NCBI RefSeq assembly: GCF_028993575.1
Contig: NZ_CP118615.1
Location: 3,720,001 to 3,784,000, forward strand
Source of the DNA: Micromonospora cathayae
GTDB taxonomy: Bacteria; Actinomycetota; Actinomycetes; Mycobacteriales; Micromonosporaceae
Direction of reading: 5' to 3'
Length of the DNA: 64,000 nt
The position numbers were made by a program, and so were the translations under genes. Below the pieces are notes generated by a model. The model saw nothing but the letters and a program-made list of their open reading frames with translations, was not told the origin of the DNA and did no database searches. Positions 1-64,000 of the stretch are shown here, in pieces; within the stretch, counting starts at the first letter, position 1; the number at the start of each line of letters is the position of its first letter.

Positions 1-1085
1 CGGTGCTGCGGCTGATCGCCCGCGCGTCGGCCGTACTGGTCAGCGACTACGGCCGGGGGGTGGCCCGGCAGCCCGCGCTGCGGGCCGCGTTGGCCGCGAC
101 CGCCGCGCCGGTGGTCTGGGACCCGCACCCGCGCGGCCCGGACGCGGTGCCCGGGGTCCACCTGGCCACCCCGAACGAGGCGGAGGTCCGCGAGCTGGCC
201 GACGCCCCGCCGGGGCCGTCCCGGCTGGCCAGCGCCACCCGGGGCGCGCAGGGGCTGCGCCAGCGGTGGCGGGCCCGCGCGGTGGCGGTCACCCTCGGGG
301 CCGACGGCGCGCTGCTCTGCCACGCCGGATCGACCCCGCTGGTGGTGCCCGCCCCGGGCAACGCGGAGGGGGACACCTGCGGTGCCGGGGACCGGTTCGC
401 GGCGACCGCCAGCATCGCCCTGGCCCGGGGCGCGCTGATCTCCGAGGCGGTGCAGGCCGCGGTGGCCGAGGCGTCGGCGTACGTGGCGGCCGGCGGGGTG
501 GCGCAGGTGCTGCCGGGGCCGGTGACCACGCCGGTACCGGCGGCGTTCAGTGCCGGCGGGGAACGGATCGGCGCGGCGGCGGTCGGCGCGGTGGTCGGCG
601 CGGTCCGGGCGGCCGGCGGCACGGTGGTCGCCACCGGCGGCTGCTTCGACCTGCTGCACGCCGGGCACGTCGCCACCCTCCAGGCCGCCCGCCAGCTCGG
701 CGACTGCCTGGTGGTCTGCGTCAACTCCGACGCCAGCGTCACCGGTCTGAAGGGTCCGCAGCGGCCGGTGGTGCCGCAGGGCGACCGCAGCCGGATGCTG
801 GCCGCGTTGAGCTGCGTCGACGCGGTACTGCTCTTCGACGAGGCGACCCCGCACGCGGTGCTGTCCTGGCTGCGTCCGGACATCTGGGTCAAGGGCGGCG
901 ACTACGTCACCGGCGCGGGCGACCACCCGGTGCTGCCGGAGGCCGAGATCCTGCGGCGCTGGGGCGGGCACACCGTGGTCGTGCCGTACCTGGCCGGCCG
1001 CTCCACCACCGACCTGATCGCCGCCGCCCGCGCCGCCGACCACCGGAGTACCGACGACCGCCCGACCCCGGAGGGAGCACGATGA
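1..1085 (+). CDS. hldE: Bifunctional heptose-7-phosphate kinase / heptose-1-phosphate adenylyltransferase, 5' end missing
   Basis: The protein phosphorylates D-glycero-manno-heptose 7-phosphate and then adenylylates the 1-phosphate, giving ADP-activated heptose for glycan assembly. The first in-frame codon is at base 3, and the true start lies left of the window. The visible part holds the end of a PfkB/ribokinase domain (substrate/ATP motif TPNEAEV; anion-hole motif DTCGAGDRF near visible residue 126). A cytidylyltransferase-type domain from about residue 205 carries the motif GGCFDLLHAGH. The order kinase then transferase matches HldE (RfaE). It overlaps the next gene by ATGA, so it sits in an operon with an SDR and a glycosyltransferase. 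The family is common in Gram-negatives for LPS heptose; in actinomycetes the acceptor is some other surface or secondary-metabolite glycan. Confidence 0.9.
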   Translation, partial: VLRLIARASAVLVSDYGRGVARQPALRAALAATAAPVVWDPHPRGPDAVPGVHLATPNEAEVRELADAPPGPSRLASATRGAQGLRQRWRARAVAVTLGADGALLCHAGSTPLVVPAPGNAEGDTCGAGDRFAATASIALARGALISEAVQAAVAEASAYVAAGGVAQVLPGPVTTPVPAAFSAGGERIGAAAVGAVVGAVRAAGGTVVATGGCFDLLHAGHVATLQAARQLGDCLVVCVNSDASVTGLKGPQRPVVPQGDRSRMLAALSCVDAVLLFDEATPHAVLSWLRPDIWVKGGDYVTGAGDHPVLPEAEILRRWGGHTVVVPYLAGRSTTDLIAAARAADHRSTDDRPTPEGAR

Positions 1086-1783
1086 GCAGCGGAGCCCTGG
1101 CGGACGGGTCGACCGTCCTGGTCACCGGTGGCGCGAGCGGCCTGGGGGCCGCGGTGGTCACCGCCGTCGCGCGGGCCGGCGCCCGACCGGTGGTGCTCGA
1201 CCGGCAGCCGCCCGGCGACGGGGTGCCCTGGATCGAGTGCGACCTCGCCGACACCCGGGCCGCCGAGGCCGCCACCCGGGAACTGGCCGAACGCTCCGGC
1301 GGGCTGGACGCGGTGGTCACCGCAGCCGGCGTCGACGTGCCCGGCCGGCTCGCCGACGTACCCGGCGAGACCTGGGACCGGATCGTCACCGTCGACCTGC
1401 TCGCCACCGCCGCGGTCGTCCGGGCCGCCCTGCCGTACCTGGTCGCCGCCCGGGGCAGCGTGGTGACCGTCGCCTCCACCCTCGGGGTCAAGGCGGTCGG
1501 TGACGCCACCGCGTACTGCGCGGCGAAGTTCGGGGTGGTCGGCTTCACCCGTGCCCTGGCGGCGGAACTCGCCGGTGAGGTCGGGGTGACCCTGCTGATC
1601 CCGGGCGGCATGCGGACCGCCTTCTTCGACGACCGGGACGAGCGGTACCGGCCGGGACCGGACGCCGTGCTCAACGAGCCGGCCGACGTGGCCGCCGCCG
1701 TGCTGTTCGCGCTCGGCCAGCCGACCGGTTGCGCCGTCCGGGAACTGGTGGTCTGCGCCGAGCAGGAGACCTCGTACCCGTGA
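1082..1783 (+). CDS. SDR-family NAD(P)-dependent oxidoreductase
   Basis: A 233-residue classical short-chain dehydrogenase. The Rossmann nucleotide motif TGGASGLG is near residue 15, the catalytic Ser is in VASTLG near residue 130, and the Tyr/Lys pair is in YCAAK (Tyr145, Lys149). The substrate cannot be read from the sequence. Its position between hldE and a glycosyltransferase suggests it modifies a nucleotide sugar or sugar phosphate of the same pathway, which is inference. The ATG overlaps the hldE stop (ATGA). An in-frame extension upstream exists but would overlap hldE by hundreds of bases, so this start is preferred. Its stop overlaps the next GTG start (GTGA). Confidence 0.9.
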   Translation: MSSGALADGSTVLVTGGASGLGAAVVTAVARAGARPVVLDRQPPGDGVPWIECDLADTRAAEAATRELAERSGGLDAVVTAAGVDVPGRLADVPGETWDRIVTVDLLATAAVVRAALPYLVAARGSVVTVASTLGVKAVGDATAYCAAKFGVVGFTRALAAELAGEVGVTLLIPGGMRTAFFDDRDERYRPGPDAVLNEPADVAAAVLFALGQPTGCAVRELVVCAEQETSYP

Positions 1784-2778
1784 TCCTGGTGCTGCGCGCC
1801 CTCGGCGTCGGTGACCTCGCCACCGCCGTGCCGGCGCTGCGCGCGCTGCGCGCCGGCTACCCGGACCGGGAACTGGTGCTGGCCGCTCCGCGCTGGTTGA
1901 CCCCGCTGGTGGACCTGGTCGGCGGGGTGGACCGGGTGCTGCCCACCGACGGTCTGGTCCCGCTCGACCTGGCCGGTCGGCCCCCGGAACTGGCGGTCAA
2001 CCTGCACGGGCGCGGCCCACGCTCGCACCGGCTGCTGCGGGCCGCCGGGCCCGGCCGGCTGCTCGCCTTCCGCTGCCCGCCCGCCGGCCACCCGGACGGA
2101 CCCGACTGGGACGACACCGAACACGAGGTGCGCCGCTGGTGCCGGCTGGTGCGCTGGCACGGACTGCCGGTCGACCCCACCGATCTGGTCCTGCGGGCTC
2201 CCGCGCCGGACCGGGTACCGGTCGGGGTCACGATCGTGCACCCGGGCACGAAGGTGCCGGCCAAGCGCTGGTCCCCGAGCCGGTTCGCCGCCCTCGCCGG
2301 GGAACTGAGCCGCCGGGGGCACCGGGTGGTGGTGACCGGCTCCCCGGCCGAGCGGAACGTCGCCGAGCAGGTGGCCCGCCGGGCCGGGCTGTCCCTGACG
2401 GCGGTGCTCGCCGGCCGGACCGGCCTGACCGAGCTGGCCGCCCTCGTCGCGCACGCCCGGCTGGTGGTCAGCGGCGACACCGGCGTCGCCCACCTGGCGA
2501 CCGGTTACGGCACCCCGTCGGTGGTGCTGTTCGGCCCGGTGCCGCCGGCCCGGTGGGGCCCACCGGCCGACCGCCCCCGGCACCGGGTGCTCTGGGCCGG
2601 GCCGCCGCCCACCGGCCGGCGACCGGACGGGACGGAAGGTCCGGCCTGGGCCGGGGTCGGAGTGCATCCGAGCATGGCGGCGCTCCCCGTCGACCGGGTG
2701 CTGCTCGCGGTGGACGAGGCGGAACGGGTGGAGCAGGCGGAACGGGCGGAACGGAACGACGGTGCGGTTGCGGCGTAG
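1780..2778 (+). CDS. Glycosyltransferase family 9 (heptosyltransferase-like)
   Basis: A 332-residue protein of the ADP-heptose:LPS heptosyltransferase type (GT9, GT-B fold). The C-terminal half shows the usual donor-site signatures: VTIVHPGTKVPAKRWSP, then SGDTGVAHLATGYGTPSVVLFGP. It would transfer activated heptose, plausibly made by the upstream HldE, to an unknown acceptor. The GTG start overlaps the SDR stop by 4 bp, indicating translational coupling in a three-gene operon. The last residues are a charged repeat-like tail rich in Ala, Glu and Arg. The end overlaps the topoisomerase gene by 17 bp. Confidence 0.87.
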   Translation: MILVLRALGVGDLATAVPALRALRAGYPDRELVLAAPRWLTPLVDLVGGVDRVLPTDGLVPLDLAGRPPELAVNLHGRGPRSHRLLRAAGPGRLLAFRCPPAGHPDGPDWDDTEHEVRRWCRLVRWHGLPVDPTDLVLRAPAPDRVPVGVTIVHPGTKVPAKRWSPSRFAALAGELSRRGHRVVVTGSPAERNVAEQVARRAGLSLTAVLAGRTGLTELAALVAHARLVVSGDTGVAHLATGYGTPSVVLFGPVPPARWGPPADRPRHRVLWAGPPPTGRRPDGTEGPAWAGVGVHPSMAALPVDRVLLAVDEAERVEQAERAERNDGAVAA

Positions 2779-3745
2779 CGATCCCGGGCGGCCCGGGTAC
2801 GGCCGCCGTCGGCGGGGCCGGGGCTGGGAGTTCGTCGACCCCTCCGGCGTGACCGTCCGCGACCCGGACCACCTGGCCCGGCTGCGGGACCTGGTGATCC
2901 CGCCGGCCTGGCGGGACGTGTGGATCTCGCCGTACCCGAACGGGCACATCCAGGCGACCGGCATCGACGCGGCCGGCCGCACCCAGTACCTCTACCACCC
3001 CGTCTGGCGGGCGAAGCAGGACGAGGCGAAGTTCGACCACGTGCTGGAGGTGGCCCGCCGGCTGCCGGTGCTGCGCGACCGGGTGGACCGGGACCTGGCC
3101 GGCCGGGGGCTGCGCCGGGACCGGGTGCTCGCCACGGTGGCCCGGCTGCTCGACATGGGCACGTTCCGGGTCGGCAGCGACCAGTACGCGGCCGGCGACG
3201 ACCCGACCTTCGGGGTGGCGACCCTGCGCCCCGAGCACGCCCGGTCCCGGGGCGGCTGTGTGGTGCTGGAGTTCCCCGCCAAGGGCGGCGTCGACCAGGT
3301 ACGCCGGATCGAGGACCCCGAACTGTGTCAGGTGCTGCGCAACCTGCGTCGGCGGCGGCGCGCCGTGGACCGCCTGTTCGGCTACTGGGACGGGCGGGTC
3401 TGGCGGGACGTCCGCAGCGACGAGGTCAACGGGTACCTGCGGGAGGCCAGCGGTGGGGAGATGACCGCCAAGGACTTCCGGACCTGGCACGCCACCGTGC
3501 TGGCCGCCGTCGAACTGGCCGCCGCCGGGGAACAGCGCAGCCTCACCGCCCGCCGCCGGACGGTGGCCGGGGTGATGCGGAACGTCGCCGAGCTGCTTGG
3601 CAACACGCCCACCGTGGCGCGTACCTCCTACGTGGACCCCCGGGTGGTGGAGCTGTACCACGACGGGGTGCGGGTCGCGGTACGGCCGGACGCGCCCCGC
3701 CCGGAGGCCGAACGGGCGGTGCTGGACCTGCTGACCGAAACCTGA
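2762..3745 (+). CDS. DNA topoisomerase IB
   Basis: A 327-residue poxvirus/eukaryote-type topoisomerase IB that relaxes supercoils through a 3'-phosphotyrosyl intermediate. The N-terminal domain carries the typical IPPAWRDVWI and YLYHPVW motifs. The catalytic domain has FRVGSDQYA, the DFRTWHA motif (Arg/His) and the nucleophile in TSYVDPRV (Tyr290). The length fits the compact viral/bacterial form. It starts at a GTG inside the end of the glycosyltransferase gene (17-bp overlap), so it is probably cotranscribed although functionally unrelated. Bacteria use topoisomerase IA as the housekeeping enzyme; IB is an accessory gene common in actinomycetes. Confidence 0.93.
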   Translation: MRLRRSDPGRPGYGRRRRGRGWEFVDPSGVTVRDPDHLARLRDLVIPPAWRDVWISPYPNGHIQATGIDAAGRTQYLYHPVWRAKQDEAKFDHVLEVARRLPVLRDRVDRDLAGRGLRRDRVLATVARLLDMGTFRVGSDQYAAGDDPTFGVATLRPEHARSRGGCVVLEFPAKGGVDQVRRIEDPELCQVLRNLRRRRRAVDRLFGYWDGRVWRDVRSDEVNGYLREASGGEMTAKDFRTWHATVLAAVELAAAGEQRSLTARRRTVAGVMRNVAELLGNTPTVARTSYVDPRVVELYHDGVRVAVRPDAPRPEAERAVLDLLTET

Positions 3746-3962
3746 CCGTTCCCGCTCCGCCACCGGCGCGGAGGCGGGTGGGGGCCGGAGCCCGGCTCGG
3801 CGCGGAACCTCCGTCCCCACACCCACGATGACGGCCACGGCGAACCCTGCCTGCCGCGCGGGACCGGATGCCGGAGAACGCGCCGCGGCCTGGGCACCTG
3901 TCGCGCACCATGGTCGTCGCGACGCTGCCGCAACCCCCGTTGCCCGCGCCAGCCCTCTCCTC

Positions 3963-3986
3963 GCAGCCGGTCACCACACCGGCTGC
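3963..3986 (-). terminator. Hairpin directly after the AraC-type regulator gene
   Basis: A perfect 9-bp inverted repeat (GCAGCCGGT / ACCGGCTGC) with a 6-nt loop abuts the stop codon of the leftward regulator gene. There is no T-run, as is usual for actinomycete hairpin terminators. It separates convergent genes. The rest of 3746-3962 shows nothing I recognise. Confidence 0.5.
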
Positions 3987-5069
3987 TCAGCCGGTCAGGG
4001 GCCAGTATGCCGGTGGTCCGTTGTCTGTCGGTGCCACCGGGTTGACGCTGCGTGCCAACTCCTGCGCCTGGCGGTACGTCTGCGGGCTCATCCCGTACGC
4101 GGCGCGGAAGGCCCGGCTGAAGTGGGCCTTGTCGGTGAAACCCCAACGCCAGCCGATCGCCTGCACGGCCCGGTTGGTCAACCTCGGGTCGGCCAGGTCC
4201 CGGCGGCACCGCTCCAACCGGCGGCTCCTGATCAGCTGGGCGACCGTCTCGTCCTCGCCGGCGAACAGCCGGTGCAGCGAACGCACCGAGATGTGGTGGG
4301 CGTCGGCGACGGTCTGCGGGGTCAGCGTGGCATCGTTGAGGTGCCGGTCGATGAAGGCGTACACCTCGTGCCGCAGTGTCTGCTGCCGTACCTCCACCGG
4401 CAGCGTGGTCTCGGCGTCGAGGTGCCGGGCCAGCAGGGCCGAGACCAGGTCGAGGGTGATCCCGGCCAGCCGGGGCGCCTCGACGGCGGCGTACTGCTCG
4501 GGGTGCAGGGTGATGTGTTGGAGGTGGTGGGCCAGCAGCGCCCCCACCCCCTCCGCGCCGGACAGCTGCGCCGCGGCCAGCCGGTCCAGCTTCCGGGCCG
4601 GCAACGGCAGCAGGGACTGGGGCAGGACGACGGTCACCGAGGACGCCGGCGTCCGCCCGTCGTCCGCCCCGTTGTGCCGCACCTGGTGGGGCCGCCGGTA
4701 GTCCAGGAAGGTGAAGTTGGCGTTGCCGACGGCGGTGTCGCGGCGCAGGGCGCTGATCCGGCTGGCGCCGGTCAGCGGCAGGGCGAGTTGGTAGACGTCC
4801 GGGTCGTCCCGGCGGATCAGCTTCGGGGTGCGTCGGGCGCTCAGCGACTGGTAGCGGAAGCGCGTCAGCCGGAGTCCGTCGAGGTCGACGAAGCGGGCCG
4901 TGGCCCGGAAGCCGTCGGCGTGCTCACTGGACATGTCGGTCGGAGCCGCGGCGCGCGCGGCGAGGTCGAGCCAGAACGGCCAGCGGTCGGCGGGCGGTAG
5001 ATGCCGGGTGTCCACGCTTTCCGTCGGCAGCACGTCATCACCGCTTCCTCGTCCGCATCGTCCTTCCAT
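3987..5069 (-). CDS. AraC-family transcriptional regulator
   Basis: About 360 residues. The N-terminal part resembles the AraC-binding-like cupin domain (AraC_binding_2 type) that senses a small ligand. The last 100 residues form the double helix-turn-helix: QTVADAHHISVRSLHRLF, then the second HTH around GWRWGFTDKAHFSRAFRAAYG followed by the usual GMSPQTYR ending. The target and ligand are unknown. I chose the ATG at 5069. An alternative in-frame GTG at 5033 has a better purine-rich site upstream. The open frame extends further upstream to 5228, but that part is low-complexity Arg/Pro/Gly. The gene stands alone. Confidence 0.85.
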   Translation of the reverse strand: MEGRCGRGSGDDVLPTESVDTRHLPPADRWPFWLDLAARAAAPTDMSSEHADGFRATARFVDLDGLRLTRFRYQSLSARRTPKLIRRDDPDVYQLALPLTGASRISALRRDTAVGNANFTFLDYRRPHQVRHNGADDGRTPASSVTVVLPQSLLPLPARKLDRLAAAQLSGAEGVGALLAHHLQHITLHPEQYAAVEAPRLAGITLDLVSALLARHLDAETTLPVEVRQQTLRHEVYAFIDRHLNDATLTPQTVADAHHISVRSLHRLFAGEDETVAQLIRSRRLERCRRDLADPRLTNRAVQAIGWRWGFTDKAHFSRAFRAAYGMSPQTYRQAQELARSVNPVAPTDNGPPAYWPLTG

Positions 5070-5171
5070 TGTCGAGGACGGCACCGACATCCTGGCTGTG
5101 ACATGGCTGCCCGACCCGACCGGGGCCGGCGGGCACCGGTCGCCGCCGGCCCGCACCGGCGGGCCCGGCCT

Positions 5172-5226
5172 CCGACCAGCCGGGACGTGCGACGAGAAGC
5201 GGGACCGGCCGCCGACCAGCCGGGAC
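5172..5226. repeat. 15-bp direct repeat in an intergenic gap
   Basis: CCGACCAGCCGGGAC occurs at 5172-5186 and again at 5212-5226, 40 bp apart, in the 250-bp gap upstream of the AraC-type gene. A 40-bp spacing (about four helical turns) would suit cooperative binding of a dimeric regulator. It could equally be a chance GC-rich repeat. Confidence 0.4.
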
Positions 5227-5256
5227 ACCCGCGACGGAAGGCGGGCATGGTCTCCG

Positions 5257-5303
5257 ACCGCCTGGGACGCGCGCCGGAGGCCGGCTGACGCGTCCCAGGC
5301 GGT
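5257..5303 (-). terminator. Strong 15-bp hairpin after the 5320-5823 gene
   Basis: A perfect 15-bp inverted repeat (ACCGCCTGGGACGCG / CGCGTCCCAGGCGGT) with a 17-nt loop sits 17 bp beyond the stop codon of the leftward gene at 5320-5823. The position and stem strength fit a factor-independent terminator, although no T-tract follows. Confidence 0.65.
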
Positions 5304-5319
5304 GGGCCGGTGGTGACCG

Positions 5320-5823
5320 TCAGTCGTTGAGCACCTGGGAGAGCCGGTCCCGGAACCGGCGCTCCGAGTCGCTGACCACGTCCCCGCCGATGCCGAGGAT
5401 GCCGCCGGTCGAGGCGGCTCCCACCACCTGGTCGGCGATCTCCACCAACCAGTGCCGGTACGCCCCGGCCTGCCCCTCGTCCATCCGGGCGGCGAGCAGC
5501 GCGGCGGCCTGCCCGGCGCGGGCCAGTACGTCCTCGATGAGCGCCTGCGGGTCGGCCGGGGCGATCACCGGCAGCTCCTCGCCGGCCTCTGGGTCGCCCA
5601 CCCGGGAGATGACCTCGCCGGCCACGGCGGCGACCAGCGGGCTCGCCGACTCCCGGCCGGCCGCGATGGTCTCCAGTCCGGCGGCGCTCTCCGCCCGGGT
5701 ACGGCGGGTGCCGTCGGACTCCGCCGCGCTCGCCGCGGTCAGGACCGACTGGGGCAGGCCGACCAGCAGCCCCCACTCCTCGTCGGAGAACCCGAACCCG
5801 GTGTACGCCGGCTGTTCGATCAC
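5320..5823 (-). CDS. Conserved hypothetical protein
   Basis: A 167-residue soluble, acidic, Ala-rich, probably all-helical protein that I do not recognise as a named family. Its N-terminus reads IEQPAYTGFGFSDEEWGLL. It has no signal peptide or membrane segment. A GTG start at 5823 is preferred because GAAAGGGG lies 7 nt upstream; a longer frame from a GTG at 5850 would add nine residues that include this ribosome site. It is a single-gene unit with its own hairpin terminator downstream, between recQ and the AraC-type gene. Confidence 0.75.
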   Translation of the reverse strand: MIEQPAYTGFGFSDEEWGLLVGLPQSVLTAASAAESDGTRRTRAESAAGLETIAAGRESASPLVAAVAGEVISRVGDPEAGEELPVIAPADPQALIEDVLARAGQAAALLAARMDEGQAGAYRHWLVEIADQVVGAASTGGILGIGGDVVSDSERRFRDRLSQVLND

Positions 5824-5898
5824 GGCAACGCCCCTTTCGCTTGCACTCACTCAGGCACCTCGGCGCCGTGCCGACGTCGGCTTCGGGCCGGACTCAGG

Positions 5899-7536
5899 CT
5901 AGACCAGCGTCAGCAACGCCTGCCCACTCACCACGGGCACGGACAGCGTCTTGTACCCGACATCGTCGAACAGAACCGTCATCCGGTCCTCCTCGTAGTT
6001 GAGCACCATGCCGGCGCCCCACTCCGGGTGGCGGACCTGGCTGTGTACGGGGAAGGGGGCGTCGTCGGCGGTCTCCGCGACGGCGACGCTGGTGCCGGCG
6101 TGGCAGTTGTCGCAGTGCCCGCAGACCTCGGTCATCTGCTCCCCGAAGTACGCCAGCAGGGTCTGCCCCCGGCAGCCGGTGGTCTCGGCGAACGCGCGCA
6201 TCATGTCGGTCCGGGACCGGGTGACGGTCTGCTGCCGTTCCGCCTCGGCCAGGGCCGCCCGCGCGGCCTCCACCGGCATCGGGGCGTACCGGGGCACCCC
6301 GATCCGCTGCCGGCCCCGGGGTACGGCGGCACCGATCTGCTCCAGCAGGGCGAGATACTGGCCGAGCTTGCGGGGGCCGAGCCCGGTCAGCTCCCGCAGT
6401 TGCCGGCGGCTGACCGGTTTCGCGCGCAGCAGCGCGGCCAGCTCGTGCAACTGCCGTTCGTCCGGCAGTCCGCCGGAGAAGTAGCGTTGCAGGCCGACGT
6501 CCTCGGCCTGCCAGAGCAGCAGCACCCGGGCCGCCCCGCCGTCCCGACCGGCCCGGCCGATCTCCTGGAAGTAGCTGTCCGGCGAGTCGGGCAGCGCCAT
6601 GTGCACCACCCAGGCGATGTTGGGCTTGTCGATGCCCATGCCGAACGCCGAGGTCGCCACCATGATCGGAACCTGGTCGTCGAGGAAGGCCCGGTGCAGC
6701 TCGCCGCGCGCCCCGGCCGACATGCCCCCGTGGTAGAACTGCGCCGGGTAACCGGCCCCGGTGAGCCGTTCCGCCAGCTCCTCGGCCGACCGTCGGGTGG
6801 GTACGTAGATGATGCCCGGCCGTTTGTCGTCGCGCAGCAGCGCGACCAGCCGCCGCCAGCGGTAGTCCTCGGTGGGACAGTGCGCGACCTCGAGGAAGAG
6901 GTTCGGCCGGTCCAGCCCGGAGAGCACCAGCTCCGGGTCGGTCAGCCGGAGCCGGGCGACGATGTCGTCGCGGACCGGCGGCGACGCGGTGGCGGTCAAC
7001 GCCACCACCGGGGGCCGGCCCAGGCCCTCGATCAGGTGCCCCAGGGCCAGGTAGTCGGGGCGGAAGTCGTGCCCCCAGGCGGAGATGCAGTGCGCCTCGT
7101 CGATCGCCACCAGCGCCGGTTCGAGCGCGCGCACCTCGGCCAGCCGGTCCGGGTTGCTCAACTGCTCCGGCGTGATGAACAGGAACTCCGCCCGGCCGGC
7201 CCGGACGGCCGCGAGCGCCTCGGCCTGCTGGGCGGGGGTCTCGTCGGAGCTGATCCGCACCGCGCGCAGCTCGGGGCGACGCCGTTCGTTCAGCGACTCG
7301 ATCTGGTCGTGCTGCAGGGCCAGCAGCGGGGAGATCACCACCGTGCAGCCGGGGATGAGGCTCGCCGGGATCTGGTAGATGGCGGACTTCCCCGCCCCGG
7401 TGGGCAGCACCACCAGCGCGTCCCGCCGCTTCATCACCGCCCGCATCGCGGCGAGCTGGTTGGGGCGCAGTTCGTCCCAACCGAAGAGGTCACGCGCCGC
7501 GCGGCGCAGGGCTGTGGTGTCCGTGGCTCGTCTCAT
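5899..7536 (-). CDS. recQ: RecQ-family ATP-dependent DNA helicase
   Basis: A 545-residue 3'-5' DNA helicase for recombination and fork repair. Walker A is LPTGAGKS (Lys50); the DEAH box is IDEAHCISAWGHDFRP. Helicase C motifs include SAFGMGIDKPNI and QEIGRAGRDG. The zinc module of the RQC region is seen as GCRGQTLLAYFGE...CGHCDNC. The C-terminus is not an HRDC domain but a short DUF3553-like beta module (VRHPEWGAGMVLNYEEDRM). The ATG at 7536 matches the family start; a longer frame upstream is low-complexity. It lies 144 bp downstream of the F420-type oxidoreductase gene in the same orientation. Confidence 0.92.
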   Translation of the reverse strand: MRRATDTTALRRAARDLFGWDELRPNQLAAMRAVMKRRDALVVLPTGAGKSAIYQIPASLIPGCTVVISPLLALQHDQIESLNERRRPELRAVRISSDETPAQQAEALAAVRAGRAEFLFITPEQLSNPDRLAEVRALEPALVAIDEAHCISAWGHDFRPDYLALGHLIEGLGRPPVVALTATASPPVRDDIVARLRLTDPELVLSGLDRPNLFLEVAHCPTEDYRWRRLVALLRDDKRPGIIYVPTRRSAEELAERLTGAGYPAQFYHGGMSAGARGELHRAFLDDQVPIMVATSAFGMGIDKPNIAWVVHMALPDSPDSYFQEIGRAGRDGGAARVLLLWQAEDVGLQRYFSGGLPDERQLHELAALLRAKPVSRRQLRELTGLGPRKLGQYLALLEQIGAAVPRGRQRIGVPRYAPMPVEAARAALAEAERQQTVTRSRTDMMRAFAETTGCRGQTLLAYFGEQMTEVCGHCDNCHAGTSVAVAETADDAPFPVHSQVRHPEWGAGMVLNYEEDRMTVLFDDVGYKTLSVPVVSGQALLTLV

Positions 7537-7573
7537 CGGTGGCCGGGGGTACCCGGCCGGTCCGGTCAGCAAA

Positions 7574-7686
7574 CCGCAGCCCCGCGCCGTTTCCGGCAGC
7601 CCCGCGCCGCGCTCGGCTCGCCCGCGCCGCATCCGGCAGCCCGCACGCCGCGCGTGGCGGGTCAGCGGTCGCGTGGCGGGTCAGCG
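7574..7686. repeat. Short GC-rich direct repeats between the oxidoreductase gene and recQ
   Basis: CAGCCCCGCGCCG occurs twice (7577-7589, 7597-7609). A 17-bp unit, CGCGTGGCGGGTCAGCG, occurs twice with a 19-bp period (7651-7667, 7670-7686). The second copy of the latter contains the stop codon of the 7681-8631 gene. This looks like slippage-derived duplication. Confidence 0.55.
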
Positions 7687-8631
7687 TAGCCGGGGGAGCA
7701 CCTCGCGCTGGTACAGGTCGAACAGTCCCGGCCAGTGCGGGCCGGTGTTCGCCACGTAGACCTCGTCGAAGCCGGCCTTGGCGTACTCCTCCAGTTTGGC
7801 CAGGTGCGCGTCGGCGTCCCGGCCGCAGACGAACGCCTCCCGCACCATCTCCGGGCGGACGAGCTGGGCAGCCTGCTCGAAGTGGCGGGGGGAGGGGAGC
7901 ACCTGGGACAGCTCGCCCGGCACCCCGGCGTTCGGCCAGCGCTCGTACGCGATCCGCGCGCCCTCGTCGGCGGTGTCGGCGTACGCGGCCTTGAAACCGG
8001 CCTGGCACGGCTTGTCGCCGCCCCCGGCGTCGCGGAACCGGCGGACCAGCTCGGCGTCCGGGGAGGTGTTGACGTACCCGTCGCCGATCCGGGCGGCCAG
8101 GTCGGTGGCCTTGGGGCCGAAACCGGAGACGTACACCTTCGGTGGCTCGTCGGGGAGCGTGTACAGCCGGGCGTGCTCCACCGTGTAGTGCCGGCCCCGG
8201 TGGTTGACGAAGCCGCCCGCCCACAGTGTCCGCATCACCTCGACGGACTCCTCCAGCATCTCCAGCCGGACGTCCGCGTTGGGCCAGGCGTCACCGAGGA
8301 TGTGCTCGTTGAGCGCCTCCCCGGAGCCGACCCCGAGCACGAACCGTCCGGAGTGCAGGACCGCGCTGGTCGCGGCGGCCTGGGCGAGCACCGCCGGGTG
8401 GATGCGGACGGTCGGGCAGGTGACCGCGGTGGTGACGGGCAGCCGGCAGACCTGGCTCAGCGCGCCGATCATCGACCAGACGAACGGGCTCTGGCCCTGG
8501 GCGTCTACCCAGGGGTGGTAGTGGTCGGAGATCCACAGTGCCTCGAAGCCGGCCCGTTCGGCGCCGCGCGCCTGCTCCACCAGCTCAGCCGGCGTGAACT
8601 CCTCACTGGACAGGAAATAGCCGATCCTCAT
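7681..8631 (-). CDS. F420-dependent LLM-class oxidoreductase (G6PDH-like family)
   Basis: A 316-residue luciferase-like monooxygenase-fold protein. The N-terminus MRIGYFLSSEEF, the segment ISDHYHPW, and the C-terminal ANTGPHWPGLF ending are typical of the actinobacterial F420-dependent glucose-6-phosphate-dehydrogenase-like family (TIGR03557). It would use coenzyme F420 as a hydride carrier; the actual substrate is unknown. The ATG at 8631 has a strong GAGGGGG ribosome site 4-5 nt upstream, which overrides a longer in-frame extension. Confidence 0.88.
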   Translation of the reverse strand: MRIGYFLSSEEFTPAELVEQARGAERAGFEALWISDHYHPWVDAQGQSPFVWSMIGALSQVCRLPVTTAVTCPTVRIHPAVLAQAAATSAVLHSGRFVLGVGSGEALNEHILGDAWPNADVRLEMLEESVEVMRTLWAGGFVNHRGRHYTVEHARLYTLPDEPPKVYVSGFGPKATDLAARIGDGYVNTSPDAELVRRFRDAGGGDKPCQAGFKAAYADTADEGARIAYERWPNAGVPGELSQVLPSPRHFEQAAQLVRPEMVREAFVCGRDADAHLAKLEEYAKAGFDEVYVANTGPHWPGLFDLYQREVLPRLR

Positions 8632-8747
8632 CGTTCCCCCTCGCCACCGTACGGTCGCCCCGGACGTCCCGGGCCGGACCACGGAAGCGGTACCCCACCG
8701 GTGCCGCCCCATGCCGGAAACTCCCGGGGGCGCGTCCGGGAAGCGGG

Positions 8748-8945
8748 TCAGCGGAACATGGCGCGGATCGCGGCGATCAGGAAGACCGCGCCGACGACCA
8801 GCCCGATGATCCGGACGGCGGGGACGTCGTACCAGCTGACCTCGTCGGCGGCGCGGACGGCATCGGTGGCGAGCAGGAGCGAGACAGGCACCCTGGCACT
8901 CTCGCACGCCTCCGCGACCGCCGCCACGGTCGGCCGTTCCGCCAC
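8748..8945 (-). CDS. Small single-pass membrane protein
   Basis: Up to 65 residues from a GTG at 8945. The C-terminal third is one hydrophobic segment (VRIIGLVVGAVFLIAAI) followed by RAMFR, which looks like a real short membrane protein. The N-terminal part is less convincing, and the true start could be the internal GTG in front of PVSLLLATD. Function unknown. It is divergent from the GH3 gene, with the AT-rich palindrome at 8950-8978 between them. Confidence 0.5.
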   Translation of the reverse strand: MAERPTVAAVAEACESARVPVSLLLATDAVRAADEVSWYDVPAVRIIGLVVGAVFLIAAIRAMFR

Positions 8946-8949
8946 TCTC

Positions 8950-8978
8950 AGTAATAGAAAGGTTTATTGACTATTACT
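8950..8978. promoter_or_regulatory. AT-rich palindromic operator candidate upstream of the GH3 gene
   Basis: AGTAATAG (8950-8957) and CTATTACT (8971-8978) form a perfect 8-bp inverted repeat around a 13-bp AT-rich centre. This AT-rich patch stands out in very GC-rich DNA. A -35-like TTGACT (8967-8972) overlaps the right arm and points at the glycosidase gene, so a bound repressor would block transcription. The sequence shows the palindrome; the repressor role is inference. Confidence 0.6.
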
Positions 8979-9056
8979 CGGCCCGGTGTGACCATTGGGC
9001 AGCACCGCCGGCGGCAGGGGAGTCCGCGGCAGGAGGACCGAGGGGTACGGGCACGC

Positions 9057-10544
9057 ATGAGCGCACCGATGGGGAACCTGGCGAGCCTGGCCGCCGCCGT
9101 CCTGCAACCCGGTTTCGTCGGCACCACCCCACCCGAGTGGGTCCGCCGGTGGCTCGGCGAAGGGCTCGGCGCGGTGGTCCTGTTCGCCCGCAACGTCGTC
9201 GACCCCACCCAGGTGGCCGCGCTCACCGCCGCGCTGCGCGCCGAACGGCCGGACGTCATCGTCGCCATCGACGAGGAGGGCGGCGACGTCACCCGGATCG
9301 AATCCGGCCCCGGCAGCTCCCGCCCCGGCAACCTGGCCCTCGGCGCGGTCGACGACCCGTACCTCACCGAGGAGGTGGCCCGCGACCTCGGCGTGGAGCT
9401 GGCCGCCGCCGGGGTCACCCTGAACTACGCCCCGGACGCCGACGTCAACTCCAACCCCGACAACCCCGTCATCGGGGTACGCGCGTTCGGCGCCGACCCG
9501 GCCCTGGTCGCCCGGCACACCGCCGCCTGGGTCCGGGGTCTCCAGGCCGGCGGGGTCGCCGCCTGCGCGAAACACTTCCCCGGGCACGGCGACACCCGCG
9601 TCGACTCGCACCACGACCTGCCCCGGATCACCGCCGACCGGGCCCGGCTCGACACCGGCGAGCTGGTGCCGTTCCGGGCCGCCATCGCCGCCGGGGTGCA
9701 GGCGGTGATGACCGGACACCTGGTGGTTCCCGCCCTGGACCCGATACTGCCGGCCACCCTGAGCCGCGCGGTACTGACCGACCTGCTCCGCGACGAGCTG
9801 GGCTTCCACGGGGTCGTGGTGACCGACGCGGTGGAGATGCGCGCGGTCGCCGACACGCACGGCCTGACCGGCGCGGCGGTCCGCGCCCTGACCGCCGGGG
9901 CGGACGCGATCTGCGTCGGCGGGGAACACGCCGACGAGGCCACCGTCCGCCGGCTGCGCGACGCCATCGTCGCCGCCGTCGTCGCCGGTGACCTGCCCGA
10001 GGAGCGGCTCGCCGAGGCCGCCAAACGGGTCGGCCAACTCGCCGAGTGGACCGTCGCCGCCCGCGCCGACCGGACCCGGTACGCGGGCGCCACCGGCATC
10101 GGGTTGACCGCCGCCCGCCGCGCGCTGCGGGTGACCACCGCCGGCGTCGAACCGTTGCCCACGTTGACCGTCCCGGCGCACGTGGTGGAGTTCGCGCCAC
10201 CGCGCAACATCGCCATCGGCGCGGAAACCCCGTGGGGGCTCGGCGCGCCCCTGGCCGACCTGCTCCCCGGCACCACCACCGTCCGGTACGCCGAGGCGGA
10301 CGTACCCGCCGACCCGGCCGCCGGGGCCGCCGGCCGCCGGCTCGTGCTGGTGGTCCGGGACCTGCACCGGCACGACTGGATGCGCGCGGCGGTGGCCCGC
10401 GCGCTGGCCGGTCACCCGGACGCGATCGTGGTCGAACTCGGCCTGCCGGTACTGTCCGCCGGCCGGGTGCACGTCGCCACGCACGGCGCGAGCATGGCCG
10501 GCGCGCGGGCCGCCGCCGAACTTCTCACCGGCGTACCTGCCTGA
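9057..10544 (+). CDS. GH3 beta-N-acetylhexosaminidase (NagZ-type)
   Basis: A 495-residue glycoside hydrolase family 3 enzyme that releases N-acetylglucosamine from peptidoglycan or chitin fragments. It carries the substrate-loop motif KHFPGHGDT with a following DSHHDLP, which holds the His/Asp general acid-base pair of the NagZ clade. The nucleophile Asp257 is in VVVTDAVEM. No signal peptide is seen, so it is probably cytoplasmic and acts on imported disaccharides. The ATG at 9057 follows a purine-rich GGAGGACCGAGGGG stretch. An AT-rich palindrome about 80 bp upstream is the likely control site. Confidence 0.9.
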   Translation: MSAPMGNLASLAAAVLQPGFVGTTPPEWVRRWLGEGLGAVVLFARNVVDPTQVAALTAALRAERPDVIVAIDEEGGDVTRIESGPGSSRPGNLALGAVDDPYLTEEVARDLGVELAAAGVTLNYAPDADVNSNPDNPVIGVRAFGADPALVARHTAAWVRGLQAGGVAACAKHFPGHGDTRVDSHHDLPRITADRARLDTGELVPFRAAIAAGVQAVMTGHLVVPALDPILPATLSRAVLTDLLRDELGFHGVVVTDAVEMRAVADTHGLTGAAVRALTAGADAICVGGEHADEATVRRLRDAIVAAVVAGDLPEERLAEAAKRVGQLAEWTVAARADRTRYAGATGIGLTAARRALRVTTAGVEPLPTLTVPAHVVEFAPPRNIAIGAETPWGLGAPLADLLPGTTTVRYAEADVPADPAAGAAGRRLVLVVRDLHRHDWMRAAVARALAGHPDAIVVELGLPVLSAGRVHVATHGASMAGARAAAELLTGVPA

Positions 10545-10599
10545 CCCGCCGCGCCCCACGACCTTCCGCTCACCGCGCCGTGCCGCCAGCCTGCCGGGG

Positions 10600-10821
10600 C
10601 GACACGTCTCCGAGCGCGAAGCGATCGAGGCGCTCTACTCATCCCAACGGATCGAGAATCACATCGGGACGCTGCTGTTGGCCGTAGCTGGCCTGGCAGA
10701 AACCGCACGGGTGATCATGTTGTTGTGCGAGCGCTTCGGGAAGGTCAACAGCTACGCCATCCTGGCGGTACGGCCGGCCACGCCCGAGGAGGTCAAGCAG
10801 TGGATGGAGGGAACGCGATGA
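10600..10821 (+). pseudogene. Truncated toxin-like partner of the RHH protein
   Basis: An open frame with coding character (RHVSEREAIEALYSSQRIEN ... SYAILAVRPATPEEVKQW) ends in a TGA that overlaps the start of the RHH antitoxin gene (ATGA). The frame has no ATG, GTG or TTG at its left end and runs back into the end of the GH3 gene. The N-terminal part of the protein therefore seems lost, or a non-standard start is used. The pattern of a small basic protein ending in a beta strand plus ATPEE tail, followed by an RHH protein, resembles BrnT/DUF4258-like toxin-antitoxin pairs. The family assignment is tentative. Confidence 0.5.
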
Positions 10822-11105
10822 CTGCGAACCGGGATCCGAGGACGATGAGCCGGGAGGAACTGCTGGCCTACTTCGACCACGGTGGTGACCTCTCGGAGCT
10901 GCTGCGCGACGCAACCGTCGGACCCGACCTCGGGCCGGCACCGGCCCCCGAGACCATTCCGATGATCGTGACCGGTGTGCGGCTGTCCTCGGCCACCGTG
11001 CGACGGCTGGACGAACTCGCCGGCAACGACAGGGGCGGTCGGTCGGGTCTTATCCGCCAGGCGATCGACGAGTTTCTGGCCCGGCACAGCGGCGAGGCGG
11101 CCTGA
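10818..11105 (+). CDS. Ribbon-helix-helix (CopG-type) antitoxin-like protein
   Basis: A 95-residue protein. The C-terminal 45 residues form a ribbon-helix-helix DNA-binding domain: TGVRLSSATVRRLDELA, then SGLIRQAIDEFLARH. The N-terminal half is acidic (EELLAYFDHGGDLSELL) and would contact the toxin. The ATG overlaps the stop of the upstream frame (ATGA), the usual arrangement of an operon-encoded toxin-antitoxin pair. Because the partner looks truncated, this may be an orphan antitoxin or regulator. Confidence 0.8.
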   Translation: MTANRDPRTMSREELLAYFDHGGDLSELLRDATVGPDLGPAPAPETIPMIVTGVRLSSATVRRLDELAGNDRGGRSGLIRQAIDEFLARHSGEAA

Positions 11106-11116
11106 ACCGGCGGCGA

Positions 11117-11782
11117 TCAGACGGTGGTGAGCACCCCGTCGAGCGGCCCGGGCAGGACGTCCCGGCGGACCGCCACCTCGACGAGTAGCCGGACGTAGCG
11201 CAGGTTCCGGCGCGAGCTGCTGCGCAGGAACCGCCACAGCTGGGCCTCGGGCGGCCGATCCCGCCAGGCCGGCTGGATCTGGAACGCGCGGAACGAGCGC
11301 AGGTCACCATGCGCGTCGAAGACCTCCTCGACACCGGTCACGCCCACCGCACGGATCAGCTCGTCCTCCAGGTCGTCGACGCAGACGTGGAACCCGAACC
11401 GCGCCAGCTCGGCACGGGTGCGGGGGGAACCAACCCCGGCCGTCTCCAGGGCTCGGCGGAAGATCTCCTTCTCCCGCAGGTCGCACAGGCCGGCGAGGCG
11501 TACCCGACTGCCCGGCGGACCCCACCGGGTGAGAAAGTTGCCGATCGCGTGCGCCCCGCCGATCGGCACGACCACCACCCGTTCCGCCGCGAGATCCCGG
11601 CCCCGACCCACCGCCGCCGTCTCCAGCGCGACCTGGTCGCTGATGCCCTCGACGAGCACCACGGCCACGGCCGACTCGGCTGCCGCCAGGGCGCGGGCCG
11701 TCGCCCGCAGCGAGGCGGCGTTGCCACCCAGCGGCCCGTCGAGCGTCCCGCCGGCCCGCTCGCGGTGGTCCGCGACAGCCAT
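11117..11782 (-). CDS. Stand-alone TOPRIM (OLD-family-like) protein
   Basis: A 221-residue protein with a TOPRIM core like that of OLD-family nucleases. The Glu of the first strand is in VVLVEGISDQVALETAA; later comes VVVPIGGAHAIGNFL, then the acidic pair region LAGLCDLREK. OLD nucleases normally carry an N-terminal ABC ATPase; none is present here. The protein may be a nuclease or nucleotidyltransferase/hydrolase working alone or with a partner encoded elsewhere. The ATG at 11782 is preceded by GGGGGAATC. It is divergent from the SUKH gene at 11959. Confidence 0.75.
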   Translation of the reverse strand: MAVADHRERAGGTLDGPLGGNAASLRATARALAAAESAVAVVLVEGISDQVALETAAVGRGRDLAAERVVVVPIGGAHAIGNFLTRWGPPGSRVRLAGLCDLREKEIFRRALETAGVGSPRTRAELARFGFHVCVDDLEDELIRAVGVTGVEEVFDAHGDLRSFRAFQIQPAWRDRPPEAQLWRFLRSSSRRNLRYVRLLVEVAVRRDVLPGPLDGVLTTV

Positions 11783-11958
11783 GATGATTCCCCCGGTCCG
11801 TGGTGGTGGCGGAAACTCGCCCAGCGTACCGGTGACGGAAGGAACCGCCGACCGTGATTCCTGCCGGCCGCCGGAAGACCTCGTCGTCCCCCTCGACCGG
11901 CGCTGCCCGCCGGGAGACCATGGGGCCCACGACCCGAGCCCGGCGAGGAGGTCACGCG

Positions 11959-12573
11959 GTGGACGATCCGGTGGCGCACCGACCCGACGACCTGGCCGGC
12001 CGGCTGGCGCGGGTGGCCGCGAACCTGCGGGCCGCGGCGGCGATGCCGGGGGAGCCGCTGATGTTCGGCGCGCAGGAGCACCGCTTCCGGCTCGGACCAC
12101 CCCTGGCCGAGGAGACCGTCGTCGCTTTCGAACGACGACACCGGGTACGCCTTCCGGCCGACTACCGGGGTTTCGTCACCACGGTCGGGCACGGCGGGCC
12201 GGGCCGGTTCGGCGGGGCCGGCCCGTACTACGGCCTGCACCCGCTGGACGAGTGGGACGGATGCCTGCTGGGCCACCCTGACCCCGGCGCGCTGGCCCGG
12301 CCGTTCCCGGTCGAGCCGGGGCGGACGTACCGGGACTGGCTGTCCGAGGTGGCACCCGGTGACGACGACGAGCCGTACCTCGGCACCCTGGCCCTCGGCG
12401 ACCATGGCTGCGGGTACCTGTCGCTGCTGGTGGTCAGTGGGCCGACGCGCGGCCGGGTCACCGACAACTGCCCGGGACCGCAGGGGCCGACCTTCACCGG
12501 GGACGCGGACTTCCTGTCCTGGTACGAGCGGTGGCTGGACGCCGTCCTCAGCGGTGCCCGGCACTTCCGCTGA
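11959..12573 (+). CDS. SMI1/KNR4 (SUKH-1) family protein
   Basis: A 204-residue SUKH-superfamily protein. The core begins LAEETVVAFERRHRVRLPADYRGFVTTVG, the canonical SUKH helix followed by LP..Y..FL..., and continues with Gly- and Asp-rich strands (DDDEPYLGTLALGDHGCGY). SUKH proteins are typical immunity proteins against polymorphic toxins. No toxin gene lies next to it, so it is an orphan immunity protein or a housekeeping paralog. The GTG at 11959 has a GAGGAGG ribosome site 8 nt upstream. Confidence 0.85.
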   Translation: MDDPVAHRPDDLAGRLARVAANLRAAAAMPGEPLMFGAQEHRFRLGPPLAEETVVAFERRHRVRLPADYRGFVTTVGHGGPGRFGGAGPYYGLHPLDEWDGCLLGHPDPGALARPFPVEPGRTYRDWLSEVAPGDDDEPYLGTLALGDHGCGYLSLLVVSGPTRGRVTDNCPGPQGPTFTGDADFLSWYERWLDAVLSGARHFR

Positions 12574-12684
12574 CGCACGACGCGTCGTACCAGGGAGCAC
12601 GGTTCGTCGGAAAGCCCGCCGGATGTCGGCGGGTGGGTCTAGCGTCCGACGGTGAACGGTCCCGGCGGACAGAGGAGCACCGCG

Positions 12685-13095
12685 ATGACGTCCCGACTCA
12701 ACCCGTACCTGACGTTCGACGGCAACGCCCGCGAGGCGATGGAGTTCTACCGGTCGGTGTTCGGCGGCCAGCTCCAGATCAGCACTTTCGGCGAGTACGG
12801 CGTCTCCGAGCCCGCCGACGCGGACAAGGTCATGCACGCGATGCTGACCACCGACCAGGGCTACGTGCTGATGGCCTCCGACACCGCGCCCGGCATGTCG
12901 TTCGAGCCGGGCAACACCATCACGTGCAGCCTCAGCGGCGATTCCGCTGACGGGCTCGAGGAGGTCTGGGCGAAGCTGTCCGACGGTGGCACCGTCACCA
13001 TGCCGTTCGAGAAGCAGATGTGGGGCGACCGGTACGGCGCGTGCGTCGACCGGTTCGGCACCCCGTGGATGGTCAACGTCGCCGAGCCGCAGTGA
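12685..13095 (+). CDS. VOC-family (PhnB/glyoxalase-like) protein
   Basis: A 136-residue vicinal-oxygen-chelate protein of the PhnB-like group. It starts with NPYLTFDGNAREAMEFYRSVFGG, contains LMASDTAPGM, and ends with the standard WGDRYGACVDRFGTPWMVN. Such proteins are small dimeric beta-alpha-beta enzymes or binding proteins; the substrate cannot be told. The ATG has AGAGGAG upstream. It is monocistronic, and a TAGCGT -10-like element lies about 40 bp upstream. Confidence 0.9.
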   Translation: MTSRLNPYLTFDGNAREAMEFYRSVFGGQLQISTFGEYGVSEPADADKVMHAMLTTDQGYVLMASDTAPGMSFEPGNTITCSLSGDSADGLEEVWAKLSDGGTVTMPFEKQMWGDRYGACVDRFGTPWMVNVAEPQ

Positions 13096-13149
13096 CCGGG
13101 TCACGGAGACGGGCCGGATGCCCTCCCGTCTCCGCTGTCGGCTGATCCG

Positions 13150-13335
13150 TCAGGCTGTGGAACGGGCGAGGTTCACGAACGCCCGCCAGGTGGTTGGGGT
13201 GAAGACGAGGGCTGGCCCGTGGGGGTCCTTGCTGTCGCGGACGGCCACGATGTCGGGCAGGTTGTCGGCCACCTCCACGCAGTCGGTGTGTGCGCTGCGG
13301 GTGGCCTTGCGCCAGGTCGCGCTGCTCAGGTCCAT
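13150..13335 (-). CDS. DUF397 domain protein
   Basis: A 61-residue DUF397 protein with the typical opening MDLSSATWRKATRS, the core CVEVADNLPDIVAVRDSKDP, and a C-terminal FTPTTWRAFV. The family occurs almost only in actinomycetes, encoded directly after an XRE/DUF5753 regulator, and is linked to developmental control (WhiJ-like systems). The ATG overlaps the end of the regulator gene by 10 bp, so translation is coupled. Confidence 0.93.
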   Translation of the reverse strand: MDLSSATWRKATRSAHTDCVEVADNLPDIVAVRDSKDPHGPALVFTPTTWRAFVNLARSTA

Positions 13336-14135
13336 GACGTCACCACTTCCTTGAGGAGTTCGAGTGACTGCCGGCGGGGCAGGGCCTCGTTACGCACCGT
13401 CTCCCACCGTGCCAACAGCGTAGCCACTGCGGGTTCCCCATCGACGACTGTCCCACTGAGCTGGTTCTCCAAACTGGCGACCCACCCGCCGTCCGTGCTG
13501 TGCACCAGCGTGAACGGTCCGGACATGCCTGAATACAGACCCACGCCGAGCGGGACGACGTGGATGCTGATGGTCGGGCGCTCGGCCATGGCCACCAGGT
13601 GCTCGACCTGCCGGGTCATCAGGCCCCGGAAGCTCTCGTCCTCGCGGTGCAGCAGGGCCTCGTCGACGACCGCGATGAGCTGGGGTGGATCTGGCTGCGC
13701 GAGGACGGCCTGCCGGTCCATCCGGGCGGCTACCCGCTTCTCCACCTCCTCATCGCTGAGCAGACCGTCGTACCGGATGACGGCGCGGGCGTAGATCTCG
13801 GTCTGGAGCAGGGCCGGGATCAGCGTGGGATGGAAGCAGCGGAGCTGCCGGGCGGTGCGCTCCGCGTCCAGCCAGGGACGGAACCACGACGGCTGCCGTT
13901 CACGTTCCATCATCCGGAGCAGGGCGATCAGCAGCCCGCCCGAGTCGAGTACCTCGTCGGCGCGGGTGAGGAACGCCCGGTCGAGGGGGCGTTGGCCCAG
14001 TTCGACGGCGGAGATCATCGATCCGGAGTAGTGCACCTGCTTGCCGAACTCCTCCTGGTTCAGCCCGGCCGCCGTCCGTAGCCGACGAAGCTGGGCCCGG
14101 ATCAGGTCGGCGATGGGTTCCGTTGCGCGTTCCAC
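13326..14135 (-). CDS. XRE helix-turn-helix regulator with DUF5753 domain
   Basis: A 269-residue regulator. The N-terminal XRE-type HTH reads LRRLRTAAGLNQEEFGKQVH followed by SGSMISAVELGQRP. The rest is a DUF5753 domain (FHPTLIPALLQTEIYARAV; HREDESFRGLMTRQVEHL; HVVPLGVGLYSGMSGPF). It pairs with the downstream DUF397 gene as in WhiJ/AbaA-type actinomycete modules that control development or secondary metabolism. The GTG at 14135 has GGAGG 4 nt upstream, which is better than the longer frame start. Confidence 0.92.
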   Translation of the reverse strand: MERATEPIADLIRAQLRRLRTAAGLNQEEFGKQVHYSGSMISAVELGQRPLDRAFLTRADEVLDSGGLLIALLRMMERERQPSWFRPWLDAERTARQLRCFHPTLIPALLQTEIYARAVIRYDGLLSDEEVEKRVAARMDRQAVLAQPDPPQLIAVVDEALLHREDESFRGLMTRQVEHLVAMAERPTISIHVVPLGVGLYSGMSGPFTLVHSTDGGWVASLENQLSGTVVDGEPAVATLLARWETVRNEALPRRQSLELLKEVVTSWT

Positions 14136-14374
14136 ACGTCCTCCACAACCTGGCGGTGAACTCCACTCGGGACCGACCGGACCGGCGGTCGCCGACGGTC
14201 GGTCCCCGGTGACAGCTCGAAAGACTTCACACCGTAGCGGACCGGTCACGAAACTCGGTGTCAGTGGACCCGCTCCCAGCCGTGCCGAGGCGGAGCGCGG
14301 TCCGCGGGGTCGCCCCCGGGCCCTTCCCCCGAACGCCGGGGGCGACCCCTTCCCGTACGGAATGGAGACGTGCC

Positions 14375-14740
14375 GTGGACCGCCAGCTCGTCCTCACCAT
14401 CCAGCGCCGGCACGTGCCGGCCGGCACCCGGTGGACGTGTACCTGGTGCGGCCGTCCGTGGCCCTGCCCCCGGTACCGGCAGCTCCCCACCCACGGTGAG
14501 CTGTACGGCCGGATGTTTGCCCTGATGACGATGCGGCTCGGCACCGCCCTGAGCGACCTGGCCGGGCGGGACGGCCCCTTCGCGCCGTGCGTGCTGGTCC
14601 GCCGGTTCCTGTGGTTCGTGCCGCTGGACAGCCGGGATATCGACGACCTGATCGACGTCCTGACGACCGGGTGGCATCCGGGGCCACCGCACGCGGTCGC
14701 CCACGAGCAGGCCGAACAGCCGGTACGGCGGCCGGCGTGA
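14375..14740 (+). CDS. Cys-motif protein 1 (WxCxxC...WPC)
   Basis: A 121-residue protein of a small family I know only from Micromonosporaceae-like genomes. The N-terminal motif RHVPAGTRWTCTWCGRPWPC has Cys spacing that suggests a zinc knuckle. After it come PRYR and a helical region with LYGRMFALM. The rest is helical and ends in an Arg-rich tail. The GTG at 14375 has GGAGA upstream. Its TGA overlaps the start of the next gene (GTGA), and that product carries a related motif. It is divergent from the XRE/DUF397 pair. Function unknown. Confidence 0.75.
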   Translation: MDRQLVLTIQRRHVPAGTRWTCTWCGRPWPCPRYRQLPTHGELYGRMFALMTMRLGTALSDLAGRDGPFAPCVLVRRFLWFVPLDSRDIDDLIDVLTTGWHPGPPHAVAHEQAEQPVRRPA

Positions 14741-14988
14741 CCCGAGCCGCCCCGCACGAACCGATGCGTCCGCTCTGGCGGTGCGGGGCCTGCCGGGCGG
14801 ACTGGCCGTGCGAGCCGGCCAAGCTGATCCTGCTGCACCGGTACCGGGACAACCGGACCGGTCTGTTCCTGCATTTGGCGCACCTGCTGGTGGCCGCCAC
14901 GCCGCAACTCACCGAGCTGCACCGGATCACCGGGACGCAGCAGAACCTGGCCGAGCGGTTCGTCTACTGGGCCCGTCCCCGGACGTGA
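14737..14988 (+). CDS. Cys-motif protein 2 (WxCxxC...WPC), often mislabelled flavin reductase
   Basis: An 83-residue partner of the preceding gene. It shows the motif LWRCGACRADWPCEPAK, with the same Cys spacing, then a hydrophobic helix (LFLHLAHLLVAATPQL) and the ending RFVYWARPRT. Similar short proteins are sometimes annotated as flavin reductase, but no flavin-binding domain fits in this length. The GTG start overlaps the upstream stop. The two related Cys motifs in adjacent genes suggest a heteromeric pair. Confidence 0.75.
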   Translation: MTRAAPHEPMRPLWRCGACRADWPCEPAKLILLHRYRDNRTGLFLHLAHLLVAATPQLTELHRITGTQQNLAERFVYWARPRT

Positions 14989-15004
14989 GCGGACGTGAAC
15001 AGCC

Positions 15005-15289
15005 TCAGGAGGCGACCAGGTCGGCGTACTCGGGGTGCTTGTCGATGAAGGCGGCCATGAACGGGCACTGCGGCACCACCCGCGACCCGCGCCGGCGGAT
15101 CTCGTCCAGGGTGCCGCGCATCAGCGCCCCGCCGACCCCCTTGCCCTGGAAGGTCGGGTCCACCTCGGTGTGCGTGAAGACCAGCACGTCCGGGCTCTGC
15201 TGCCGGTACGCGGTGAACCCGGCCAGCGCGTCGTCGACCAGGATCTCGAAGCGGCGGCGGGCCGGAGCGTCCTCGACCAGATGACTCAT
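15005..15289 (-). CDS. Small GNAT-type N-acetyltransferase (CG family)
   Basis: A 94-residue single-domain acetyltransferase of the short Acetyltransf_CG type (YidJ-like). It has the acetyl-CoA loop QGKGVGGALM and the family motif SRVVPQCPFMAAFIDKHPEY. The substrate is unknown. It starts at the ATG at 15289 and lies 15 bp downstream of the cysteine-desulfurase-like gene in the same orientation, so the two are probably cotranscribed. Confidence 0.92.
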   Translation of the reverse strand: MSHLVEDAPARRRFEILVDDALAGFTAYRQQSPDVLVFTHTEVDPTFQGKGVGGALMRGTLDEIRRRGSRVVPQCPFMAAFIDKHPEYADLVAS

Positions 15290-15304
15290 TCGATCATTCT
15301 CCCC

Positions 15305-16513
15305 TCACCGCCGGGCCAGCCGGCCCAGTTCGGCCAGCAACCGGTCGACCTCGTCGACCGTGTTGTAGTGGTAGACGCTCGCCCGGACCGCCCCGCCCCG
15401 CTCGCGCAGCCCGGTGGCGGTGAAGTACTCGTAGGCGTAGTAGTCGCCGTGGGACAGGCAGATCCCTTCCGCGCCGAGCGCGGCGGCGGTCTCGGCGGGG
15501 GCCTGGTCGGCCAGCCGGAACGACACCGTGGGGCAGCGGCCCGGCGGGGCCGGCAGCACGGTCACCCCGGGCAGCGCGGCCAGGCCGGCGAGCAGCCGGG
15601 CGAGGACCTGCTCCTCGTACGCCCGCGCGGCGGTCAGCCCGGCGCGCAACCGCTCCCGGCGGTCGCCGGTGGCGTCGGGGTCGAGGGCCGCCAGGTGGTC
15701 CACGGCGGCGGTCACCCCGGCCAGCAGCGGGAAGCTCGGCGTACCGAACTCGAACCGCTCCGGCACGGTGTCGGCGGACGGGCGGAGCTTGTCCGGCCGC
15801 AGCCCCGCCCAGCGGGCCGGGTCGGCGACCAGCGCCGCCAGGTGCGGGCCGGACCACTTGTACGCGCTGGTGACGAAGAAGTCCGCGCCGAGGGCGGGCA
15901 CGTCGGTGGGGCCGTGCGGCACGGAGTGCACGCCGTCCACGCAGACCAGTGCCCCGGCCGCGTGGGCCAGCTTGGTGATCGCCCCGACGTCGGGGACCGC
16001 GCCGGTGGCGTTGCTGGCGGCGGTCACCGCGACCAGCCGGGTCCGGTCGCCGAGCAGGTCGGCGTACTGCCCGACGGGCAGGTCACCGCTGTCCGGGTCG
16101 AACTCCGCCCAGCGTACGGTCGCTCCGGCCCGCTCGGCCGCCTGCACCCAGGGCCGGACGTTCGCGTCGTGGTCCAGCCGGGAGACTACCACCTCGTCGC
16201 CGGGCCGCCAGGTCGCGCCGAGCGTCCGGGCCAGGGTGTACGTCAGGGCGGTCGCGCTCGGCCCGAGCACCACCCCCTCCGGTACGACGCCGAGCAGGTC
16301 GGCCACGGCGGACCGGGCCCCGGCGACGATCTCCAGCGAGCGGCGGCCGGGGCCGAAGGCCGGGCTGCGGTTGCCGAGAGCGGCGCGCATGGCGGCGGTG
16401 ACCGCGTCCACCACCGGCGCGGCGGTCTGGGTGCCGGCGGCACCGTCGAAGTGCAGGTGACCCTCGGCGAGCGCCGGGTAGGCGGCCCGGACCCGGGTGA
16501 TGTCGAACGGCAT
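15305..16513 (-). CDS. Cysteine desulfurase-like PLP enzyme
   Basis: A 402-residue class-V aminotransferase-fold protein of the cysteine-desulfurase-like family (TIGR01976 type). The PLP lysine is in TSAYKWSGPHLA, preceded by the cofactor Asp/His motif VCVDGVHSVPH. The opening HFDGAAGTQ is the family's substrate-loop signature. SufS-type desulfurases carry a mobile Cys loop near the C-terminus, which I cannot see clearly here, so desulfurase activity is uncertain. The ATG is at 16513. Confidence 0.87.
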   Translation of the reverse strand: MPFDITRVRAAYPALAEGHLHFDGAAGTQTAAPVVDAVTAAMRAALGNRSPAFGPGRRSLEIVAGARSAVADLLGVVPEGVVLGPSATALTYTLARTLGATWRPGDEVVVSRLDHDANVRPWVQAAERAGATVRWAEFDPDSGDLPVGQYADLLGDRTRLVAVTAASNATGAVPDVGAITKLAHAAGALVCVDGVHSVPHGPTDVPALGADFFVTSAYKWSGPHLAALVADPARWAGLRPDKLRPSADTVPERFEFGTPSFPLLAGVTAAVDHLAALDPDATGDRRERLRAGLTAARAYEEQVLARLLAGLAALPGVTVLPAPPGRCPTVSFRLADQAPAETAAALGAEGICLSHGDYYAYEYFTATGLRERGGAVRASVYHYNTVDEVDRLLAELGRLARR

Positions 16514-16590
16514 GTCCGGACCCTAGCGCGACTCCGGCCCACCATGCCCCTGCACAAGATCGCCCTGGTGCTCCGGTCGACGGTGTCTCG

Positions 16591-16604
16591 TACCCTTGGT
16601 GGGG
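16591..16604 (+). promoter_or_regulatory. -10 element of a probable leaderless transcript
   Basis: TACCCT (16591-16596) lies 7 nt before the GTG at 16604, with no convincing ribosome site between. This spacing puts the transcription start at or next to the start codon. No clear -35 is visible. Confidence 0.5.
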
Positions 16605-16966
16605 TGACGAACCGACGCGCCACCATCCCCCTCGCCCCCGCCCGCCGTGCCGCCGGCCTGCTCGCCGGCCTCGCCCTCGGTGTCGCCGTGCTCGCCGGTT
16701 GCAGCTCGGAGGGCGCCTCCACCGACTGTGGCCTGGACGCCTGCACGGTCACCTTCGACCGGGGCGTGGAGGCCAGCGCCAACATCCTCGGCGTCGAGGC
16801 CAAGCTGATCGGCGCCGAAGGCGACCAGGCCACCGTCGAGGTGGCCGGTGAGCAGCTCACCCTCACCGTCGGTCAGCAGGCCGCCGAGGTCGGCGGGTTC
16901 GCGGTGACGCTGGACAGCGTCAACGACACGGAGATCAAGGTCCGGGTGGCGCGTAACGCCGGCTGA
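16604..16966 (+). CDS. Small secreted lipoprotein
   Basis: A 120-residue protein with a lipoprotein signal peptide: an Arg-rich start, the hydrophobic segment AAGLLAGLALGVAVLAGC, and a lipobox ending LAGC. The mature part of about 85 residues contains two more Cys (DCGLDACTVTF) and beta-strand-like repeats around GDQATVEVAGEQLTLTVG. Function unknown. It is divergent from the cysteine-desulfurase-like gene and probably translated from a leaderless mRNA. Confidence 0.82.
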   Translation: MTNRRATIPLAPARRAAGLLAGLALGVAVLAGCSSEGASTDCGLDACTVTFDRGVEASANILGVEAKLIGAEGDQATVEVAGEQLTLTVGQQAAEVGGFAVTLDSVNDTEIKVRVARNAG

Positions 16967-17048
16967 TCCGGACGTACCGGCAGCTAGTTCTCGTGCGGGC
17001 GTGGTGGCCCGACGTTTGATGATCTTGGCGATCGGTGATTCTGCCGCC

Positions 17049-17870
17049 ATGTCTCTCACCCACAGCGCCGAGGCCACCGCGTCCCGCACCGCTAACAGCA
17101 AGTGGCTGGAAACCCTCGCCCGGGTCGGCTTCATCGGCTACGGCATCGTCCACCTCCTCTTCGCCTGGCTGGCCCTCCAGATCGCCTTCGGCGGGTCCGG
17201 CCAGGACGGTGACCAGTCCGGGGCCATGCGCACCCTGGCCGACCAGCCGATGGGCAAGTTCGCCCTGGTCGCCATCGCGATCGGCCTGCTCGCCATGGCG
17301 ATCTGGCAGGGCCTGGAAGCCGCCGTCGGGCACCGCGCCGAGCGCGGCAAGGAACGCGTCATGGAGCGCGTCGCCTCCGCCGGCCGGACCGTCGTCTACC
17401 TCTACTTCGCCTGGACCGCCTGGAAGGTCTTCTCGGACGCCAACTCGAACAGCGCCGACAAGCAGGAGGCGCTGACCGGTGAGCTGATGACCTCCTCCGG
17501 TGGCCGCTGGCTGGTCGGCCTGGCCGGCCTGGGGCTGGCCGCCATCGGGATCGGCCTGGTGGTCTACGGCCTGATCAAGCGCTTCGAGAAGCACCTGAAG
17601 ACCGGCGAGATGAACCCGAAGACCCGCAAGCTGGCCCGCCGGCTCGGCATCGCCGGCTACGTCGCCAAGGGCGCCGCGTACGCCATCGCCGGCCTGTTGA
17701 TCATCATCGCCGCGATCAACTACGACCCGGAGAAGGCGCGCGGCCTGGACGCCGCCCTGCGCACCCTGCGTGAGCAGCCGTACGGGCAGTTCCTGCTGGC
17801 TCTGATGGCGCTCGGGATCGCCGCGTTCGGCGCGTACTGCTTCCTCCAGTCCCGCTACCGCAAGGTCTGA
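17049..17870 (+). CDS. DUF1206 integral membrane protein
   Basis: A 273-residue protein with six predicted membrane helices in three similar pairs, each opening with an Arg-x-Gly-(Y/F)-x-G pattern: RVGFIGYGIVHLLFAWLALQ, SAGRTVVYLYFAWTAWKVF, and RLGIAGYVAKGAAYAIAGLL. This threefold repeat is the DUF1206 signature. Loops between the pairs carry small charged segments (YDPEKARGLDAALRTL) seen in other members. Function unknown; the family is common in actinomycetes and cyanobacteria. The ATG at 17049 is the best match to the family start. Confidence 0.9.
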   Translation: MSLTHSAEATASRTANSKWLETLARVGFIGYGIVHLLFAWLALQIAFGGSGQDGDQSGAMRTLADQPMGKFALVAIAIGLLAMAIWQGLEAAVGHRAERGKERVMERVASAGRTVVYLYFAWTAWKVFSDANSNSADKQEALTGELMTSSGGRWLVGLAGLGLAAIGIGLVVYGLIKRFEKHLKTGEMNPKTRKLARRLGIAGYVAKGAAYAIAGLLIIIAAINYDPEKARGLDAALRTLREQPYGQFLLALMALGIAAFGAYCFLQSRYRKV

Positions 17871-17892
17871 TCCTGGTCGGTTCGGGCATCGC

Positions 17893-17918
17893 CGGGCACT
17901 ATTGGGTCTTTGTGCCCG
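17893..17918. terminator. Small hairpin between DUF1206 and mscS genes
   Basis: CGGGCAC / GTGCCCG (7 bp) with a 12-nt, T-rich loop lies 22 bp after the DUF1206 stop. It could be a weak terminator or an operator for the next gene, which starts 35 bp further on. Confidence 0.35.
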
Positions 17919-17952
17919 ATGATCCACCGCTCGGCGTGAGGGGGAGAAAGCA

Positions 17953-19269
17953 GTGCAGAGTTACCTCTGGACGGTCGTCGCCGCGCTGGCCGCGGCGGCG
18001 ATCGCCCTGTTGCTGGCCGGGATCACCCACCGGCTGACCCGCCGGTTCGGCCGTCGTTCGCTGCTGATGAGCGAGCTGACCGAGCACGCGCACCGGCCGT
18101 TCCAGGTGGCCGCGACCGTGCTGGCGGTCCAGTTCGGCATCCGGTTCAGCACCGGCTACGCCGTCGGGCAGGAGTGGCGGCAGGTGGTGCTGCACCTGCT
18201 GGTGCTCGCCGTCATCGCCAGTACCGCCTGGCTGGTGGCCGCGCTGCTGGTGGTGTGCGAGGACGTGGCGCTGGCCCGGTTCCGGGTCGACGTGCCGGAC
18301 AACCGGCACGCCCGCCGGGTGCGTACCCAGGTGGTGATGCTGCGCCGACTCACCATCGCGGTGATCGTGGTGCTGACCGTCGGCGTGATGCTGATGACCT
18401 TCCCGAGCGTACGGGGCATCGGGGCGGGTGTGCTGACCAGTGCCGGTGTGGTCGGTGTGGTCGCCGCGCTGGCCGCGCAGAGCCTGCTCGGCAACGTCTT
18501 CGCCGGCCTGCAACTGGCCTTCAGCGACGCGGTACGCCTCGACGACGTGGTCGTCGTGGAGGGGGAGTGGGGCCGGATCGAGGAGCTGACCCTCAGCTAC
18601 GTGGTGGTCCAGATCTGGGACGACCGCCGGTTGATCCTGCCCACCTCGTACTTCACCAGCACCCCGTTCCAGAACTGGACCCGTACCCAGGCCGCCGTGC
18701 TCGGCACCGCCGAGTTCGACGTCGACTGGGCGGTACCGGTGCAGGCCATGCGCGAGGAGCTGCGCCGGCTGGTCGAGAGCACCGAGCTGTGGGACGGCCG
18801 GGTCTGCGTCCTCCAGGTCACCGACGCCACCGGCGGCAACGTCCGGGTCCGGGCCCTGGTCAGCGCGGCCAACGCGGGGAACCTGTGGGACCTGCGTTGC
18901 CTGGTCCGGGAGCACCTGGTCGGCTGGATCCGGGAACGGCGGCCCACCGCGATGCCCCGGGTGCGTACCGAACTGGGCGACGCCACCAGCAACCTGGCCT
19001 GGCAGTGGGTGCAGCCCCGCCGTCCGGCCCGGCGTGCCGGTGACGGCGCGGTGCCGGACGACGCCCGCATCTTCGGCGGCAGCGACGACGGTGACGCCCG
19101 CAGCGAAGCCTTCGTCGGCCCGGACGAACCGGTCGAGCCCCGCCCGGCCGTCGGCGAGCCCCGCCAGTCTGTCGGCGAGCCGAGGGGGGCCGTCGACGGG
19201 TCCCGGCCGTCCGTCGGTGATCCGGAGTCCGTTTCGGCCGACGCCAACGGACGGCACGGCGTGAGGTGA
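17953..19269 (+). CDS. Mechanosensitive ion channel (MscS family)
   Basis: A 438-residue membrane channel that would open under membrane tension to release osmolytes after hypo-osmotic shock. There are four to five hydrophobic segments; the pore helix is Gly/Ala-rich (GVVGVVAALAAQSLLGNVFAG), followed by the beta-domain motif DDVVVVEGEWGRIEELTL and RRLILPTSYF. The cytosolic cage domain runs to about residue 360. A disordered C-terminal tail has short repeats of the type VGEPR/VGDPE. The GTG at 17953 has GAGGGGGAG upstream. Confidence 0.92.
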   Translation: MQSYLWTVVAALAAAAIALLLAGITHRLTRRFGRRSLLMSELTEHAHRPFQVAATVLAVQFGIRFSTGYAVGQEWRQVVLHLLVLAVIASTAWLVAALLVVCEDVALARFRVDVPDNRHARRVRTQVVMLRRLTIAVIVVLTVGVMLMTFPSVRGIGAGVLTSAGVVGVVAALAAQSLLGNVFAGLQLAFSDAVRLDDVVVVEGEWGRIEELTLSYVVVQIWDDRRLILPTSYFTSTPFQNWTRTQAAVLGTAEFDVDWAVPVQAMREELRRLVESTELWDGRVCVLQVTDATGGNVRVRALVSAANAGNLWDLRCLVREHLVGWIRERRPTAMPRVRTELGDATSNLAWQWVQPRRPARRAGDGAVPDDARIFGGSDDGDARSEAFVGPDEPVEPRPAVGEPRQSVGEPRGAVDGSRPSVGDPESVSADANGRHGVR

Positions 19270-19463
19270 CGTCGGCCGGTGCTGGCGCGTTGGATGAGCG
19301 GGGGCCTTCGGGTCGTCCCGGGAGGGCTTTCCGGCTCCGGGTTTGACGGGGCGGTTCCGGGGGACGTGCGGCAGGCGCGGTCCGGTCCGACTGGTCGCCC
19401 CGCGCAGGATTGATCCCTGGCGACTCAGGGCATACAGCGCGGTGATGAAGAAAGGAGGACAGC

Positions 19464-19898
19464 ATGGCTGACGTCGCGAATCCCAGTACGTCCCGGGCCC
19501 GCAACGAGCCGTCAACCGCGGAGCTGGTGCAGCGCGCCACCGAGCAGGTTTCCCGGCTCGTCCGGGACGAGCTGGCGCTGGCCCGCGCGGAGTTGACCGA
19601 GAAGGGCAAGCACGCCGGCATCGGGGTGGGCCTCTTCGGCGGTGGTGGGGTGCTCGCTCTCTACGGGCTCGGCGCGCTGCTCACCGCCGTCGTGCTGCTG
19701 CTGGCGCTGGTGCTGCCGGCGTGGCTGGCCGCCCTGATCGTGGCCGTGGTGCTCTTCGCGCTCGCGGGGATCCTCGCCCTGATCGGCAAGAAGCAGGTCA
19801 GCCAGGCGGTCCCACCGGTGCCCCAGGCGGCGGTACGCAGCGTCCGGGCGGACGTGGACACCGTCACCGCCGCGGTCCGGGACAGGGGGCGGGCATGA
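19464..19898 (+). CDS. Phage-holin-like (superfamily III, DUF1469) membrane protein
   Basis: A 144-residue actinobacterial protein with an N-terminal amphipathic helix (STAELVQRATEQVSRLVRDE) and two membrane segments (GLFGGGGVLALYGLGALLTA; LPAWLAALIVAVVLFALAG). The family is annotated phage holin but is usually chromosomal and stress-linked. A strong GAAAGGAGG site precedes the ATG. It is the first gene of a tight three-gene operon; its stop overlaps the DUF3618 start (ATGA). Confidence 0.88.
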   Translation: MADVANPSTSRARNEPSTAELVQRATEQVSRLVRDELALARAELTEKGKHAGIGVGLFGGGGVLALYGLGALLTAVVLLLALVLPAWLAALIVAVVLFALAGILALIGKKQVSQAVPPVPQAAVRSVRADVDTVTAAVRDRGRA

Positions 19899-20281
19899 CG
19901 AGCAACGGGGCGAGCAACGGGACCGGCGACGTGGAGGCGCTCCGCGAGGAGATCCGGCGTACCCGGGTGGAACTGGGCGAGACCATGGAGGCGCTCGCGG
20001 CGAAGGCGGACGTGAAGGCCCGGCTGCGGGATTCGGCCGAGCAGGCCCGCGAGCGGGTACGCGAGCAGGCCGGGCAGGCCCGGGAACGGGTGCGGGAACA
20101 GGCCGCCCAGACGATGGCGCGGGTCCGGGGGCAGGCGACCTACCAGGCCGGGGCCGCGCGGGTCCAGATGTACGAGAAGAGGGAGTCGGTCCGGCGCAAC
20201 CCGGTGCCCTGGGCGACGGTCACGGCCGGCGCGCTGGCCGCCGTGGTGGTGCTGTTGATCGTCCGGGGGAGGCGTCGGTGA
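19895..20281 (+). CDS. DUF3618 protein
   Basis: A 128-residue protein. The N-terminal DUF3618 motif is EALREEIRRTRVELGETMEAL. A coiled-coil-like stretch follows with repeats of the type QARERVREQA (about four). A single C-terminal membrane helix (VTAGALAAVVVLLIV) ends in RGRRR. It is probably peripheral/inner-membrane and partners with the holin-like and DUF4235 proteins, with which it overlaps by 4 bp on each side. Confidence 0.9.
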   Translation: MTSNGASNGTGDVEALREEIRRTRVELGETMEALAAKADVKARLRDSAEQARERVREQAGQARERVREQAAQTMARVRGQATYQAGAARVQMYEKRESVRRNPVPWATVTAGALAAVVVLLIVRGRRR

Positions 20282-20550
20282 GCAGGGGTGTGAACAAGGC
20301 CGCGTACAAGCCCGTCGGGGTGCTGCTCGGGTTGGCCGCCGGTGCGGTCGCCGGGGCGGTGTTCCGGCAGGTCTGGAAGATGACCGCGGGGGACGGGGAG
20401 GCGCCCAGCGCCACCGACGAGGACCGTGGCTGGGGCGAGGTGCTGGCCGCCGCCGCCCTCCAGGGTGCGATCTTCTCCGTGGTGCGGGCGGCGGTCGACC
20501 GGGGCGGTGCGGTCGGGGTGCGCCGGCTCACCGGTCACTGGCCCGACTGA
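20278..20550 (+). CDS. DUF4235 membrane protein
   Basis: A 90-residue protein with two hydrophobic segments (GVLLGLAAGAVAGAVFRQVW; VLAAAALQGAIFSVVRAAVD) and the DUF4235 pattern KPVG...R..W..T. The GTG overlaps the DUF3618 stop (GTGA). It is the last gene of the holin-like/DUF3618/DUF4235 operon, closed by the strong hairpin at 20561. The trio is a recurring actinobacterial cell-envelope/stress module of unknown biochemical role. Confidence 0.9.
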   Translation: MSRGVNKAAYKPVGVLLGLAAGAVAGAVFRQVWKMTAGDGEAPSATDEDRGWGEVLAAAALQGAIFSVVRAAVDRGGAVGVRRLTGHWPD

Positions 20551-20560
20551 GCGCGGAGCA

Positions 20561-20588
20561 GGCCCCCGTCCACCACCGGACGGGGGCC
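20561..20588 (+). terminator. Terminator of the holin-like/DUF3618/DUF4235 operon
   Basis: A perfect 11-bp stem (GGCCCCCGTCC / GGACGGGGGCC) with a 6-nt loop starts 10 bp after the operon's last stop codon. Confidence 0.75.
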
Positions 20589-20653
20589 GTGCCATGTCCA
20601 CCCGGATCGGTTTTCGGCGTCCGTCAGGTCACATGTAGGAGAATTTCGTCGGG

Positions 20654-20821
20654 TAGGCTGTGCAGAGTTTTTGCGTACGTGGTTTGCTGTTCCACGCTGT
20701 TGAGAGATGGCGTGGGTTGAGAGAAGTCTCCTTCCAAGGGGGCCGCCTCAGGCGCCGCTGCTCGAAAACGGCCAACCGGCCGCACGGCGTGCTCGGCCGC
20801 CAGTTTTAGAAGGAGATACAC
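20654..20821 (+). promoter_or_regulatory. Promoter and long 5' leader of the cold-shock gene
   Basis: A TAGGCT -10-like element (20654-20659) is followed by about 155 nt of untranslated leader. The leader is less GC-rich at its left end and ends in a near-ideal ribosome site, AAGGAG, 6 nt before the ATG. Long structured leaders that control mRNA stability and translation with temperature are usual for csp genes. No good -35 is visible. Confidence 0.5.
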
Positions 20822-21025
20822 ATGGCGCAGGGAACCGTGAAGTGGTTCAACGCAGACAAGGGCTTCGGCTTCATCACCGTCGACGGCGGGGGTGCTGACG
20901 TGTTCGTCCACTTCTCGGCGATCCAGACCAGCGGCTACCGCACGCTGGAGGAGAACCAGCGGGTGGAGTTCGAGATCGCTCAGGGCCAGAAGGGCCCGCA
21001 GGCGGAGCAGGTCCGTCCCATCTGA
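20822..21025 (+). CDS. Cold-shock protein (CspA family)
   Basis: A 67-residue OB-fold RNA chaperone. RNP1 is KGFGFITV and RNP2 is DVFVHFSAI; the family opening is [11 protein letters not shown]. It binds single-stranded RNA/DNA and melts secondary structure. It is a single-gene unit with its own long leader and a hairpin terminator at 21066-21098. Confidence 0.97.
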
Positions 21026-21065
21026 GCAGCACCGGTCGACTGACCCACCCCGGGTACGCCGACCC

Positions 21066-21098
21066 GAAGCCCCGTGTCCCACCGGGATACGGGGCTTC
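21066..21098 (+). terminator. Terminator of the cold-shock gene
   Basis: The stem GAAGCCCCGTGTCCC / GGGATACGGGGCTTC has one G-T wobble and a 3-nt loop, and is followed by TAC. It lies 41 bp beyond the stop codon. Confidence 0.75.
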
Positions 21099-21135
21099 TA
21101 CGCGTCCGCGCCCGGCGGCGGGTCCGCCCGCGGAC

Positions 21136-21324
21136 TCAGCGGCGGGCGCGCATCCCCAGCCAGAGCGCCCCGAACCCGGCCAGCACGAGCAGCGGCCCGA
21201 GAACCGCCCAGATCCGCTGGTCGGTCAGCACACTGCCGCCGACGTACCCGAGGCCCTGCACCGTCCAGAGCGCGCCGAGCACCACGGCCAGCAGACCGAG
21301 CGTGAGCGGAAGCCACCCCTTCAC
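21136..21324 (-). CDS. Small two-helix membrane protein
   Basis: A 62-residue integral membrane protein with two hydrophobic helices (LPLTLGLLAVVLGALWTVQG; IWAVLGPLLVLAGFGALWLG) joined by a LGYVGGSVLTDQR loop, ending RARR. The loop motif recurs in a short actinobacterial membrane family of unknown function. The GTG at 21324 has GGAGGGGGAAAC just upstream, which beats a longer frame start at 21378. Confidence 0.78.
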   Translation of the reverse strand: MKGWLPLTLGLLAVVLGALWTVQGLGYVGGSVLTDQRIWAVLGPLLVLAGFGALWLGMRARR

Positions 21325-21466
21325 CGTTTCCCCCTCCGTCGCGGTGCGGCCGGTCGGCCGCGCCCCGTCCCCGTTCACCCGTGCCTGCCGCAGGCCGCCA
21401 CCGGCCCACCCGCGTTGGTCGCCACCGGTCCACCCGCACGGGCCGCCACCGGGCCATCCGCGCGGG

Positions 21467-22450
21467 TCACCACCGGTCGTGCACCCGGGGGCGGACCAGC
21501 TCGTCGTAGCCGGCCCGGACCTCGGCCAGCGTCGCCGGGTCCAGCGGCGGCAGGGCTGCCGCGGCGGTGTTCCCGGTGGCCTGCCCGACGTCGCGCGCCC
21601 CGGGGATCACCACGGTCACGCCCGGCTGGTCGATGACCCAGCGCAGCGCGAACTGGGCCATCGTCCGGTCCACCCCGACCAGCGGGGCGAGCCGCCGGAC
21701 CGCCGCCAGCCCCAGGTCGAAGTCCACCCCGGAGAACGTCTCGCCGACGTCGAACGCCTCGCCGTGCCGGTTGTAGCTGCGGTGGTCGTCGGCGGCGAAG
21801 ACGGTCGACTCGTCGTACCGGCCGGAGAGCAGGCCGCTGGCGAGCGGAACCCGCGCGATGATCCCGACCCCGGCCCCGGCGGCGGCCGGGAGCACCTCGT
21901 CGAGGGGCTTGAGCCGCAGCGCGTTGAGGATGATCTGGACGCTGGCCACCCCGGGCCGGGCGATCGCGGTGAGCGCCTGTTCGCAGGTCTCCACGCTCAC
22001 CCCGTACGCGGCGATCCGGCCGGCGGCCACCAGGTCGTCGAGGGCGTCGTAGACCGCGTCGGTGTGGAAGACCGGCGTCGGCGGGCAGTGCAGCTGCACC
22101 AGGTCGAGGGTGTCCACGCCGAGGTTGGCCCGGGACCGGTCGGTCCAGGCCCGGAAGTTCTCCGCCGTGTACGCCTCGGGGGTCTGCGGCACCCGCCGGC
22201 CCATCTTGGTGGCGACCATCAGGTCCGCGTCCGGCCGCGACCGCAGGAACCGCCCGATGAGCTGTTCGCTGCGCCCGTCGCCGTAGACGTCGGCGGTGTC
22301 CAGGAAGGTGACCCCGGAATCGACGGCGGCGGCCAGCACCGCGAGGGCGTCGGTCTCGTCCACCCGGCCCCAGTCCGCGCCGAGCTGCCAGGTGCCGAGC
22401 CCGACGACGCCGACCCGGCGACCGATCCGGCCGAAGGTACGCTGCTCCAT
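21467..22450 (-). CDS. Aldo/keto reductase
   Basis: A 327-residue NADPH-dependent (alpha/beta)8-barrel oxidoreductase of the AKR superfamily. The signature motifs are FLDTADVYGDGRSEQLIGRF (catalytic Asp/Tyr), MVATKMGRR (catalytic Lys), DLVQLHCPP (His), and VVIPGARDVGQ (cofactor). The substrate is unknown. The ATG at 22450 gives the conserved opening RTFGRIGRRVGVVGLGTW. It is divergent from the methyltransferase gene with a 87-bp gap. Confidence 0.92.
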   Translation of the reverse strand: MEQRTFGRIGRRVGVVGLGTWQLGADWGRVDETDALAVLAAAVDSGVTFLDTADVYGDGRSEQLIGRFLRSRPDADLMVATKMGRRVPQTPEAYTAENFRAWTDRSRANLGVDTLDLVQLHCPPTPVFHTDAVYDALDDLVAAGRIAAYGVSVETCEQALTAIARPGVASVQIILNALRLKPLDEVLPAAAGAGVGIIARVPLASGLLSGRYDESTVFAADDHRSYNRHGEAFDVGETFSGVDFDLGLAAVRRLAPLVGVDRTMAQFALRWVIDQPGVTVVIPGARDVGQATGNTAAAALPPLDPATLAEVRAGYDELVRPRVHDRW

Positions 22451-22537
22451 TCGGCTGAGCGTAGTGACGCGGCCGGGGGACGGCACGCCGGGTCCGACAG
22501 GTCAGCCGGACCCACGTACGGTATGGAGGTCGACAAC

Positions 22538-23344
22538 GTGTGGGATCCGGCCAGCTACCTGCGCTTCACCGAGGAACGGTCCCGGGCGTTCCACGACCTG
22601 ATGGCCCGGGTGCCGGTGGCCCGCCCCCGGACCGTGGTCGACCTCGGATGCGGCCCCGGTCACCTCACCGCCACCCTGGCCACCCGCTGGCCGGGCAGCC
22701 GGATCGTCGGCATCGACAACTCGGAGCAGATGATCGAGCGGGCCCGTCAGCAGGACGTCCCGGTCACCTTCACCGTCGGTGACCTGCACGACTGGCGGCC
22801 CGACCCGGACGTCGACGTGCTGCTGGCCAGCGCCGTGCTCCAGTGGGTGCCCGGCCACCAGCGACTGCTCACCCGCTGGGCCCGGGAACTGCCCGCCGGG
22901 GCCTGGCTGGCGGTCCAGGTACCGGCCAACTACGACGCCCCCTCCCACCGTGCCCTGTGGGCGACGGCCGAACACGGGCCGTGGCGGGCCGAACTGCTCC
23001 CGCTGCTGCGCGAGGCCCCGGTCCGCGACGCCGTCGCCTACGCCGAACTGCTGACCGGTGCCGACTGCGCGGTGGACGCCTGGGAGAGCACGTACGTGCA
23101 CCTGCTGACCGCCCGGTCCGGGGCCGACCATCCGGTGTTCACCTGGCTGGAGGGAACGGCCCTGCGACCGGTCCGGGCGGCCCTCGCCGACACCGTCTGG
23201 GACCGGTTCCGGGACACGCTGAACAATCGGCTTGCCGAGGCGTACCCGGTCCGGCACGGTCGGGTGTACTTCCCGTTCCGGCGCGTCTTCTTCGTCGCCC
23301 GCACCGCCACCGGCACCGCCGCCCGCGCAGAGGAGAACCTGTGA
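22538..23344 (+). CDS. tam: Trans-aconitate 2-methyltransferase-like SAM methyltransferase
   Basis: A 268-residue class I methyltransferase. The SAM motif VVDLGCGPGHLT, the acidic loop GIDNSEQMIERA and the post-I motif LLASAVLQWVPGH match trans-aconitate 2-methyltransferase (Tam). The opening WDPASYLRF...RSRAFHDLMARV also fits the family start. I chose the GTG at 22538 because GGAGG lies 7 nt upstream; an ATG at 22523 in the same frame is possible. Its stop overlaps the adenosine deaminase start (GTGA), so the two are coupled. Confidence 0.82.
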   Translation: MWDPASYLRFTEERSRAFHDLMARVPVARPRTVVDLGCGPGHLTATLATRWPGSRIVGIDNSEQMIERARQQDVPVTFTVGDLHDWRPDPDVDVLLASAVLQWVPGHQRLLTRWARELPAGAWLAVQVPANYDAPSHRALWATAEHGPWRAELLPLLREAPVRDAVAYAELLTGADCAVDAWESTYVHLLTARSGADHPVFTWLEGTALRPVRAALADTVWDRFRDTLNNRLAEAYPVRHGRVYFPFRRVFFVARTATGTAARAEENL

Positions 23345-24366
23345 TCGACCTGCCCACCTTCATCGCCGGACTGCCCAAGGTGGAGCTGCACGTGCACCAC
23401 GTCGGCTCCGCCTCGCCCCGGATCGTCGCCGAGCTGGCCGCCCGGCACGAGGGTCGCAGTCCGGTCCCGGCCGACCCGGAGGCGCTGGCGAGGTACTTCG
23501 AGTTCCGCGACTTCGCCCACTTCATCGAGATCTACCTCAGCGTGGTGGACCTGGTCCGGGACGACACCGACGTCTGGCTGCTCACCCACGAGGTGGCCCG
23601 CGAGCTGGCCCGGCAGCAGGTCCGGTACGCGGAGCTGACGGTGACCCCCTTCTCGCACGTGCACCGGGGCATCCCGGCCCCGGCGTTCTGCGAGGCGATC
23701 GAGGACGCGCGCCGGCGGGCCGAGGCGGACTTCGGCATCGTGCTGCGCTGGTGCTTCGACATCCCGGGCGAGGCCGGGCTGCCGGCCGCCGAGGAGACCC
23801 TGCGGATCGCCCTGGACCAGCGGCCGGACGGGCTGATCAGCTTCGGTCTGGGCGGCCCCGAGATCGGGGTACCCCGGCCCCAGTTCAAGCCGTACTTCGA
23901 CCAGGCCCGGGCGGCCGGGCTCCGGTCCGTCCCGCACGCCGGTGAGACCACCGGCCCGCAGACCGTCTGGGACGCCCTGCGGGACCTGGGCGCGGAACGG
24001 ATCGGGCACGGCATCTCCGCCGCGCAGGACCCGGAACTCCTCGCCCACCTCGCCGAGCACCGGATCCCGCTGGAGGTGTGCCCCACCTCCAACCTGCGGA
24101 CCCGGGCGGTGCCGAGTCTCGAGGAGCACCCGCTCAAGCAGCTCGTGGACGCCGGGGTACCGGTCAGCATCAACTCCGACGACCCGCCGATGTTCGGGAC
24201 CACCCTCAACGACGAGTACGCCGTCGCCGCCCGGCTGCTCGGGTTGGACGCCGCCGGGGTGGCCGAGCTGGCCCGCGCCGCCGTCGACGCGGCCTTCCTG
24301 CCGGACCCGGACAAGCGGCGGCTCACCGCCGAGATCGACGGGTACCTGGGGAGTGCGGCGGGCTGA
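23341..24366 (+). CDS. Adenosine deaminase-family hydrolase
   Basis: A 341-residue metal-dependent amidohydrolase. The first metal site is KVELHVHHVGS (usual form HxHxxG), the second is in HAGETTGPQ, and the catalytic region is HGISAAQ. The conserved CPTSNL and NSDDPPMF motifs follow. It would deaminate adenosine or a related nucleoside; relatives in actinomycetes deaminate aminodeoxyfutalosine for menaquinone, which cannot be excluded. The GTG overlaps the upstream stop. It is followed by a strong hairpin between convergent genes. Confidence 0.88.
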   Translation: MIDLPTFIAGLPKVELHVHHVGSASPRIVAELAARHEGRSPVPADPEALARYFEFRDFAHFIEIYLSVVDLVRDDTDVWLLTHEVARELARQQVRYAELTVTPFSHVHRGIPAPAFCEAIEDARRRAEADFGIVLRWCFDIPGEAGLPAAEETLRIALDQRPDGLISFGLGGPEIGVPRPQFKPYFDQARAAGLRSVPHAGETTGPQTVWDALRDLGAERIGHGISAAQDPELLAHLAEHRIPLEVCPTSNLRTRAVPSLEEHPLKQLVDAGVPVSINSDDPPMFGTTLNDEYAVAARLLGLDAAGVAELARAAVDAAFLPDPDKRRLTAEIDGYLGSAAG

Positions 24367-24387
24367 GTCGCGACCACGGGGGAGGGG

Positions 24388-24434
24388 ACGCGCGACGGGG
24401 GCAGGTGTGGGGGGACCGGACCCCCGTCGCGCGT
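24388..24434. terminator. 14-bp hairpin between convergent genes
   Basis: The perfect inverted repeat ACGCGCGACGGGGG / CCCCCGTCGCGCGT with a 19-nt loop starts 22 bp after the adenosine deaminase stop. A second GC-rich hairpin (CCCGCCC/GGGCGGG, 24593-24614) sits just after the histidine kinase stop from the other side. Between them lies a short AT-richer stretch (around 24537-24560) without recognisable function. Confidence 0.65.
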
Positions 24435-24621
24435 ACGGCTCCGCCGGCCCGGTGGGATGGTCCCGGGGCGTGGGCCGGTGGAACTGATGGGTTCGCGTCC
24501 CTGATCCTGCCAGCGCGACGGCCGTCCGTGGAGATCGTTAAGACCGATCTAAGGAAGACCTGCATTCCGGGAAAGCGAACCGCCGGCACGTTCCCGCCCC
24601 GGGGGCCGGGCGGGTCGGCCC

Positions 24622-26046
24622 TCAGTCCTCGGCGGACCGGGATCGGGGCCAGCGGCGACGGGTGCCGGTGTCCCGTTCCCGGGCCATCCGCCCGACCAGC
24701 CCGAACCGGTTGACCTGCCGGGGCGTGGCCTCCGGGTCGGCCAGCAGCATCACCACGCTCGCCCCGCCCAGCCGGGCCCGGTCGATGCTCACCGACCCGT
24801 TCGCCTGGAGGGCGACCCGGCGGGCGATGTCCAGGCCGAGCCCGGTGGAGCCCTGGTCGCTGGCCCCCCGGCGCAACGCCCGGTCCGGGTTGGCGATGCC
24901 CGGTCCGGCGTCGTCGATGCGGACCGCCACGTACCCGTCCCGGCGGGAGACCGCCACCTCGAACGCGGTGCCCTGCGGGGTGTAGCGGAACACGTTGCCG
25001 ATCACCGCGTCGAGCGCGGCGGCCAGTTCCGCCCGGGGCACCGGCGCGGGGATGCGCAGCTGGGCGCCGGTCACCCGGTGCGGCCGGTTCTGGTCCCCGG
25101 CGAGGGCCGCCCAGAACACCATCCGGTCCCGGACCACCTCGCTGACGTCGCACATCGCCGGCCCGGTGTCGTGGGCGACCGCCTTACGGGTGGTCTTGAT
25201 CAGGACGTCGACCTCGCCCTCCAGGGTGGCGATGGCCTGCCGGATCCGCCGGATGCTGCGCCGCCGGTCCAGCTCGTCCTCGCTGAACGAGCCGACGCTG
25301 GTGTCGTCGGAGTCCAACGACTCGGCGTCCAACCGCAGCACGGTCAGCGGGGTACGCAGCCGGTGCGACAGGTCGGCCACCAGTTCCCGCTCGTCGGTGC
25401 GGGAGACGACCAACCGGTCCGCCATCCGGTTGAAGGCGGCCCCGACCTCGGCCAGTTCACGCGGGCCGGTGGGCTCCACCCGTACCTCCAGGTCGCCGTC
25501 GCCGACCGCGAGCGCCGCCCGGACCAGCCCGCGCGCCGCGTCGGCGGCGCGGGCCGCGACCCGGTCCACCACGATCACCGCCGCCACCACCAGCGCCACG
25601 GCGACCCCGCAGAGCAGCAGCCAGGTCCGTGGGCCGCCGCCGGTCGTGGCGTCCGGCACGAAGACCTCCACCACCGCGACCTGGTCGCCGAGGACCACCG
25701 GATCCAGCCGGGCCAGCCCGCCGGGCACCTCGACCACCACCGACCGCCGGTCCGCGCCGGCGCGGGCCACGTCCGACTGCGCCGCCCGGCCGCCGGGATC
25801 ACCACCGAGCCCGTGTACGACCGGACGGGTCGCCGGATCACCGCCGGTCGCCTCCACCGCCCGGGCCACCACGGCCACGTCGGTGCTGACCGCGAGGGTG
25901 CCGGTGACCAGGGCGGCCCGCCGGGCCGCGTCGGCCAGCGCCTCGTCGCGGGCCCGGTCACCCAGGGTCGACCCGAGGGGCACCAGGAAGGCCGCCGCCA
26001 CCAGGGCGGTCATCCCGGCCACCAGCAGCGCCAGGCTGACCCTCAG
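24622..26046 (-). CDS. Sensor histidine kinase
   Basis: About 475 residues. It has an N-terminal membrane helix (SLALLVAGMTALVAAAFLVP), a roughly 110-residue extracytoplasmic sensor, a second membrane helix (WLLLCGVAVALVVAAVIVV), HAMP, an H-box ELVADLSHRLRTPL (phospho-His), N-box GNVFRYTP, and G-boxes DDAGPGIANPD and GSTGLGLDIARR. It pairs with the response regulator encoded immediately upstream. No ATG/GTG/TTG stands before the first membrane helix. The CTG at 26046, overlapping the regulator stop, or a GTG at 26022 inside the helix, are the candidates. The true start is unsettled. Confidence 0.85.
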   Translation of the reverse strand: MRVSLALLVAGMTALVAAAFLVPLGSTLGDRARDEALADAARRAALVTGTLAVSTDVAVVARAVEATGGDPATRPVVHGLGGDPGGRAAQSDVARAGADRRSVVVEVPGGLARLDPVVLGDQVAVVEVFVPDATTGGGPRTWLLLCGVAVALVVAAVIVVDRVAARAADAARGLVRAALAVGDGDLEVRVEPTGPRELAEVGAAFNRMADRLVVSRTDERELVADLSHRLRTPLTVLRLDAESLDSDDTSVGSFSEDELDRRRSIRRIRQAIATLEGEVDVLIKTTRKAVAHDTGPAMCDVSEVVRDRMVFWAALAGDQNRPHRVTGAQLRIPAPVPRAELAAALDAVIGNVFRYTPQGTAFEVAVSRRDGYVAVRIDDAGPGIANPDRALRRGASDQGSTGLGLDIARRVALQANGSVSIDRARLGGASVVMLLADPEATPRQVNRFGLVGRMARERDTGTRRRWPRSRSAED

Positions 26047-26732
26047 TCCGGTGCCACCAGCCGGAACCCGACCCCCCGCACGGTGCGCAGGTAGCGCGGC
26101 TTCGCCGCGGACTCGCCCATTTTGCGGCGTAGCCAGTACAGGTGAACGTCGATGGTCTGGTCCTCGCCGACCGACGGCTGACGCCATACTTCCTCCAGGA
26201 GTTCCCGGCGGGACACTACCCGGCCCGGACGCGCGGCCAGATAGGCCAGCAGGTCGAACTCCTTGCGGGTCAGCGCCAGCGGTTCGCCGTCCAGATGGGC
26301 GCTGCGCTCACCGACGTCGACCCGCAGGCCGCCCACGGTGTGTACCACCGGCTGCACGCTGCGGCTGGCCCGACCGGCCCGGCGCAGCACCGTGGTGATC
26401 CGGGCGTCGAGGTGCGCGCCGGTGAACGGCTTGACCATGTAGTCGTCCGCACCGGCCCGCAGCAGCTTGACCACCGACTGCTCGTCGTCCCGGGCGGTGG
26501 CGATGATGATCGGTACGTCGGTGATGCCGCGCAGCATGCGCAGCGCGTCCGAGCCGTCCAGGTCGGGCAGGCCCAGATCCAGCACGACCAGGTCGGGAGT
26601 CTCCGCGGCGACCCGCCGCAGCGCCTCCAGCGCCGTGCCGACCGCGTGCACGGCGTGCCCCCGATCGGTCAGGGAACGCAGCATCGCGCCGCGGACGACA
26701 TGGTCATCTTCGACCAGGAGGACGGTGGCCAC
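26043..26732 (-). CDS. OmpR/PhoB-family response regulator
   Basis: A 229-residue regulator. The receiver domain has VLLVEDDHVV (acidic pocket), phospho-acceptor Asp in VVLDLGLPDLDG, and the Lys in YMVKPF. It is joined to a winged-helix DNA-binding domain (ALTRKEFDLLAYLAARPGRV; DVHLYWLRRKMGE; LRTVRGVGFRL). It receives phosphate from the adjacent kinase. The GTG at 26732 lies 6 nt after a TACCGT -10-like element, suggesting a leaderless transcript. It is divergent from the ADP-ribosylglycohydrolase gene. Confidence 0.93.
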   Translation of the reverse strand: MATVLLVEDDHVVRGAMLRSLTDRGHAVHAVGTALEALRRVAAETPDLVVLDLGLPDLDGSDALRMLRGITDVPIIIATARDDEQSVVKLLRAGADDYMVKPFTGAHLDARITTVLRRAGRASRSVQPVVHTVGGLRVDVGERSAHLDGEPLALTRKEFDLLAYLAARPGRVVSRRELLEEVWRQPSVGEDQTIDVHLYWLRRKMGESAAKPRYLRTVRGVGFRLVAPD

Positions 26733-26738
26733 CCCCAG

Positions 26739-26758
26739 ACGGTACTTGCCCTGGCAAG
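26739..26758. promoter_or_regulatory. -10 element and palindrome between the regulator and the glycohydrolase gene
   Basis: On the minus strand TACCGT (26739-26744) lies 6 nt before the regulator's GTG. Directly upstream sits the palindrome CTTGCC-CT-GGCAAG (26745-26758), placed where a repressor or autoregulator of the leftward promoter would bind. The 73-bp gap serves both divergent genes. Confidence 0.45.
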
Positions 26759-26805
26759 CGGGTCGCGTTGCGGCGTACCCGCTGGCCGGGCAAGCTGGTC
26801 CAGCG

Positions 26806-27729
26806 ATGTCCTTCACCCTGTACGCCGACACCCGCCTCGCGCTCGCCCGGGACAGCCTCGCCGGCCTCTCGGTCGGTGACGCGCTCGGCTCCCAGTTCTT
26901 CGTACCCGGCAACACGCCGGCCGACCTGACCGCCGGCCGGCTGCCGTCCGCACCGTGGTCGTGGACCGATGACACCGAGATGGCCTGCTCGGTGGTGCGC
27001 GCGCTGACCGACACCGACGGCATCGACCGGGACGCGTTGGCGCTGGCCTTCGCCGAGCGCTGCGAACCGTACCGGGGGTACGGGCCGGGCGCGGTGACCG
27101 TCCTGCGGCTGATCCGCACCGGTACGCCGTGGCCGGTGGCCGCTGCCGCCGCCTTCGACGGGCAGGGCTCCTGCGGCAACGGCGCGGCGATGCGGGTCGC
27201 CCCGCTGGGCGCGTACTTCGCCGACTCGACCGCCCGGGCCGCCGCCGGGGCCCGGGCGTCCGCCGAGGTGACCCACGCCCACCCGGAGGGGATCGCCGGT
27301 GCCGTCGCGGTGGCGGTGGCCGCCGCGCTGGCCGCCCGGGGTCGCCTCGACGGCCAGCCGCCGGACGCCGCCCGGCTGCTGGCCGGGGTCGCCGGGGCCC
27401 TCGATCCGACCGGCGAGGTGCACCGGGGGGTACGCCGGGCGGCCGAACTGCGGCACCGGTCCCTCGCCGAGGCGGTCGACGCGCTCGGCAACGGCTCCCG
27501 GGTCACCGCGCAGGACACGGTGGCCTTCACCCTCTGGGTGGCCGCCCGGCACCTGGCCGACTATCCGGCGGCGATCCGGGCCTGCGTCGAGGCGGGCGGG
27601 GACGTGGACACCACGGCGGCGATCACCGGCGGCATCGTGGCCGCGTACGCCGGGGTCGCCACCCCGGGGGGCGTACCGGCCGACTGGCTGGCCGCCCGCG
27701 AGCCGCTGCCGACCTGGCTCGACCACTGA
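26806..27729 (+). CDS. ADP-ribosylglycohydrolase family protein
   Basis: A 307-residue ADP-ribosylglycohydrolase (DraG/ARH type) that removes ADP-ribose from proteins or hydrolyses related conjugates with a dimagnesium centre. Metal-binding motifs are visible: SVGDALGSQF, WTDDTEMA, the Gly-Asn loop GSCGNGAAMRVAPLG, and GGDVDTTAAITGGIVAAY. The ATG at 26806 fits the family start. It is divergent from the two-component regulator with only 73 bp between, which may allow shared control. It ends at a strong hairpin at 27745. Confidence 0.92.
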   Translation: MSFTLYADTRLALARDSLAGLSVGDALGSQFFVPGNTPADLTAGRLPSAPWSWTDDTEMACSVVRALTDTDGIDRDALALAFAERCEPYRGYGPGAVTVLRLIRTGTPWPVAAAAAFDGQGSCGNGAAMRVAPLGAYFADSTARAAAGARASAEVTHAHPEGIAGAVAVAVAAALAARGRLDGQPPDAARLLAGVAGALDPTGEVHRGVRRAAELRHRSLAEAVDALGNGSRVTAQDTVAFTLWVAARHLADYPAAIRACVEAGGDVDTTAAITGGIVAAYAGVATPGGVPADWLAAREPLPTWLDH

Positions 27730-27744
27730 CCGTCGCCGTTTCGG

Positions 27745-27784
27745 CGATCCTGTGGGTCCCGATGCACGGGACACCACAGGATCG
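27745..27784. terminator. Bidirectional hairpin between convergent genes
   Basis: An 11-bp outer stem (CGATCCTGTGG / CCACAGGATCG) plus a 5-bp inner stem (GTCCC/GGGAC), with one bulged A and a 7-nt loop, lies 15 bp after the glycohydrolase stop and 26 bp from the esterase stop. Confidence 0.75.
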
Positions 27785-27810
27785 GCGAACCCGCCGTTAT
27801 GCGGCCCGGC

Positions 27811-29214
27811 CTAGAACTGCGCGAAGAACCGCCACACCTCGCCCTTGGTCCAGGTGCGGGCGCCGCTGTCACCGCCGCCGTCCACCGGGCCGGGGGTGTG
27901 ACCGCCGTCGAACGCGCCCCACTGCACCGGGTAGCCGGCCCGGCAACCCGAGTAGACGGTGGTGATGTGGGTCCGGCTGCCCGAGGCCGGTTCGCGCGGG
28001 CTCTGCGGGGTGCAGCCGTTGTTGCTGACGAAGCGGTCCCGCAGCGACCGGCCGGTGGCGATGTTGTCCGCGATGCCGTGGATGCCGAAGTACCCGACCG
28101 GCTGGGTGCCGCCGCTGCATCCGCTGATCGCCCCGGGTGCGCCGTAGACCGTGACGGCCCGGAAGACGGTCGGCCGGGCGCAGGCGAGGGCGTAGCTCAT
28201 GGACCCGCCGTAACTGAAGCCGAGGGCGAAACGCTGCGCCGGGTTGACGCAGAGGTCGTTCTCGATCCGCCGGAGCATGTCGTCGACGAAGGTGACGTCC
28301 TCGCCACCGGAGTTGCCCCAGCCGGCGTTGAGGCCCTGCGGCGCGACCAGGATCGCGGTGTTGTTCGACTGCTCCTGCATCCCGTAGTACGACCAGGCGG
28401 CACCGTCGGTGCCACCCGAGGAGACGTCGTTGGCGGAGCCGCCCAGCCAGTGGAACGCGAACATCACCCGGTAGGGGGTGGCGTTGTTGTAGTTGGCCGG
28501 GATCCGCAGGTTGAAGCTGCGGCTCTTGCCGTTGCTCTGGATCGTGTGCGTGCCGTTGGACAGCGTCGGGGCCCTGCCGCAACCGGCGGTGCCGCTGCCC
28601 GGCGGCGGGGTGGTCGGGGGCGGGGTGGTCGGTGGGGTGCCACCGTCGACCCGGACCAGCTGCCACTGCTGGTTCGCGCCGTTGCCGTCGGAGTACTGCA
28701 CGACGTTCCCGCCGTCCGCGGTGGAGGAGCCCTGCACCTCCACCACCTTGTTGCTGTTCCGGTTGATCAGGCGGACGTGGCCGCCGTCGGAGTCGGCCAG
28801 CCGGAACTGCTGGTTGGTGCCGTTGTGGTCGGCCCACTGGATGATCGCGGCCCCGTCGCCGGTCGACGCGTTGTTGACGTCGAGGACCTTGCCGGAGTGC
28901 CGGGACCTGACCCGGTAGTAGCCGCCGCCGGAGTCCACGAACTGCCACTGCTGGTTGGCCCCGTCGTTGCGGGTCCACTGGCTGATCCGGCCGCCGTCGG
29001 CCGTCGACTGGCCGTACACGTCGAGGGCCTTGCCGCTGTTGCGGTTGAGCAGGACGTACCAGGCGTTGGTGTCCACCGTCGCCGCTGCGGCGGGTGCCGC
29101 GGCCACCGCGACGAGCGTGCCGGCCGTGACGAGCGCCGCCGTCGTGGCGGCCAGCCCCGCCCGCCAGCGACGTCGTGGTGGAGAGGCGGTGCGGGCGGTA
29201 CCGATGGCTTCCAT
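27811..29214 (-). CDS. Secreted RICIN-lectin / PHB-depolymerase-type esterase
   Basis: A 467-residue exported enzyme. The signal peptide ends in APAAAA near residue 45. A ricin-type beta-trefoil lectin (about 50-190) follows, with three QxW repeats (NQQWQFV, NQQFRLA, NQQWQLV) that would bind carbohydrate. A Pro/Thr linker (PPTTPPPTTPPP) leads to an alpha/beta-hydrolase of the polyhydroxybutyrate-depolymerase/feruloyl-esterase type: HWLGG oxyanion region, nucleophile in GFSYGGS, and His in DGGHTPG. The lectin-first order suits a plant- or fungal-polysaccharide esterase. A promoter lies at 29444-29473. Confidence 0.9.
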   Translation of the reverse strand: MEAIGTARTASPPRRRWRAGLAATTAALVTAGTLVAVAAAPAAAATVDTNAWYVLLNRNSGKALDVYGQSTADGGRISQWTRNDGANQQWQFVDSGGGYYRVRSRHSGKVLDVNNASTGDGAAIIQWADHNGTNQQFRLADSDGGHVRLINRNSNKVVEVQGSSTADGGNVVQYSDGNGANQQWQLVRVDGGTPPTTPPPTTPPPGSGTAGCGRAPTLSNGTHTIQSNGKSRSFNLRIPANYNNATPYRVMFAFHWLGGSANDVSSGGTDGAAWSYYGMQEQSNNTAILVAPQGLNAGWGNSGGEDVTFVDDMLRRIENDLCVNPAQRFALGFSYGGSMSYALACARPTVFRAVTVYGAPGAISGCSGGTQPVGYFGIHGIADNIATGRSLRDRFVSNNGCTPQSPREPASGSRTHITTVYSGCRAGYPVQWGAFDGGHTPGPVDGGGDSGARTWTKGEVWRFFAQF

Positions 29215-29443
29215 GATCCGCTCCTTCGATGGGCCGCGCGATCCGAGCGGGGCGCGCGTGGGCCCGGTGAGGTGTGCCGGCGGCCGGTGGTGGCGTCAGC
29301 ACGTGGTGGAGGTGCCTGTCAGCCGCAGCCCCGACGGGGGACACCCACGATCACCCCGCTGATCGCCCGGACAGATCGGGGTCGGCTCGTACGGACCGCG
29401 GCGGCGCGTCATCAGGCTCCCGGCAGCCTCACCCGCGAGCGAG

Positions 29444-29473
29444 AGATTAACGTCGGTAAACGTCATACGTCAA
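29444..29473 (-). promoter_or_regulatory. Promoter of the RICIN-esterase gene, with ACGTC repeats
   Basis: On the minus strand a -35 TTGACG (29468-29473) and -10 TAATCT (29444-29449) are 18 bp apart, about 230 bp before the start codon. Three ACGTC copies on the plus strand (29450, 29460, 29467) fill the spacer and could be a regulator site. Confidence 0.5.
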
Positions 29474-29499
29474 ATGACTCGGCTCGGTCGCCCCGACGC

Positions 29500-30390
29500 T
29501 CACCCGGTGGGGTCCGGCCTGTCCGCCGGCTCCGGCCGGTCCGGGCCGGCCGGAATCTCGGGCAGCAGCCGCCGCCAGCGACTACCCAGCCAGCCACCCA
29601 GCACGCCGAACCCCAGCCCGGCCAGCAGTCCGGCGGCGAGCAGGCCGCCGCCCGCCGTCGATTCCGTGCCGGCCCCGGCCTCCGTACCGCCCGTTCCGGT
29701 CACCGCCCCGCCCTCCGGGCCGGTCCCGGCACCCGCTGCCGGCGGGGCCTCGTCGCCGGCAGCCGGTACGCCCGCCGGCGGGGCCTGGCCGCCGGTCCCG
29801 TGGTTGCCGGTGCCGTGCCCGCCGGCCGGTCGGGTGGGGCCGTCGGAGCGGGCCGGCCGCAGGGTCAGCGTTGGCCCCGGACGGGACGACCCCGCACCGG
29901 TCGGGCCGCCCCAGCGCACCACCGTGCCGTCGCTGTAGGTCTGGAGCACCTCGAAGGAGATCCGGTCGGCGGTCGGCAGCGGCCCCATGGACAGTGCCAG
30001 CCGGGCCGGTCCGTCACTCCCCGTCGCCCGGGTCCAGGTGACCGCCGAGGTGACCGTACCGACGCTGCCGCCGTGCGGCCCGGGGACCGGCCGGTCCAGG
30101 GTGCGGTAGCTGATCCGGGGCGCCCAACCCGGCACCGACATCGGATGCACCTCGGCGATCGGCGTGTCCACCGGCAGCCGGATCTCGACCTGCCGGGTCG
30201 GTACGCCGGGCCGCTCCTCGGTCACCACGAACTCCAGCCTGACCGCGTCGCCCTGGCGGGCCTCGACGGGCACGGTCCGTACCTCGGCCGCGGCCACCCC
30301 GGGCAGCCAGAGCGCCCCGGCCAACCCTGCCGTCAGCAGACCGGACAACCAGCGCGGTCTTCCGGGTCGTGGGCTGGCACCGCGCGACAT
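29500..30390 (-). CDS. YcnI/DUF1775-family exported protein
   Basis: A 296-residue exported protein with a signal peptide ending GVAAAE near residue 35. A DUF1775/YcnI-like beta domain follows (VPVEARQGDAVRLEFVVTEE; QVEIRLPVDTPIAEVHPMSV). Then come a Gly/Thr/Pro-rich linker, a C-terminal membrane helix (LLAAGLLAGLGFGVLGGWLG) and a basic tail. YcnI domains bind copper in other bacteria, but no copC/ycnJ gene lies next to it. The ATG at 30390 has GAGGAGG upstream. It is divergent from thrS. Confidence 0.82.
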   Translation of the reverse strand: MSRGASPRPGRPRWLSGLLTAGLAGALWLPGVAAAEVRTVPVEARQGDAVRLEFVVTEERPGVPTRQVEIRLPVDTPIAEVHPMSVPGWAPRISYRTLDRPVPGPHGGSVGTVTSAVTWTRATGSDGPARLALSMGPLPTADRISFEVLQTYSDGTVVRWGGPTGAGSSRPGPTLTLRPARSDGPTRPAGGHGTGNHGTGGQAPPAGVPAAGDEAPPAAGAGTGPEGGAVTGTGGTEAGAGTESTAGGGLLAAGLLAGLGFGVLGGWLGSRWRRLLPEIPAGPDRPEPADRPDPTG

Positions 30391-30623
30391 CCACGTCCTC
30401 CTCCGGTCCGTGGGCCGGCCCGGTCCGCCGCCCCCTGTACGCAGTAGTTCGGGTGCGGGCGGCGAAAGGTTCAACGGCGAGGGCCGCCGACTGGGGATGA
30501 TCGAAAGGTGCCGGGCACGGCGGCCGCGCATCCCTTTCCCGGTGGCGGTGGGGGAGGGGATGGCCGATAGCATCGGCGAGGGCCGTACCTCGGCCGTTAC
30601 CGTGAGCTTCTGGAGGATTCATC

Positions 30624-32633
30624 GTGTCCGCACCCCGTACCCCCGCAGTGGCCGACCCCGTCGTCGTCGCCGCCGGGACGACGGCGGCCGACGCGGTGGC
30701 CGCAGCCGGCTTGCCCGCGTCCGGGCCGAAGGCGATCGTGGTGGTCCGCGACCCGCAGGGGAACCTGCGTGACCTGGACTGGTCCCCGGCCGAGGAGACC
30801 GTGGTCGAGCCGGTCAGCCTGGACTCGCCGGACGGGCTGAACGTGCTGCGGCACTCGACCGCGCACGTGCTCGCCCAGGCGGTGCAGGACGTCTTCCCGG
30901 ACGCGAAGCTCGGCATCGGCCCGCCCATCGAGAACGGGTTCTACTACGACTTCGACGTCGACAAGCCGTTCCAGCCCGACGACCTGGCGAAGCTCGAGAA
31001 GCGGATGCAGGAGATCGTCAAGTCGGGGCAGCGGTTCCGGCGGCGGCGCTTCGGCAGCCTGGACGAGGCCAAGGCCGAGCTGACCGACGAGCCGTACAAG
31101 CTGGAGTTGATCGACGTCAAGGGTGAGGGGCTGGACTCCTCCGAGGTGATGGAGGTCGGCGGCGGAGAGCTGACCATCTACGACAACCTCGCCGCGAACG
31201 AGGACAAGGTCTGCTGGTCGGACCTGTGCCGGGGCCCGCACCTGCCGAACACCCGGCTGATCGGCGCGTTCAAGCTGATGCGCTCGGCCGCCGCGTACTG
31301 GCGGGGCAGCGAGAAGAACCCGCAGCTCCAGCGGGTCTACGGCACCGCCTGGCCGACCCGCGACGAGCTGAAGGCGTACCTGAAGCTGTTGGAGGAGGCG
31401 GCCCGCCGCGACCACCGCAAGCTCGGCGCGGACCTCGACCTGTTCAGCTTCCCCGACGAGATCGGCTCCGGCCTGCCCGTCTTCCACCCCAAGGGCGGTG
31501 TGATCAAGCGGGAGATGGAGGACTACGTCCGGGCCCGCCACATCGAGGAGGGCTTCCAGTACGTCGGGACCCCGCACATCTCGAAGGAGGGTCTGTTCCA
31601 CACCTCCGGTCACCTGCCGTACTACGCCGACGGGATGTTCCCGCCCATCGAGTTCGAGGGCGCGGACTACTACCTCAAGGCGATGAACTGCCCGATGCAC
31701 AACCTGATCTACCGTTCGCGCGGGCGGTCCTACCGTGAGCTGCCGATGCGGCTGTTCGAGTTCGGCTCGGTGTACCGGTACGAGAAGTCCGGTGTGATCC
31801 ACGGGCTGACCCGGGTACGCGGCTTCACCCAGGACGACTCGCACTCGTACTGCACGAAGGAGCAGGCGCCGGCCGAGGTCAAGCACCTGCTGGGCTTCGT
31901 GCTCGGCCTGCTGAAGGACTTCGGCATCGACGACTTCTACCTGGAGCTGTCGACCCGTGACGAGTCCAAGCCGGAGAAGTTCGTCGGCACCGAGGAGGAC
32001 TGGGCCACGGCGACCGCGGTGTTGGAGCAGTGTGCCCGGGAGACCGGGCTGGACCTGGTGCCCGACCCGGGTGGCGCGGCCTTCTACGGCCCGAAGATCT
32101 CCGTGCAGGCCAAGGACGCGATCGGTCGTACCTGGCAGATGTCGACCATCCAGTACGACTTCAACCAGCCCAAGGGCTTCGGGCTGGAGTACCAGGCGGC
32201 CGACGGCACCCGGCAGCAGCCGGTCATGATCCACTGCGCCAAGTTCGGGTCGATCGAGCGCTTCGTCGGTGTGCTCACCGAGCACTACGCGGGCGCGTTC
32301 CCGGCCTGGCTGTCGCCGGTGCAGGTGGTCGGCATCCCGATCCGCGAGGACCACACCGACTACCTGCGCTCCTTCGTCGACACGCTGCGCGCCGAGGGGA
32401 TCCGGGCCCAGGTGGACGCGGGTGACGACCGGATGCAGAAGAAGATCCGTACCGCCCAGCAGCAGAAGATCCCGTTCATGGTGATCGCCGGGGACGACGA
32501 CGTGGCCGCCGGCACGGTCTCGTTCCGGTACCGGGACGGCTCGCAGCGCAACGGGGTGCCGCTGGCCGAGGCGGTCGCCCACGTCACCGGGGTGGTGCGG
32601 TCCCGGACCAACGCCGGCCCGTCGGCCGCCTGA
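30624..32633 (+). CDS. thrS: Threonine-tRNA ligase
   Basis: A 669-residue class II aminoacyl-tRNA synthetase. A short N-terminal TGS-like domain is followed by the editing domain with [10 protein letters not shown] and CRGPHLPNT. The catalytic core has motif 2 ([20 protein letters not shown]), the zinc ligands including AMNCPMHN, and the C-terminal anticodon domain ([17 protein letters not shown]). It charges tRNA-Thr. The GTG at 30624 has TGGAGGA upstream. It heads the conserved thrS-HIT-pgsA-pimA neighbourhood of actinomycetes. Confidence 0.97.
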
Positions 32634-32647
32634 CCGTACGCCGGAAC

Positions 32648-32672
32648 GGGCCCCCGCCACCGGCGGGGGCCC
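32648..32672 (+). terminator. Terminator of thrS
   Basis: A perfect 11-bp stem (GGGCCCCCGCC / GGCGGGGGCCC) with a 3-nt loop lies 14 bp beyond the thrS stop, between convergent genes. It can also stop transcription of the M15 peptidase gene from the other side. Confidence 0.75.
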
Positions 32673-32687
32673 GGTTCACGGTACGGC

Positions 32688-33440
32688 TCAGATCCCGCAG
32701 CTCGGGGCGGACCAGGAGCGGCTGGGCGAGTTGCCCAGGTGGGTGTGGTCGTTGTGGCCCGGGTAGCCGGGGCCGAGGATGTTGGTGAACCCGTGGTTGC
32801 GGGCGGTCTGGGCCATCGCGCAGAGCGAGTGCGACCCGACCAGGTCGACGCCGTCGCCGTAGAGGTGCCGGCTGTTGGACGCCCCGCCGACCGCGCTGTT
32901 GCAGGAGTAGCTGCGGAAGCCGCTGCTGATGCTGATCGGCGCGCTGCCCATCGCGCGGCGCAGGGCCTGGAGCTTCCACATCGAGACCAGCGCGTTGAAC
33001 CGCGCGCTGCTGGCCGAGACCGCACCGCCGGACCAGTCGCTGTTGCACCGGTTCCACTCGGCGTAGCTGAAGTTGACCGGGGTGCAGTCGTCGTCCTGGA
33101 GGGCGTACAGCTGGTTGAAGGTCTGCGGGCCGGCGACGCCGTCGGCGGAGAGCCCGTACGCCTGCTGGAAGCGGATCAGCGCGGACCGGGTGGCCGGCCC
33201 GAACGCCCCGTCGATGGCGATGGTCGCGCCGTAGCCGGGGTAGCCGGAGATCCGGATCTGGAGCTGGCGGACGTCCTCGCCGGTCATTCCGGAGGAGAGG
33301 TTGCGACCCCAGTTGTAGCAGCCGTCGGCCTGGGCGGCGGTGCTGGTGGCGGTCACCCCGACCAGGCTGGCGACGGCGGCCATCGCCAGGGCGGTGGCGG
33401 CCCGACCGAGGCGTCGGAGGACGGAGGTACGTCGGTTCAC
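32688..33440 (-). CDS. Secreted peptidoglycan-binding M15A D-Ala-D-Ala carboxypeptidase
   Basis: A 250-residue exported cell-wall enzyme. The signal peptide ends STAAQA. A peptidoglycan-binding type 1 domain follows (GMTGEDVRQLQIRISGYPGYG; IDGAFGPATRSALIRFQQAYG). The peptidase M15A domain has zinc ligands in SRHLYGDGVDLVG and NDHTHLG. The architecture matches the zinc DD-carboxypeptidase of Streptomyces albus G. The GTG at 33440 has GGGAG 7 nt upstream. It is inserted, in opposite orientation, between thrS and the HIT gene of the conserved block. Confidence 0.92.
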   Translation of the reverse strand: MNRRTSVLRRLGRAATALAMAAVASLVGVTATSTAAQADGCYNWGRNLSSGMTGEDVRQLQIRISGYPGYGATIAIDGAFGPATRSALIRFQQAYGLSADGVAGPQTFNQLYALQDDDCTPVNFSYAEWNRCNSDWSGGAVSASSARFNALVSMWKLQALRRAMGSAPISISSGFRSYSCNSAVGGASNSRHLYGDGVDLVGSHSLCAMAQTARNHGFTNILGPGYPGHNDHTHLGNSPSRSWSAPSCGI

Positions 33441-33640
33441 AGTCAGCTCCCATCGACGATCATCACCATGCTCGATGGGTGGAAGTTTCATTCATAACTG
33501 TAGATGCGTCAATATCCTTCACGCTTTCTTGACCTTTCGTCCGGTGTTCCCGTCGTCACCCCTGGTGATCCGGGGTCCTGGAGCGCTGGTCGCGGGTCCG
33601 CCCGGCCGTCACGTGCTGGGTCGAGAACCGCTCGAGACCG

Positions 33641-33654
33641 TAGGATCGGTGGCG
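33641..33654 (+). promoter_or_regulatory. -10 element of a probable leaderless HIT transcript
   Basis: TAGGAT (33641-33646) is 7 nt before the GTG at 33654, and no ribosome site is seen between. If transcription starts near 33653, the mRNA is leaderless. Confidence 0.5.
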
Positions 33655-34205
33655 TGGCAGGGGCGGAGCGGCACACCGACAGCGGCATGACCGACGGCCT
33701 GGAGCGGCTCTGGACACCGCACCGGATGACCTACATCTCCGGTGGGGACCGCCCCGAGGGCGGGTACGAGAAACCCGCCGGCTGCCCGTTCTGCCGGGCC
33801 CCCGGGCTCACCCCGCAGGAGAGCCTGGTGGTGGCCCGGGGCGCGCACGTCTTCGCGGTGCTCAACCTGTACCCCTACAACCCCGGACACCTGCTGGTCT
33901 GCCCGTACCGGCACGTCGCCGACTACACCGACCTGGACCTGGCCGAGACCACCGAACTGGCCGCCTTCACCCAGACCGCGATGCGGGTGGTCCGCGAGGT
34001 CAGCAACGCCCACGGCTTCAACCTCGGCATGAACCAGGGCGGGGTGGCCGGCGCGGGCATCGCCGCCCACCTGCACCAGCACGTGGTGCCCCGGTGGGGC
34101 GGGGACGCCAACTTCATGCCGGTGATCGGGCGGACGAAGGTGCTGCCGCAACTGCTCACCGACACCCGCGACCTGCTCGCCAAGGCCTGGCCGTCCCCAA
34201 CCTGA
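33654..34205 (+). CDS. HIT-family nucleotide phosphorylase/hydrolase
   Basis: About 183 residues of the histidine-triad superfamily. The catalytic motif is HLHQHVVPRW. The N-terminal Cys pair (GCPFCRAPG) and the NLYPYNPGHLLVCPYRHVADY block are typical of the actinobacterial Ap4A-phosphorylase-like group (mycobacterial Rv2613c type). It breaks down diadenosine polyphosphates. The start is the leaderless-type GTG at 33654; an ATG at 33687 is an alternative. In Mycobacterium this gene sits between thrS and pgsA, as here. Confidence 0.9.
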   Translation: MAGAERHTDSGMTDGLERLWTPHRMTYISGGDRPEGGYEKPAGCPFCRAPGLTPQESLVVARGAHVFAVLNLYPYNPGHLLVCPYRHVADYTDLDLAETTELAAFTQTAMRVVREVSNAHGFNLGMNQGGVAGAGIAAHLHQHVVPRWGGDANFMPVIGRTKVLPQLLTDTRDLLAKAWPSPT

Positions 34206-34294
34206 CCGTCCCCCGGTACGGCGTGGGGGCCGGTGTCGCATGTGTCCCGTCTGCGGAGCCGGCCGAACACCTGCCGTCCGGACCGTGCGAATGG

Positions 34295-34307
34295 CAGGAT
34301 CGACCGG
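34295..34307 (+). promoter_or_regulatory. -10-like element close to the aldo/keto reductase start
   Basis: CAGGAT (34295-34300) lies 6 nt before the GTG at 34307. No ribosome site is visible, so a leaderless transcript is likely. Confidence 0.4.
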
Positions 34308-35365
34308 TGACAGTGTTGACGCGGCGACTCGGCCGCAGCGGCATCGAGGTCAGCGCCCTCGGCATGGGGTGCTGGGCGATCGGCGGCCCGTGGGCGGAAG
34401 GGAACCAGCCGCTGGGCTGGGGCCCGGTCGACGACGAGGAATCCGTCCGGGCGATCCGCCACGCGCTCGACCTCGGGGTCACCCTCTTCGACACCGCCGA
34501 CACGTACGGTGCCGGGCACGGCGAGCGGATCCTCGGTCGGGCCCTGGCCGGGCGACGGGACGAAGCGGTGATCGCCACCAAGTGGGGCTACACCTTCGAC
34601 GAGACCACCCGCCAGGCCACCGGGCAGGACACCTCCCCCGGATACCTGCGCCGGGCGCTGGTGGACTCGCTGCGCCGGCTGCGTACCGACCGGATCGACC
34701 TCTACCAACTGCACCTCGCCGACCTGCCGGTGCCCCGGGCGGAGGCCCTGCTGGGCACCCTGGAGGACCTCGTCGCCGAAGGGCTCGTCCGGGCGTACGG
34801 CTGGAGCACCGACCGTCCCGACCGGGCCGCCGCCTACGCCCAGGCCGGCCCGGGACACACCGCCGTCCAGCACACCCTGTCCGTGCTGCGGGACGCCCCG
34901 GCCATGCTGACCGTCTGCGACAAGTACGACCTGGCCAGCGTGAACCGGGGGCCGCTCGGGATGGGGCTGCTGACCGGCAAGTACACCGCCGGCTCCACCC
35001 TGCCCCGCGACGACGTCCGGGGCGTCACCTCCGGCTGGTTGGACTGGTTCCGGGGCGGCCGTCCGGCCCCCGAGTGGCTGCGGCGGGTGGGCGCGGTCCG
35101 GACCGCCCTCACCGCCGACGGACGCACCCTCGCCCAGGGCGCGCTGGGCTGGATCTGGGCCCGCAGCGGCCGGACCGTACCCATTCCCGGCTGCCGGACG
35201 GTGGCCCAGGTGGAGGAGAACGCCGCCGCGCTGCACCGGGGACCACTGGCACCGGACCAGTTCGCCGAGGTGGAACGGGCCCTCGCCGCGCTGCGTACCG
35301 CCGCCCTCCGGGACGCCGACCGCCCGCACTGGCCGGCACCCACCCTCCCCGCCGCCCGCCCCTGA
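34307..35365 (+). CDS. Aldo/keto reductase
   Basis: A 352-residue AKR enzyme distinct from the one at 21467. The opening is TRRLGRSGIEVSALGMGCW. Catalytic motifs are LFDTADTYGAGHGERILGRA (Asp, Tyr), IATKWGY (Lys) and DLYQLHLADLP (His); the cofactor motif is VPIPGCRTVAQVEENAAAL. An unusual insertion GPWAEGNQPLGWGPVDDEES follows the opening strand; it occurs in a known actinobacterial subgroup. The substrate is unknown. It is an insertion in the thrS-pgsA block. Confidence 0.9.
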   Translation: MTVLTRRLGRSGIEVSALGMGCWAIGGPWAEGNQPLGWGPVDDEESVRAIRHALDLGVTLFDTADTYGAGHGERILGRALAGRRDEAVIATKWGYTFDETTRQATGQDTSPGYLRRALVDSLRRLRTDRIDLYQLHLADLPVPRAEALLGTLEDLVAEGLVRAYGWSTDRPDRAAAYAQAGPGHTAVQHTLSVLRDAPAMLTVCDKYDLASVNRGPLGMGLLTGKYTAGSTLPRDDVRGVTSGWLDWFRGGRPAPEWLRRVGAVRTALTADGRTLAQGALGWIWARSGRTVPIPGCRTVAQVEENAAALHRGPLAPDQFAEVERALAALRTAALRDADRPHWPAPTLPAARP

Positions 35366-35412
35366 CCCGGCCGCCCCGCTGCCGCCGGCCGTTGACCGGT
35401 CCCGTTGCCGCC

Positions 35413-35434
35413 CGGCCCGGTCGGTGCCGGGCCG
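35413..35434. terminator. Hairpin between convergent AKR and EF-G2 genes
   Basis: CGGCCCGG / CCGGGCCG (8 bp) with a 6-nt loop lies midway in the 125-bp gap between convergent genes. Confidence 0.5.
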
Positions 35435-35490
35435 TCCCGCCCCGGCCGCCCCGGACCGGTGTCCGGGGTCGGGCGGTGGGGGTGGTCCGG

Positions 35491-37629
35491 TCAGGGCTGG
35501 GGGGCGAGGTGCGCGGGCAGGGCGTCGTAACGGACGAAGGACCGCCGGAACGTACCGGTACCGGAGGTCAGCGAGCGCAGCTCGACCGCGTACCGAAGCA
35601 GCTCGGTGGCCGGCACCTCGGCGCGGACCAGGGTGCGCTCCAGGCCGTCCCCGTCCGGCTCGGTGCCGAGCACCCGCCCCCGCCGGCCGGACAGGTCACC
35701 GAGCACCGCGCCGACGTACTGGTCGGGAATCCGGACCACCACCTCGTCCACCGGTTCCAGCAGCGCCACCTGCCCCTTCTCGGCCGCGTCACGCAGGGCC
35801 AGCGCCCCGGCGGTGGAGAACGCGGCGTCGGAGGAGTCCACGCTGTGCGCCTTGCCGTCCACCAGCGTCACCCGCAGGTCCACCACCGGATGCCCGGCGA
35901 CCAGGCCCTTCTCCAGCTGCGCCCGGACGCCCTTCTCCACCGACGGGACGTAGGTGTGCGGCACCGCGCCACCGACCACCCGGTCGACGAACTCGAAACC
36001 CGCGCCCCGGGGCAGCGGCTCCACCTCGAGGTCGCAGACCGCGTACTGGCCGTGGCCGCCGGACTGCTTGACGTGCCGTCCGTGTCCCCGGGCGGGGCCG
36101 GCGAACGTCTCCCGCAGCGGCACCCGGACCGGCTCGGTGGTCAGCTCCACCCCGCCGCCGCGTAGCCGCTCCAGCACCACGTCGGCGTGTGCCTCGCCCA
36201 TGCACCAGAGCACGAGCTGGTGGGTCTCCGGGTTGCGCTCCAGCCGCAGCGTCGGGTCACCGGCGACCAGCCGGGCCAGGTTGCGGGCCAGCGCGTCCTC
36301 GTCGGAGCGGCTGGCCGCCACCACCGCCACCGGCAGCAGCGGCTCGGGCATCTCCCACGGGGCCACCAGCAACGGGTCGTCCTTGGCGGAGATGGTGTCG
36401 CCGGTCTCCGCGCTGCCCGACTTGGTGATCGCGCACAGGTCGCCGGCCACACAGAACGGCACCTCGCGCAGGGCCGCGCCGAGCGGGGAGTAGACGTGCC
36501 CGACCCGCTCGTCGGCGTCGTGGTCCGGGTGTCCCCGCTCGGCCAGGCCGTGCCCGGAGACGTGGATGGTCTGCTCCGGGCGCAGCGTGCCGGAGAAGAC
36601 CCGGACCAGGGACACCCGACCGACGTGCCGGTCGACGGTGGTCTTGACCACCTCGGCGACCAGCGGACCGTCCGGATCGCAGGTCAGCGGCGGACGGGGC
36701 GAGCCGTCCACCCCGGTCACCGCCGGCAGGGCGTGCTCCGGCGGCGAGGGGAACGCCGCGGTCAGCACCTCCAGCAGCACGTCCAGCCCGACGCCGGTGG
36801 TCGCGCAGACCGGTACCACCGGATGGAAATGGCCCCGGGCGACCGCCTTCTCCAGGTCCTCGACCAGCGTGGCGGTGTCGATCTCCTCGCCGCCGAGGTA
36901 GCGGTCCATCAGGGTCTCGTCCTCGCTCTCGGCGATGACCCCCTCGATCAGCTCGTCGCGGGCCTCGCCGATGGCCGGCAGGTGCTGCGGGTCGGGCTGC
37001 CGGATGGTCGCCGGCAGCCCGGCCGAGTAGTCGAAGACCCGCCGGGTGATCAGGCCCATCAGCCCGGCCACCGAGACCCCGTCGTCGCCGAGCATCGGCA
37101 GGTAGAGCGGGACCACGTTGTCGCCGAAGACCCGCTGGCAGAGCGCCACCGCCTCGTCGAAGTCGGCGCGCGGGTGGTCCAGCCGGGAGACCGCGACCGC
37201 CCGGGGCATGTCGACCGCCGCACACTCCTCCCACAGCGCGGCGGTGGCCGCGTCCATCCCGTCGACCGCGGAGACCACGAACAGGGCCGCGTCGGCGGCG
37301 CGCAGACCGGCCCGCAGCTCACCGACGAAGTCCGCGTAACCGGGGGTGTCCAGGAGGTTGACCTTGATCCCGTTGTGGGTCAGCGGCGCGCAGGCCAGGC
37401 TCACCGAGCGCTGCTGGCGTACCGCGGCCGGGTCGTGGTCGCCGACCGTGGTGCCGTCGGCGACGGTGCCGGCCCGGCCGATCGTGCCGCTGGCCGCCAG
37501 CAGCCCCTCGACCAGGGTGGTCTTGCCGGCCCCCGAGTGGCCGACCAGCACCACGTTGCGTACCCCGCCGGGTTCGGTGGCCAGCGGCACTCCGCCGCCG
37601 GCTCCCTTCTCGTGACTCCTCTGCGCCAT
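35491..37629 (-). CDS. EF-G2-like translational GTPase
   Basis: A 712-residue elongation factor G paralog with all five EF-G domains. G1 is GHSGAGKTT and G3 is DTPGYADF. G4 reads SRLDHPRADF, where canonical EF-G has NKMD, and the switch-I region reads QQRSVSLACAPL in place of the usual RGIT. Such EF-G2/FusA2 proteins bind GTP but have weak or no translocation activity in mycobacteria. The ATG at 37629 has GGGAGGTGCG upstream; the longer frame start is ignored. It lies, reversed, inside the thrS-pgsA block. Confidence 0.9.
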   Translation of the reverse strand: MAQRSHEKGAGGGVPLATEPGGVRNVVLVGHSGAGKTTLVEGLLAASGTIGRAGTVADGTTVGDHDPAAVRQQRSVSLACAPLTHNGIKVNLLDTPGYADFVGELRAGLRAADAALFVVSAVDGMDAATAALWEECAAVDMPRAVAVSRLDHPRADFDEAVALCQRVFGDNVVPLYLPMLGDDGVSVAGLMGLITRRVFDYSAGLPATIRQPDPQHLPAIGEARDELIEGVIAESEDETLMDRYLGGEEIDTATLVEDLEKAVARGHFHPVVPVCATTGVGLDVLLEVLTAAFPSPPEHALPAVTGVDGSPRPPLTCDPDGPLVAEVVKTTVDRHVGRVSLVRVFSGTLRPEQTIHVSGHGLAERGHPDHDADERVGHVYSPLGAALREVPFCVAGDLCAITKSGSAETGDTISAKDDPLLVAPWEMPEPLLPVAVVAASRSDEDALARNLARLVAGDPTLRLERNPETHQLVLWCMGEAHADVVLERLRGGGVELTTEPVRVPLRETFAGPARGHGRHVKQSGGHGQYAVCDLEVEPLPRGAGFEFVDRVVGGAVPHTYVPSVEKGVRAQLEKGLVAGHPVVDLRVTLVDGKAHSVDSSDAAFSTAGALALRDAAEKGQVALLEPVDEVVVRIPDQYVGAVLGDLSGRRGRVLGTEPDGDGLERTLVRAEVPATELLRYAVELRSLTSGTGTFRRSFVRYDALPAHLAPQP

Positions 37630-37863
37630 CGGGCGCACCTCCCTCAGCCGGTGGTGTGGTGGTGACCGCCGCGTGCGACGGGAGAGCGGCCCGGGCGTGT
37701 CCGCGGCGATATCCTCCGGTGGACTGCTGCGTACCGGGAACGTGGCGGGCGGACGGGTGAGCTGGCTCACGTCCCTGCCCCGATCAGACACCCGTTACCG
37801 ATCCGACACAAGCCCACTGGCGGGTCGGGACCACCGGCGGTACCACCCGTACCGGCGGACCGT

Positions 37864-37879
37864 TATCGTGGGACCGCCA
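37864..37879 (+). promoter_or_regulatory. -10 element of the pgsA operon
   Basis: TATCGT (37864-37869) lies 9 nt before the pgsA ATG. There is no ribosome site, so the phospholipid operon appears to start with a leaderless or nearly leaderless mRNA. The remainder of the 249-bp gap between divergent EF-G2 and pgsA genes shows nothing else clear. Confidence 0.45.
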
Positions 37880-38511
37880 TGGCGAAGATCTTCCAAGTGA
37901 CGGCCCGAGCGGGGATGACCCGCGTCGTGGAGCCGATCGCACGCACCCTGCTCCGCGCGGGCGTCACCCCCAACGCGGTCACCGTCGCGGGCACCGTCGG
38001 GGTGCTGGTCGGCGCGCTCGGCTTCGGCGCCCGGGGCCACCTGGTGGCCGGCGCCCTCATCGTGACCGTCTTCGCGCTGACCGACCTGCTGGACGGCACC
38101 ATGGCCCGGATGGGCGGCGGGTCGACCCGGTTCGGCGCGTTCCTCGACTCCAGCATGGACCGGGTCGCCGACAGCGCGGTCTTCGGCGCGGTCGCCTACT
38201 ACCTCGCCAACCAGGGGGACCGGAGCGGGGTGGCCGCCGCGCTGATCTGCCTGGCCGCCGGTGGTCTCGTCTCCTACGTCAAGGCCCGCGCCGAGGGGCT
38301 GGGCATGACCTGCAACGTGGGCATCGCCGAGCGGACCGAGCGGCTGCTGATCGTCGGGGTGGGCGGGCTGCTCACCGGGACCGGGCTCGTCGGCCCGGCG
38401 TTGGTGGTGGCGCTCTGGCTGCTCGCCGCCGTCTCGATCTTCACCGTCGGGCAGCGGATGACCCACGTGTACCGGCAGGCGCAGCAGGCCCGGGCGGGCG
38501 TGTCGGGGTGA
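37879..38511 (+). CDS. pgsA: CDP-alcohol phosphatidyltransferase (phosphatidylinositol phosphate synthase)
   Basis: A 210-residue, six-helix membrane enzyme. The CDP-alcohol phosphotransferase motif D-x2-D-G-x2-A-R-x8-G-x3-D-x3-D is complete: DLLDGTMAR, then GAFLDSSMD. In actinomycetes the enzyme at this locus joins CDP-diacylglycerol and inositol 3-phosphate to make phosphatidylinositol phosphate, the precursor of PI and its mannosides. It is followed closely by the PIM acyltransferase and pimA genes. Confidence 0.92.
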   Translation: MAKIFQVTARAGMTRVVEPIARTLLRAGVTPNAVTVAGTVGVLVGALGFGARGHLVAGALIVTVFALTDLLDGTMARMGGGSTRFGAFLDSSMDRVADSAVFGAVAYYLANQGDRSGVAAALICLAAGGLVSYVKARAEGLGMTCNVGIAERTERLLIVGVGGLLTGTGLVGPALVVALWLLAAVSIFTVGQRMTHVYRQAQQARAGVSG

Positions 38512-38518
38512 CCGGCGG

Positions 38519-39472
38519 GTGAATCTCACCGAACTCGGCTACGTCGCCGGCTGGCGGCTGGTCCGCGCGTTGCCCGGTCCGGTCGCCGCCGCGGCCTTCC
38601 GGGCCGGCGCGGACCGGGCCCACCGCCGCCGGGGCGCCGGGACCCGCCGACTCGCCGACAACCTGCGCCGGGTGGTCGGCCCCGACCTGCCCCAACCCGA
38701 GCTGGACGACCTGGTCCGCCAGGGGCTGCGCTCCTACGCCCGGTACTGGCTGGAGGCGTTCCGGCTGCCGTCGCGCAGCCGCGAGCAGATCCTGGCCGGC
38801 TTCCGGCTGGTGCACGGCCACGACCTGCTCGCCGCCGACGTCGCCGCCGGCCGGGGCGCGGTGGTGGCGCTGCCGCACGCCGGCAACTGGGACGCCGCCG
38901 GGGCCTGGGTCGCCGCGCAGGGCTGGCCGATGACCACGGTCGCCGAACGCCTCAAACCCGAGGCGGTCTACGAGCGTTTCCTCGCCTTCCGTGAGGGGCT
39001 CGGCATGGAGATCCTGCCCACCCACGGTGGTGCGCGGCCCCCGTTCGAGATCCTGGTCGACCGGCTGCGCGCCGGCCACGTCGTTCCGCTGCTGGCCGAC
39101 CGGGACCTCTCCGCCCGGGGCGTCGAGGTCACCTTCTTCGGCGGGCGGACCCGGATGCCGGCCGGCCCGGCGCTGCTCGCCCTGCGCACCGGCGCACCCC
39201 TCTACGTCGCCACGATGTGGTACGAACCGGACGCGGCGTGCGCGTCCATCGAGGGGCCACTGGAGCTGCCCGACTCCTCCAGCGGCCCGCTCGACCAGCG
39301 GGCCCGGCTGCTGACCCAGCGGATTGCCGACGGTCTGGCGGCGGGCATCGCCCGTCATCCGGAAGACTGGCACATGTTGCAGCGGATGTGGCTGGACCAG
39401 GACGGCCCGGGGAAGCCGCCGGCACGGTCGCGACGGACCATCCGGCCCCCGGCCGCCTCCGGGCCGGTCTGA
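38519..39472 (+). CDS. Phosphatidylinositol mannoside acyltransferase
   Basis: A 317-residue LpxL/HtrB-fold acyltransferase. The catalytic HxxxxE/D-like motif is in ALPHAGNWDAAGAW, and further family motifs are LKPEAVYERFLAFREGLGM, LLADRDLSARGVEVTFFG and PEDWHMLQRMW. In mycobacteria the homolog (PatA) acylates the mannose of PIM1/PIM2. It is the second gene of pgsA-PatA-pimA, 7 bp after pgsA. The membrane-anchored start is a GTG. Confidence 0.9.
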   Translation: MNLTELGYVAGWRLVRALPGPVAAAAFRAGADRAHRRRGAGTRRLADNLRRVVGPDLPQPELDDLVRQGLRSYARYWLEAFRLPSRSREQILAGFRLVHGHDLLAADVAAGRGAVVALPHAGNWDAAGAWVAAQGWPMTTVAERLKPEAVYERFLAFREGLGMEILPTHGGARPPFEILVDRLRAGHVVPLLADRDLSARGVEVTFFGGRTRMPAGPALLALRTGAPLYVATMWYEPDAACASIEGPLELPDSSSGPLDQRARLLTQRIADGLAAGIARHPEDWHMLQRMWLDQDGPGKPPARSRRTIRPPAASGPV

Positions 39473-39578
39473 CGGTCCGGGAAACGGTGAGCGTGCGGAA
39501 CGAGTCGGCTGGTGACCGAGCCGGAATGCGAGGAGCAGCGGAGCGGAGCCCCGCAGCCGCGAACGAAAGGCCCCAGCT

Positions 39579-40739
39579 GTGCGTATCGGCATCGTGTGCC
39601 CGTACTCCTTCGACGTGCCGGGGGGCGTGCAGAACCACGTCATGGACCTCGCCGAGGCGCTGATCGGCCTCGGCCACCAGGTGAGCGTCCTCGCCCCCGC
39701 CGACGAGGACGCGCCGCTGCCGGCGTACGTGGTGCCGGCCGGACGGGCGGTGCCGCTGCCGTACAACGGGTCGGTGGCCCGGATCGCGTTCGGGCCGGTC
39801 TCCACCGCCCGGGTCCGCCGGTGGATCACCCGGGGTGACTTCGACGTCCTGCACGTGCACGAGCCGCTGACCCTGAGCCTGTCGCTGCTGGCCGTGCTCT
39901 CCGCCCGGGGCCCGGTGGTGGCGACCTTCCACACCGCGATGACCCGCTCCCGGGCGCTCGCCGCCGCGCAGGGCGTGCTCCAGATCGTGCTGGAACGGAT
40001 CACCGCCCGGATCGCGGTCAGCGCCCTGGCCCGCAAGGTGCAGGTCGAGCACATGGACGGCGGCGCGGTGGAGATCCCCAACGGGGTGACCGTCGCCAAG
40101 TTCGCCGGGGTCGAGCCGCTGCCCGGCTGGCCGGGGGAGTGCGGGCCGGGCAGCGGCGGCAGCATCGGTTTCCTCGGCCGGTTCACCGAACCCCGCAAGG
40201 GCTTCCCGGTGCTCCGGGACGCCTTCGTCGAGCTGGCCCGCCAGCGTCCCGGCCTGCGGCTGCTGGTCGCCGGCCCCGGTGAGCGCGACGACCTGTACGA
40301 CAAGTTCCCGCGCGACCTGCGCGACCGGGTCACCTTCCTCGGCCTGGTCTCCGAGGAGGACAAGGCGCGCATGCTGCGCAGCGTGCACCTGTACGTGGCC
40401 CCGAACACCGGCGGCGAGTCGTTCGGGATGATCCTCACCGAGGCGCTGGCCGCCGGGACCACCGTCGTCGCCAGCGACCTGGACGCGTTCCGGCGGGTCC
40501 TCGACGGCGGGCGCGCCGGGCTGCTCTTCCCGACCGGGGACGCGACCGCGCTGCGGGCCGCCCTCACCGGGCTGCTCGACGACCCGGCCCGGCGGGCGGA
40601 ACTGACCGCCTGCGGCGACCAGGTGGTGGCCGGTTTCGACTGGCCGGTAGTCGCCCGCCGGGTCCTGGAGGTGTACGCGGCGGCGATCGAGGCCACCGAC
40701 GGGCGGGTCATCGACCAGGAGTGGGTGGGCCTGGGCTGA
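39579..40739 (+). CDS. pimA: Phosphatidylinositol alpha-mannosyltransferase
   Basis: A 386-residue GT4, GT-B-fold glycosyltransferase that moves mannose from GDP-mannose to phosphatidylinositol, the first step of PIM synthesis. It opens with RIGIVCPYSFDVPGGVQNHV; the donor site shows GFLGRFTEPRKGFPVL and the E-x7-E motif region ESFGMILTEALAAGT. The GTG at 39579 sits after CGAACGAAAGG. Together with pgsA and the acyltransferase it forms the actinobacterial PIM operon. The protein lacks membrane segments and works at the inner leaflet. Confidence 0.93.
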   Translation: MRIGIVCPYSFDVPGGVQNHVMDLAEALIGLGHQVSVLAPADEDAPLPAYVVPAGRAVPLPYNGSVARIAFGPVSTARVRRWITRGDFDVLHVHEPLTLSLSLLAVLSARGPVVATFHTAMTRSRALAAAQGVLQIVLERITARIAVSALARKVQVEHMDGGAVEIPNGVTVAKFAGVEPLPGWPGECGPGSGGSIGFLGRFTEPRKGFPVLRDAFVELARQRPGLRLLVAGPGERDDLYDKFPRDLRDRVTFLGLVSEEDKARMLRSVHLYVAPNTGGESFGMILTEALAAGTTVVASDLDAFRRVLDGGRAGLLFPTGDATALRAALTGLLDDPARRAELTACGDQVVAGFDWPVVARRVLEVYAAAIEATDGRVIDQEWVGLG

Positions 40740-40809
40740 CCGGCGACGCCGGTGTGACCCGGGTGACGACCTCGCATCCGGGCGGGACGGGAACGGGGGC
40801 AGCACTACG

Positions 40810-41313
40810 ATGCCGGGCATGTGGTGGGTGGTGGCGGCGGCCGCGGCGGTCGTCCTGGTGTCGGCGTACCTGGTCTGGACGGCCGCCCGGGTCGAACGGC
40901 TGCACCTGCGCGCGGAGTCGGCCGCCCGGGCGCTCGACGCCCACCTGCTGCGGCGGGCGGCGGCCGCGGCGGTGCTGGCCGAGCAGCGGTACGGCGTGGA
41001 GCTCTACGCCGCCGCCCGGATCGCCCTGGACGCCGGCCCGGAGGAGCGGGAGGCCGCCGAGAACGACCTGACCCGGCAGTTGCGGGCGGTACGGCTGGAC
41101 CCGACCGACCCGGCGTGCGAGGCGGTGATCGCCGCGAGCCGGCGGCTGGCGCTGGCCCGGCAGGTGCACACCGACCTGGTCCGGGACGCGCTGACCGTCC
41201 GCCGCCGGCTGCTGGTACGCCTGTTCCGGCTGGGCCGTGGGCACGACCGTCCCCGCTACTTCGACGTGGACGACCCCACCCTGGCCCTCCCGGCGGACGT
41301 CCCCGCCGGCTGA
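40810..41313 (+). CDS. Membrane-anchored protein of the PIM cluster
   Basis: A 167-residue protein with one N-terminal membrane helix (WWVVAAAAAVVLVSAYLVW), then a helical cytoplasmic part (ARVERLHLRAESAARALDAH; TRQLRAVRLDPTDPACEAVI) rich in Arg, Ala and Leu. In mycobacteria a protein with a similar N-terminal half at this position (Rv2609c) also carries a NUDIX domain; none is present here. Function unknown. The start is the ATG at 40810. Confidence 0.82.
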   Translation: MPGMWWVVAAAAAVVLVSAYLVWTAARVERLHLRAESAARALDAHLLRRAAAAAVLAEQRYGVELYAAARIALDAGPEEREAAENDLTRQLRAVRLDPTDPACEAVIAASRRLALARQVHTDLVRDALTVRRRLLVRLFRLGRGHDRPRYFDVDDPTLALPADVPAG

Positions 41314-41345
41314 CGCCGGTCCTCACGACCGCCGGTCGGGCGGTG

Positions 41346-41422
41346 GGTGACGACCGCCGGGTGACGGCCGCAGGGCCGGTGACGACCGCCGGGTGACGGT
41401 CGCGGTGCCGGTGACGACCGCC
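41346..41422. repeat. 32-bp tandem repeat, about 2.4 copies, upstream of pdxS
   Basis: Units start GGTGACGACCGCC at 41346, 41378 and 41410, exactly 32 bp apart. The first two run the full length with a few differences; the third is cut after 13 bp. It lies in the gap between the membrane protein gene and pdxS. Confidence 0.75.
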
Positions 41423-41527
41423 ACAGAGCAGGCCACCCGGGGCTCGATTGGCTGTCGGACGGGCGTCCGGCCGGTCGTAACATCGGCGTGACCAGCACCC
41501 CCACCACGTGTCGAGGAGCGATCACCC

Positions 41528-42445
41528 GTGTCCGAATCCAGCACCCCGCCCGCCACCGCCACGTCCGTCGTCGGCACCGCCCGCGTCAAGCGCGGCATGG
41601 CCGAGATGCTCAAGGGCGGCGTGATCATGGACGTGGTCACCGCCGAGCAGGCCAAGATCGCCGAGGACGCCGGGGCGGTCGCGGTGATGGCCCTGGAACG
41701 GGTCCCGGCGGACATCCGGGCCCAGGGCGGCGTCTCCCGGATGAGCGACCCGGACATGATCGACGGAATCATCAACGCGGTCTCCATCCCGGTCATGGCC
41801 AAGGCCCGGATCGGCCACTTCGTCGAGGCGCAGATCCTCCAGTCCCTCGGCGTCGACTACGTCGACGAGTCCGAGGTGCTCACCCCGGCCGACTACGCCA
41901 ACCACATCGACAAGTGGGCGTTCACCGTCCCGTTCGTCTGCGGCGCGACCAACCTCGGTGAGGCGCTGCGCCGGATCACCGAGGGCGCTGCCATGATCCG
42001 CTCCAAGGGCGAGGCCGGCACCGGTGACGTCTCCAACGCCACCACCCACATGCGGAAGATCCGGCAGGAGATCCGCCGGCTCCAGTCGCTGCCCACCGAC
42101 GAGCTGTTCGTCGCGGCGAAGGAGCTTCAGGCCCCGTACGAGCTGGTCAAGGAGATCGCCGAGACCGGCAAGCTGCCCGTGGTGCTGTTCACCGCCGGCG
42201 GCATCGCCACCCCCGCCGACGCCGCGATGATGATGCAGCTCGGCGCGGAGGGCGTCTTCGTCGGCTCGGGCATCTTCAAGTCCGGCAACCCGGCCCAGCG
42301 GGCCGCCGCGATCGTCAAGGCCACCACCTTCCACGACGACCCGGACGTGCTGGCCAAGGTGTCCCGGGGTCTGGGCGAGGCGATGGTCGGCATCAACGTC
42401 GACGAGATCCCGCAGCCGCACCGGCTGGCCGAGCGGGGCTGGTGA
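41528..42445 (+). CDS. pdxS: Pyridoxal 5'-phosphate synthase, synthase subunit
   Basis: A 305-residue (beta/alpha)8-barrel subunit that condenses ribose 5-phosphate, glyceraldehyde 3-phosphate and ammonia into PLP. Family motifs include [20 protein letters not shown], the catalytic-lysine strands around VMAKARIG and [11 protein letters not shown], and [19 protein letters not shown]. The GTG at 41528 follows GAGGAGCGATC. Its stop overlaps the pdxT start (GTGA), giving a tight ammonia-channelling pair. Confidence 0.97.
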
Positions 42446-43056
42446 CCGTGCCGGGCGGGCCCACGATCGGGGTGCTCGCGCTCCAGGGGGACGTCCGCGA
42501 GCACGTGCACGCTCTGGCCGGCTGCGGCGCGGACGCCCGCCCGGTCCGCCGCGCCGAGGAGCTGGACGCGGTGGACGGGCTGGTCGTCCCGGGCGGCGAG
42601 TCCACCACCATCAGCAAGCTCGCCGACATCTTCGAGCTGCGCGAGCCGATCGACAAGCGGATCGCCGCCGGCATGCCGGTCTACGGCTCCTGCGCCGGCA
42701 TGATCATGCTGGCCCGTGAGGTGCTCGACGGCCGTCCCGACCAGCGCGGGTTCGACGGGATCGACATGACGGTGCGGCGCAACGCGTTCGGTCGGCAGGT
42801 CGACTCGTTCGAGGCACCGGTGACCGTGACCGGCATCGAGGGGGAGCCGTTCCACGCGGTCTTCATCCGTGCCCCCTGGGTCGAGCGGGTCGGCGACGGC
42901 GTCGAGGTGCTCGGCAGGGTCACCGACGGGCCGGCCGCCGGACGGATCGTCGCCGTCCGGCAGGGCAACCTGCTGGCCACCTCGTTCCACCCGGAGCTGA
43001 CCGGCGACCTGCGACTGCACGCGTACTTCGTCGACCTGGTCCGGTCCGCCGCCTGA
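42442..43056 (+). CDS. pdxT: Pyridoxal 5'-phosphate synthase, glutaminase subunit
   Basis: A 204-residue class I glutaminase (type-1 glutamine amidotransferase) that feeds ammonia to PdxS. The catalytic Cys is in YGSCAGMI. Family motifs are [23 protein letters not shown] and SFHPELTGD (His/Glu of the triad). The GTG overlaps the pdxS stop by 4 bp. A strong hairpin follows the stop. Confidence 0.97.
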
Positions 43057-43064
43057 CCGGCCGT

Positions 43065-43104
43065 CCGGGTCCCGGGTCGGCCTCCCGCCGGCCCCGGGAC
43101 CCGG
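43065..43104 (+). terminator. Terminator of pdxST
   Basis: A perfect 12-bp stem (CCGGGTCCCGGG / CCCGGGACCCGG) with a 16-nt loop starts 9 bp beyond the pdxT stop. Confidence 0.7.
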
Positions 43105-43177
43105 CCTACCCGGGGCCCGGCCGTGGTGGTCGCGACAGCACCGATCCCGGGGCGTCGGTCCGCCCCGTGGTGGCGGT

Positions 43178-43208
43178 GTGACACCGAACTGGGGAACCTC
43201 GGTAGGAT
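43178..43208 (+). promoter_or_regulatory. Promoter candidate for yebC
   Basis: GTGACA (43178-43183) and TAGGAT (43203-43208) are separated by 19 bp, slightly wide. They would give a leader of about 130 nt before the yebC ATG at 43346. Confidence 0.45.
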
Positions 43209-43345
43209 TGCCGGCGGTTCGGCAGGGCCATCGCCCGCCGGGGCCCTTCCCGCAGAGCCGACCGGCCGCTCACGTCGCCGGCGTCCGGGTGTGGAGGTGG
43301 TGCGGGCAGTCGACGCAGGCGTGGGTCAACAGACGGAGGTACGAG

Positions 43346-44095
43346 ATGTCCGGCCACTCAAAGTGGGCGACCACCAAGCACAAGAAGGCCGTGATCGACG
43401 CCAAGCGCGGCAAGATGTTCGCCAAGCTGATCAAAAACGTCGAGGTGGCGGCCCGGACCGGCGGCGGCGACCCGGCCGGCAACCCGACCCTCTACGACGC
43501 CATCCAGAAGGCGAAGAAGAACTCCGTACCCAACGACAACATCGACCGGGCGGTCAAGCGCGGCTCCGGCCTGGAGGCCGGCGGCGCCGACTACCAGACG
43601 ATCATGTACGAGGGGTACGGCCCGAACGGCGTCGCGCTGCTCATCGAGTGCCTGACCGACAACCGTAACCGGGCCGCGACCGAGGTCCGTACCGCGCTGA
43701 CCCGTAACGGCGGCTCGTTCGCCGACGCCGGCTCGGTGTCGTACATGTTCTCCCGCAAGGGCGTGGTGATCGTGCCCAAGGCCGGCACCAACGAGGACGA
43801 CGTGATGATGGCGGTCCTCGACGCCGGGGCCGAGGAGGTCAACGACCTCGGTGAGGCGTTCGAGGTGGTCTCCGAGCCGGGTGACCTGATCGCCGTCCGC
43901 ACCGCCCTCCAGGACGCCGGCATCGAGTACGAGTCGGCCGAGTCCTCCCTGATCCCCAGCGTGAACGTGCCGCTGGACGAGGAGGGCGCGCGGAAGATCT
44001 TCAAGCTGATCGACGTCCTGGAGGACTGCGACGACGTGCAGAACGTCTTCGCCAATTTCGACGTCTCCGACGAGGTCATGGCGGCCGTCGGCTGA
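43346..44095 (+). CDS. YebC/PmpR-family DNA-binding regulator
   Basis: A 249-residue YebC-type protein. It opens [20 protein letters not shown]; conserved blocks are [32 protein letters not shown] and [11 protein letters not shown]. Members act as transcription regulators or relieve ribosome stalling at proline runs (YebC2). The ATG has GGAGGTACGAG upstream. In actinomycetes it lies between pdxT and the ruvCAB operon; here a different region (RHS locus) follows instead. Confidence 0.95.
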
Positions 44096-44132
44096 CGTTC
44101 GTCCATCGTCGGCGACTCGCTTTCTCCTGCTC

Positions 44133-44168
44133 GACGGCGGCGGCACCAACAACGGTGCTGCCGCCGTC
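44133..44168 (+). terminator. Terminator of yebC
   Basis: A 15-bp stem (GACGGCGGCGGCACC / GGTGCTGCCGCCGTC) with one G-T pair and a 6-nt loop is followed by TTTCGCTTTCC. It is a classic factor-independent terminator. Confidence 0.85.
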
Positions 44169-44389
44169 TTTCGCTTTCCGGCTGCTGTCGTGGGTGGAAC
44201 CCACCACGACCAGCCGTCGTCATTCTGACTCTCCGCGCTCCGGCCGGCGACCGTACCGTCTCCCTGGTTGCGGCCCGCCCGCCCTGTCCGCGCCGGTAAG
44301 CCGGGGATGACCCGGTGTGACGACTCCTCGGATCTCCCCTGGTGGATCAACCTTAGCTCGCTGACTCTCCGTCGCCGATCTTGAACCCA
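44169..44389. other. Intergenic DNA between yebC and the RHS locus
   Basis: This is the first part of a 645-bp gap (44096-44740). I see no gene, RNA or repeat here. Composition is slightly less GC-rich than in the neighbours. The conserved partner genes ruvCAB expected after yebC are absent. Confidence 0.6.
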
Positions 44390-44418
44390 TTGACACATGC
44401 GCAGGTATTCCCTACGTT
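44390..44418 (+). promoter_or_regulatory. Consensus-type promoter of the LamG/RHS operon
   Basis: A perfect TTGACA (44390-44395), a 17-bp spacer, and TACGTT (44413-44418) form the strongest promoter match in the window. Transcription would start near 44425, leaving a leader of about 315 nt before the LamG gene. That leader holds no convincing ORF. Confidence 0.7.
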
Positions 44419-44740
44419 CAACCCGCTCGTGGACGGGGGAGGACGCGTGGGGCATCGCGTGGGACAGGCTGTGCCAGTTGGGCACGGGAGACGAAGTGGG
44501 CTGTCGGCGGTCGGCCGCCCGTCAGGGGACTCCGGTCGGGGCAGACCGGACGGTCCCTTTCCACACCTGGTGGCTGAGATGGGATTCGCTCTCCTCGGCA
44601 CCGCTGGCGGATCCGGGATGCGTGCCGATTCCGCCACGCACGTTCGTCGCTGATTCGGCGGGATTCCCACGGGCGTAGCAGCGTCACGTTCGTTTCCGTT
44701 TCCGATCAGCGAATTGGTGTGAACTCACGAGGAGATTGTT

Positions 44741-47700
44741 GTGCGAAATTCCGATGGGACGCGGCGCGCCCGATGGCGGGCGTCGACCCCTGTCCCTCTG
44801 CTCGCGGCGCTGCTCGCGACGAATCTGGTGGTGCCTGTCCCGGCGACGGCTGCCTGGGCGGCAGGGGTGCCGGAAGGGGGAACCGGCGTGTCGGCCGAGG
44901 AGACGGCGCTGACCGCTGCGAAACGGTCCGGCCGGGTGGTGGAGGTCGCGGGCTCGACCTCGGAGGCGGCTCGCGTCGTCGCCACCCCGGAAGGCTCCCT
45001 CGTCCTGGAGACCTACGCCGCGCCGAGATGGGCCTCCCGACGTGACGGCACGGGCTGGCAGCAGATCGACACCGCGCTGCGTCTCGACGTCGACGGCGTC
45101 GTGCCGAACGCGACGCTGGCCGACGTCAGGTTCTCCGGCGGGGGCACTGCGCCGATGGTGTCGGTCGGGGTGGGCGGTGGCCAGGTGGCCCTGTCCTGGC
45201 CGGAGGCGTTGCCAGATCCCCGGCTGGAAGGGGACACCGCGATCTACGAGTCGGTGCGTCCGCAGGTGGACCTCCGTGTGCGGGCACTCTCCGACGGCTT
45301 CACCTGGTCGCTGGTGGTGCACTCGGCGCAGGCCGCGATGGACCCGACGCTGGAGACGTTGCGGTTCCGGCTCGACACGGTCGGCCTGACCAAGCGGGAA
45401 CGGTCCGACGGCGGATTCGAGATTCTGAACGCAGCTGGTGAGCAGGTTCTGGGCGCGGGAAACGCCCTGATGTGGGATGCCTCCGGGGTAACCGCAAGAC
45501 CGGGCGCGCGTGCCGCCGCACCCGAGCTACGGGAGGCGCTGGAGACCGCGCCTGAGCAGTCCCAACAGGCGGAACTGCCGGTGAACCTGGACGGTGACGA
45601 CCTCGTCATCCAACCTGACCTCGACCTACTGCGCGGGGCCGGGACGGCCTACCCCGTGGTGATCGACCCTTGGACGACCATCGGCAAGACCTACTGGGGG
45701 TACGCCGGGTCGACCGGCGCCACCCGGGACGACGGGGTGGCCAGGGTGGGCCTGGACCCGGCCGGCTCCGGCACCTACCGGTCGTTCTTCCGGTTCAACC
45801 TCTCCGCCCTGTCCGGCAAGTCGATCCGCTCGGTGAAGTTCCTGACCGAGCTCACCCACTCCTTCTCCTGCAGCGCGACGCCGGTCAACCTCTGGCGCAG
45901 TGGCGACCTGCCCGGTGCCGGCAAGCGGGCCTGGCCCGGTCCCGGCCTTGCGCTCTGGCTCGAGCAACGCTCGGGCAACGCGCACAAGCCGTCCGGCAGC
46001 CTGGAGTGTGCCAACGACCCCCAGCCGGACCTGCCGATGGAGTTCTCCAGCGCGAACCTGAAGAACGACGTGACCGACCACCGGGGGGACGGCAACTACA
46101 CCCTCGCCCTGTCGACCCGGCAGTCCGACGGCTCGTCGGAGACGACGAGCACCTGGTGGAAGAAGTTCGACCCGGCCCAGACCAAGCTCTCGGTCGAGTA
46201 CAACACCAACCCGAACACCCCCACCGCCGCGCAGTTGGCAACCCACGCCGACTACGCGACGGCGGCCCTCGCCTGCGTCACGGGCACCGCGCGGCCGGCG
46301 GTCCGGTCCCGGTTCCCGTGGTTGAAGGCCACGGTCACCGACCCGGACGGCGGAAACGGCGGCACCCTCTCCGGGGTGTTCAGCCTGCAGAAGTGGAACG
46401 GCAGTGCCTGGGCGGCGGTGTCGGGGTGGCCGCGGACGGACGCGGGCGTGGCCCCGGGAGCGCGGGCCGAGGTGCAGTTCACCACTGAGACCGTGAACGG
46501 CGAGCAGTACCGGTGGCAGGCGCAGACCAAGGACACCCTTGGCGGTTCGTCGGGGTTGTCGCCCTGGTGTGAATTCACCGTGGACTACGCCCCGCCGTCG
46601 AACGGACCGTCGGTCACGCCCGCCGACGGCCTCTACCTGGAGTCGCCGCCGTACGGCACCAACCAGGACAAGCGTGGTGCCAAGGGCTTCTCGGGCCGCT
46701 TCACGTTCTCGGCCAACGGGGTTGCCGACGTGTACGACTACGTCTACCAGGTGTCGGGTGGTCCGCAACAGACCGTGTTGGCAGCCAGCCCTGGCGGGGC
46801 GGCGACCGTGTGGGTGACGCCCTACCGGGAGGGCGAGAACATCCTGACCGTCTGGAGTCGGGACCAGGTCGGCAACACGTCCGACCCGTACAGCTACGTC
46901 TTTCTCGTCGACGGCCCGACCGCCGAGAAGGCTGCCTGGGCGATGAACGAGGGCACCGGGACCAGCCTGGGTAATCGTATCGACGGCGCCCCTGCCGCGA
47001 CGCTGCAGAACGGCCCCGCCTGGACGGACACCCGGCTGATCGGCACGCACGAGACCCGGGGCCGGGACCGGGCCGTCGACTTTGACGGCGTCGATGACCT
47101 CGCCACGACGACCGGCGCGGTGATCGACACCACACGCAGCTTCTCCGTCGCCGCCTGGGTACGCCCCGACGCGATCGTCGGATCCCACGTCGTGCTGTCC
47201 CAACCGGCCACCAACCGGAGCCCCTTCGAGCTGCAGTACTACCCGACGACCCAGAAGTGGTGTTTCGTCACGTACTCGGCCGACGCGGTGAACAGCACAT
47301 CCAACACCACTCCGGCCTGTGCCAGTGCTGCGGTCCGGGTGGGCGTCTGGACCCACCTGACCGCCGTCTACGACGTGGCTGCTCCCCAGCAGTTGGCGCT
47401 CTACGTCAACGGCGTGCGGGACGGCACCGGCTCGACGGCACCGATGTGGGCCTCGACCGGCACGTTCACGATCGGCGCAGCCCGCAACGGGTCGACGACC
47501 GCCCGGTTCAACGGAGCGATCGACGACGTCCGGGTCTGGGACCGAGTCCTCGACCCGACGGTCGACATCGAACCGATCACCAGTCCGGTCCTGACCGGGC
47601 AGTGGGAGATGGAGGACTACGACGAGGAGGACCCCCGTCAGGAGGGTGATGGCTCCGGCTACCAGCGACCGGTGACCCTGACCTCCGCGCCGTCAGCTCA

Positions 47701-48229
47701 GTGGTCGAGCAACGGATACCAGTTCTCGTACGGTCTTGCTCTCGATGGCGTGGGCGGATCGGCGGACAGCCCGGTGCCGGTGGTCCGCAGTGACCAGTCG
47801 TTCACCGTCGCCGCGTGGGTCAAGCCGAACAGCAACGGCCATCAGGCGATCCTGGTGCAGGACGGAAGCATCCGGTCCGCCTTCTTCCTCATGCTCGACG
47901 GTCCGACCGGCAAGTGGGTGGTCACCATGCCGACTGCCGACGCGAACACGGTGACCTGGCAGGCGGCCCACTCGACGTCGCTGGCGTCGTTGCACGTGTG
48001 GACCCACCTGGCTGCCGTCTACGACGCCCAGACCCGGGAGCTGAAGCTCTACGTCAACGGGGTGCTGCACGCCACCCGTACCAACGTGACCGCCTGGCAC
48101 GGCGGCTCAGCCTTCCATATCGGACGTAGCAGCGGCAGCTACTTCCTCGGTGCCACCGTCGACCGGGTCCGTACCTGGGCCGGAACGATGTCGGACAACG
48201 ACATCGCCGGCCTCCACGGGGAGGTCTGA
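44741..48229 (+). CDS. Secreted LamG/DNRLRE-type surface protein
   Basis: A 1,162-residue exported protein. A long signal peptide (LLAALLATNLVVPVPATAA) is followed by a beta-rich region, then a DNRLRE-type module at about 313-490 (YWGYAGSTGATRDDGVARVG; SYRSFFRFNLSAL-like), further beta domains, and two LamG/concanavalin-like jelly rolls at about 780-945 (SFSVAAWVRPD) and 1010-1160 (SFTVAAWVKPN). No catalytic residues are recognised. It probably binds surface glycans or partners. In actinomycetes such proteins are commonly encoded directly before RHS toxins, as here. The start GTG at 44741 follows GAGGAGATT. Confidence 0.87.
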   Translation: MRNSDGTRRARWRASTPVPLLAALLATNLVVPVPATAAWAAGVPEGGTGVSAEETALTAAKRSGRVVEVAGSTSEAARVVATPEGSLVLETYAAPRWASRRDGTGWQQIDTALRLDVDGVVPNATLADVRFSGGGTAPMVSVGVGGGQVALSWPEALPDPRLEGDTAIYESVRPQVDLRVRALSDGFTWSLVVHSAQAAMDPTLETLRFRLDTVGLTKRERSDGGFEILNAAGEQVLGAGNALMWDASGVTARPGARAAAPELREALETAPEQSQQAELPVNLDGDDLVIQPDLDLLRGAGTAYPVVIDPWTTIGKTYWGYAGSTGATRDDGVARVGLDPAGSGTYRSFFRFNLSALSGKSIRSVKFLTELTHSFSCSATPVNLWRSGDLPGAGKRAWPGPGLALWLEQRSGNAHKPSGSLECANDPQPDLPMEFSSANLKNDVTDHRGDGNYTLALSTRQSDGSSETTSTWWKKFDPAQTKLSVEYNTNPNTPTAAQLATHADYATAALACVTGTARPAVRSRFPWLKATVTDPDGGNGGTLSGVFSLQKWNGSAWAAVSGWPRTDAGVAPGARAEVQFTTETVNGEQYRWQAQTKDTLGGSSGLSPWCEFTVDYAPPSNGPSVTPADGLYLESPPYGTNQDKRGAKGFSGRFTFSANGVADVYDYVYQVSGGPQQTVLAASPGGAATVWVTPYREGENILTVWSRDQVGNTSDPYSYVFLVDGPTAEKAAWAMNEGTGTSLGNRIDGAPAATLQNGPAWTDTRLIGTHETRGRDRAVDFDGVDDLATTTGAVIDTTRSFSVAAWVRPDAIVGSHVVLSQPATNRSPFELQYYPTTQKWCFVTYSADAVNSTSNTTPACASAAVRVGVWTHLTAVYDVAAPQQLALYVNGVRDGTGSTAPMWASTGTFTIGAARNGSTTARFNGAIDDVRVWDRVLDPTVDIEPITSPVLTGQWEMEDYDEEDPRQEGDGSGYQRPVTLTSAPSAQWSSNGYQFSYGLALDGVGGSADSPVPVVRSDQSFTVAAWVKPNSNGHQAILVQDGSIRSAFFLMLDGPTGKWVVTMPTADANTVTWQAAHSTSLASLHVWTHLAAVYDAQTRELKLYVNGVLHATRTNVTAWHGGSAFHIGRSSGSYFLGATVDRVRTWAGTMSDNDIAGLHGEV

Positions 48230-48253
48230 CCGGCATCGTCCTCGCTGTCCGCT

Positions 48254-48283
48254 CCGGGTGCGGGCCCGACCGGCCGCACCCGG
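48254..48283 (+). terminator. Hairpin between the LamG and RHS genes
   Basis: CCGGGTGCGG / CCGCACCCGG (10 bp, perfect) with a 10-nt loop lies 24 bp after the LamG stop and 64 bp before the RHS start. It may reduce, rather than stop, readthrough into the toxin gene. Confidence 0.5.
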
Positions 48284-48347
48284 GGTGGATTCCGCCCACC
48301 GCCGCGCCACTCCGGCCCGGCGGCCATCCACCCCTGGGAAGGTAGTC

Positions 48348-51300
48348 ATGAGGATCCACAGATCCGGAAGACGGCTCCGGCGCCCCGGGCCGATGCGCGG
48401 CGGCCCTCGAGGGCTCGTCGCCGCCGGCCTGGTGGCGGTGCTCGCCGGCACCCTCGCCGGCCAGGTGCCGGTAGACGCGCAGGCGGCCCCCTCTGCGGAG
48501 CGGCTGACCGCACAGCGGCACGACTCCGTGGACGGTCGTGAGGTGCAGGCCACCCGGCCCGGACCGAGCCGTACCGAGGCCGCCGCGAAGATCCGGAAAC
48601 CCTCGCCCGCCTGGCCCGCGGCACACCTCACGAAGGTGACCCTGCCGGCGCAGACCCGGGCAGACGAGGGCAGCCGCGCGGCGGAACCGTTCCTCACCCG
48701 GGCGACCGGAACGCCCGTCTCGGTAGGACCGGCCCCGACCACCGGCCGGCGTGGCGGCGCGGCTACCACCGCCGCCACCGTCGCCGTCGAGGTGCTGCCC
48801 CGCTCCACCGCCGAGGCCGCCGGAGTGTCCGGACTGCTGCTGCGGCTCGCACGGGCGGACCGGGCTGCGACCGCCGCCGGCTTCCGGGTCCGCGTCGACT
48901 ACGCCGCCTTCCGCACCGCGTACGGCGCGGACTGGTCCTCGCGGCTCCGGCTGGTCGCCCTGACCGACTGTGCCGTGGTCACGCCGGCCCCGCGCCGCTG
49001 CACGGTGACCGAGCTGCCGACCGACAACGACGTCCGCAGGTCGACGGTGACCGCGAACGCCCGCATCGGGACGGTCGGCACGTATGTCGCCGTGCTAGCC
49101 GGCACCTCTGGTGGGTCCGGGACGTTCGCCGAGAGCGGGCTGGCCTCCTCCTCCACCTGGAGCCACGGGGGTGCCACCGGCGGCTTCAACTGGTCGTACC
49201 CGATGCGTACGCCACCTGCGGTCGGCGGTCCGGCCCCGTCAGTCTCCCTCGGCTACTCCTCGCAGTCGGTGGACGGGCGCAACGCGGCCAGCAACAACCA
49301 GCCGTCCTGGATCGGTGAGGGATTCGACTTCTCGCCTGGCTTCGTCGAGCGCCGCTACACCCCGTGCGCCGACGACATGACCGGTGGCAGCAACAGCACC
49401 GAGACCGGTGACCTGTGCTGGGACGGCTACAACGCGGTGCTCTCGCTCGGCGGCACCTCCGTCGAGCTACTCCGGGACGCCAACGGTAAATGGCATCCGC
49501 GCCGGGAGGACGCCTCCCGGATCGAACTGCTGACCGACAGTTCCTTTGCCAACGGGGACGACAACAACGAGTACTGGAAGGTCACCACCGCCGACGGGAC
49601 CCAGTACTTCTTCGGGCGGAACCGGCTGCCCGGCTGGGCCACCGGTCGCCCGACCACCAACTCGGTGCTCACCGTGCCAGTCGCCGGAAACCATGCGGAC
49701 GAACCGTGTGAGAACGGCAGTTTCGCCAACTCGTTCTGCGCCCAGGCGTGGCGGTGGAACCTGGACTACGTCGTGGACGTCCACGGCAACACCATGTCGC
49801 TGTGGTGGGCCAAGGAGACCAACCGCTACGCCCGCAACCGGGCCCTGACCAGCCCGGTGCAGTACGACCGGGGCGGTCACCTGCTGCGGATCGACTACGG
49901 AAGCGACAACCGTGGCGGCTCCGAGTACGCCGCGACCGCCCCGTACGTGAAGAACACCCCCGGCCGGGTGGAGTTCGGCGTCTCCGACCGGTGCCTGAGC
50001 AACTGCGCCACGAAGAACGAGACGACCTGGCCGGACACCCCGTGGGAGCAGGAGTGCACCGCCAGCACCGCCCAGTGCTTCACCGGGTCACCGACCTTCT
50101 GGACGTCCAAGCGCCTCACCACCGTCACCACGAAGGTGTTCAAGGCGGCCACCTCCTCGTACCAGAACGTCGACTCGTGGACCCTGCGGCACACGTTCCC
50201 CGACCCCGGCGACGGCACCCGGGCGGGACTCTGGCTCGCCGGCATTACCCAGCGTGGTCTGAACGGCAGCACGATCACGCTGCCCGAGGTCACCCTCGAC
50301 GGCATCCAGATGAACAACCGGGTGGACGCCACCGGCTCGGACCACTCGAAGGCGATGAACTGGTGGCGGCTCAACAAGATCGTCAACGAGACCGGTGGCG
50401 AGACGTTCGTGACCTACTCCCCCCGGGAGTGCGTCCGTGACCAGACGATGCCGGCGGACGTCGATCACAACCGGATGCGCTGCTTCCCGGTGTACTGGAC
50501 ACCGCAGGGCATGGAGGACCCGGTCCAGGACTGGTTCCACAAGTACGTCGTGAACGAGGTCAAGCAGTACGACCACCAGGGCGGCGGCGAACCGGTGGTC
50601 ACCACGTACGAGTACCGGAACCCGTCGAACCTGGCGCTCTGGCGCTACGACGACGACGCGATCGTGCCGGCGAAGCGCAAGAGCTGGTCCCAGTGGCGCG
50701 GCTATCCCACCGTGGTCACCCGGGTCGGCGAAGGCGCCGCGCAGACCAAGACCGAGACGCTCTACTTCCGGGGCATGCACGGCGACCGGCTCAGCGGCGG
50801 GGGCACCCGTACCGTCACGGTCACCGGCCTGGAGGGTGGCGCGGTCACCGACCACGACCACTACGCGGGCATGCCGCGCGAGCAGATCACCTGGCTCGGC
50901 AGCACCGTCCTCGCAGCCACCGTCACCGACCCCTGGCGGTCGTCGGCGACCGCCAGCCGCAGTGGCGTCCCGGTGGTCGAGTCCCGGTACGTCCGACCGG
51001 CCACCGTCCGGACCCGGGTCGCCCTCGACGGTGGCGGGTGGCGGCGAACGACCTCGACGACCACCTTCGACAGCTACGGCATGCCGACGACGGTGGACGA
51101 CCGCGGTGACGACGACCCGGCCGTCGCCGACGATCTCTGTACCGTTACCGAGTACGCGCGGAACACCAGCGAAGAGAACTGGCTGCTGACGCCGGTGCGG
51201 CGGACCCACGGCTGGACCGGCCAGTGTGCGACCGCCCCCACCTCCGCCGCGCAGGTCACCGCCGACACCCGGTTCCGCTTCGACAACGCCGCCTACGGCG

Positions 51301-54300
51301 CCGCCCCGACGAAGGGGCAGGTGACCGCCGTCGAGGAGATCAGCGACTACAACGGCGGCAGCCGGCTCTACCAGACCATGAGCACCGCCACCTACGACGT
51401 CTACGGCCGGACCCACGAGGTCACCGACGTGGCGGGGAAGAAGACCACCACCACGTACGCCCCGGCCACCGGAGGGGCGATCACCCAGGTCACCACCACC
51501 AACCCGCTCGGCTGGACCGAGGTGGTCGACATCGACCCGGCCTGGGGTGAACCGGTCAAGCGGACCGACACCAACCTCCGGGTCACCGAGACCGGGTACG
51601 ACGCGCTGGGCCGGACCATCGGCGTGTGGCAGCCGAACCGCCCCCGGACCAGCTACCCCAACGATCCCTCGACCGGTGTCACCTACACCGTGTCGAAGAC
51701 CGGGCCGTCGTCGATCACCACGCGGAGCCTCAACCCCCGGGCGACGTACGACACGTCGTACCAGATCGTCGACTCGCTGGGGCGGGCCCGGCAGACGCAG
51801 ACCCCCGCCTACGGCGGCGGGAGGGTGCTCACCGAGACGCACTACGACTCGGCGGGCCGGGTCTGGAAGACCAACGGGCCCTACTTCCACAACGGCACGG
51901 CCGGCACCACGCCGTACTTCGGCCTGGACCTGGACGTACCCCGGCAGGTCCGGACCGTCTTCGACGCCGCCGGACGACCGACGAACGAGATCCTGCTCGG
52001 CAAGGCCGTGGAGAAGTGGCGCAGTGTCACCTCCTACCACGGCGACCACAACAAGCTGACCCCGCCAGACGGCGCGGCGGCCAGCACAGTCTGGACCGAC
52101 GCGCGGGGCAACACCAGCAAGCTGTGGCAGCACCACGGCAACACGCCGACCGGCGGGTACGACGAGACGAAGTACACCTACCACCCGACCGGGCGACTGG
52201 CCGGCGTGTCCGATGCCAGCGGGAACACCTGGAGCTACGAGTACGACATCCGGGGCCGACAGATCCGGGTCGACGACCCGGACAAGGGCGAGACCGTCTT
52301 CACCTACAACACCCTCGGTGACCTGGAGACGGCCACCGACTCGCGCGGCATCACCCGGGCGTTCACCTACGACGACCTCGGCCGCCCGACCAGCGTGCGC
52401 GACGGCAGCGTCACCGGGAACCTCCGTACCTCCTGGACGTACGACTCCCCGGTGAAGGGGATCACCACGTCGGCCTCCCGCTGGGTGGGGACCAACGAGT
52501 ACCGCACGGAGACCGTGACGGTCGACGCGTTGTACCAACCCACACAGAGCCGGGTCGTCATCCCGTCGGCGGAGGGTGCCCTCGCCGGCACCTACACCTT
52601 CCGAGCCGCCTACAACGTCGACGGTTCGGTGCGGACCCAGACCCTGCCGGCGGCCGGCGGCCTGGCGACCGAGACCCTGACCACCACGTACGACGCGACG
52701 TACGCGTTGCCGCAACTGCTGAGCACCAACGCGGGCGACGTCACCCACTACGTCGTGGACGCCGGCTACAGCCAGCTCTACGAGCCGAACGTCGTCACCC
52801 GGGCCACCGCCCTGACCGGGGCCAAGTCGCTGCAGACCGCGCAGTACCACGACGAGACGACCGGCCGGGTGGCCCGACGTGCCGTGATCCGCTCGGTGGC
52901 TCCGTCGTACCTCGCCAACACGGAGTTCTTCTACGACAAGGCCGGCAACGTCACGGAGATCGACGACAACCCGTTGGTCGACGGGTCGAAGCGGGACACC
53001 CAGTGTTTCACCTACGACCACCAGCGCCGGCTGACCGAGGCGTGGACCCCGGCCTCCGCCGACTGCGCCCAGGCTCCCACCGCCGCCGGGCTCGGCGGGC
53101 AGGCACCGTACTGGCAGAGCTGGGACTTCGGCACCGCGACCGACCCGAAGGGACGGGTCGGCAACCGGCTGGGCCAGACCGACCACGCCACCCCGACCGG
53201 GGACGTCACCACCACCTACACCTACCCGGCGGCCGGCGCGGACCAGCCGCACAGCCTGCTCGGGTACAGCCGGACCAGCAGCACCGGCACCACGACCGGC
53301 AGCTACGCGTACGACAGCGCGGGTAACACCACCAGCCGCCCCGGACCCCAGGGGCAGCAGACGCTCACCTGGGACCCCGAGGGGCACCTGGCCACGCTGA
53401 CGGACACGGCCGGTACGAACTCGTACGTCTACGACGCGGGCGGCAACCGGCTGATCTCCCGTGACCCCACCGGCGCCACCCTGTACCTGGGGGACATGGA
53501 ACTCCGGTTGCCGAACGGGAGCACCCAGGCCAACGGAACCCGCTACTACCGGTTCAACGGGGAGGTCGTCGCCCAGCGCACCATCACGGGACTGACCTGG
53601 CTGGCTGGTGACCACCACGGCACCGGCGAGATCACGGTCAGTGCGGACGCCAACCAGACGGTCACCCAGCGGCGGCACACGCCGTACGGCAGTCCCCGTG
53701 GCAGCCAGCCCACCTGGCCCAACCAGCGTGGGTTCGTCGGCGGCTACCAGGATCCGACCGGGCTGACCCACCTCGGAGCCCGCGAGTACGACCCGACGAC
53801 CGGTCGGTTCGTCTCGGTGGACCCGCTGATCGACGTCGGCGACCCTCAGCAGATCCACGGGTACAGCTACGCCGGGAACAACCCGGTGACCTACAGCGAC
53901 CCGGACGGGCTGATCTACACCGACTTCCTCAACCAGCCCGACCCGCACTTCGGCGGCAACGACGCGGGCAACTGCCGGGGCGGGTACCACTGCCAGGCGG
54001 TGCACGACAGCGGCGGCTACCGGGCTCCGAGGTGGAAGCCGGGTCAAGGAGCCAGCCCGGTCGAGCAGATCGTCCACGAGTCGCTCTGCACCCTGATGAT
54101 CGTCTGCCGGCCGGCCCTGTTCATCTCCGACACGGCCGACCTGTACCGCGCCGCCGAGAGCGGTGACCCGGCGGCGATCGCCGGGGCACTCGCCGCCTAC
54201 ATACCGGTCTGTGTCGGTCCGGTGTGCAAGAAGGCCGCCGACTACATCGCTGAGCGGGTCCAGTCGATGCTGGGCAGGAGCGCCAAGGGGGCTGCCGACT

Positions 54301-55265
54301 CCGCGCTGAACTCGGCGTCGAGGCGGGCCGCGGACGATTCTGCCGAGCGGGCGGCGCAGCGGGCCGGTGGCCAGTACGTCGCGCCGACCAGTCCGAAGCC
54401 GCCCGCGCCGCCGCGCAAACCGGCGGGTGGGTCCGGGCCGACCACCACGAAGGCCAAGTCGAGTGGTCCGTCGTGCCGGCACAGCTTCTCACCCGACACG
54501 CGGGTGCTGCTGGCCGACGGGGGCACCAGACGGATCGACGAGGTGGACGAGGGCGACCGGGTCCTGGCGCACGATCCGGAGACCGGCCGGACCAGCGCCG
54601 AGGTCGTCACCGAGCTGCACATCAACCAGGACCGGGAACTGACCGACCTGGTGGTGCGGAACGGCGACGGCGAGTTCGTCACGTTGGAGACGACGCAGCA
54701 CCACCCCTTCTGGAGCGAGAGCCGCGAGAAGTGGGTCGACGCTGGTGAGCTACGTGCGTCGGAGTGGCTGAAGACCACGACGGGAGAGCTGGTCACGGTC
54801 GCCAAGGTGCGCAACTTCCCCGGCGCCGAGACCATGCGCGACCTCACCGTCGCCAACATCCACACGTACTATGTGGTAGGCGGCAACACCCCGCTGCTCG
54901 TCCATAACTGTAACCTTGCAAACTACGCCGACAGCGTGCGCAATAAACCCGGAGTTAAATTCGCCTCGGAGTACACGTCACCTTCAGGTGCTAAGTATTA
55001 CGGCCATAATAGGCATGGGCAGCAGGCGGGCGGGCCGCTAGCGGACGCGCTTGAGCGGGCGGGTCACCATGGTGGGTGCGCAGAGGTGCATTGTCTGATC
55101 CAAGCTCAGGCGGCGGAAGGCCCCGAGGCTATCAGGGGTGGAACCATGCGTACGTTGCAGACAAGGAACAATTCTATGCCGACGTCAAATACGACTGGTC
55201 ATGGCGAACCAGGTCGCGCTTGCGGTCGTTGTAGTCGACTACTTGAAGATCTCGGAATCGGGTGA
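48348..55265 (+). CDS. RHS-repeat polymorphic toxin with HINT domain and deaminase-like tip
   Basis: A 2,305-residue exported toxin. A signal peptide (to about 47) leads into a SpvB-like N-terminal part and a long stretch of YD/RHS repeats (for example YDSAGRVWKT, FTYDDLGRPTSVRDG). The RHS core is at 1795-1855 (DPTGLTHLGAREYDPTTGRF ... DPDGL). Then come a short linker and a HINT domain at 2043-2187 (CRHSFSPDTRVLLADG to NTPLLVHN). HINT domains cleave after the final Asn, freeing the 118-residue tip from Cys2188. The tip has the zinc-deaminase pattern GGCAEVHCL (Cys2244, Glu2246) and ACGRC (Cys2292, Cys2295), closest to YwqJ-like deaminases. The target base is unknown. The ATG has GGAAGG upstream. 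Confidence 0.9.
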   Translation: MRIHRSGRRLRRPGPMRGGPRGLVAAGLVAVLAGTLAGQVPVDAQAAPSAERLTAQRHDSVDGREVQATRPGPSRTEAAAKIRKPSPAWPAAHLTKVTLPAQTRADEGSRAAEPFLTRATGTPVSVGPAPTTGRRGGAATTAATVAVEVLPRSTAEAAGVSGLLLRLARADRAATAAGFRVRVDYAAFRTAYGADWSSRLRLVALTDCAVVTPAPRRCTVTELPTDNDVRRSTVTANARIGTVGTYVAVLAGTSGGSGTFAESGLASSSTWSHGGATGGFNWSYPMRTPPAVGGPAPSVSLGYSSQSVDGRNAASNNQPSWIGEGFDFSPGFVERRYTPCADDMTGGSNSTETGDLCWDGYNAVLSLGGTSVELLRDANGKWHPRREDASRIELLTDSSFANGDDNNEYWKVTTADGTQYFFGRNRLPGWATGRPTTNSVLTVPVAGNHADEPCENGSFANSFCAQAWRWNLDYVVDVHGNTMSLWWAKETNRYARNRALTSPVQYDRGGHLLRIDYGSDNRGGSEYAATAPYVKNTPGRVEFGVSDRCLSNCATKNETTWPDTPWEQECTASTAQCFTGSPTFWTSKRLTTVTTKVFKAATSSYQNVDSWTLRHTFPDPGDGTRAGLWLAGITQRGLNGSTITLPEVTLDGIQMNNRVDATGSDHSKAMNWWRLNKIVNETGGETFVTYSPRECVRDQTMPADVDHNRMRCFPVYWTPQGMEDPVQDWFHKYVVNEVKQYDHQGGGEPVVTTYEYRNPSNLALWRYDDDAIVPAKRKSWSQWRGYPTVVTRVGEGAAQTKTETLYFRGMHGDRLSGGGTRTVTVTGLEGGAVTDHDHYAGMPREQITWLGSTVLAATVTDPWRSSATASRSGVPVVESRYVRPATVRTRVALDGGGWRRTTSTTTFDSYGMPTTVDDRGDDDPAVADDLCTVTEYARNTSEENWLLTPVRRTHGWTGQCATAPTSAAQVTADTRFRFDNAAYGAAPTKGQVTAVEEISDYNGGSRLYQTMSTATYDVYGRTHEVTDVAGKKTTTTYAPATGGAITQVTTTNPLGWTEVVDIDPAWGEPVKRTDTNLRVTETGYDALGRTIGVWQPNRPRTSYPNDPSTGVTYTVSKTGPSSITTRSLNPRATYDTSYQIVDSLGRARQTQTPAYGGGRVLTETHYDSAGRVWKTNGPYFHNGTAGTTPYFGLDLDVPRQVRTVFDAAGRPTNEILLGKAVEKWRSVTSYHGDHNKLTPPDGAAASTVWTDARGNTSKLWQHHGNTPTGGYDETKYTYHPTGRLAGVSDASGNTWSYEYDIRGRQIRVDDPDKGETVFTYNTLGDLETATDSRGITRAFTYDDLGRPTSVRDGSVTGNLRTSWTYDSPVKGITTSASRWVGTNEYRTETVTVDALYQPTQSRVVIPSAEGALAGTYTFRAAYNVDGSVRTQTLPAAGGLATETLTTTYDATYALPQLLSTNAGDVTHYVVDAGYSQLYEPNVVTRATALTGAKSLQTAQYHDETTGRVARRAVIRSVAPSYLANTEFFYDKAGNVTEIDDNPLVDGSKRDTQCFTYDHQRRLTEAWTPASADCAQAPTAAGLGGQAPYWQSWDFGTATDPKGRVGNRLGQTDHATPTGDVTTTYTYPAAGADQPHSLLGYSRTSSTGTTTGSYAYDSAGNTTSRPGPQGQQTLTWDPEGHLATLTDTAGTNSYVYDAGGNRLISRDPTGATLYLGDMELRLPNGSTQANGTRYYRFNGEVVAQRTITGLTWLAGDHHGTGEITVSADANQTVTQRRHTPYGSPRGSQPTWPNQRGFVGGYQDPTGLTHLGAREYDPTTGRFVSVDPLIDVGDPQQIHGYSYAGNNPVTYSDPDGLIYTDFLNQPDPHFGGNDAGNCRGGYHCQAVHDSGGYRAPRWKPGQGASPVEQIVHESLCTLMIVCRPALFISDTADLYRAAESGDPAAIAGALAAYIPVCVGPVCKKAADYIAERVQSMLGRSAKGAADSALNSASRRAADDSAERAAQRAGGQYVAPTSPKPPAPPRKPAGGSGPTTTKAKSSGPSCRHSFSPDTRVLLADGGTRRIDEVDEGDRVLAHDPETGRTSAEVVTELHINQDRELTDLVVRNGDGEFVTLETTQHHPFWSESREKWVDAGELRASEWLKTTTGELVTVAKVRNFPGAETMRDLTVANIHTYYVVGGNTPLLVHNCNLANYADSVRNKPGVKFASEYTSPSGAKYYGHNRHGQQAGGPLADALERAGHHGGCAEVHCLIQAQAAEGPEAIRGGTMRTLQTRNNSMPTSNTTGHGEPGRACGRCSRLLEDLGIG

Positions 55266-55269
55266 CTTG

Positions 55270-55764
55270 ATGATCCGCTTTGACTCACTTAGTCAGGACA
55301 CGCTTAGGGCCCTTGACGCTGCTGGGTGGGGAGTGAACCGCGCCGTTGACCCAAAACAATGGGTAGAGCCTCTGGAGAGCGAAGGCTACCGGGTCCATCC
55401 ATTGGCTACAGCTGTCCTGTCGGCGCTGGGGGGGCTTTCGGTTGAGCCGATCAACAGGGTGGGACCGAATTTTGCTAATGATGAGCCTTACAATTTCGAT
55501 CCGCTCGCGGGCGGGTCGGGGCAGCGCGCCTTAGCTTTGGAGGTGGAGACAGTTCTCGGCGGGCAGTATTTCCCTATCGGTGAATGGCTCAGCTACTCAA
55601 GCGTATTTCTGGAAGCTAGAGGGAGAGTGGTTGCTGCTGGCATGGGATGGTTCTGGGAGGTGGGGCCAAGCTTTGAAGAGTCTTTAGAGCTAGCAGTTTG
55701 CGCGAACCGCCCGCTGCTCTGTCTATACTCTGATCCGGGCGTGGCCCCTTGGCCGCCCGCGTGA
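55270..55764 (+). CDS. SUKH-3 family immunity protein
   Basis: A 164-residue protein starting 4 bp after the toxin stop. It shows the SUKH-3 pattern: TLRALDAAGWGVNRAVDPK, EGYRVHPLATAVLSALGGL, and the conserved IGEWLSYSSVFLEARGRVV followed by MGWFWEVG. SUKH-3 proteins neutralise polymorphic toxins, often deaminases or nucleases, by direct binding. The gene is clearly AT-richer than the surrounding genome, like the toxin tip, so the pair was probably acquired together. Confidence 0.9.
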   Translation: MIRFDSLSQDTLRALDAAGWGVNRAVDPKQWVEPLESEGYRVHPLATAVLSALGGLSVEPINRVGPNFANDEPYNFDPLAGGSGQRALALEVETVLGGQYFPIGEWLSYSSVFLEARGRVVAAGMGWFWEVGPSFEESLELAVCANRPLLCLYSDPGVAPWPPA

Positions 55765-55853
55765 TCTCTGCCCTCACCTCTGTGTCGGGCATGCGGTCTG
55801 GTGGGTGGATGGCTGAAGTTTAGGATCTGACGCCTCAGGCCGGGGAGGGGAAG

Positions 55854-55979
55854 TTGATTTATTACCACAAGCCTCCGGTTGGCGACTGTTCAGTCGACCT
55901 GCTGGGGAATCGGCTTCCGGTGGATCTCGTGAGGTGGTCCATAGCGGTTGTGAGGGATGAATTGGCAGATTATCAATAA
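55854..55979 (+). CDS. Possible 41-residue small ORF
   Basis: A TTG start preceded by GGGGAGGGG, then 41 codons: IYYHKPPVGDCSVDLLGNR, continuing to VVRDELADYQ and TAA. Composition is similar to the immunity gene. It is too short to assign. It may be a remnant of an older immunity or toxin tip, or non-coding. Confidence 0.25.
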   Translation: MIYYHKPPVGDCSVDLLGNRLPVDLVRWSIAVVRDELADYQ

Positions 55980-55990
55980 CACCGGTTTGT

Positions 55991-56037
55991 GAGGTCTGTA
56001 CCCATACACAACGCCGATGTGGGTGGGTACAGACCTC
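55991..56037. terminator. 14-bp hairpin closing the toxin/immunity region
   Basis: A perfect inverted repeat (GAGGTCTGTACCCA / TGGGTACAGACCTC) with a 19-nt loop is found where the AT-richer cassette ends. It could be a terminator or the edge of an exchanged segment. The rest of the 498-bp gap (55765-56262) returns to high GC, and I see no other feature except the -10 near its end. Confidence 0.6.
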
Positions 56038-56250
56038 CTCGTGTCTTGACCATCGGAGGGGATTCGTGGCGGTCTGGGTCTAGCGATACGGGGAGGAGGG
56101 TCTGACAGGGCTGACGAGGGCCGCTGGAACGGTCCTCTTCGTAGTCGACCACCTAGCGCAGCGCGTCGGCCGAGCCGCGCTCGCTGGCGTTCGTCACGTT
56201 GCTTCGGTGGGTGACGCGGTGGTGCAGTCCGGTGCTGCCGACGGTGGGCG

Positions 56251-56263
56251 TAGCCTGCCGGGG
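56251..56263 (+). promoter_or_regulatory. -10 element of a probable leaderless GNAT transcript
   Basis: TAGCCT (56251-56256) lies 6 nt before the GTG at 56263, without a ribosome site between. Confidence 0.5.
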
Positions 56264-56835
56264 TGCTGAACCCCGACTACCCGATCCGCACCGAGCGGCT
56301 CGACCTGCGGCCGTTCACCGGGGACGACCTCGCCGCGCTGCACGCGTACCAGTCCCGGGCGGACGTGACGCGCTACCTGTACTGGGAGCCGTACGACGAG
56401 GCCGCCACCCGGGAGGCGCTGGCCCGCAAGCGGCACCGCACCGCGCTACGGAACTCCGGGGACGCGCTGAACCTGGCGGTGGTGGTCCGCGAGACCGGCG
56501 AGCTCATCGGTGACGTGCTGCTGTTCTGGGTCAGCGCGGAACACCGGCAGGGTGAGATCGGGTACGTCTTCCACCCCGATCACGGCGGGCGGGGCTACGC
56601 CACCGAGGCGGCCCGGATGATGCTGGAGATCGGCTTCGACCTGCTCGGCCTGCACCGGGTGGTCGGCCGGCTGGACGCCCGCAACACCGCCTCGGCCCGG
56701 GTGCTGGAACGCCTCGGCATGCGCCGGGAGGCGCACCTGGTCGAGAGCGAGTTCGTCAAGGGCGAGTGGTGCGACGAGCTGCTCTACGCGATGCTCGACC
56801 GGGAGTGGCAGGCGGTCCGCCCCGCCTGGCCGTGA
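56263..56835 (+). CDS. GNAT N-acetyltransferase (RimJ/RimL type)
   Basis: A 190-residue acetyltransferase of the RimJ/RimL (Acetyltransf_3) group. It opens IRTERLDLRPFTGDDLAALH. The acetyl-CoA loop is GGRGYATEAARMMLEIGFD, followed by the family's LHRVVGRLDARNTASARVLERLGM block. It may acetylate a protein N-terminus or a small amine. It starts at a leaderless-type GTG. Confidence 0.93.
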   Translation: MLNPDYPIRTERLDLRPFTGDDLAALHAYQSRADVTRYLYWEPYDEAATREALARKRHRTALRNSGDALNLAVVVRETGELIGDVLLFWVSAEHRQGEIGYVFHPDHGGRGYATEAARMMLEIGFDLLGLHRVVGRLDARNTASARVLERLGMRREAHLVESEFVKGEWCDELLYAMLDREWQAVRPAWP

Positions 56836-56887
56836 GGGGTACGGGCTCCGGGCGGGCCGTGGCGCACCCGCCCGGAGACCGCGCCGG

Positions 56888-57754
56888 TCAGGGCTGCGGC
56901 ATGCCGTCGAGGATCGGGATGAGCTGCTCCTCCTCGTACGTCAGGTGGTTTTCCAGCTCCGCGATCAGCCGGTCCACCTCGGGGAGCAGCACCGTGGGGT
57001 CGGGGTCCGGTCGGGTGAGCGCCGCCTGTAGCTCGGCCAGGACGGCGGCGATCCGCTCGTGCTCGGCCCGCAGCCGCTCCAGGGTCGGGGCGAGTTCCGG
57101 GTGGTCGTCCATGGCCCGGAACAGGCCGGTGTCTTCCAAGGTGTGGTGGTGGTGCAGGCCCTGGCAGACGGTCAGGCAGTTGATCCGCAACTGGGCGCCC
57201 AGGCCAGGGCCGGAGCCGGCGACCTCCCGCCGGACGATGGCGAGTTCCCGGCGGAACGCGTCGTGGATCAGGCGGAGCGCCGCCCCGAGCGAGCTGGCGG
57301 GCGGCGGGCCAACGGCGACCTGCCGGAGCGCGACGACCGGGATGACCCGGCTGGTTTTCGCCTGGTAGCCGGCGTACCCGGGTTGGGCCTCGGCGATCCG
57401 GGGGAAGACCCGGTCCCGTTCGTCGCCGGGGAGGACGGTGGCCTCGGCCTGGTACGTGAAGGTGCCGTCCTCGACGGTGACCTGCGGGTCGGCCACCAGG
57501 TTGTGGTACCAGTGCGGGTGCCGGTCCGCCCCGGCGGCCGACGCGACGACCAGCAGCCGGCCGCCCTCGTCGGGCAGGTAGGCCAGTGGGGTGGTGTGTG
57601 GGCGTCCGCTGTGGACGCCGGTGGTGGTGAGCAGCAGCAGCCGGCCGCCCTCGAACGGACCTCCGACCCGCCCGTGGTTGGCCCGGAACTCCTCGATGAT
57701 GGCGTCATTGAAACTGTTCGGCAATTCCCCGTGTCCTTCGTCCGTGGGGGGCAC
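56888..57754 (-). CDS. F420-dependent nitroreductase-like / hemerythrin fusion
   Basis: A 288-residue two-domain protein. The N-terminal part (1-145) is a DDN-like deazaflavin (F420)-dependent nitroreductase-family beta barrel (LLLLTTTGVHSGRPHTTPL; HPHWYHNLVADPQVTVE). The C-terminal part (150-288) is a four-helix hemerythrin-like domain with His/Glu metal ligands (GLHHHHTLEDTGLF; LRAEHERIAAVL; HLTYEEEQLIP). The combination suggests O2/NO sensing or detoxification coupled to F420 redox chemistry, which is inference. The predicted GTG at 57754 sits inside a 12-bp palindrome; a TTG at 57724 is an alternative start. Confidence 0.85.
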   Translation of the reverse strand: MPPTDEGHGELPNSFNDAIIEEFRANHGRVGGPFEGGRLLLLTTTGVHSGRPHTTPLAYLPDEGGRLLVVASAAGADRHPHWYHNLVADPQVTVEDGTFTYQAEATVLPGDERDRVFPRIAEAQPGYAGYQAKTSRVIPVVALRQVAVGPPPASSLGAALRLIHDAFRRELAIVRREVAGSGPGLGAQLRINCLTVCQGLHHHHTLEDTGLFRAMDDHPELAPTLERLRAEHERIAAVLAELQAALTRPDPDPTVLLPEVDRLIAELENHLTYEEEQLIPILDGMPQP

Positions 57755-57778
57755 CGACCGGGCACACCGGTCGGTGCC
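57750..57778. promoter_or_regulatory. 12-bp palindrome over the predicted start of the fusion gene
   Basis: GGCACCGACCGG / CCGGTCGGTGCC with a 5-bp centre. The core ACCGACCGG-N5-CCGGTCGGT resembles TetR-type operators. It overlaps the GTG at 57754, so either the real start is downstream or a hairpin masks it in the mRNA. Confidence 0.6.
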
Positions 57779-58090
57779 GGGATGCGGTCACCAGCGGGCG
57801 TCGGCCGTCGTCGCGGCAGGACGGTGCCAGCGCTGGCGCGCGGAAGGTGGTGCGGTGCGGAAGGAACGCGGGTGAGGGGTGGACCCCTCGCCGACCCGGC
57901 GGTCACGCCAGGGCCGGGAAACTCTCTCGCTGATGGCTCAGGGCCGACCCGGCAGTCACGCCCCGTACGTTAGTCGTCCGGTCCTGCTCCGGGCAATCCC
58001 GGCCGCCCGGCTCTGGTCGGCGGGCCCCCGGCCGCCCGGCCCGCGGTCGGCCGGGAGCCCGGCGGTCGCGGGCCGGTCGGCCGGCCCGGT
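57779..58090. repeat. Intergenic region with a 20-bp direct repeat
   Basis: GCCGACCCGGCGGTCACGCC (57890-57909) recurs at 57943-57962 with one difference, 53 bp apart. No gene, promoter or terminator is otherwise clear in this 336-bp gap between two leftward genes. Confidence 0.5.
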
Positions 58091-59170
58091 TCAGCGGTGC
58101 ACGGGTTCCCGTTGCCGGCGCGGCGGCCGGCGGTCGTGGGTACGGGACCGGCGGGCGAGGACGACCAGCAGGACGGCGACCACGAGCAGGGCCACCCCGC
58201 CGGCGATCAGCACCCAGCGGGTCCGTCCGTCGAGCAGCGCGGGCGGCCCCCAGGTGCCGCGTGCCTCGGGGAAGGTCAGGGTGCCGGTCACCTCGCGGTG
58301 GATCCGACCGCTCTCCAGGCGGACCCGGGCCTGCCAGGGACCGTTCGGCAGTTGCCGGTCCAGCGGCACCCGGACGTCCGCGGTGCCGCCGATGGCGACC
58401 GTGGTGCCGACCTGGACCGGGAACGGGCCGGCGGAGAGGCCGCCCGGCCCGTCCGACAGCCAGAGTTTCCCGCCCATGTCGAGGGCGCGTTCGCCGGTGT
58501 TGCGGACGGTGGCCCGGACCACCGGGTCACCCTCCTCGGTACGCCCGGGGACCAGTTGGCTGATCTCGAAGTCGGAGGGGGGATCACCACCGGGGCCGAT
58601 GTCCAGGTATAGCCGGATGCCCACCCGGTGGATCTTCTCGACGGTCCCGGCCGGCTCACCCTTGTGGCGGGAGGCGACGGCCGCCCAGATCGCGCCGTAG
58701 CGTTCGCCGCGTGAGGCGCGGGGCGGGATGGCGACGGCGGCGCGCAGCTCGATGCTGCTTTGTGGTGGGACGAGGACGCTCGCCCGGTTCACGGTCACCC
58801 ACTCGGGCAGCTCGTTGGCGTCCGGATCGGCGGCCGGGACGAACTCGTTGCCCCGGATCTCCGCGGGGCCGACGGAGAGGGCGATCTGTTGCGGGCTGCG
58901 GGAGGTGTTGGTCACCGCGAAACGCCGGGTCATCCGGGCGCCCGGGTTCAGGTGGTCGATGACGTAGACGTGGGCGCGGGGGTCGTCCGCGCGACCTGCC
59001 GTGGCCTCCAGGAGTTGGATGCCGATGCTGCCGTCGGTGGACCTGGGCGGTCGGCCGCCGCCGGTGTCCCCGCTCCCGTCTGCCGAGGCGGGGACACCGG
59101 CGGCCACGGTGCCCAGGAGGACGGTGAGTGCGCTGAGCGCCGCGTTCGTCCGGGACGGTCGTGCCGGCAT
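58091..59170 (-). CDS. DUF916 / WxL-interacting-type membrane-anchored surface protein
   Basis: A 359-residue exported protein. A signal peptide (to about ASADG) is followed by a DUF916-like domain (AHVYVIDHLNPGARMTRRFAV; QQIALSVGPAEIRG; PPRASRGERYGAIWAAV). A second beta domain leads to a C-terminal membrane helix (WVLIAGGVALLVVAVLLVVL) and a basic tail. In Firmicutes, DUF916 proteins bind WxL proteins at the cell surface. Two WxL-like genes lie immediately upstream in the same operon; the gap is 5 bp. Confidence 0.82.
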   Translation of the reverse strand: MPARPSRTNAALSALTVLLGTVAAGVPASADGSGDTGGGRPPRSTDGSIGIQLLEATAGRADDPRAHVYVIDHLNPGARMTRRFAVTNTSRSPQQIALSVGPAEIRGNEFVPAADPDANELPEWVTVNRASVLVPPQSSIELRAAVAIPPRASRGERYGAIWAAVASRHKGEPAGTVEKIHRVGIRLYLDIGPGGDPPSDFEISQLVPGRTEEGDPVVRATVRNTGERALDMGGKLWLSDGPGGLSAGPFPVQVGTTVAIGGTADVRVPLDRQLPNGPWQARVRLESGRIHREVTGTLTFPEARGTWGPPALLDGRTRWVLIAGGVALLVVAVLLVVLARRSRTHDRRPPRRQREPVHR

Positions 59171-59175
59171 CGTGC

Positions 59176-59775
59176 TCAGACGACGGTGTGGGTGATGGTG
59201 CCGGTGTACGTTCCGGTGACCGCCGTCAGCGGGATGGCGACCGTGAGCGACGGGTTCCAGGTCGCCGAGTTGATGCCGGATCCGCCGGTGTGGGTGAAGG
59301 CGGTCGCCCCGGTGCCGATCGCGGTGCCGTCCGGTGGCGGGGGCGGGTCACAGGGGCTCGCCTGGCCGGGCGTGAACGTGCCGTCGCCGGTGGTCGCCGT
59401 GGCGTTGCCCGAGCAGTAGTAGACGTTGGTGTTGGGAATGGCGGGGCCGGTGGTGCTGTGCGTGAAGCCGCCGGCGTTGGTGACCGTGACGGTCCAGCTG
59501 GCAGGATCGGTGGCCCGGAGGTCGTTGACCGTGACGGCACCGAGCTGACCGAACGCGTACCAGGTGGTGGGGGTGCCGGAGGGCGCCTGGGTGGTGAGGG
59601 TGGCGGTGTCCGGCACGGTGATGGTCAGCGCGCCTGCGGTGATGTCGAACGTCACCACGGTGTCGCAGGGGTCGCCTGCGGTGCAGGTGGCGGCCTGGGC
59701 CGGGGCCCCACCGAGGAGCGTGCCGGCCAGGGCGGCCGCGCCGACGATAACGGTCGCTCTCATCTGTCGCTTCAT
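59176..59775 (-). CDS. WxL-like secreted protein A
   Basis: A 199-residue exported protein. A signal peptide ends PAQAAT, then a beta-rich body with two Cys pairs (CTAGDPCDTVV; YYCSGN...SPCDPP). It ends with the signature TWNPSLTVAIPLTAVTGTYTGTITHTVV-like run (shown here in part: WNPSLTVAIP, VTGTYTGTITHTV). That terminal motif recurs in the next gene. WxL domains of Firmicutes bind peptidoglycan non-covalently; this is the likely actinobacterial counterpart. Confidence 0.75.
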   Translation of the reverse strand: MKRQMRATVIVGAAALAGTLLGGAPAQAATCTAGDPCDTVVTFDITAGALTITVPDTATLTTQAPSGTPTTWYAFGQLGAVTVNDLRATDPASWTVTVTNAGGFTHSTTGPAIPNTNVYYCSGNATATTGDGTFTPGQASPCDPPPPPDGTAIGTGATAFTHTGGSGINSATWNPSLTVAIPLTAVTGTYTGTITHTVV

Positions 59776-59866
59776 GTACGTACCGATCCTCCTCGGACGA
59801 GCGTTTCCTTACCCCTTTCACGATAGCGAGTTTTGTCCGTTATGTAGCTGTTCGGGGTTATTGGGG

Positions 59867-60532
59867 TCAACTGACCGAGTGGGTCACGGTGCCGGTGTAC
59901 CGACCGGCGACCACCCCGGTCGGCAGGTCGATGATCAACGAGGGGTTCCACCCGACGCTGCTGAGGAAGAGCAGGTCCAGATCGGCCTGGAACGCGGTCC
60001 GGACGCTGTCCAGCGCGACGGCGTCGGCTGCGGCGCGCTGCCCCGGATGGACGGCCAGGGTGCCGGTGTTCCGGGTCGCCGGTCCGGACCAGTACCGCAC
60101 CCGGCCGGCCCCGACCGTCCTCGCCGGGCCGCCTGCGCCGGTGGTGAAGGAGGTGGCGCTGACCGTGGTGGTCCAGCTGCCGCCGAGTAGCCGGTCGTCG
60201 TCCACCGCGATGCTGCCGAGGTGGCCGGTGAGTTGCCCGCCGGGGGCGGTCGCGCCGAGGTGGACCGGACCGGACGGCACCGTGACGGTCAGTCCGACCT
60301 GCCGGATGCCGGGCGCGCCGGGCGGCGGGGTCCGGCTGGTGAGGGCCGGGCCGTCCGGGCCCGGGCTGACCGGGATAGGGGTCGTCGTCGACAACGGGAC
60401 CGGGGTGGCCGAGGGTGAGGCGGATGTCGTCGGCAGGGGGGCCGGGGTGCCGGCGACCAGCGTCAGGGCGACCAGCGCCGGGGTGACCGACACCAGCGCC
60501 TCGGCCCGGGAGCGGGGAACAGTGAACGGCAT
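59867..60532 (-). CDS. WxL-like secreted protein B
   Basis: A 221-residue exported protein with an N-terminal hydrophobic segment (VSVTPALVALTLVAGTPAP) and a long Thr/Pro/Ser linker. A beta-domain follows that ends WNPSLIIDLPTGVVAGRYTG, then TVTHSVS. The ending is alignable with protein A: WNPSL....P...V.G.YTGT.TH.V. It is the first gene of the WxL-A/B-DUF916 operon; the ATG at 60532 has GAGGTCG upstream. Confidence 0.75.
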   Translation of the reverse strand: MPFTVPRSRAEALVSVTPALVALTLVAGTPAPLPTTSASPSATPVPLSTTTPIPVSPGPDGPALTSRTPPPGAPGIRQVGLTVTVPSGPVHLGATAPGGQLTGHLGSIAVDDDRLLGGSWTTTVSATSFTTGAGGPARTVGAGRVRYWSGPATRNTGTLAVHPGQRAAADAVALDSVRTAFQADLDLLFLSSVGWNPSLIIDLPTGVVAGRYTGTVTHSVS

Positions 60533-60572
60533 TCGACCTCACCGGGAGAGAAGAGAACCACCAGCCTCCATA

Positions 60573-60594
60573 AAGTATATAAAGGCATTTGCCT
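60573..60594 (-). promoter_or_regulatory. AT-rich promoter/operator of the WxL-like operon
   Basis: On the minus strand a TATACT -10 (60573-60578) lies 41 bp before the ATG of protein B. Immediately upstream is the palindrome AGGCA-TT-TGCCT (60583-60594), in the -10/-35 spacer region. Little else in 60533-60839 is AT-rich. A TAGGCT element (60760-60765) may be the -10 of dnaE, and the middle is GC-rich imperfect repeats. Confidence 0.5.
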
Positions 60595-60839
60595 GATTCG
60601 GTGGCTATCGGCTCCGTGGTGGCCACCGCCGGTCGGGCGGCACCCCGGCGGCGGGCGTCCGGCGCGGGTCGGCCCCGGGCTCCGGCGGCGGGCGTGACGG
60701 TCCGCGGGGCCGGGCTCCGGTGGTGCGTGGCGGTCCGCTGGGCCGCCCGGTGGCAGGGCTAGGCTAGGCCGACTGCCGAAGATCAGACCGGCTGGCCGGG
60801 GGTCAGGCGGCCGAGGAACAGACCCGGGGGCGCTCACGC

Positions 60840-63800
60840 ATGGCCGAATCGTTCGCGCATCTGCACGTGCACACGGAGTACTCGATGCTCGACGGTGCGG
60901 CCCGGCTCAAGGACCTGTTCGCCGAGGCGAGCCGGCTGGGCATGCCGGCGGTGGCGATGACCGACCACGGCAACATGCACGGCGCGCACGACTTCTACAA
61001 GCAGGCCATGGCCGCCGGCATCACCCCGGTGCTGGGCATCGAGGCGTACGTCGCCCCGGAGTCGCGGTTCCACAAGCAGCGGGTCAAGTGGGGGCGGCCG
61101 GAGCAGAAGAGCGACGACGTCTCCGGTAGCGGTGGCTACACCCACAAGACGATCTGGGCGCGGAACAAGACCGGCCTGCACAACCTCTTCACGCTCACCA
61201 GCAAGGCGTACACCGAGGGCTTCTTCGTCAAGTGGCCCCGGATGGACACCGAGCTGATCGCGCAGTACGCCGACGGGCTGATGGCCACCACCGGCTGCCC
61301 CTCCGGCGAGGTGCAGACCCGGCTGCGGCTGGGCCACGACGCGCAGGCCCTCGAGGCGGCGGCCAAGTACCAGGACATCTTCGGCCGGGAGAACTACTTC
61401 CTGGAGTTGATGGACCACGGCCTGGACATCGAGAAGCGGGTCCGGGACGGGCTGCTGGAGATCGGCAAGAAGCTCGGCATCCCGCCGGTGGTCACCAACG
61501 ACTCGCACTACACCCACGAGGCCCAGGCCGAGTCGCACGACGTGCTGCTCTGCGTGCAGACCGGCAGCAACATCGCCGACCCGAACCGGTTCAAGTTCGG
61601 CGGCAGCGGCTACTTCATCAAGTCCGCCGAGGAGATGCGCGGCGTCGACGGCTCCGACATCTGGCTGGAGGGCTGCCGCAACACCCTGCTGGTCGCCGAG
61701 AAGGTCGACCCGGCCGGGATGTTCGAGTTCCACAACCTGATGCCCCGGTTCCCGGTGCCCGACGGCGAGACCGAGGAGTCCTGGTTCCGCAAGGAGACCT
61801 TCAAGGGGCTGGCCCGCCGGTTCCCCGGCGGCATCCCCGAGGGGCACGTCGTCCAGGCCGAGTACGAGCTGGGCGTCATCATCCAGATGGGCTTCCCGTC
61901 GTACTTCCTCGTGGTCGCCGACTTCATCCAGTGGGCGAAGAACCAGGGCATCGCGGTCGGTCCGGGCCGTGGTTCGGCGGCCGGCTCGCTGGTCGCGTAC
62001 GCGCTGGGCATCACCGACCTGGACCCGATCCCGCACGGGCTGATCTTCGAACGGTTCCTGAACCCGGAGCGGGTCTCCATGCCGGACGTCGACATCGACT
62101 TCGACGAGCGTCGGCGCGGCGAGGTGATCAAGTACGTCACCGACAAGTGGGGTGAGGACAAGGTCGCCCAGATCGCCACCTTCGGTACGATCAAGGCGAA
62201 GGCCGCGATCAAGGACTCGGCCCGAGTGCTCGGCTACCCGTACGCGGTGGGCGACCGGATCACCAAGGCGATGCCGCCGGCGGTGATGGGCAAGGACATC
62301 CCGCTGTCCGGCATCTTCGACCCGAAGCACCCCCGCTACGCCGAGGCCGGCGAGATCCGGGGCCTGTACGAGTCCGACCCGGACGTCAAGAAGGTCATCG
62401 ACACCGCCAAGGGCATCGAGGGGCTGATCCGGCAGACCGGTGTGCACGCCGCCGGCGTGATCATGTCGGCCGAGCCGATCATCGAGCACATCCCGCTGAT
62501 GCGCCGGGACTCCGACGGGGTGATCATCACCCAGTTCGACTACCCGACGTGCGAGTCGCTCGGGCTGTTGAAGATGGACTTCCTCGGCCTGCGGAACCTG
62601 ACGATCATCGACGACGCGGTGAAGAACATCCAGCTCAACCACGGCAAGGACCTCGACCTGCTGGGGCTGGACCTGGACGACAAGGCCGCCTACGAGCTGC
62701 TCGCCCGGGGCGACACCCTGGGCGTGTTCCAGCTCGACGGCGGGCCGATGCGGTCGCTGCTGCGGATGATGAAGCCGGACAACTTCGAGGACATCTCCGC
62801 CGTCCTGGCGCTGTACCGGCCCGGCCCGATGGGCGTCGACTCGCACACCAACTACGCGTTGCGCAAGAACGGCCTCCAGGAGATCACCCCGATCCACCCG
62901 GAGCTGGAGGAGCCGCTGCGGGAGATCCTCGCCCCCACCTACGGCCTGATCGTCTACCAGGAGCAGGTGCAACGCGCCGCGCAGATCCTCGCCGGCTACA
63001 CGCTCGGCCAGGCCGACCTGCTGCGCCGGGCGATGGGCAAGAAGAAGAAGGAGATCCTCGACAAGGAGTTCATCCCGTTCCGGGACGGCTGCCGCGCCAA
63101 CGGCTACTCCGACGAGGCCATCCAGAAGGTCTGGGACGTGCTGGTCCCGTTCGCCGGGTACGCCTTCAACAAGGCGCACTCCGCCGCGTACGGGCTGGTG
63201 TCGTACTGGACCGCGTACCTGAAGGCGCACTACCCGGCCGAGTACATGGCCGCCCTGCTGACCTCGGTCGGCGACGACAAGGACAAGATGGCCCTCTATC
63301 TGTCCGAGTGCCGCCGGATGCGGATCCAGGTGCTGCCGCCGGACGTGAACACCTCCGCCGGTCCGTTCACGCCGGTCGGCAAGGAGATCCGGTTCGGGCT
63401 CGGCGCGGTCCGCAACGTCGGCGCGAACGTGGTCGCCGCGATCATGCGCTGCCGGGAGGAGAAGGGCGAGTACAGCGACTTCTACGACTTCCTGTCCAAG
63501 GTCGACGCGGTGGTCTGCAACAAGAAGACCATCGAATCGCTGATCAAGGCCGGGGCGTTCGACGCGCTCAAGCACCCGCGCAAGGGGCTGCTCGCCGTAC
63601 ACGCCGAGGCCATCGACGCGTACGCCGACGTCAAGCGTAAGGAGGCGGTCGGCCAGTACGACCTGTTCGGGGCCGGCTTCGGCGACGCCGACGACGCCCC
63701 CAGCAGCACCACGGTGATGCCGGTGATCGGCGAGGGCGAGTGGGACAAGCGCGACAAGCTCGCCTTCGAGCGGGAGATGCTCGGCCTCTACGTCTCCGAC

Positions 63801-64000
63801 CATCCGTTGTTCGGGCTGGAACACGTGCTCGGCGCGGCGGCCGACTGCACCATCGCCGCGCTGTCCGAGGAGGGGTCCGTCCCGGACGGCGCGGTGGTCA
63901 CCCTGGCCGGCATCCTCTCCGGCGTGCAGCGCCGGGTCACCAAGCAGGGCCGGGCCTGGGCCTCGGCCACCCTGGAGGACCTGGCCGGTGGGGTGGAGGC
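60840..64000 (+). CDS. dnaE: DNA polymerase III subunit alpha, 3' end missing
   Basis: The replicative polymerase catalytic subunit (DnaE1 type). 1,053 of roughly 1,170 residues are in the window and no stop is reached. The PHP domain opens with [13 protein letters not shown]. The polymerase core has [22 protein letters not shown], the catalytic Asp pair in [16 protein letters not shown], and a third Asp in [12 protein letters not shown]. The thumb/fingers follow ([27 protein letters not shown]), then the tandem HhH region ([18 protein letters not shown]) and the start of the OB domain. The ATG at 60840 has GGGGGCG upstream. Confidence 0.96.

Follow-up and report, generated by a model that had tools for sequence, protein, structure and literature searches.

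In the available sections of a 2012 survey (PMC3482391), RHS repeats and HINT peptidases are described as parts of classical polymorphic toxins, HINT domains adjoining a toxin tip are thought to release that tip, SUKH proteins serve as immunity proteins, and YwqJ appears in the list of deaminases for which SUKH proteins are given as immunity partners. As far as the accessible text of a study on Bacillus subtilis goes, YwqJ inhibited growth of this organism while its chromosome and rRNA were unaffected (PMC8321402).

In the window, i.e., the whole stretch of 64,000 nucleotides of Micromonospora cathayae analysed here, we find a locus that very probably encodes a polymorphic toxin-immunity pair of this kind, composed of an exported RHS-HINT carrier, a divergent deaminase tip, and a SUKH-3 protein conferring protection. 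According to this explanation, the RHS protein would be exported, with its C-terminal region borne by the RHS part; cleavage by the HINT domain after Asn2187 would free a 118-residue, zinc-dependent deaminase nearest to the YwqJ-like family, with Cys2244, Cys2292, and Cys2295 as expected zinc ligands and Glu2246 as the expected proton shuttle. The released tip would be delivered to or taken up by a competing cell and there deaminate a base-containing substrate; the SUKH-3 protein would neutralise it and so protect the producer and its kin.

Architecture of the probable toxin gene and its surroundings

The features of the locus are listed in Table 1. The toxin gene translates into 2305 aa without an internal stop. 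Its hydropathy peak, LVAAGLVAVLAGTL, is a 14-mer covering residues 23-36 and is followed by A-x-A, with AQAAPS at residue 44; on the basis of hydropathy, we retain the signal peptide of the preliminary description as probable. RHS repeats (PF05593, 44.7 bits versus a Pfam cut-off of 22) and the RHS-associated core precede the tip, as in RHS toxins. The HINT profile PF07591 covers residues 2058-2187 with 70 bits (Pfam cut-off, 27.7), and the domain ends, as is typical of PT-HINT domains, in V-H-N at residue 2187, directly followed by Cys2188, the first residue of the tip. The first residue of the HINT domain, which we take to be Cys2043, was placed by eye and from knowledge of the family. Four bases separate the toxin stop codon (TGA, 55263-55265) from the ATG at 55270 of the next gene, whose product is assigned to SUKH-3 by its PF14433 score above the cut-off and by its toxin neighbour. 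The order proposed in the preliminary description (RHS repeats, RHS core, HINT, tip, SUKH-3) was thus borne out by profile scores above curated cut-offs, and the border at VHN/Cys2188 and the 4-bp distance to a SUKH-3 gene likewise agreed with our results. An inverted repeat follows 226 bp past the immunity gene.

Table 1. Features at and around the toxin gene, in window positions
Feature	Position	Strand	Details
Secreted-looking protein	44741-48229		1162 aa; LamG (PF13385) in two stretches; 118 bp ahead of the RHS gene
Exported RHS-HINT-deaminase toxin (probable)	48348..55265	+	2305 aa; ATG start; GGAAGG upstream
Probable signal peptide	48414..48485 (approximate)	+	Hydrophobic N-terminal segment and A-x-A; hydropathy
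RHS repeat-associated core	53679..53912	+	Residues 1778-1855; TIGR03696, 67.9 bits, cut-off 32.5 (NCBIfam)
PT-HINT autoprotease-like domain	54474..54908	+	Cys2043 to V-H-N2187; PF07591
Deaminase-like tip	54909..55262	+	Residues 2188-2305 (118 residues)
C-A-E motif of tip	55077-55085	+	Residues 2244-2246
C-G-R-C motif of tip	55221-55232	+	Residues 2292-2295
SUKH-3 immunity protein (putative)	55270..55764	+	164 aa; PF14433, 49.9 bits, cut-off 23
Inverted repeat, possible terminator	55991..56037	.	Arms of 23 nt with 87% complementarity, separated by 1 nt
F420H2-dependent quinone reductase domain (PF04075) fused to hemerythrin domain (PF01814)	56888-57754	-

The idea that the LamG protein encoded upstream is a part of the toxin that has split off was not supported: at E<=1e-10, P0003 and P0030 are the only long relatives matched by it, essentially in the LamG stretches, and its resemblance to LamG-RHS fusion proteins is essentially due to the LamG parts alone.

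Motifs, predicted fold, and family of the tip

A scan of the genome collection yielded 65 stretches matching a pattern, and 27 of these loci encode relatives of the tip. The Cys and Glu of the predicted zinc site and both later Cys residues are invariant in an alignment of 29 sequences (A1), and C-[AS]-E followed by C-x2-3-C is found in 27/27 genome loci; the tip motifs are therefore not due to chance. Six of the loci (L021, L022, L023, L028, L030, and L031) have C-x3-C instead of C-x2-C as the second zinc motif. Further signatures of the subfamily in A1 are Y-T-S-P-S-G and HHGGCAEV.

The structure model of the tip (pLDDT, 92.9) features helices 59-71 and 107-116 at C58/E60 and C106/C109, respectively, so that the CAE and CGRC residues are predicted to lie at the starts of two helices; in the model, this placement corresponds to the core with zinc motifs that characterises the deaminase superfamily. 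Deaminases head both structure-comparison lists, the closest folds among the matches listed being blasticidin S deaminase and cytidine deaminase. Together with the invariant motifs, these predictions favour the deaminase-like CxE/CxxC tip suggested earlier. DddA, SsdA, and UmbC1 are not named among the best 50 matches of either list, an absence that carries no weight against them. The model stops after helix 107-116 (helix 3), and we regard the fold as minimal because strands 4 and 5 of the canonical fold are absent; across the 27 loci, the protein ends 6-15 residues past the last Cys. Sequence searches against solved structures returned nothing at E<=1 for the tip and four chance-like matches for the A1 profile, the top one being repeats of a beta-lactamase inhibitory protein.

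Among the Pfam deaminase families, the window tip matches only PF14431 (YwqJ-like deaminase) at E<=1, with 12.9 bits versus a gathering cut-off of 25.9, and a whole-genome PF14431 scan at E<=0.001 found two other places in the same genome and missed the tip itself. Matches to PF14431 at E<=1 were obtained for 24 of the 29 family members (best E, 1.1e-4); 18 of the 29 weakly match PF00383 (best, 0.0018), and three match PF14421 (best, 0.01). The window tip does carry the PF14431-type motifs near its C terminus (CAE/CGRC), and a profile comparison of A1 with 16 canonical PF14431 members aligned both motifs with a probability of 69% (E, 4.4e-5; an unrelated control gave 0.7% and E 0.082). The comparison with cytidine deaminase was stronger (86.8%; E, 4.2e-6), which weakens the YwqJ label; that alignment is confined to the C-terminal 23 columns and is hence uninformative about the substrate pocket. 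Of the designation "YwqJ-type" in the preliminary description, at most a remote relationship, along with the shared motif pair, stands, as the PF14431 score falls short of the gathering cut-off; the alternative of an undescribed subgroup is fair in the sense of a divergent subfamily below the Pfam cut-off. No description of the subfamily was found in the open-licence literature searched.

Elsewhere in the same genome, at G000:C1:2492678-2493586 (L003 and L036), a canonical YwqJ deaminase domain (103.6 bits) and a SUKH-3 match (132.3 bits) share one frame of 412 codons, so that a toxin-like domain is fused to an immunity-like domain; two further genomes of the genus also gave YwqJ matches, in frames of 410 and 413 codons. 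At G000:C1:3322682-3323365 (L004), YwqJ is matched in part (30 bits over positions 79-137) immediately ahead of a SUKH-3 domain (124.3 bits); both are reported in one frame of 253 codons, which may be a truncated version of the fused type.

Proposed immunity pairing and cassette structure

For the 27 loci, the next open reading frame after the tip was scanned, plus one further frame in three of them. A SUKH-3 gene lies within about 1 kb downstream of the tip in 20/27 loci, as the immediate next gene in 19 and as a later gene in L029; given only three SUKH-3 places in the 7.2 Mb of the genome containing the window, this linkage exceeds chance. No SUKH-3 was found in the scanned downstream frames of the remaining seven loci (L015, L021, L022, L027, L031, L032, and L033). 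The SUKH-3 protein of the window was modelled with a pLDDT of 95.9, its best PDB match reaching only E 0.64; sequence comparison with solved structures gave weak matches, the best to an alpha-1,3-glucanase (E, 0.0054). A search of open-licence papers for SUKH-3 together with a deaminase found no paper.

Four of the loci encode a related small protein of about 110-122 aa (L021:3466-3834, L022:3465-3833, L027:3360-3692, and L031:3325-3678) that shares W-L-P-D-W and R-L-V-R-R stretches and has no Pfam match at E<=0.1. Located behind tip relatives without SUKH-3, it is a candidate for a second immunity family. L021 additionally has a SUKH-1-like gene further downstream (25.3 bits versus a cut-off of 25.4). 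A link between the C-x3-C variant and another immunity gene did not yield a clean rule: among the C-x3-C loci, no SUKH-3 was found in the scanned frames of L021, L022, and L031, but it is present in L023, L028, and L030, and L027 has C-x2-C, yet no SUKH-3 in the scanned frames.

GC content at third codon positions drops from 92.7% in the carrier to 54.2% in the tip, stays low in the SUKH-3 gene (60.6%), and reaches 96.3% in the gene that follows; the composition break and the diversity of tips both fall on the V-H-N border. A carrier-like C-terminal part is encoded in 60/61 sampled genomes of the genus. Of 151 genomes of the genus, 7 contain the tip, counting the genome it comes from, which was also the single positive genome among 41 in a first sample of relatives, and a search of plasmid records gave one match (29% identity). 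Of the many carrier-like places listed, we read nine with a HINT domain, eight in other genomes and one elsewhere in the same genome; among the ten tips including that of the window, no pair was matched by blastp at E<=0.01, and the A1 profile matched the window tip only. From these observations we infer that tip and immunity gene were acquired as a cassette.

Among the loci read, the L076 tip (past the last V-H-N) shows, by eye, an H-x-E and a C-G-S-C motif, so that this too may be a deaminase, although neither the window tip nor the A1 profile matches it. The genome that contains the window has another HINT domain at G000:C1:6151784-6152236 (L002), with 68% identity to the one in the window. 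Its frame is short (288 codons), carries a different tip, and is followed by a small gene; the arrangement looks like a displaced toxin cassette.

Possible substrates and comparison with described systems

That the tip is a DNA or RNA deaminase like DddA, SsdA, and Streptomyces UmbC1, killing by mutation or nucleic-acid damage, has in our estimate little short of an even chance. The deaminase-like fold of the model is compatible with such a target, and the accessible parts of the respective reports describe DNA mutation by DddA and SsdA (PMC7901873) and by UmbC1 of S. coelicolor (PMC11062931). However, free nucleosides or a nucleoside antibiotic are the substrates of the best structural matches listed, the model stops with helix 3 and has none of the strands 4-5 that the available text ascribes to SsdA (PMC7901873), and, in the corresponding part of the YwqJ study, induction in B. 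subtilis spared chromosome and rRNA despite a marked growth effect (PMC8321402).

Only slightly less likely, in our estimate, is a deaminase that depletes a metabolite pool by acting on free nucleotides, nucleosides, or other small molecules: the closest folds listed are those of blasticidin S deaminase and cytidine deaminase, the C-terminal PCGRC helix gives the profile match to cytidine deaminase (probability, 86.8%), and the YwqJ authors suggest small molecules in the text available (PMC8321402). A combined proposal, i.e., a separate minimal toxin-deaminase subfamily of about 118 residues without strands 4-5 that acts on a small molecule and not on DNA or RNA, appears unlikely to us. An inactive or non-enzymatic domain with a structural or binding role, which the minimal fold without strands 4-5 might suggest, is highly improbable in view of catalytic residues conserved in 29/29 aligned sequences and 27/27 loci and of an immunity-type partner that is mostly retained.

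For the deaminase toxin proposed here, the locus offers a compact, well-conserved deaminase-like tip that has about 50 relatives in databases and comes with a putative antidote. If the tip edits DNA or RNA, it would add a small editing enzyme; action on small molecules would fit the report of YwqJ sparing chromosome and rRNA.

Blasticidin S deaminase and cytidine deaminase differ from the tip in not being toxins, and the aligned part of the former ends at its residue 103, past which the tip has nothing. DddA, SsdA, and UmbC1 are, in the accessible parts of the reports, interbacterial deaminase toxins (PMC7901873, PMC11062931) and as such comparable; they are DNA mutators, whereas the tip is so far deaminase-like by its model, and SsdA has five strands (PMC7901873), the last two of which the model lacks. 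With YwqJ-like deaminases (PF14431), the tip shares C-x-E followed by HG...PC-x2-C-x2-LL...G near the C terminus (the end lies 10 residues past the last Cys in the window tip and 17-20 in ten canonical frames) and SUKH as a partner listed in the available survey text (PMC3482391). It differs by a score below the Pfam cut-off, a shorter stretch between the motifs, and its own signatures, and it resides on an RHS-HINT carrier, whereas B. subtilis YwqJ, the PF14431 prototype, is an LXG toxin. Since the survey sections available already list the YwqJ-SUKH pairing and the RHS/HINT parts, the type of system is known; its design is already described, and the new part is the tip subfamily scoring below the Pfam cut-off. 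Compared with the classical RHS-HINT polymorphic toxins of Zhang et al. (2012), as presented in those sections (PMC3482391), the locus has the same RHS stalk, HINT domain right before the tip, swappable tip, and downstream immunity gene, and differs in the tip subfamily only.
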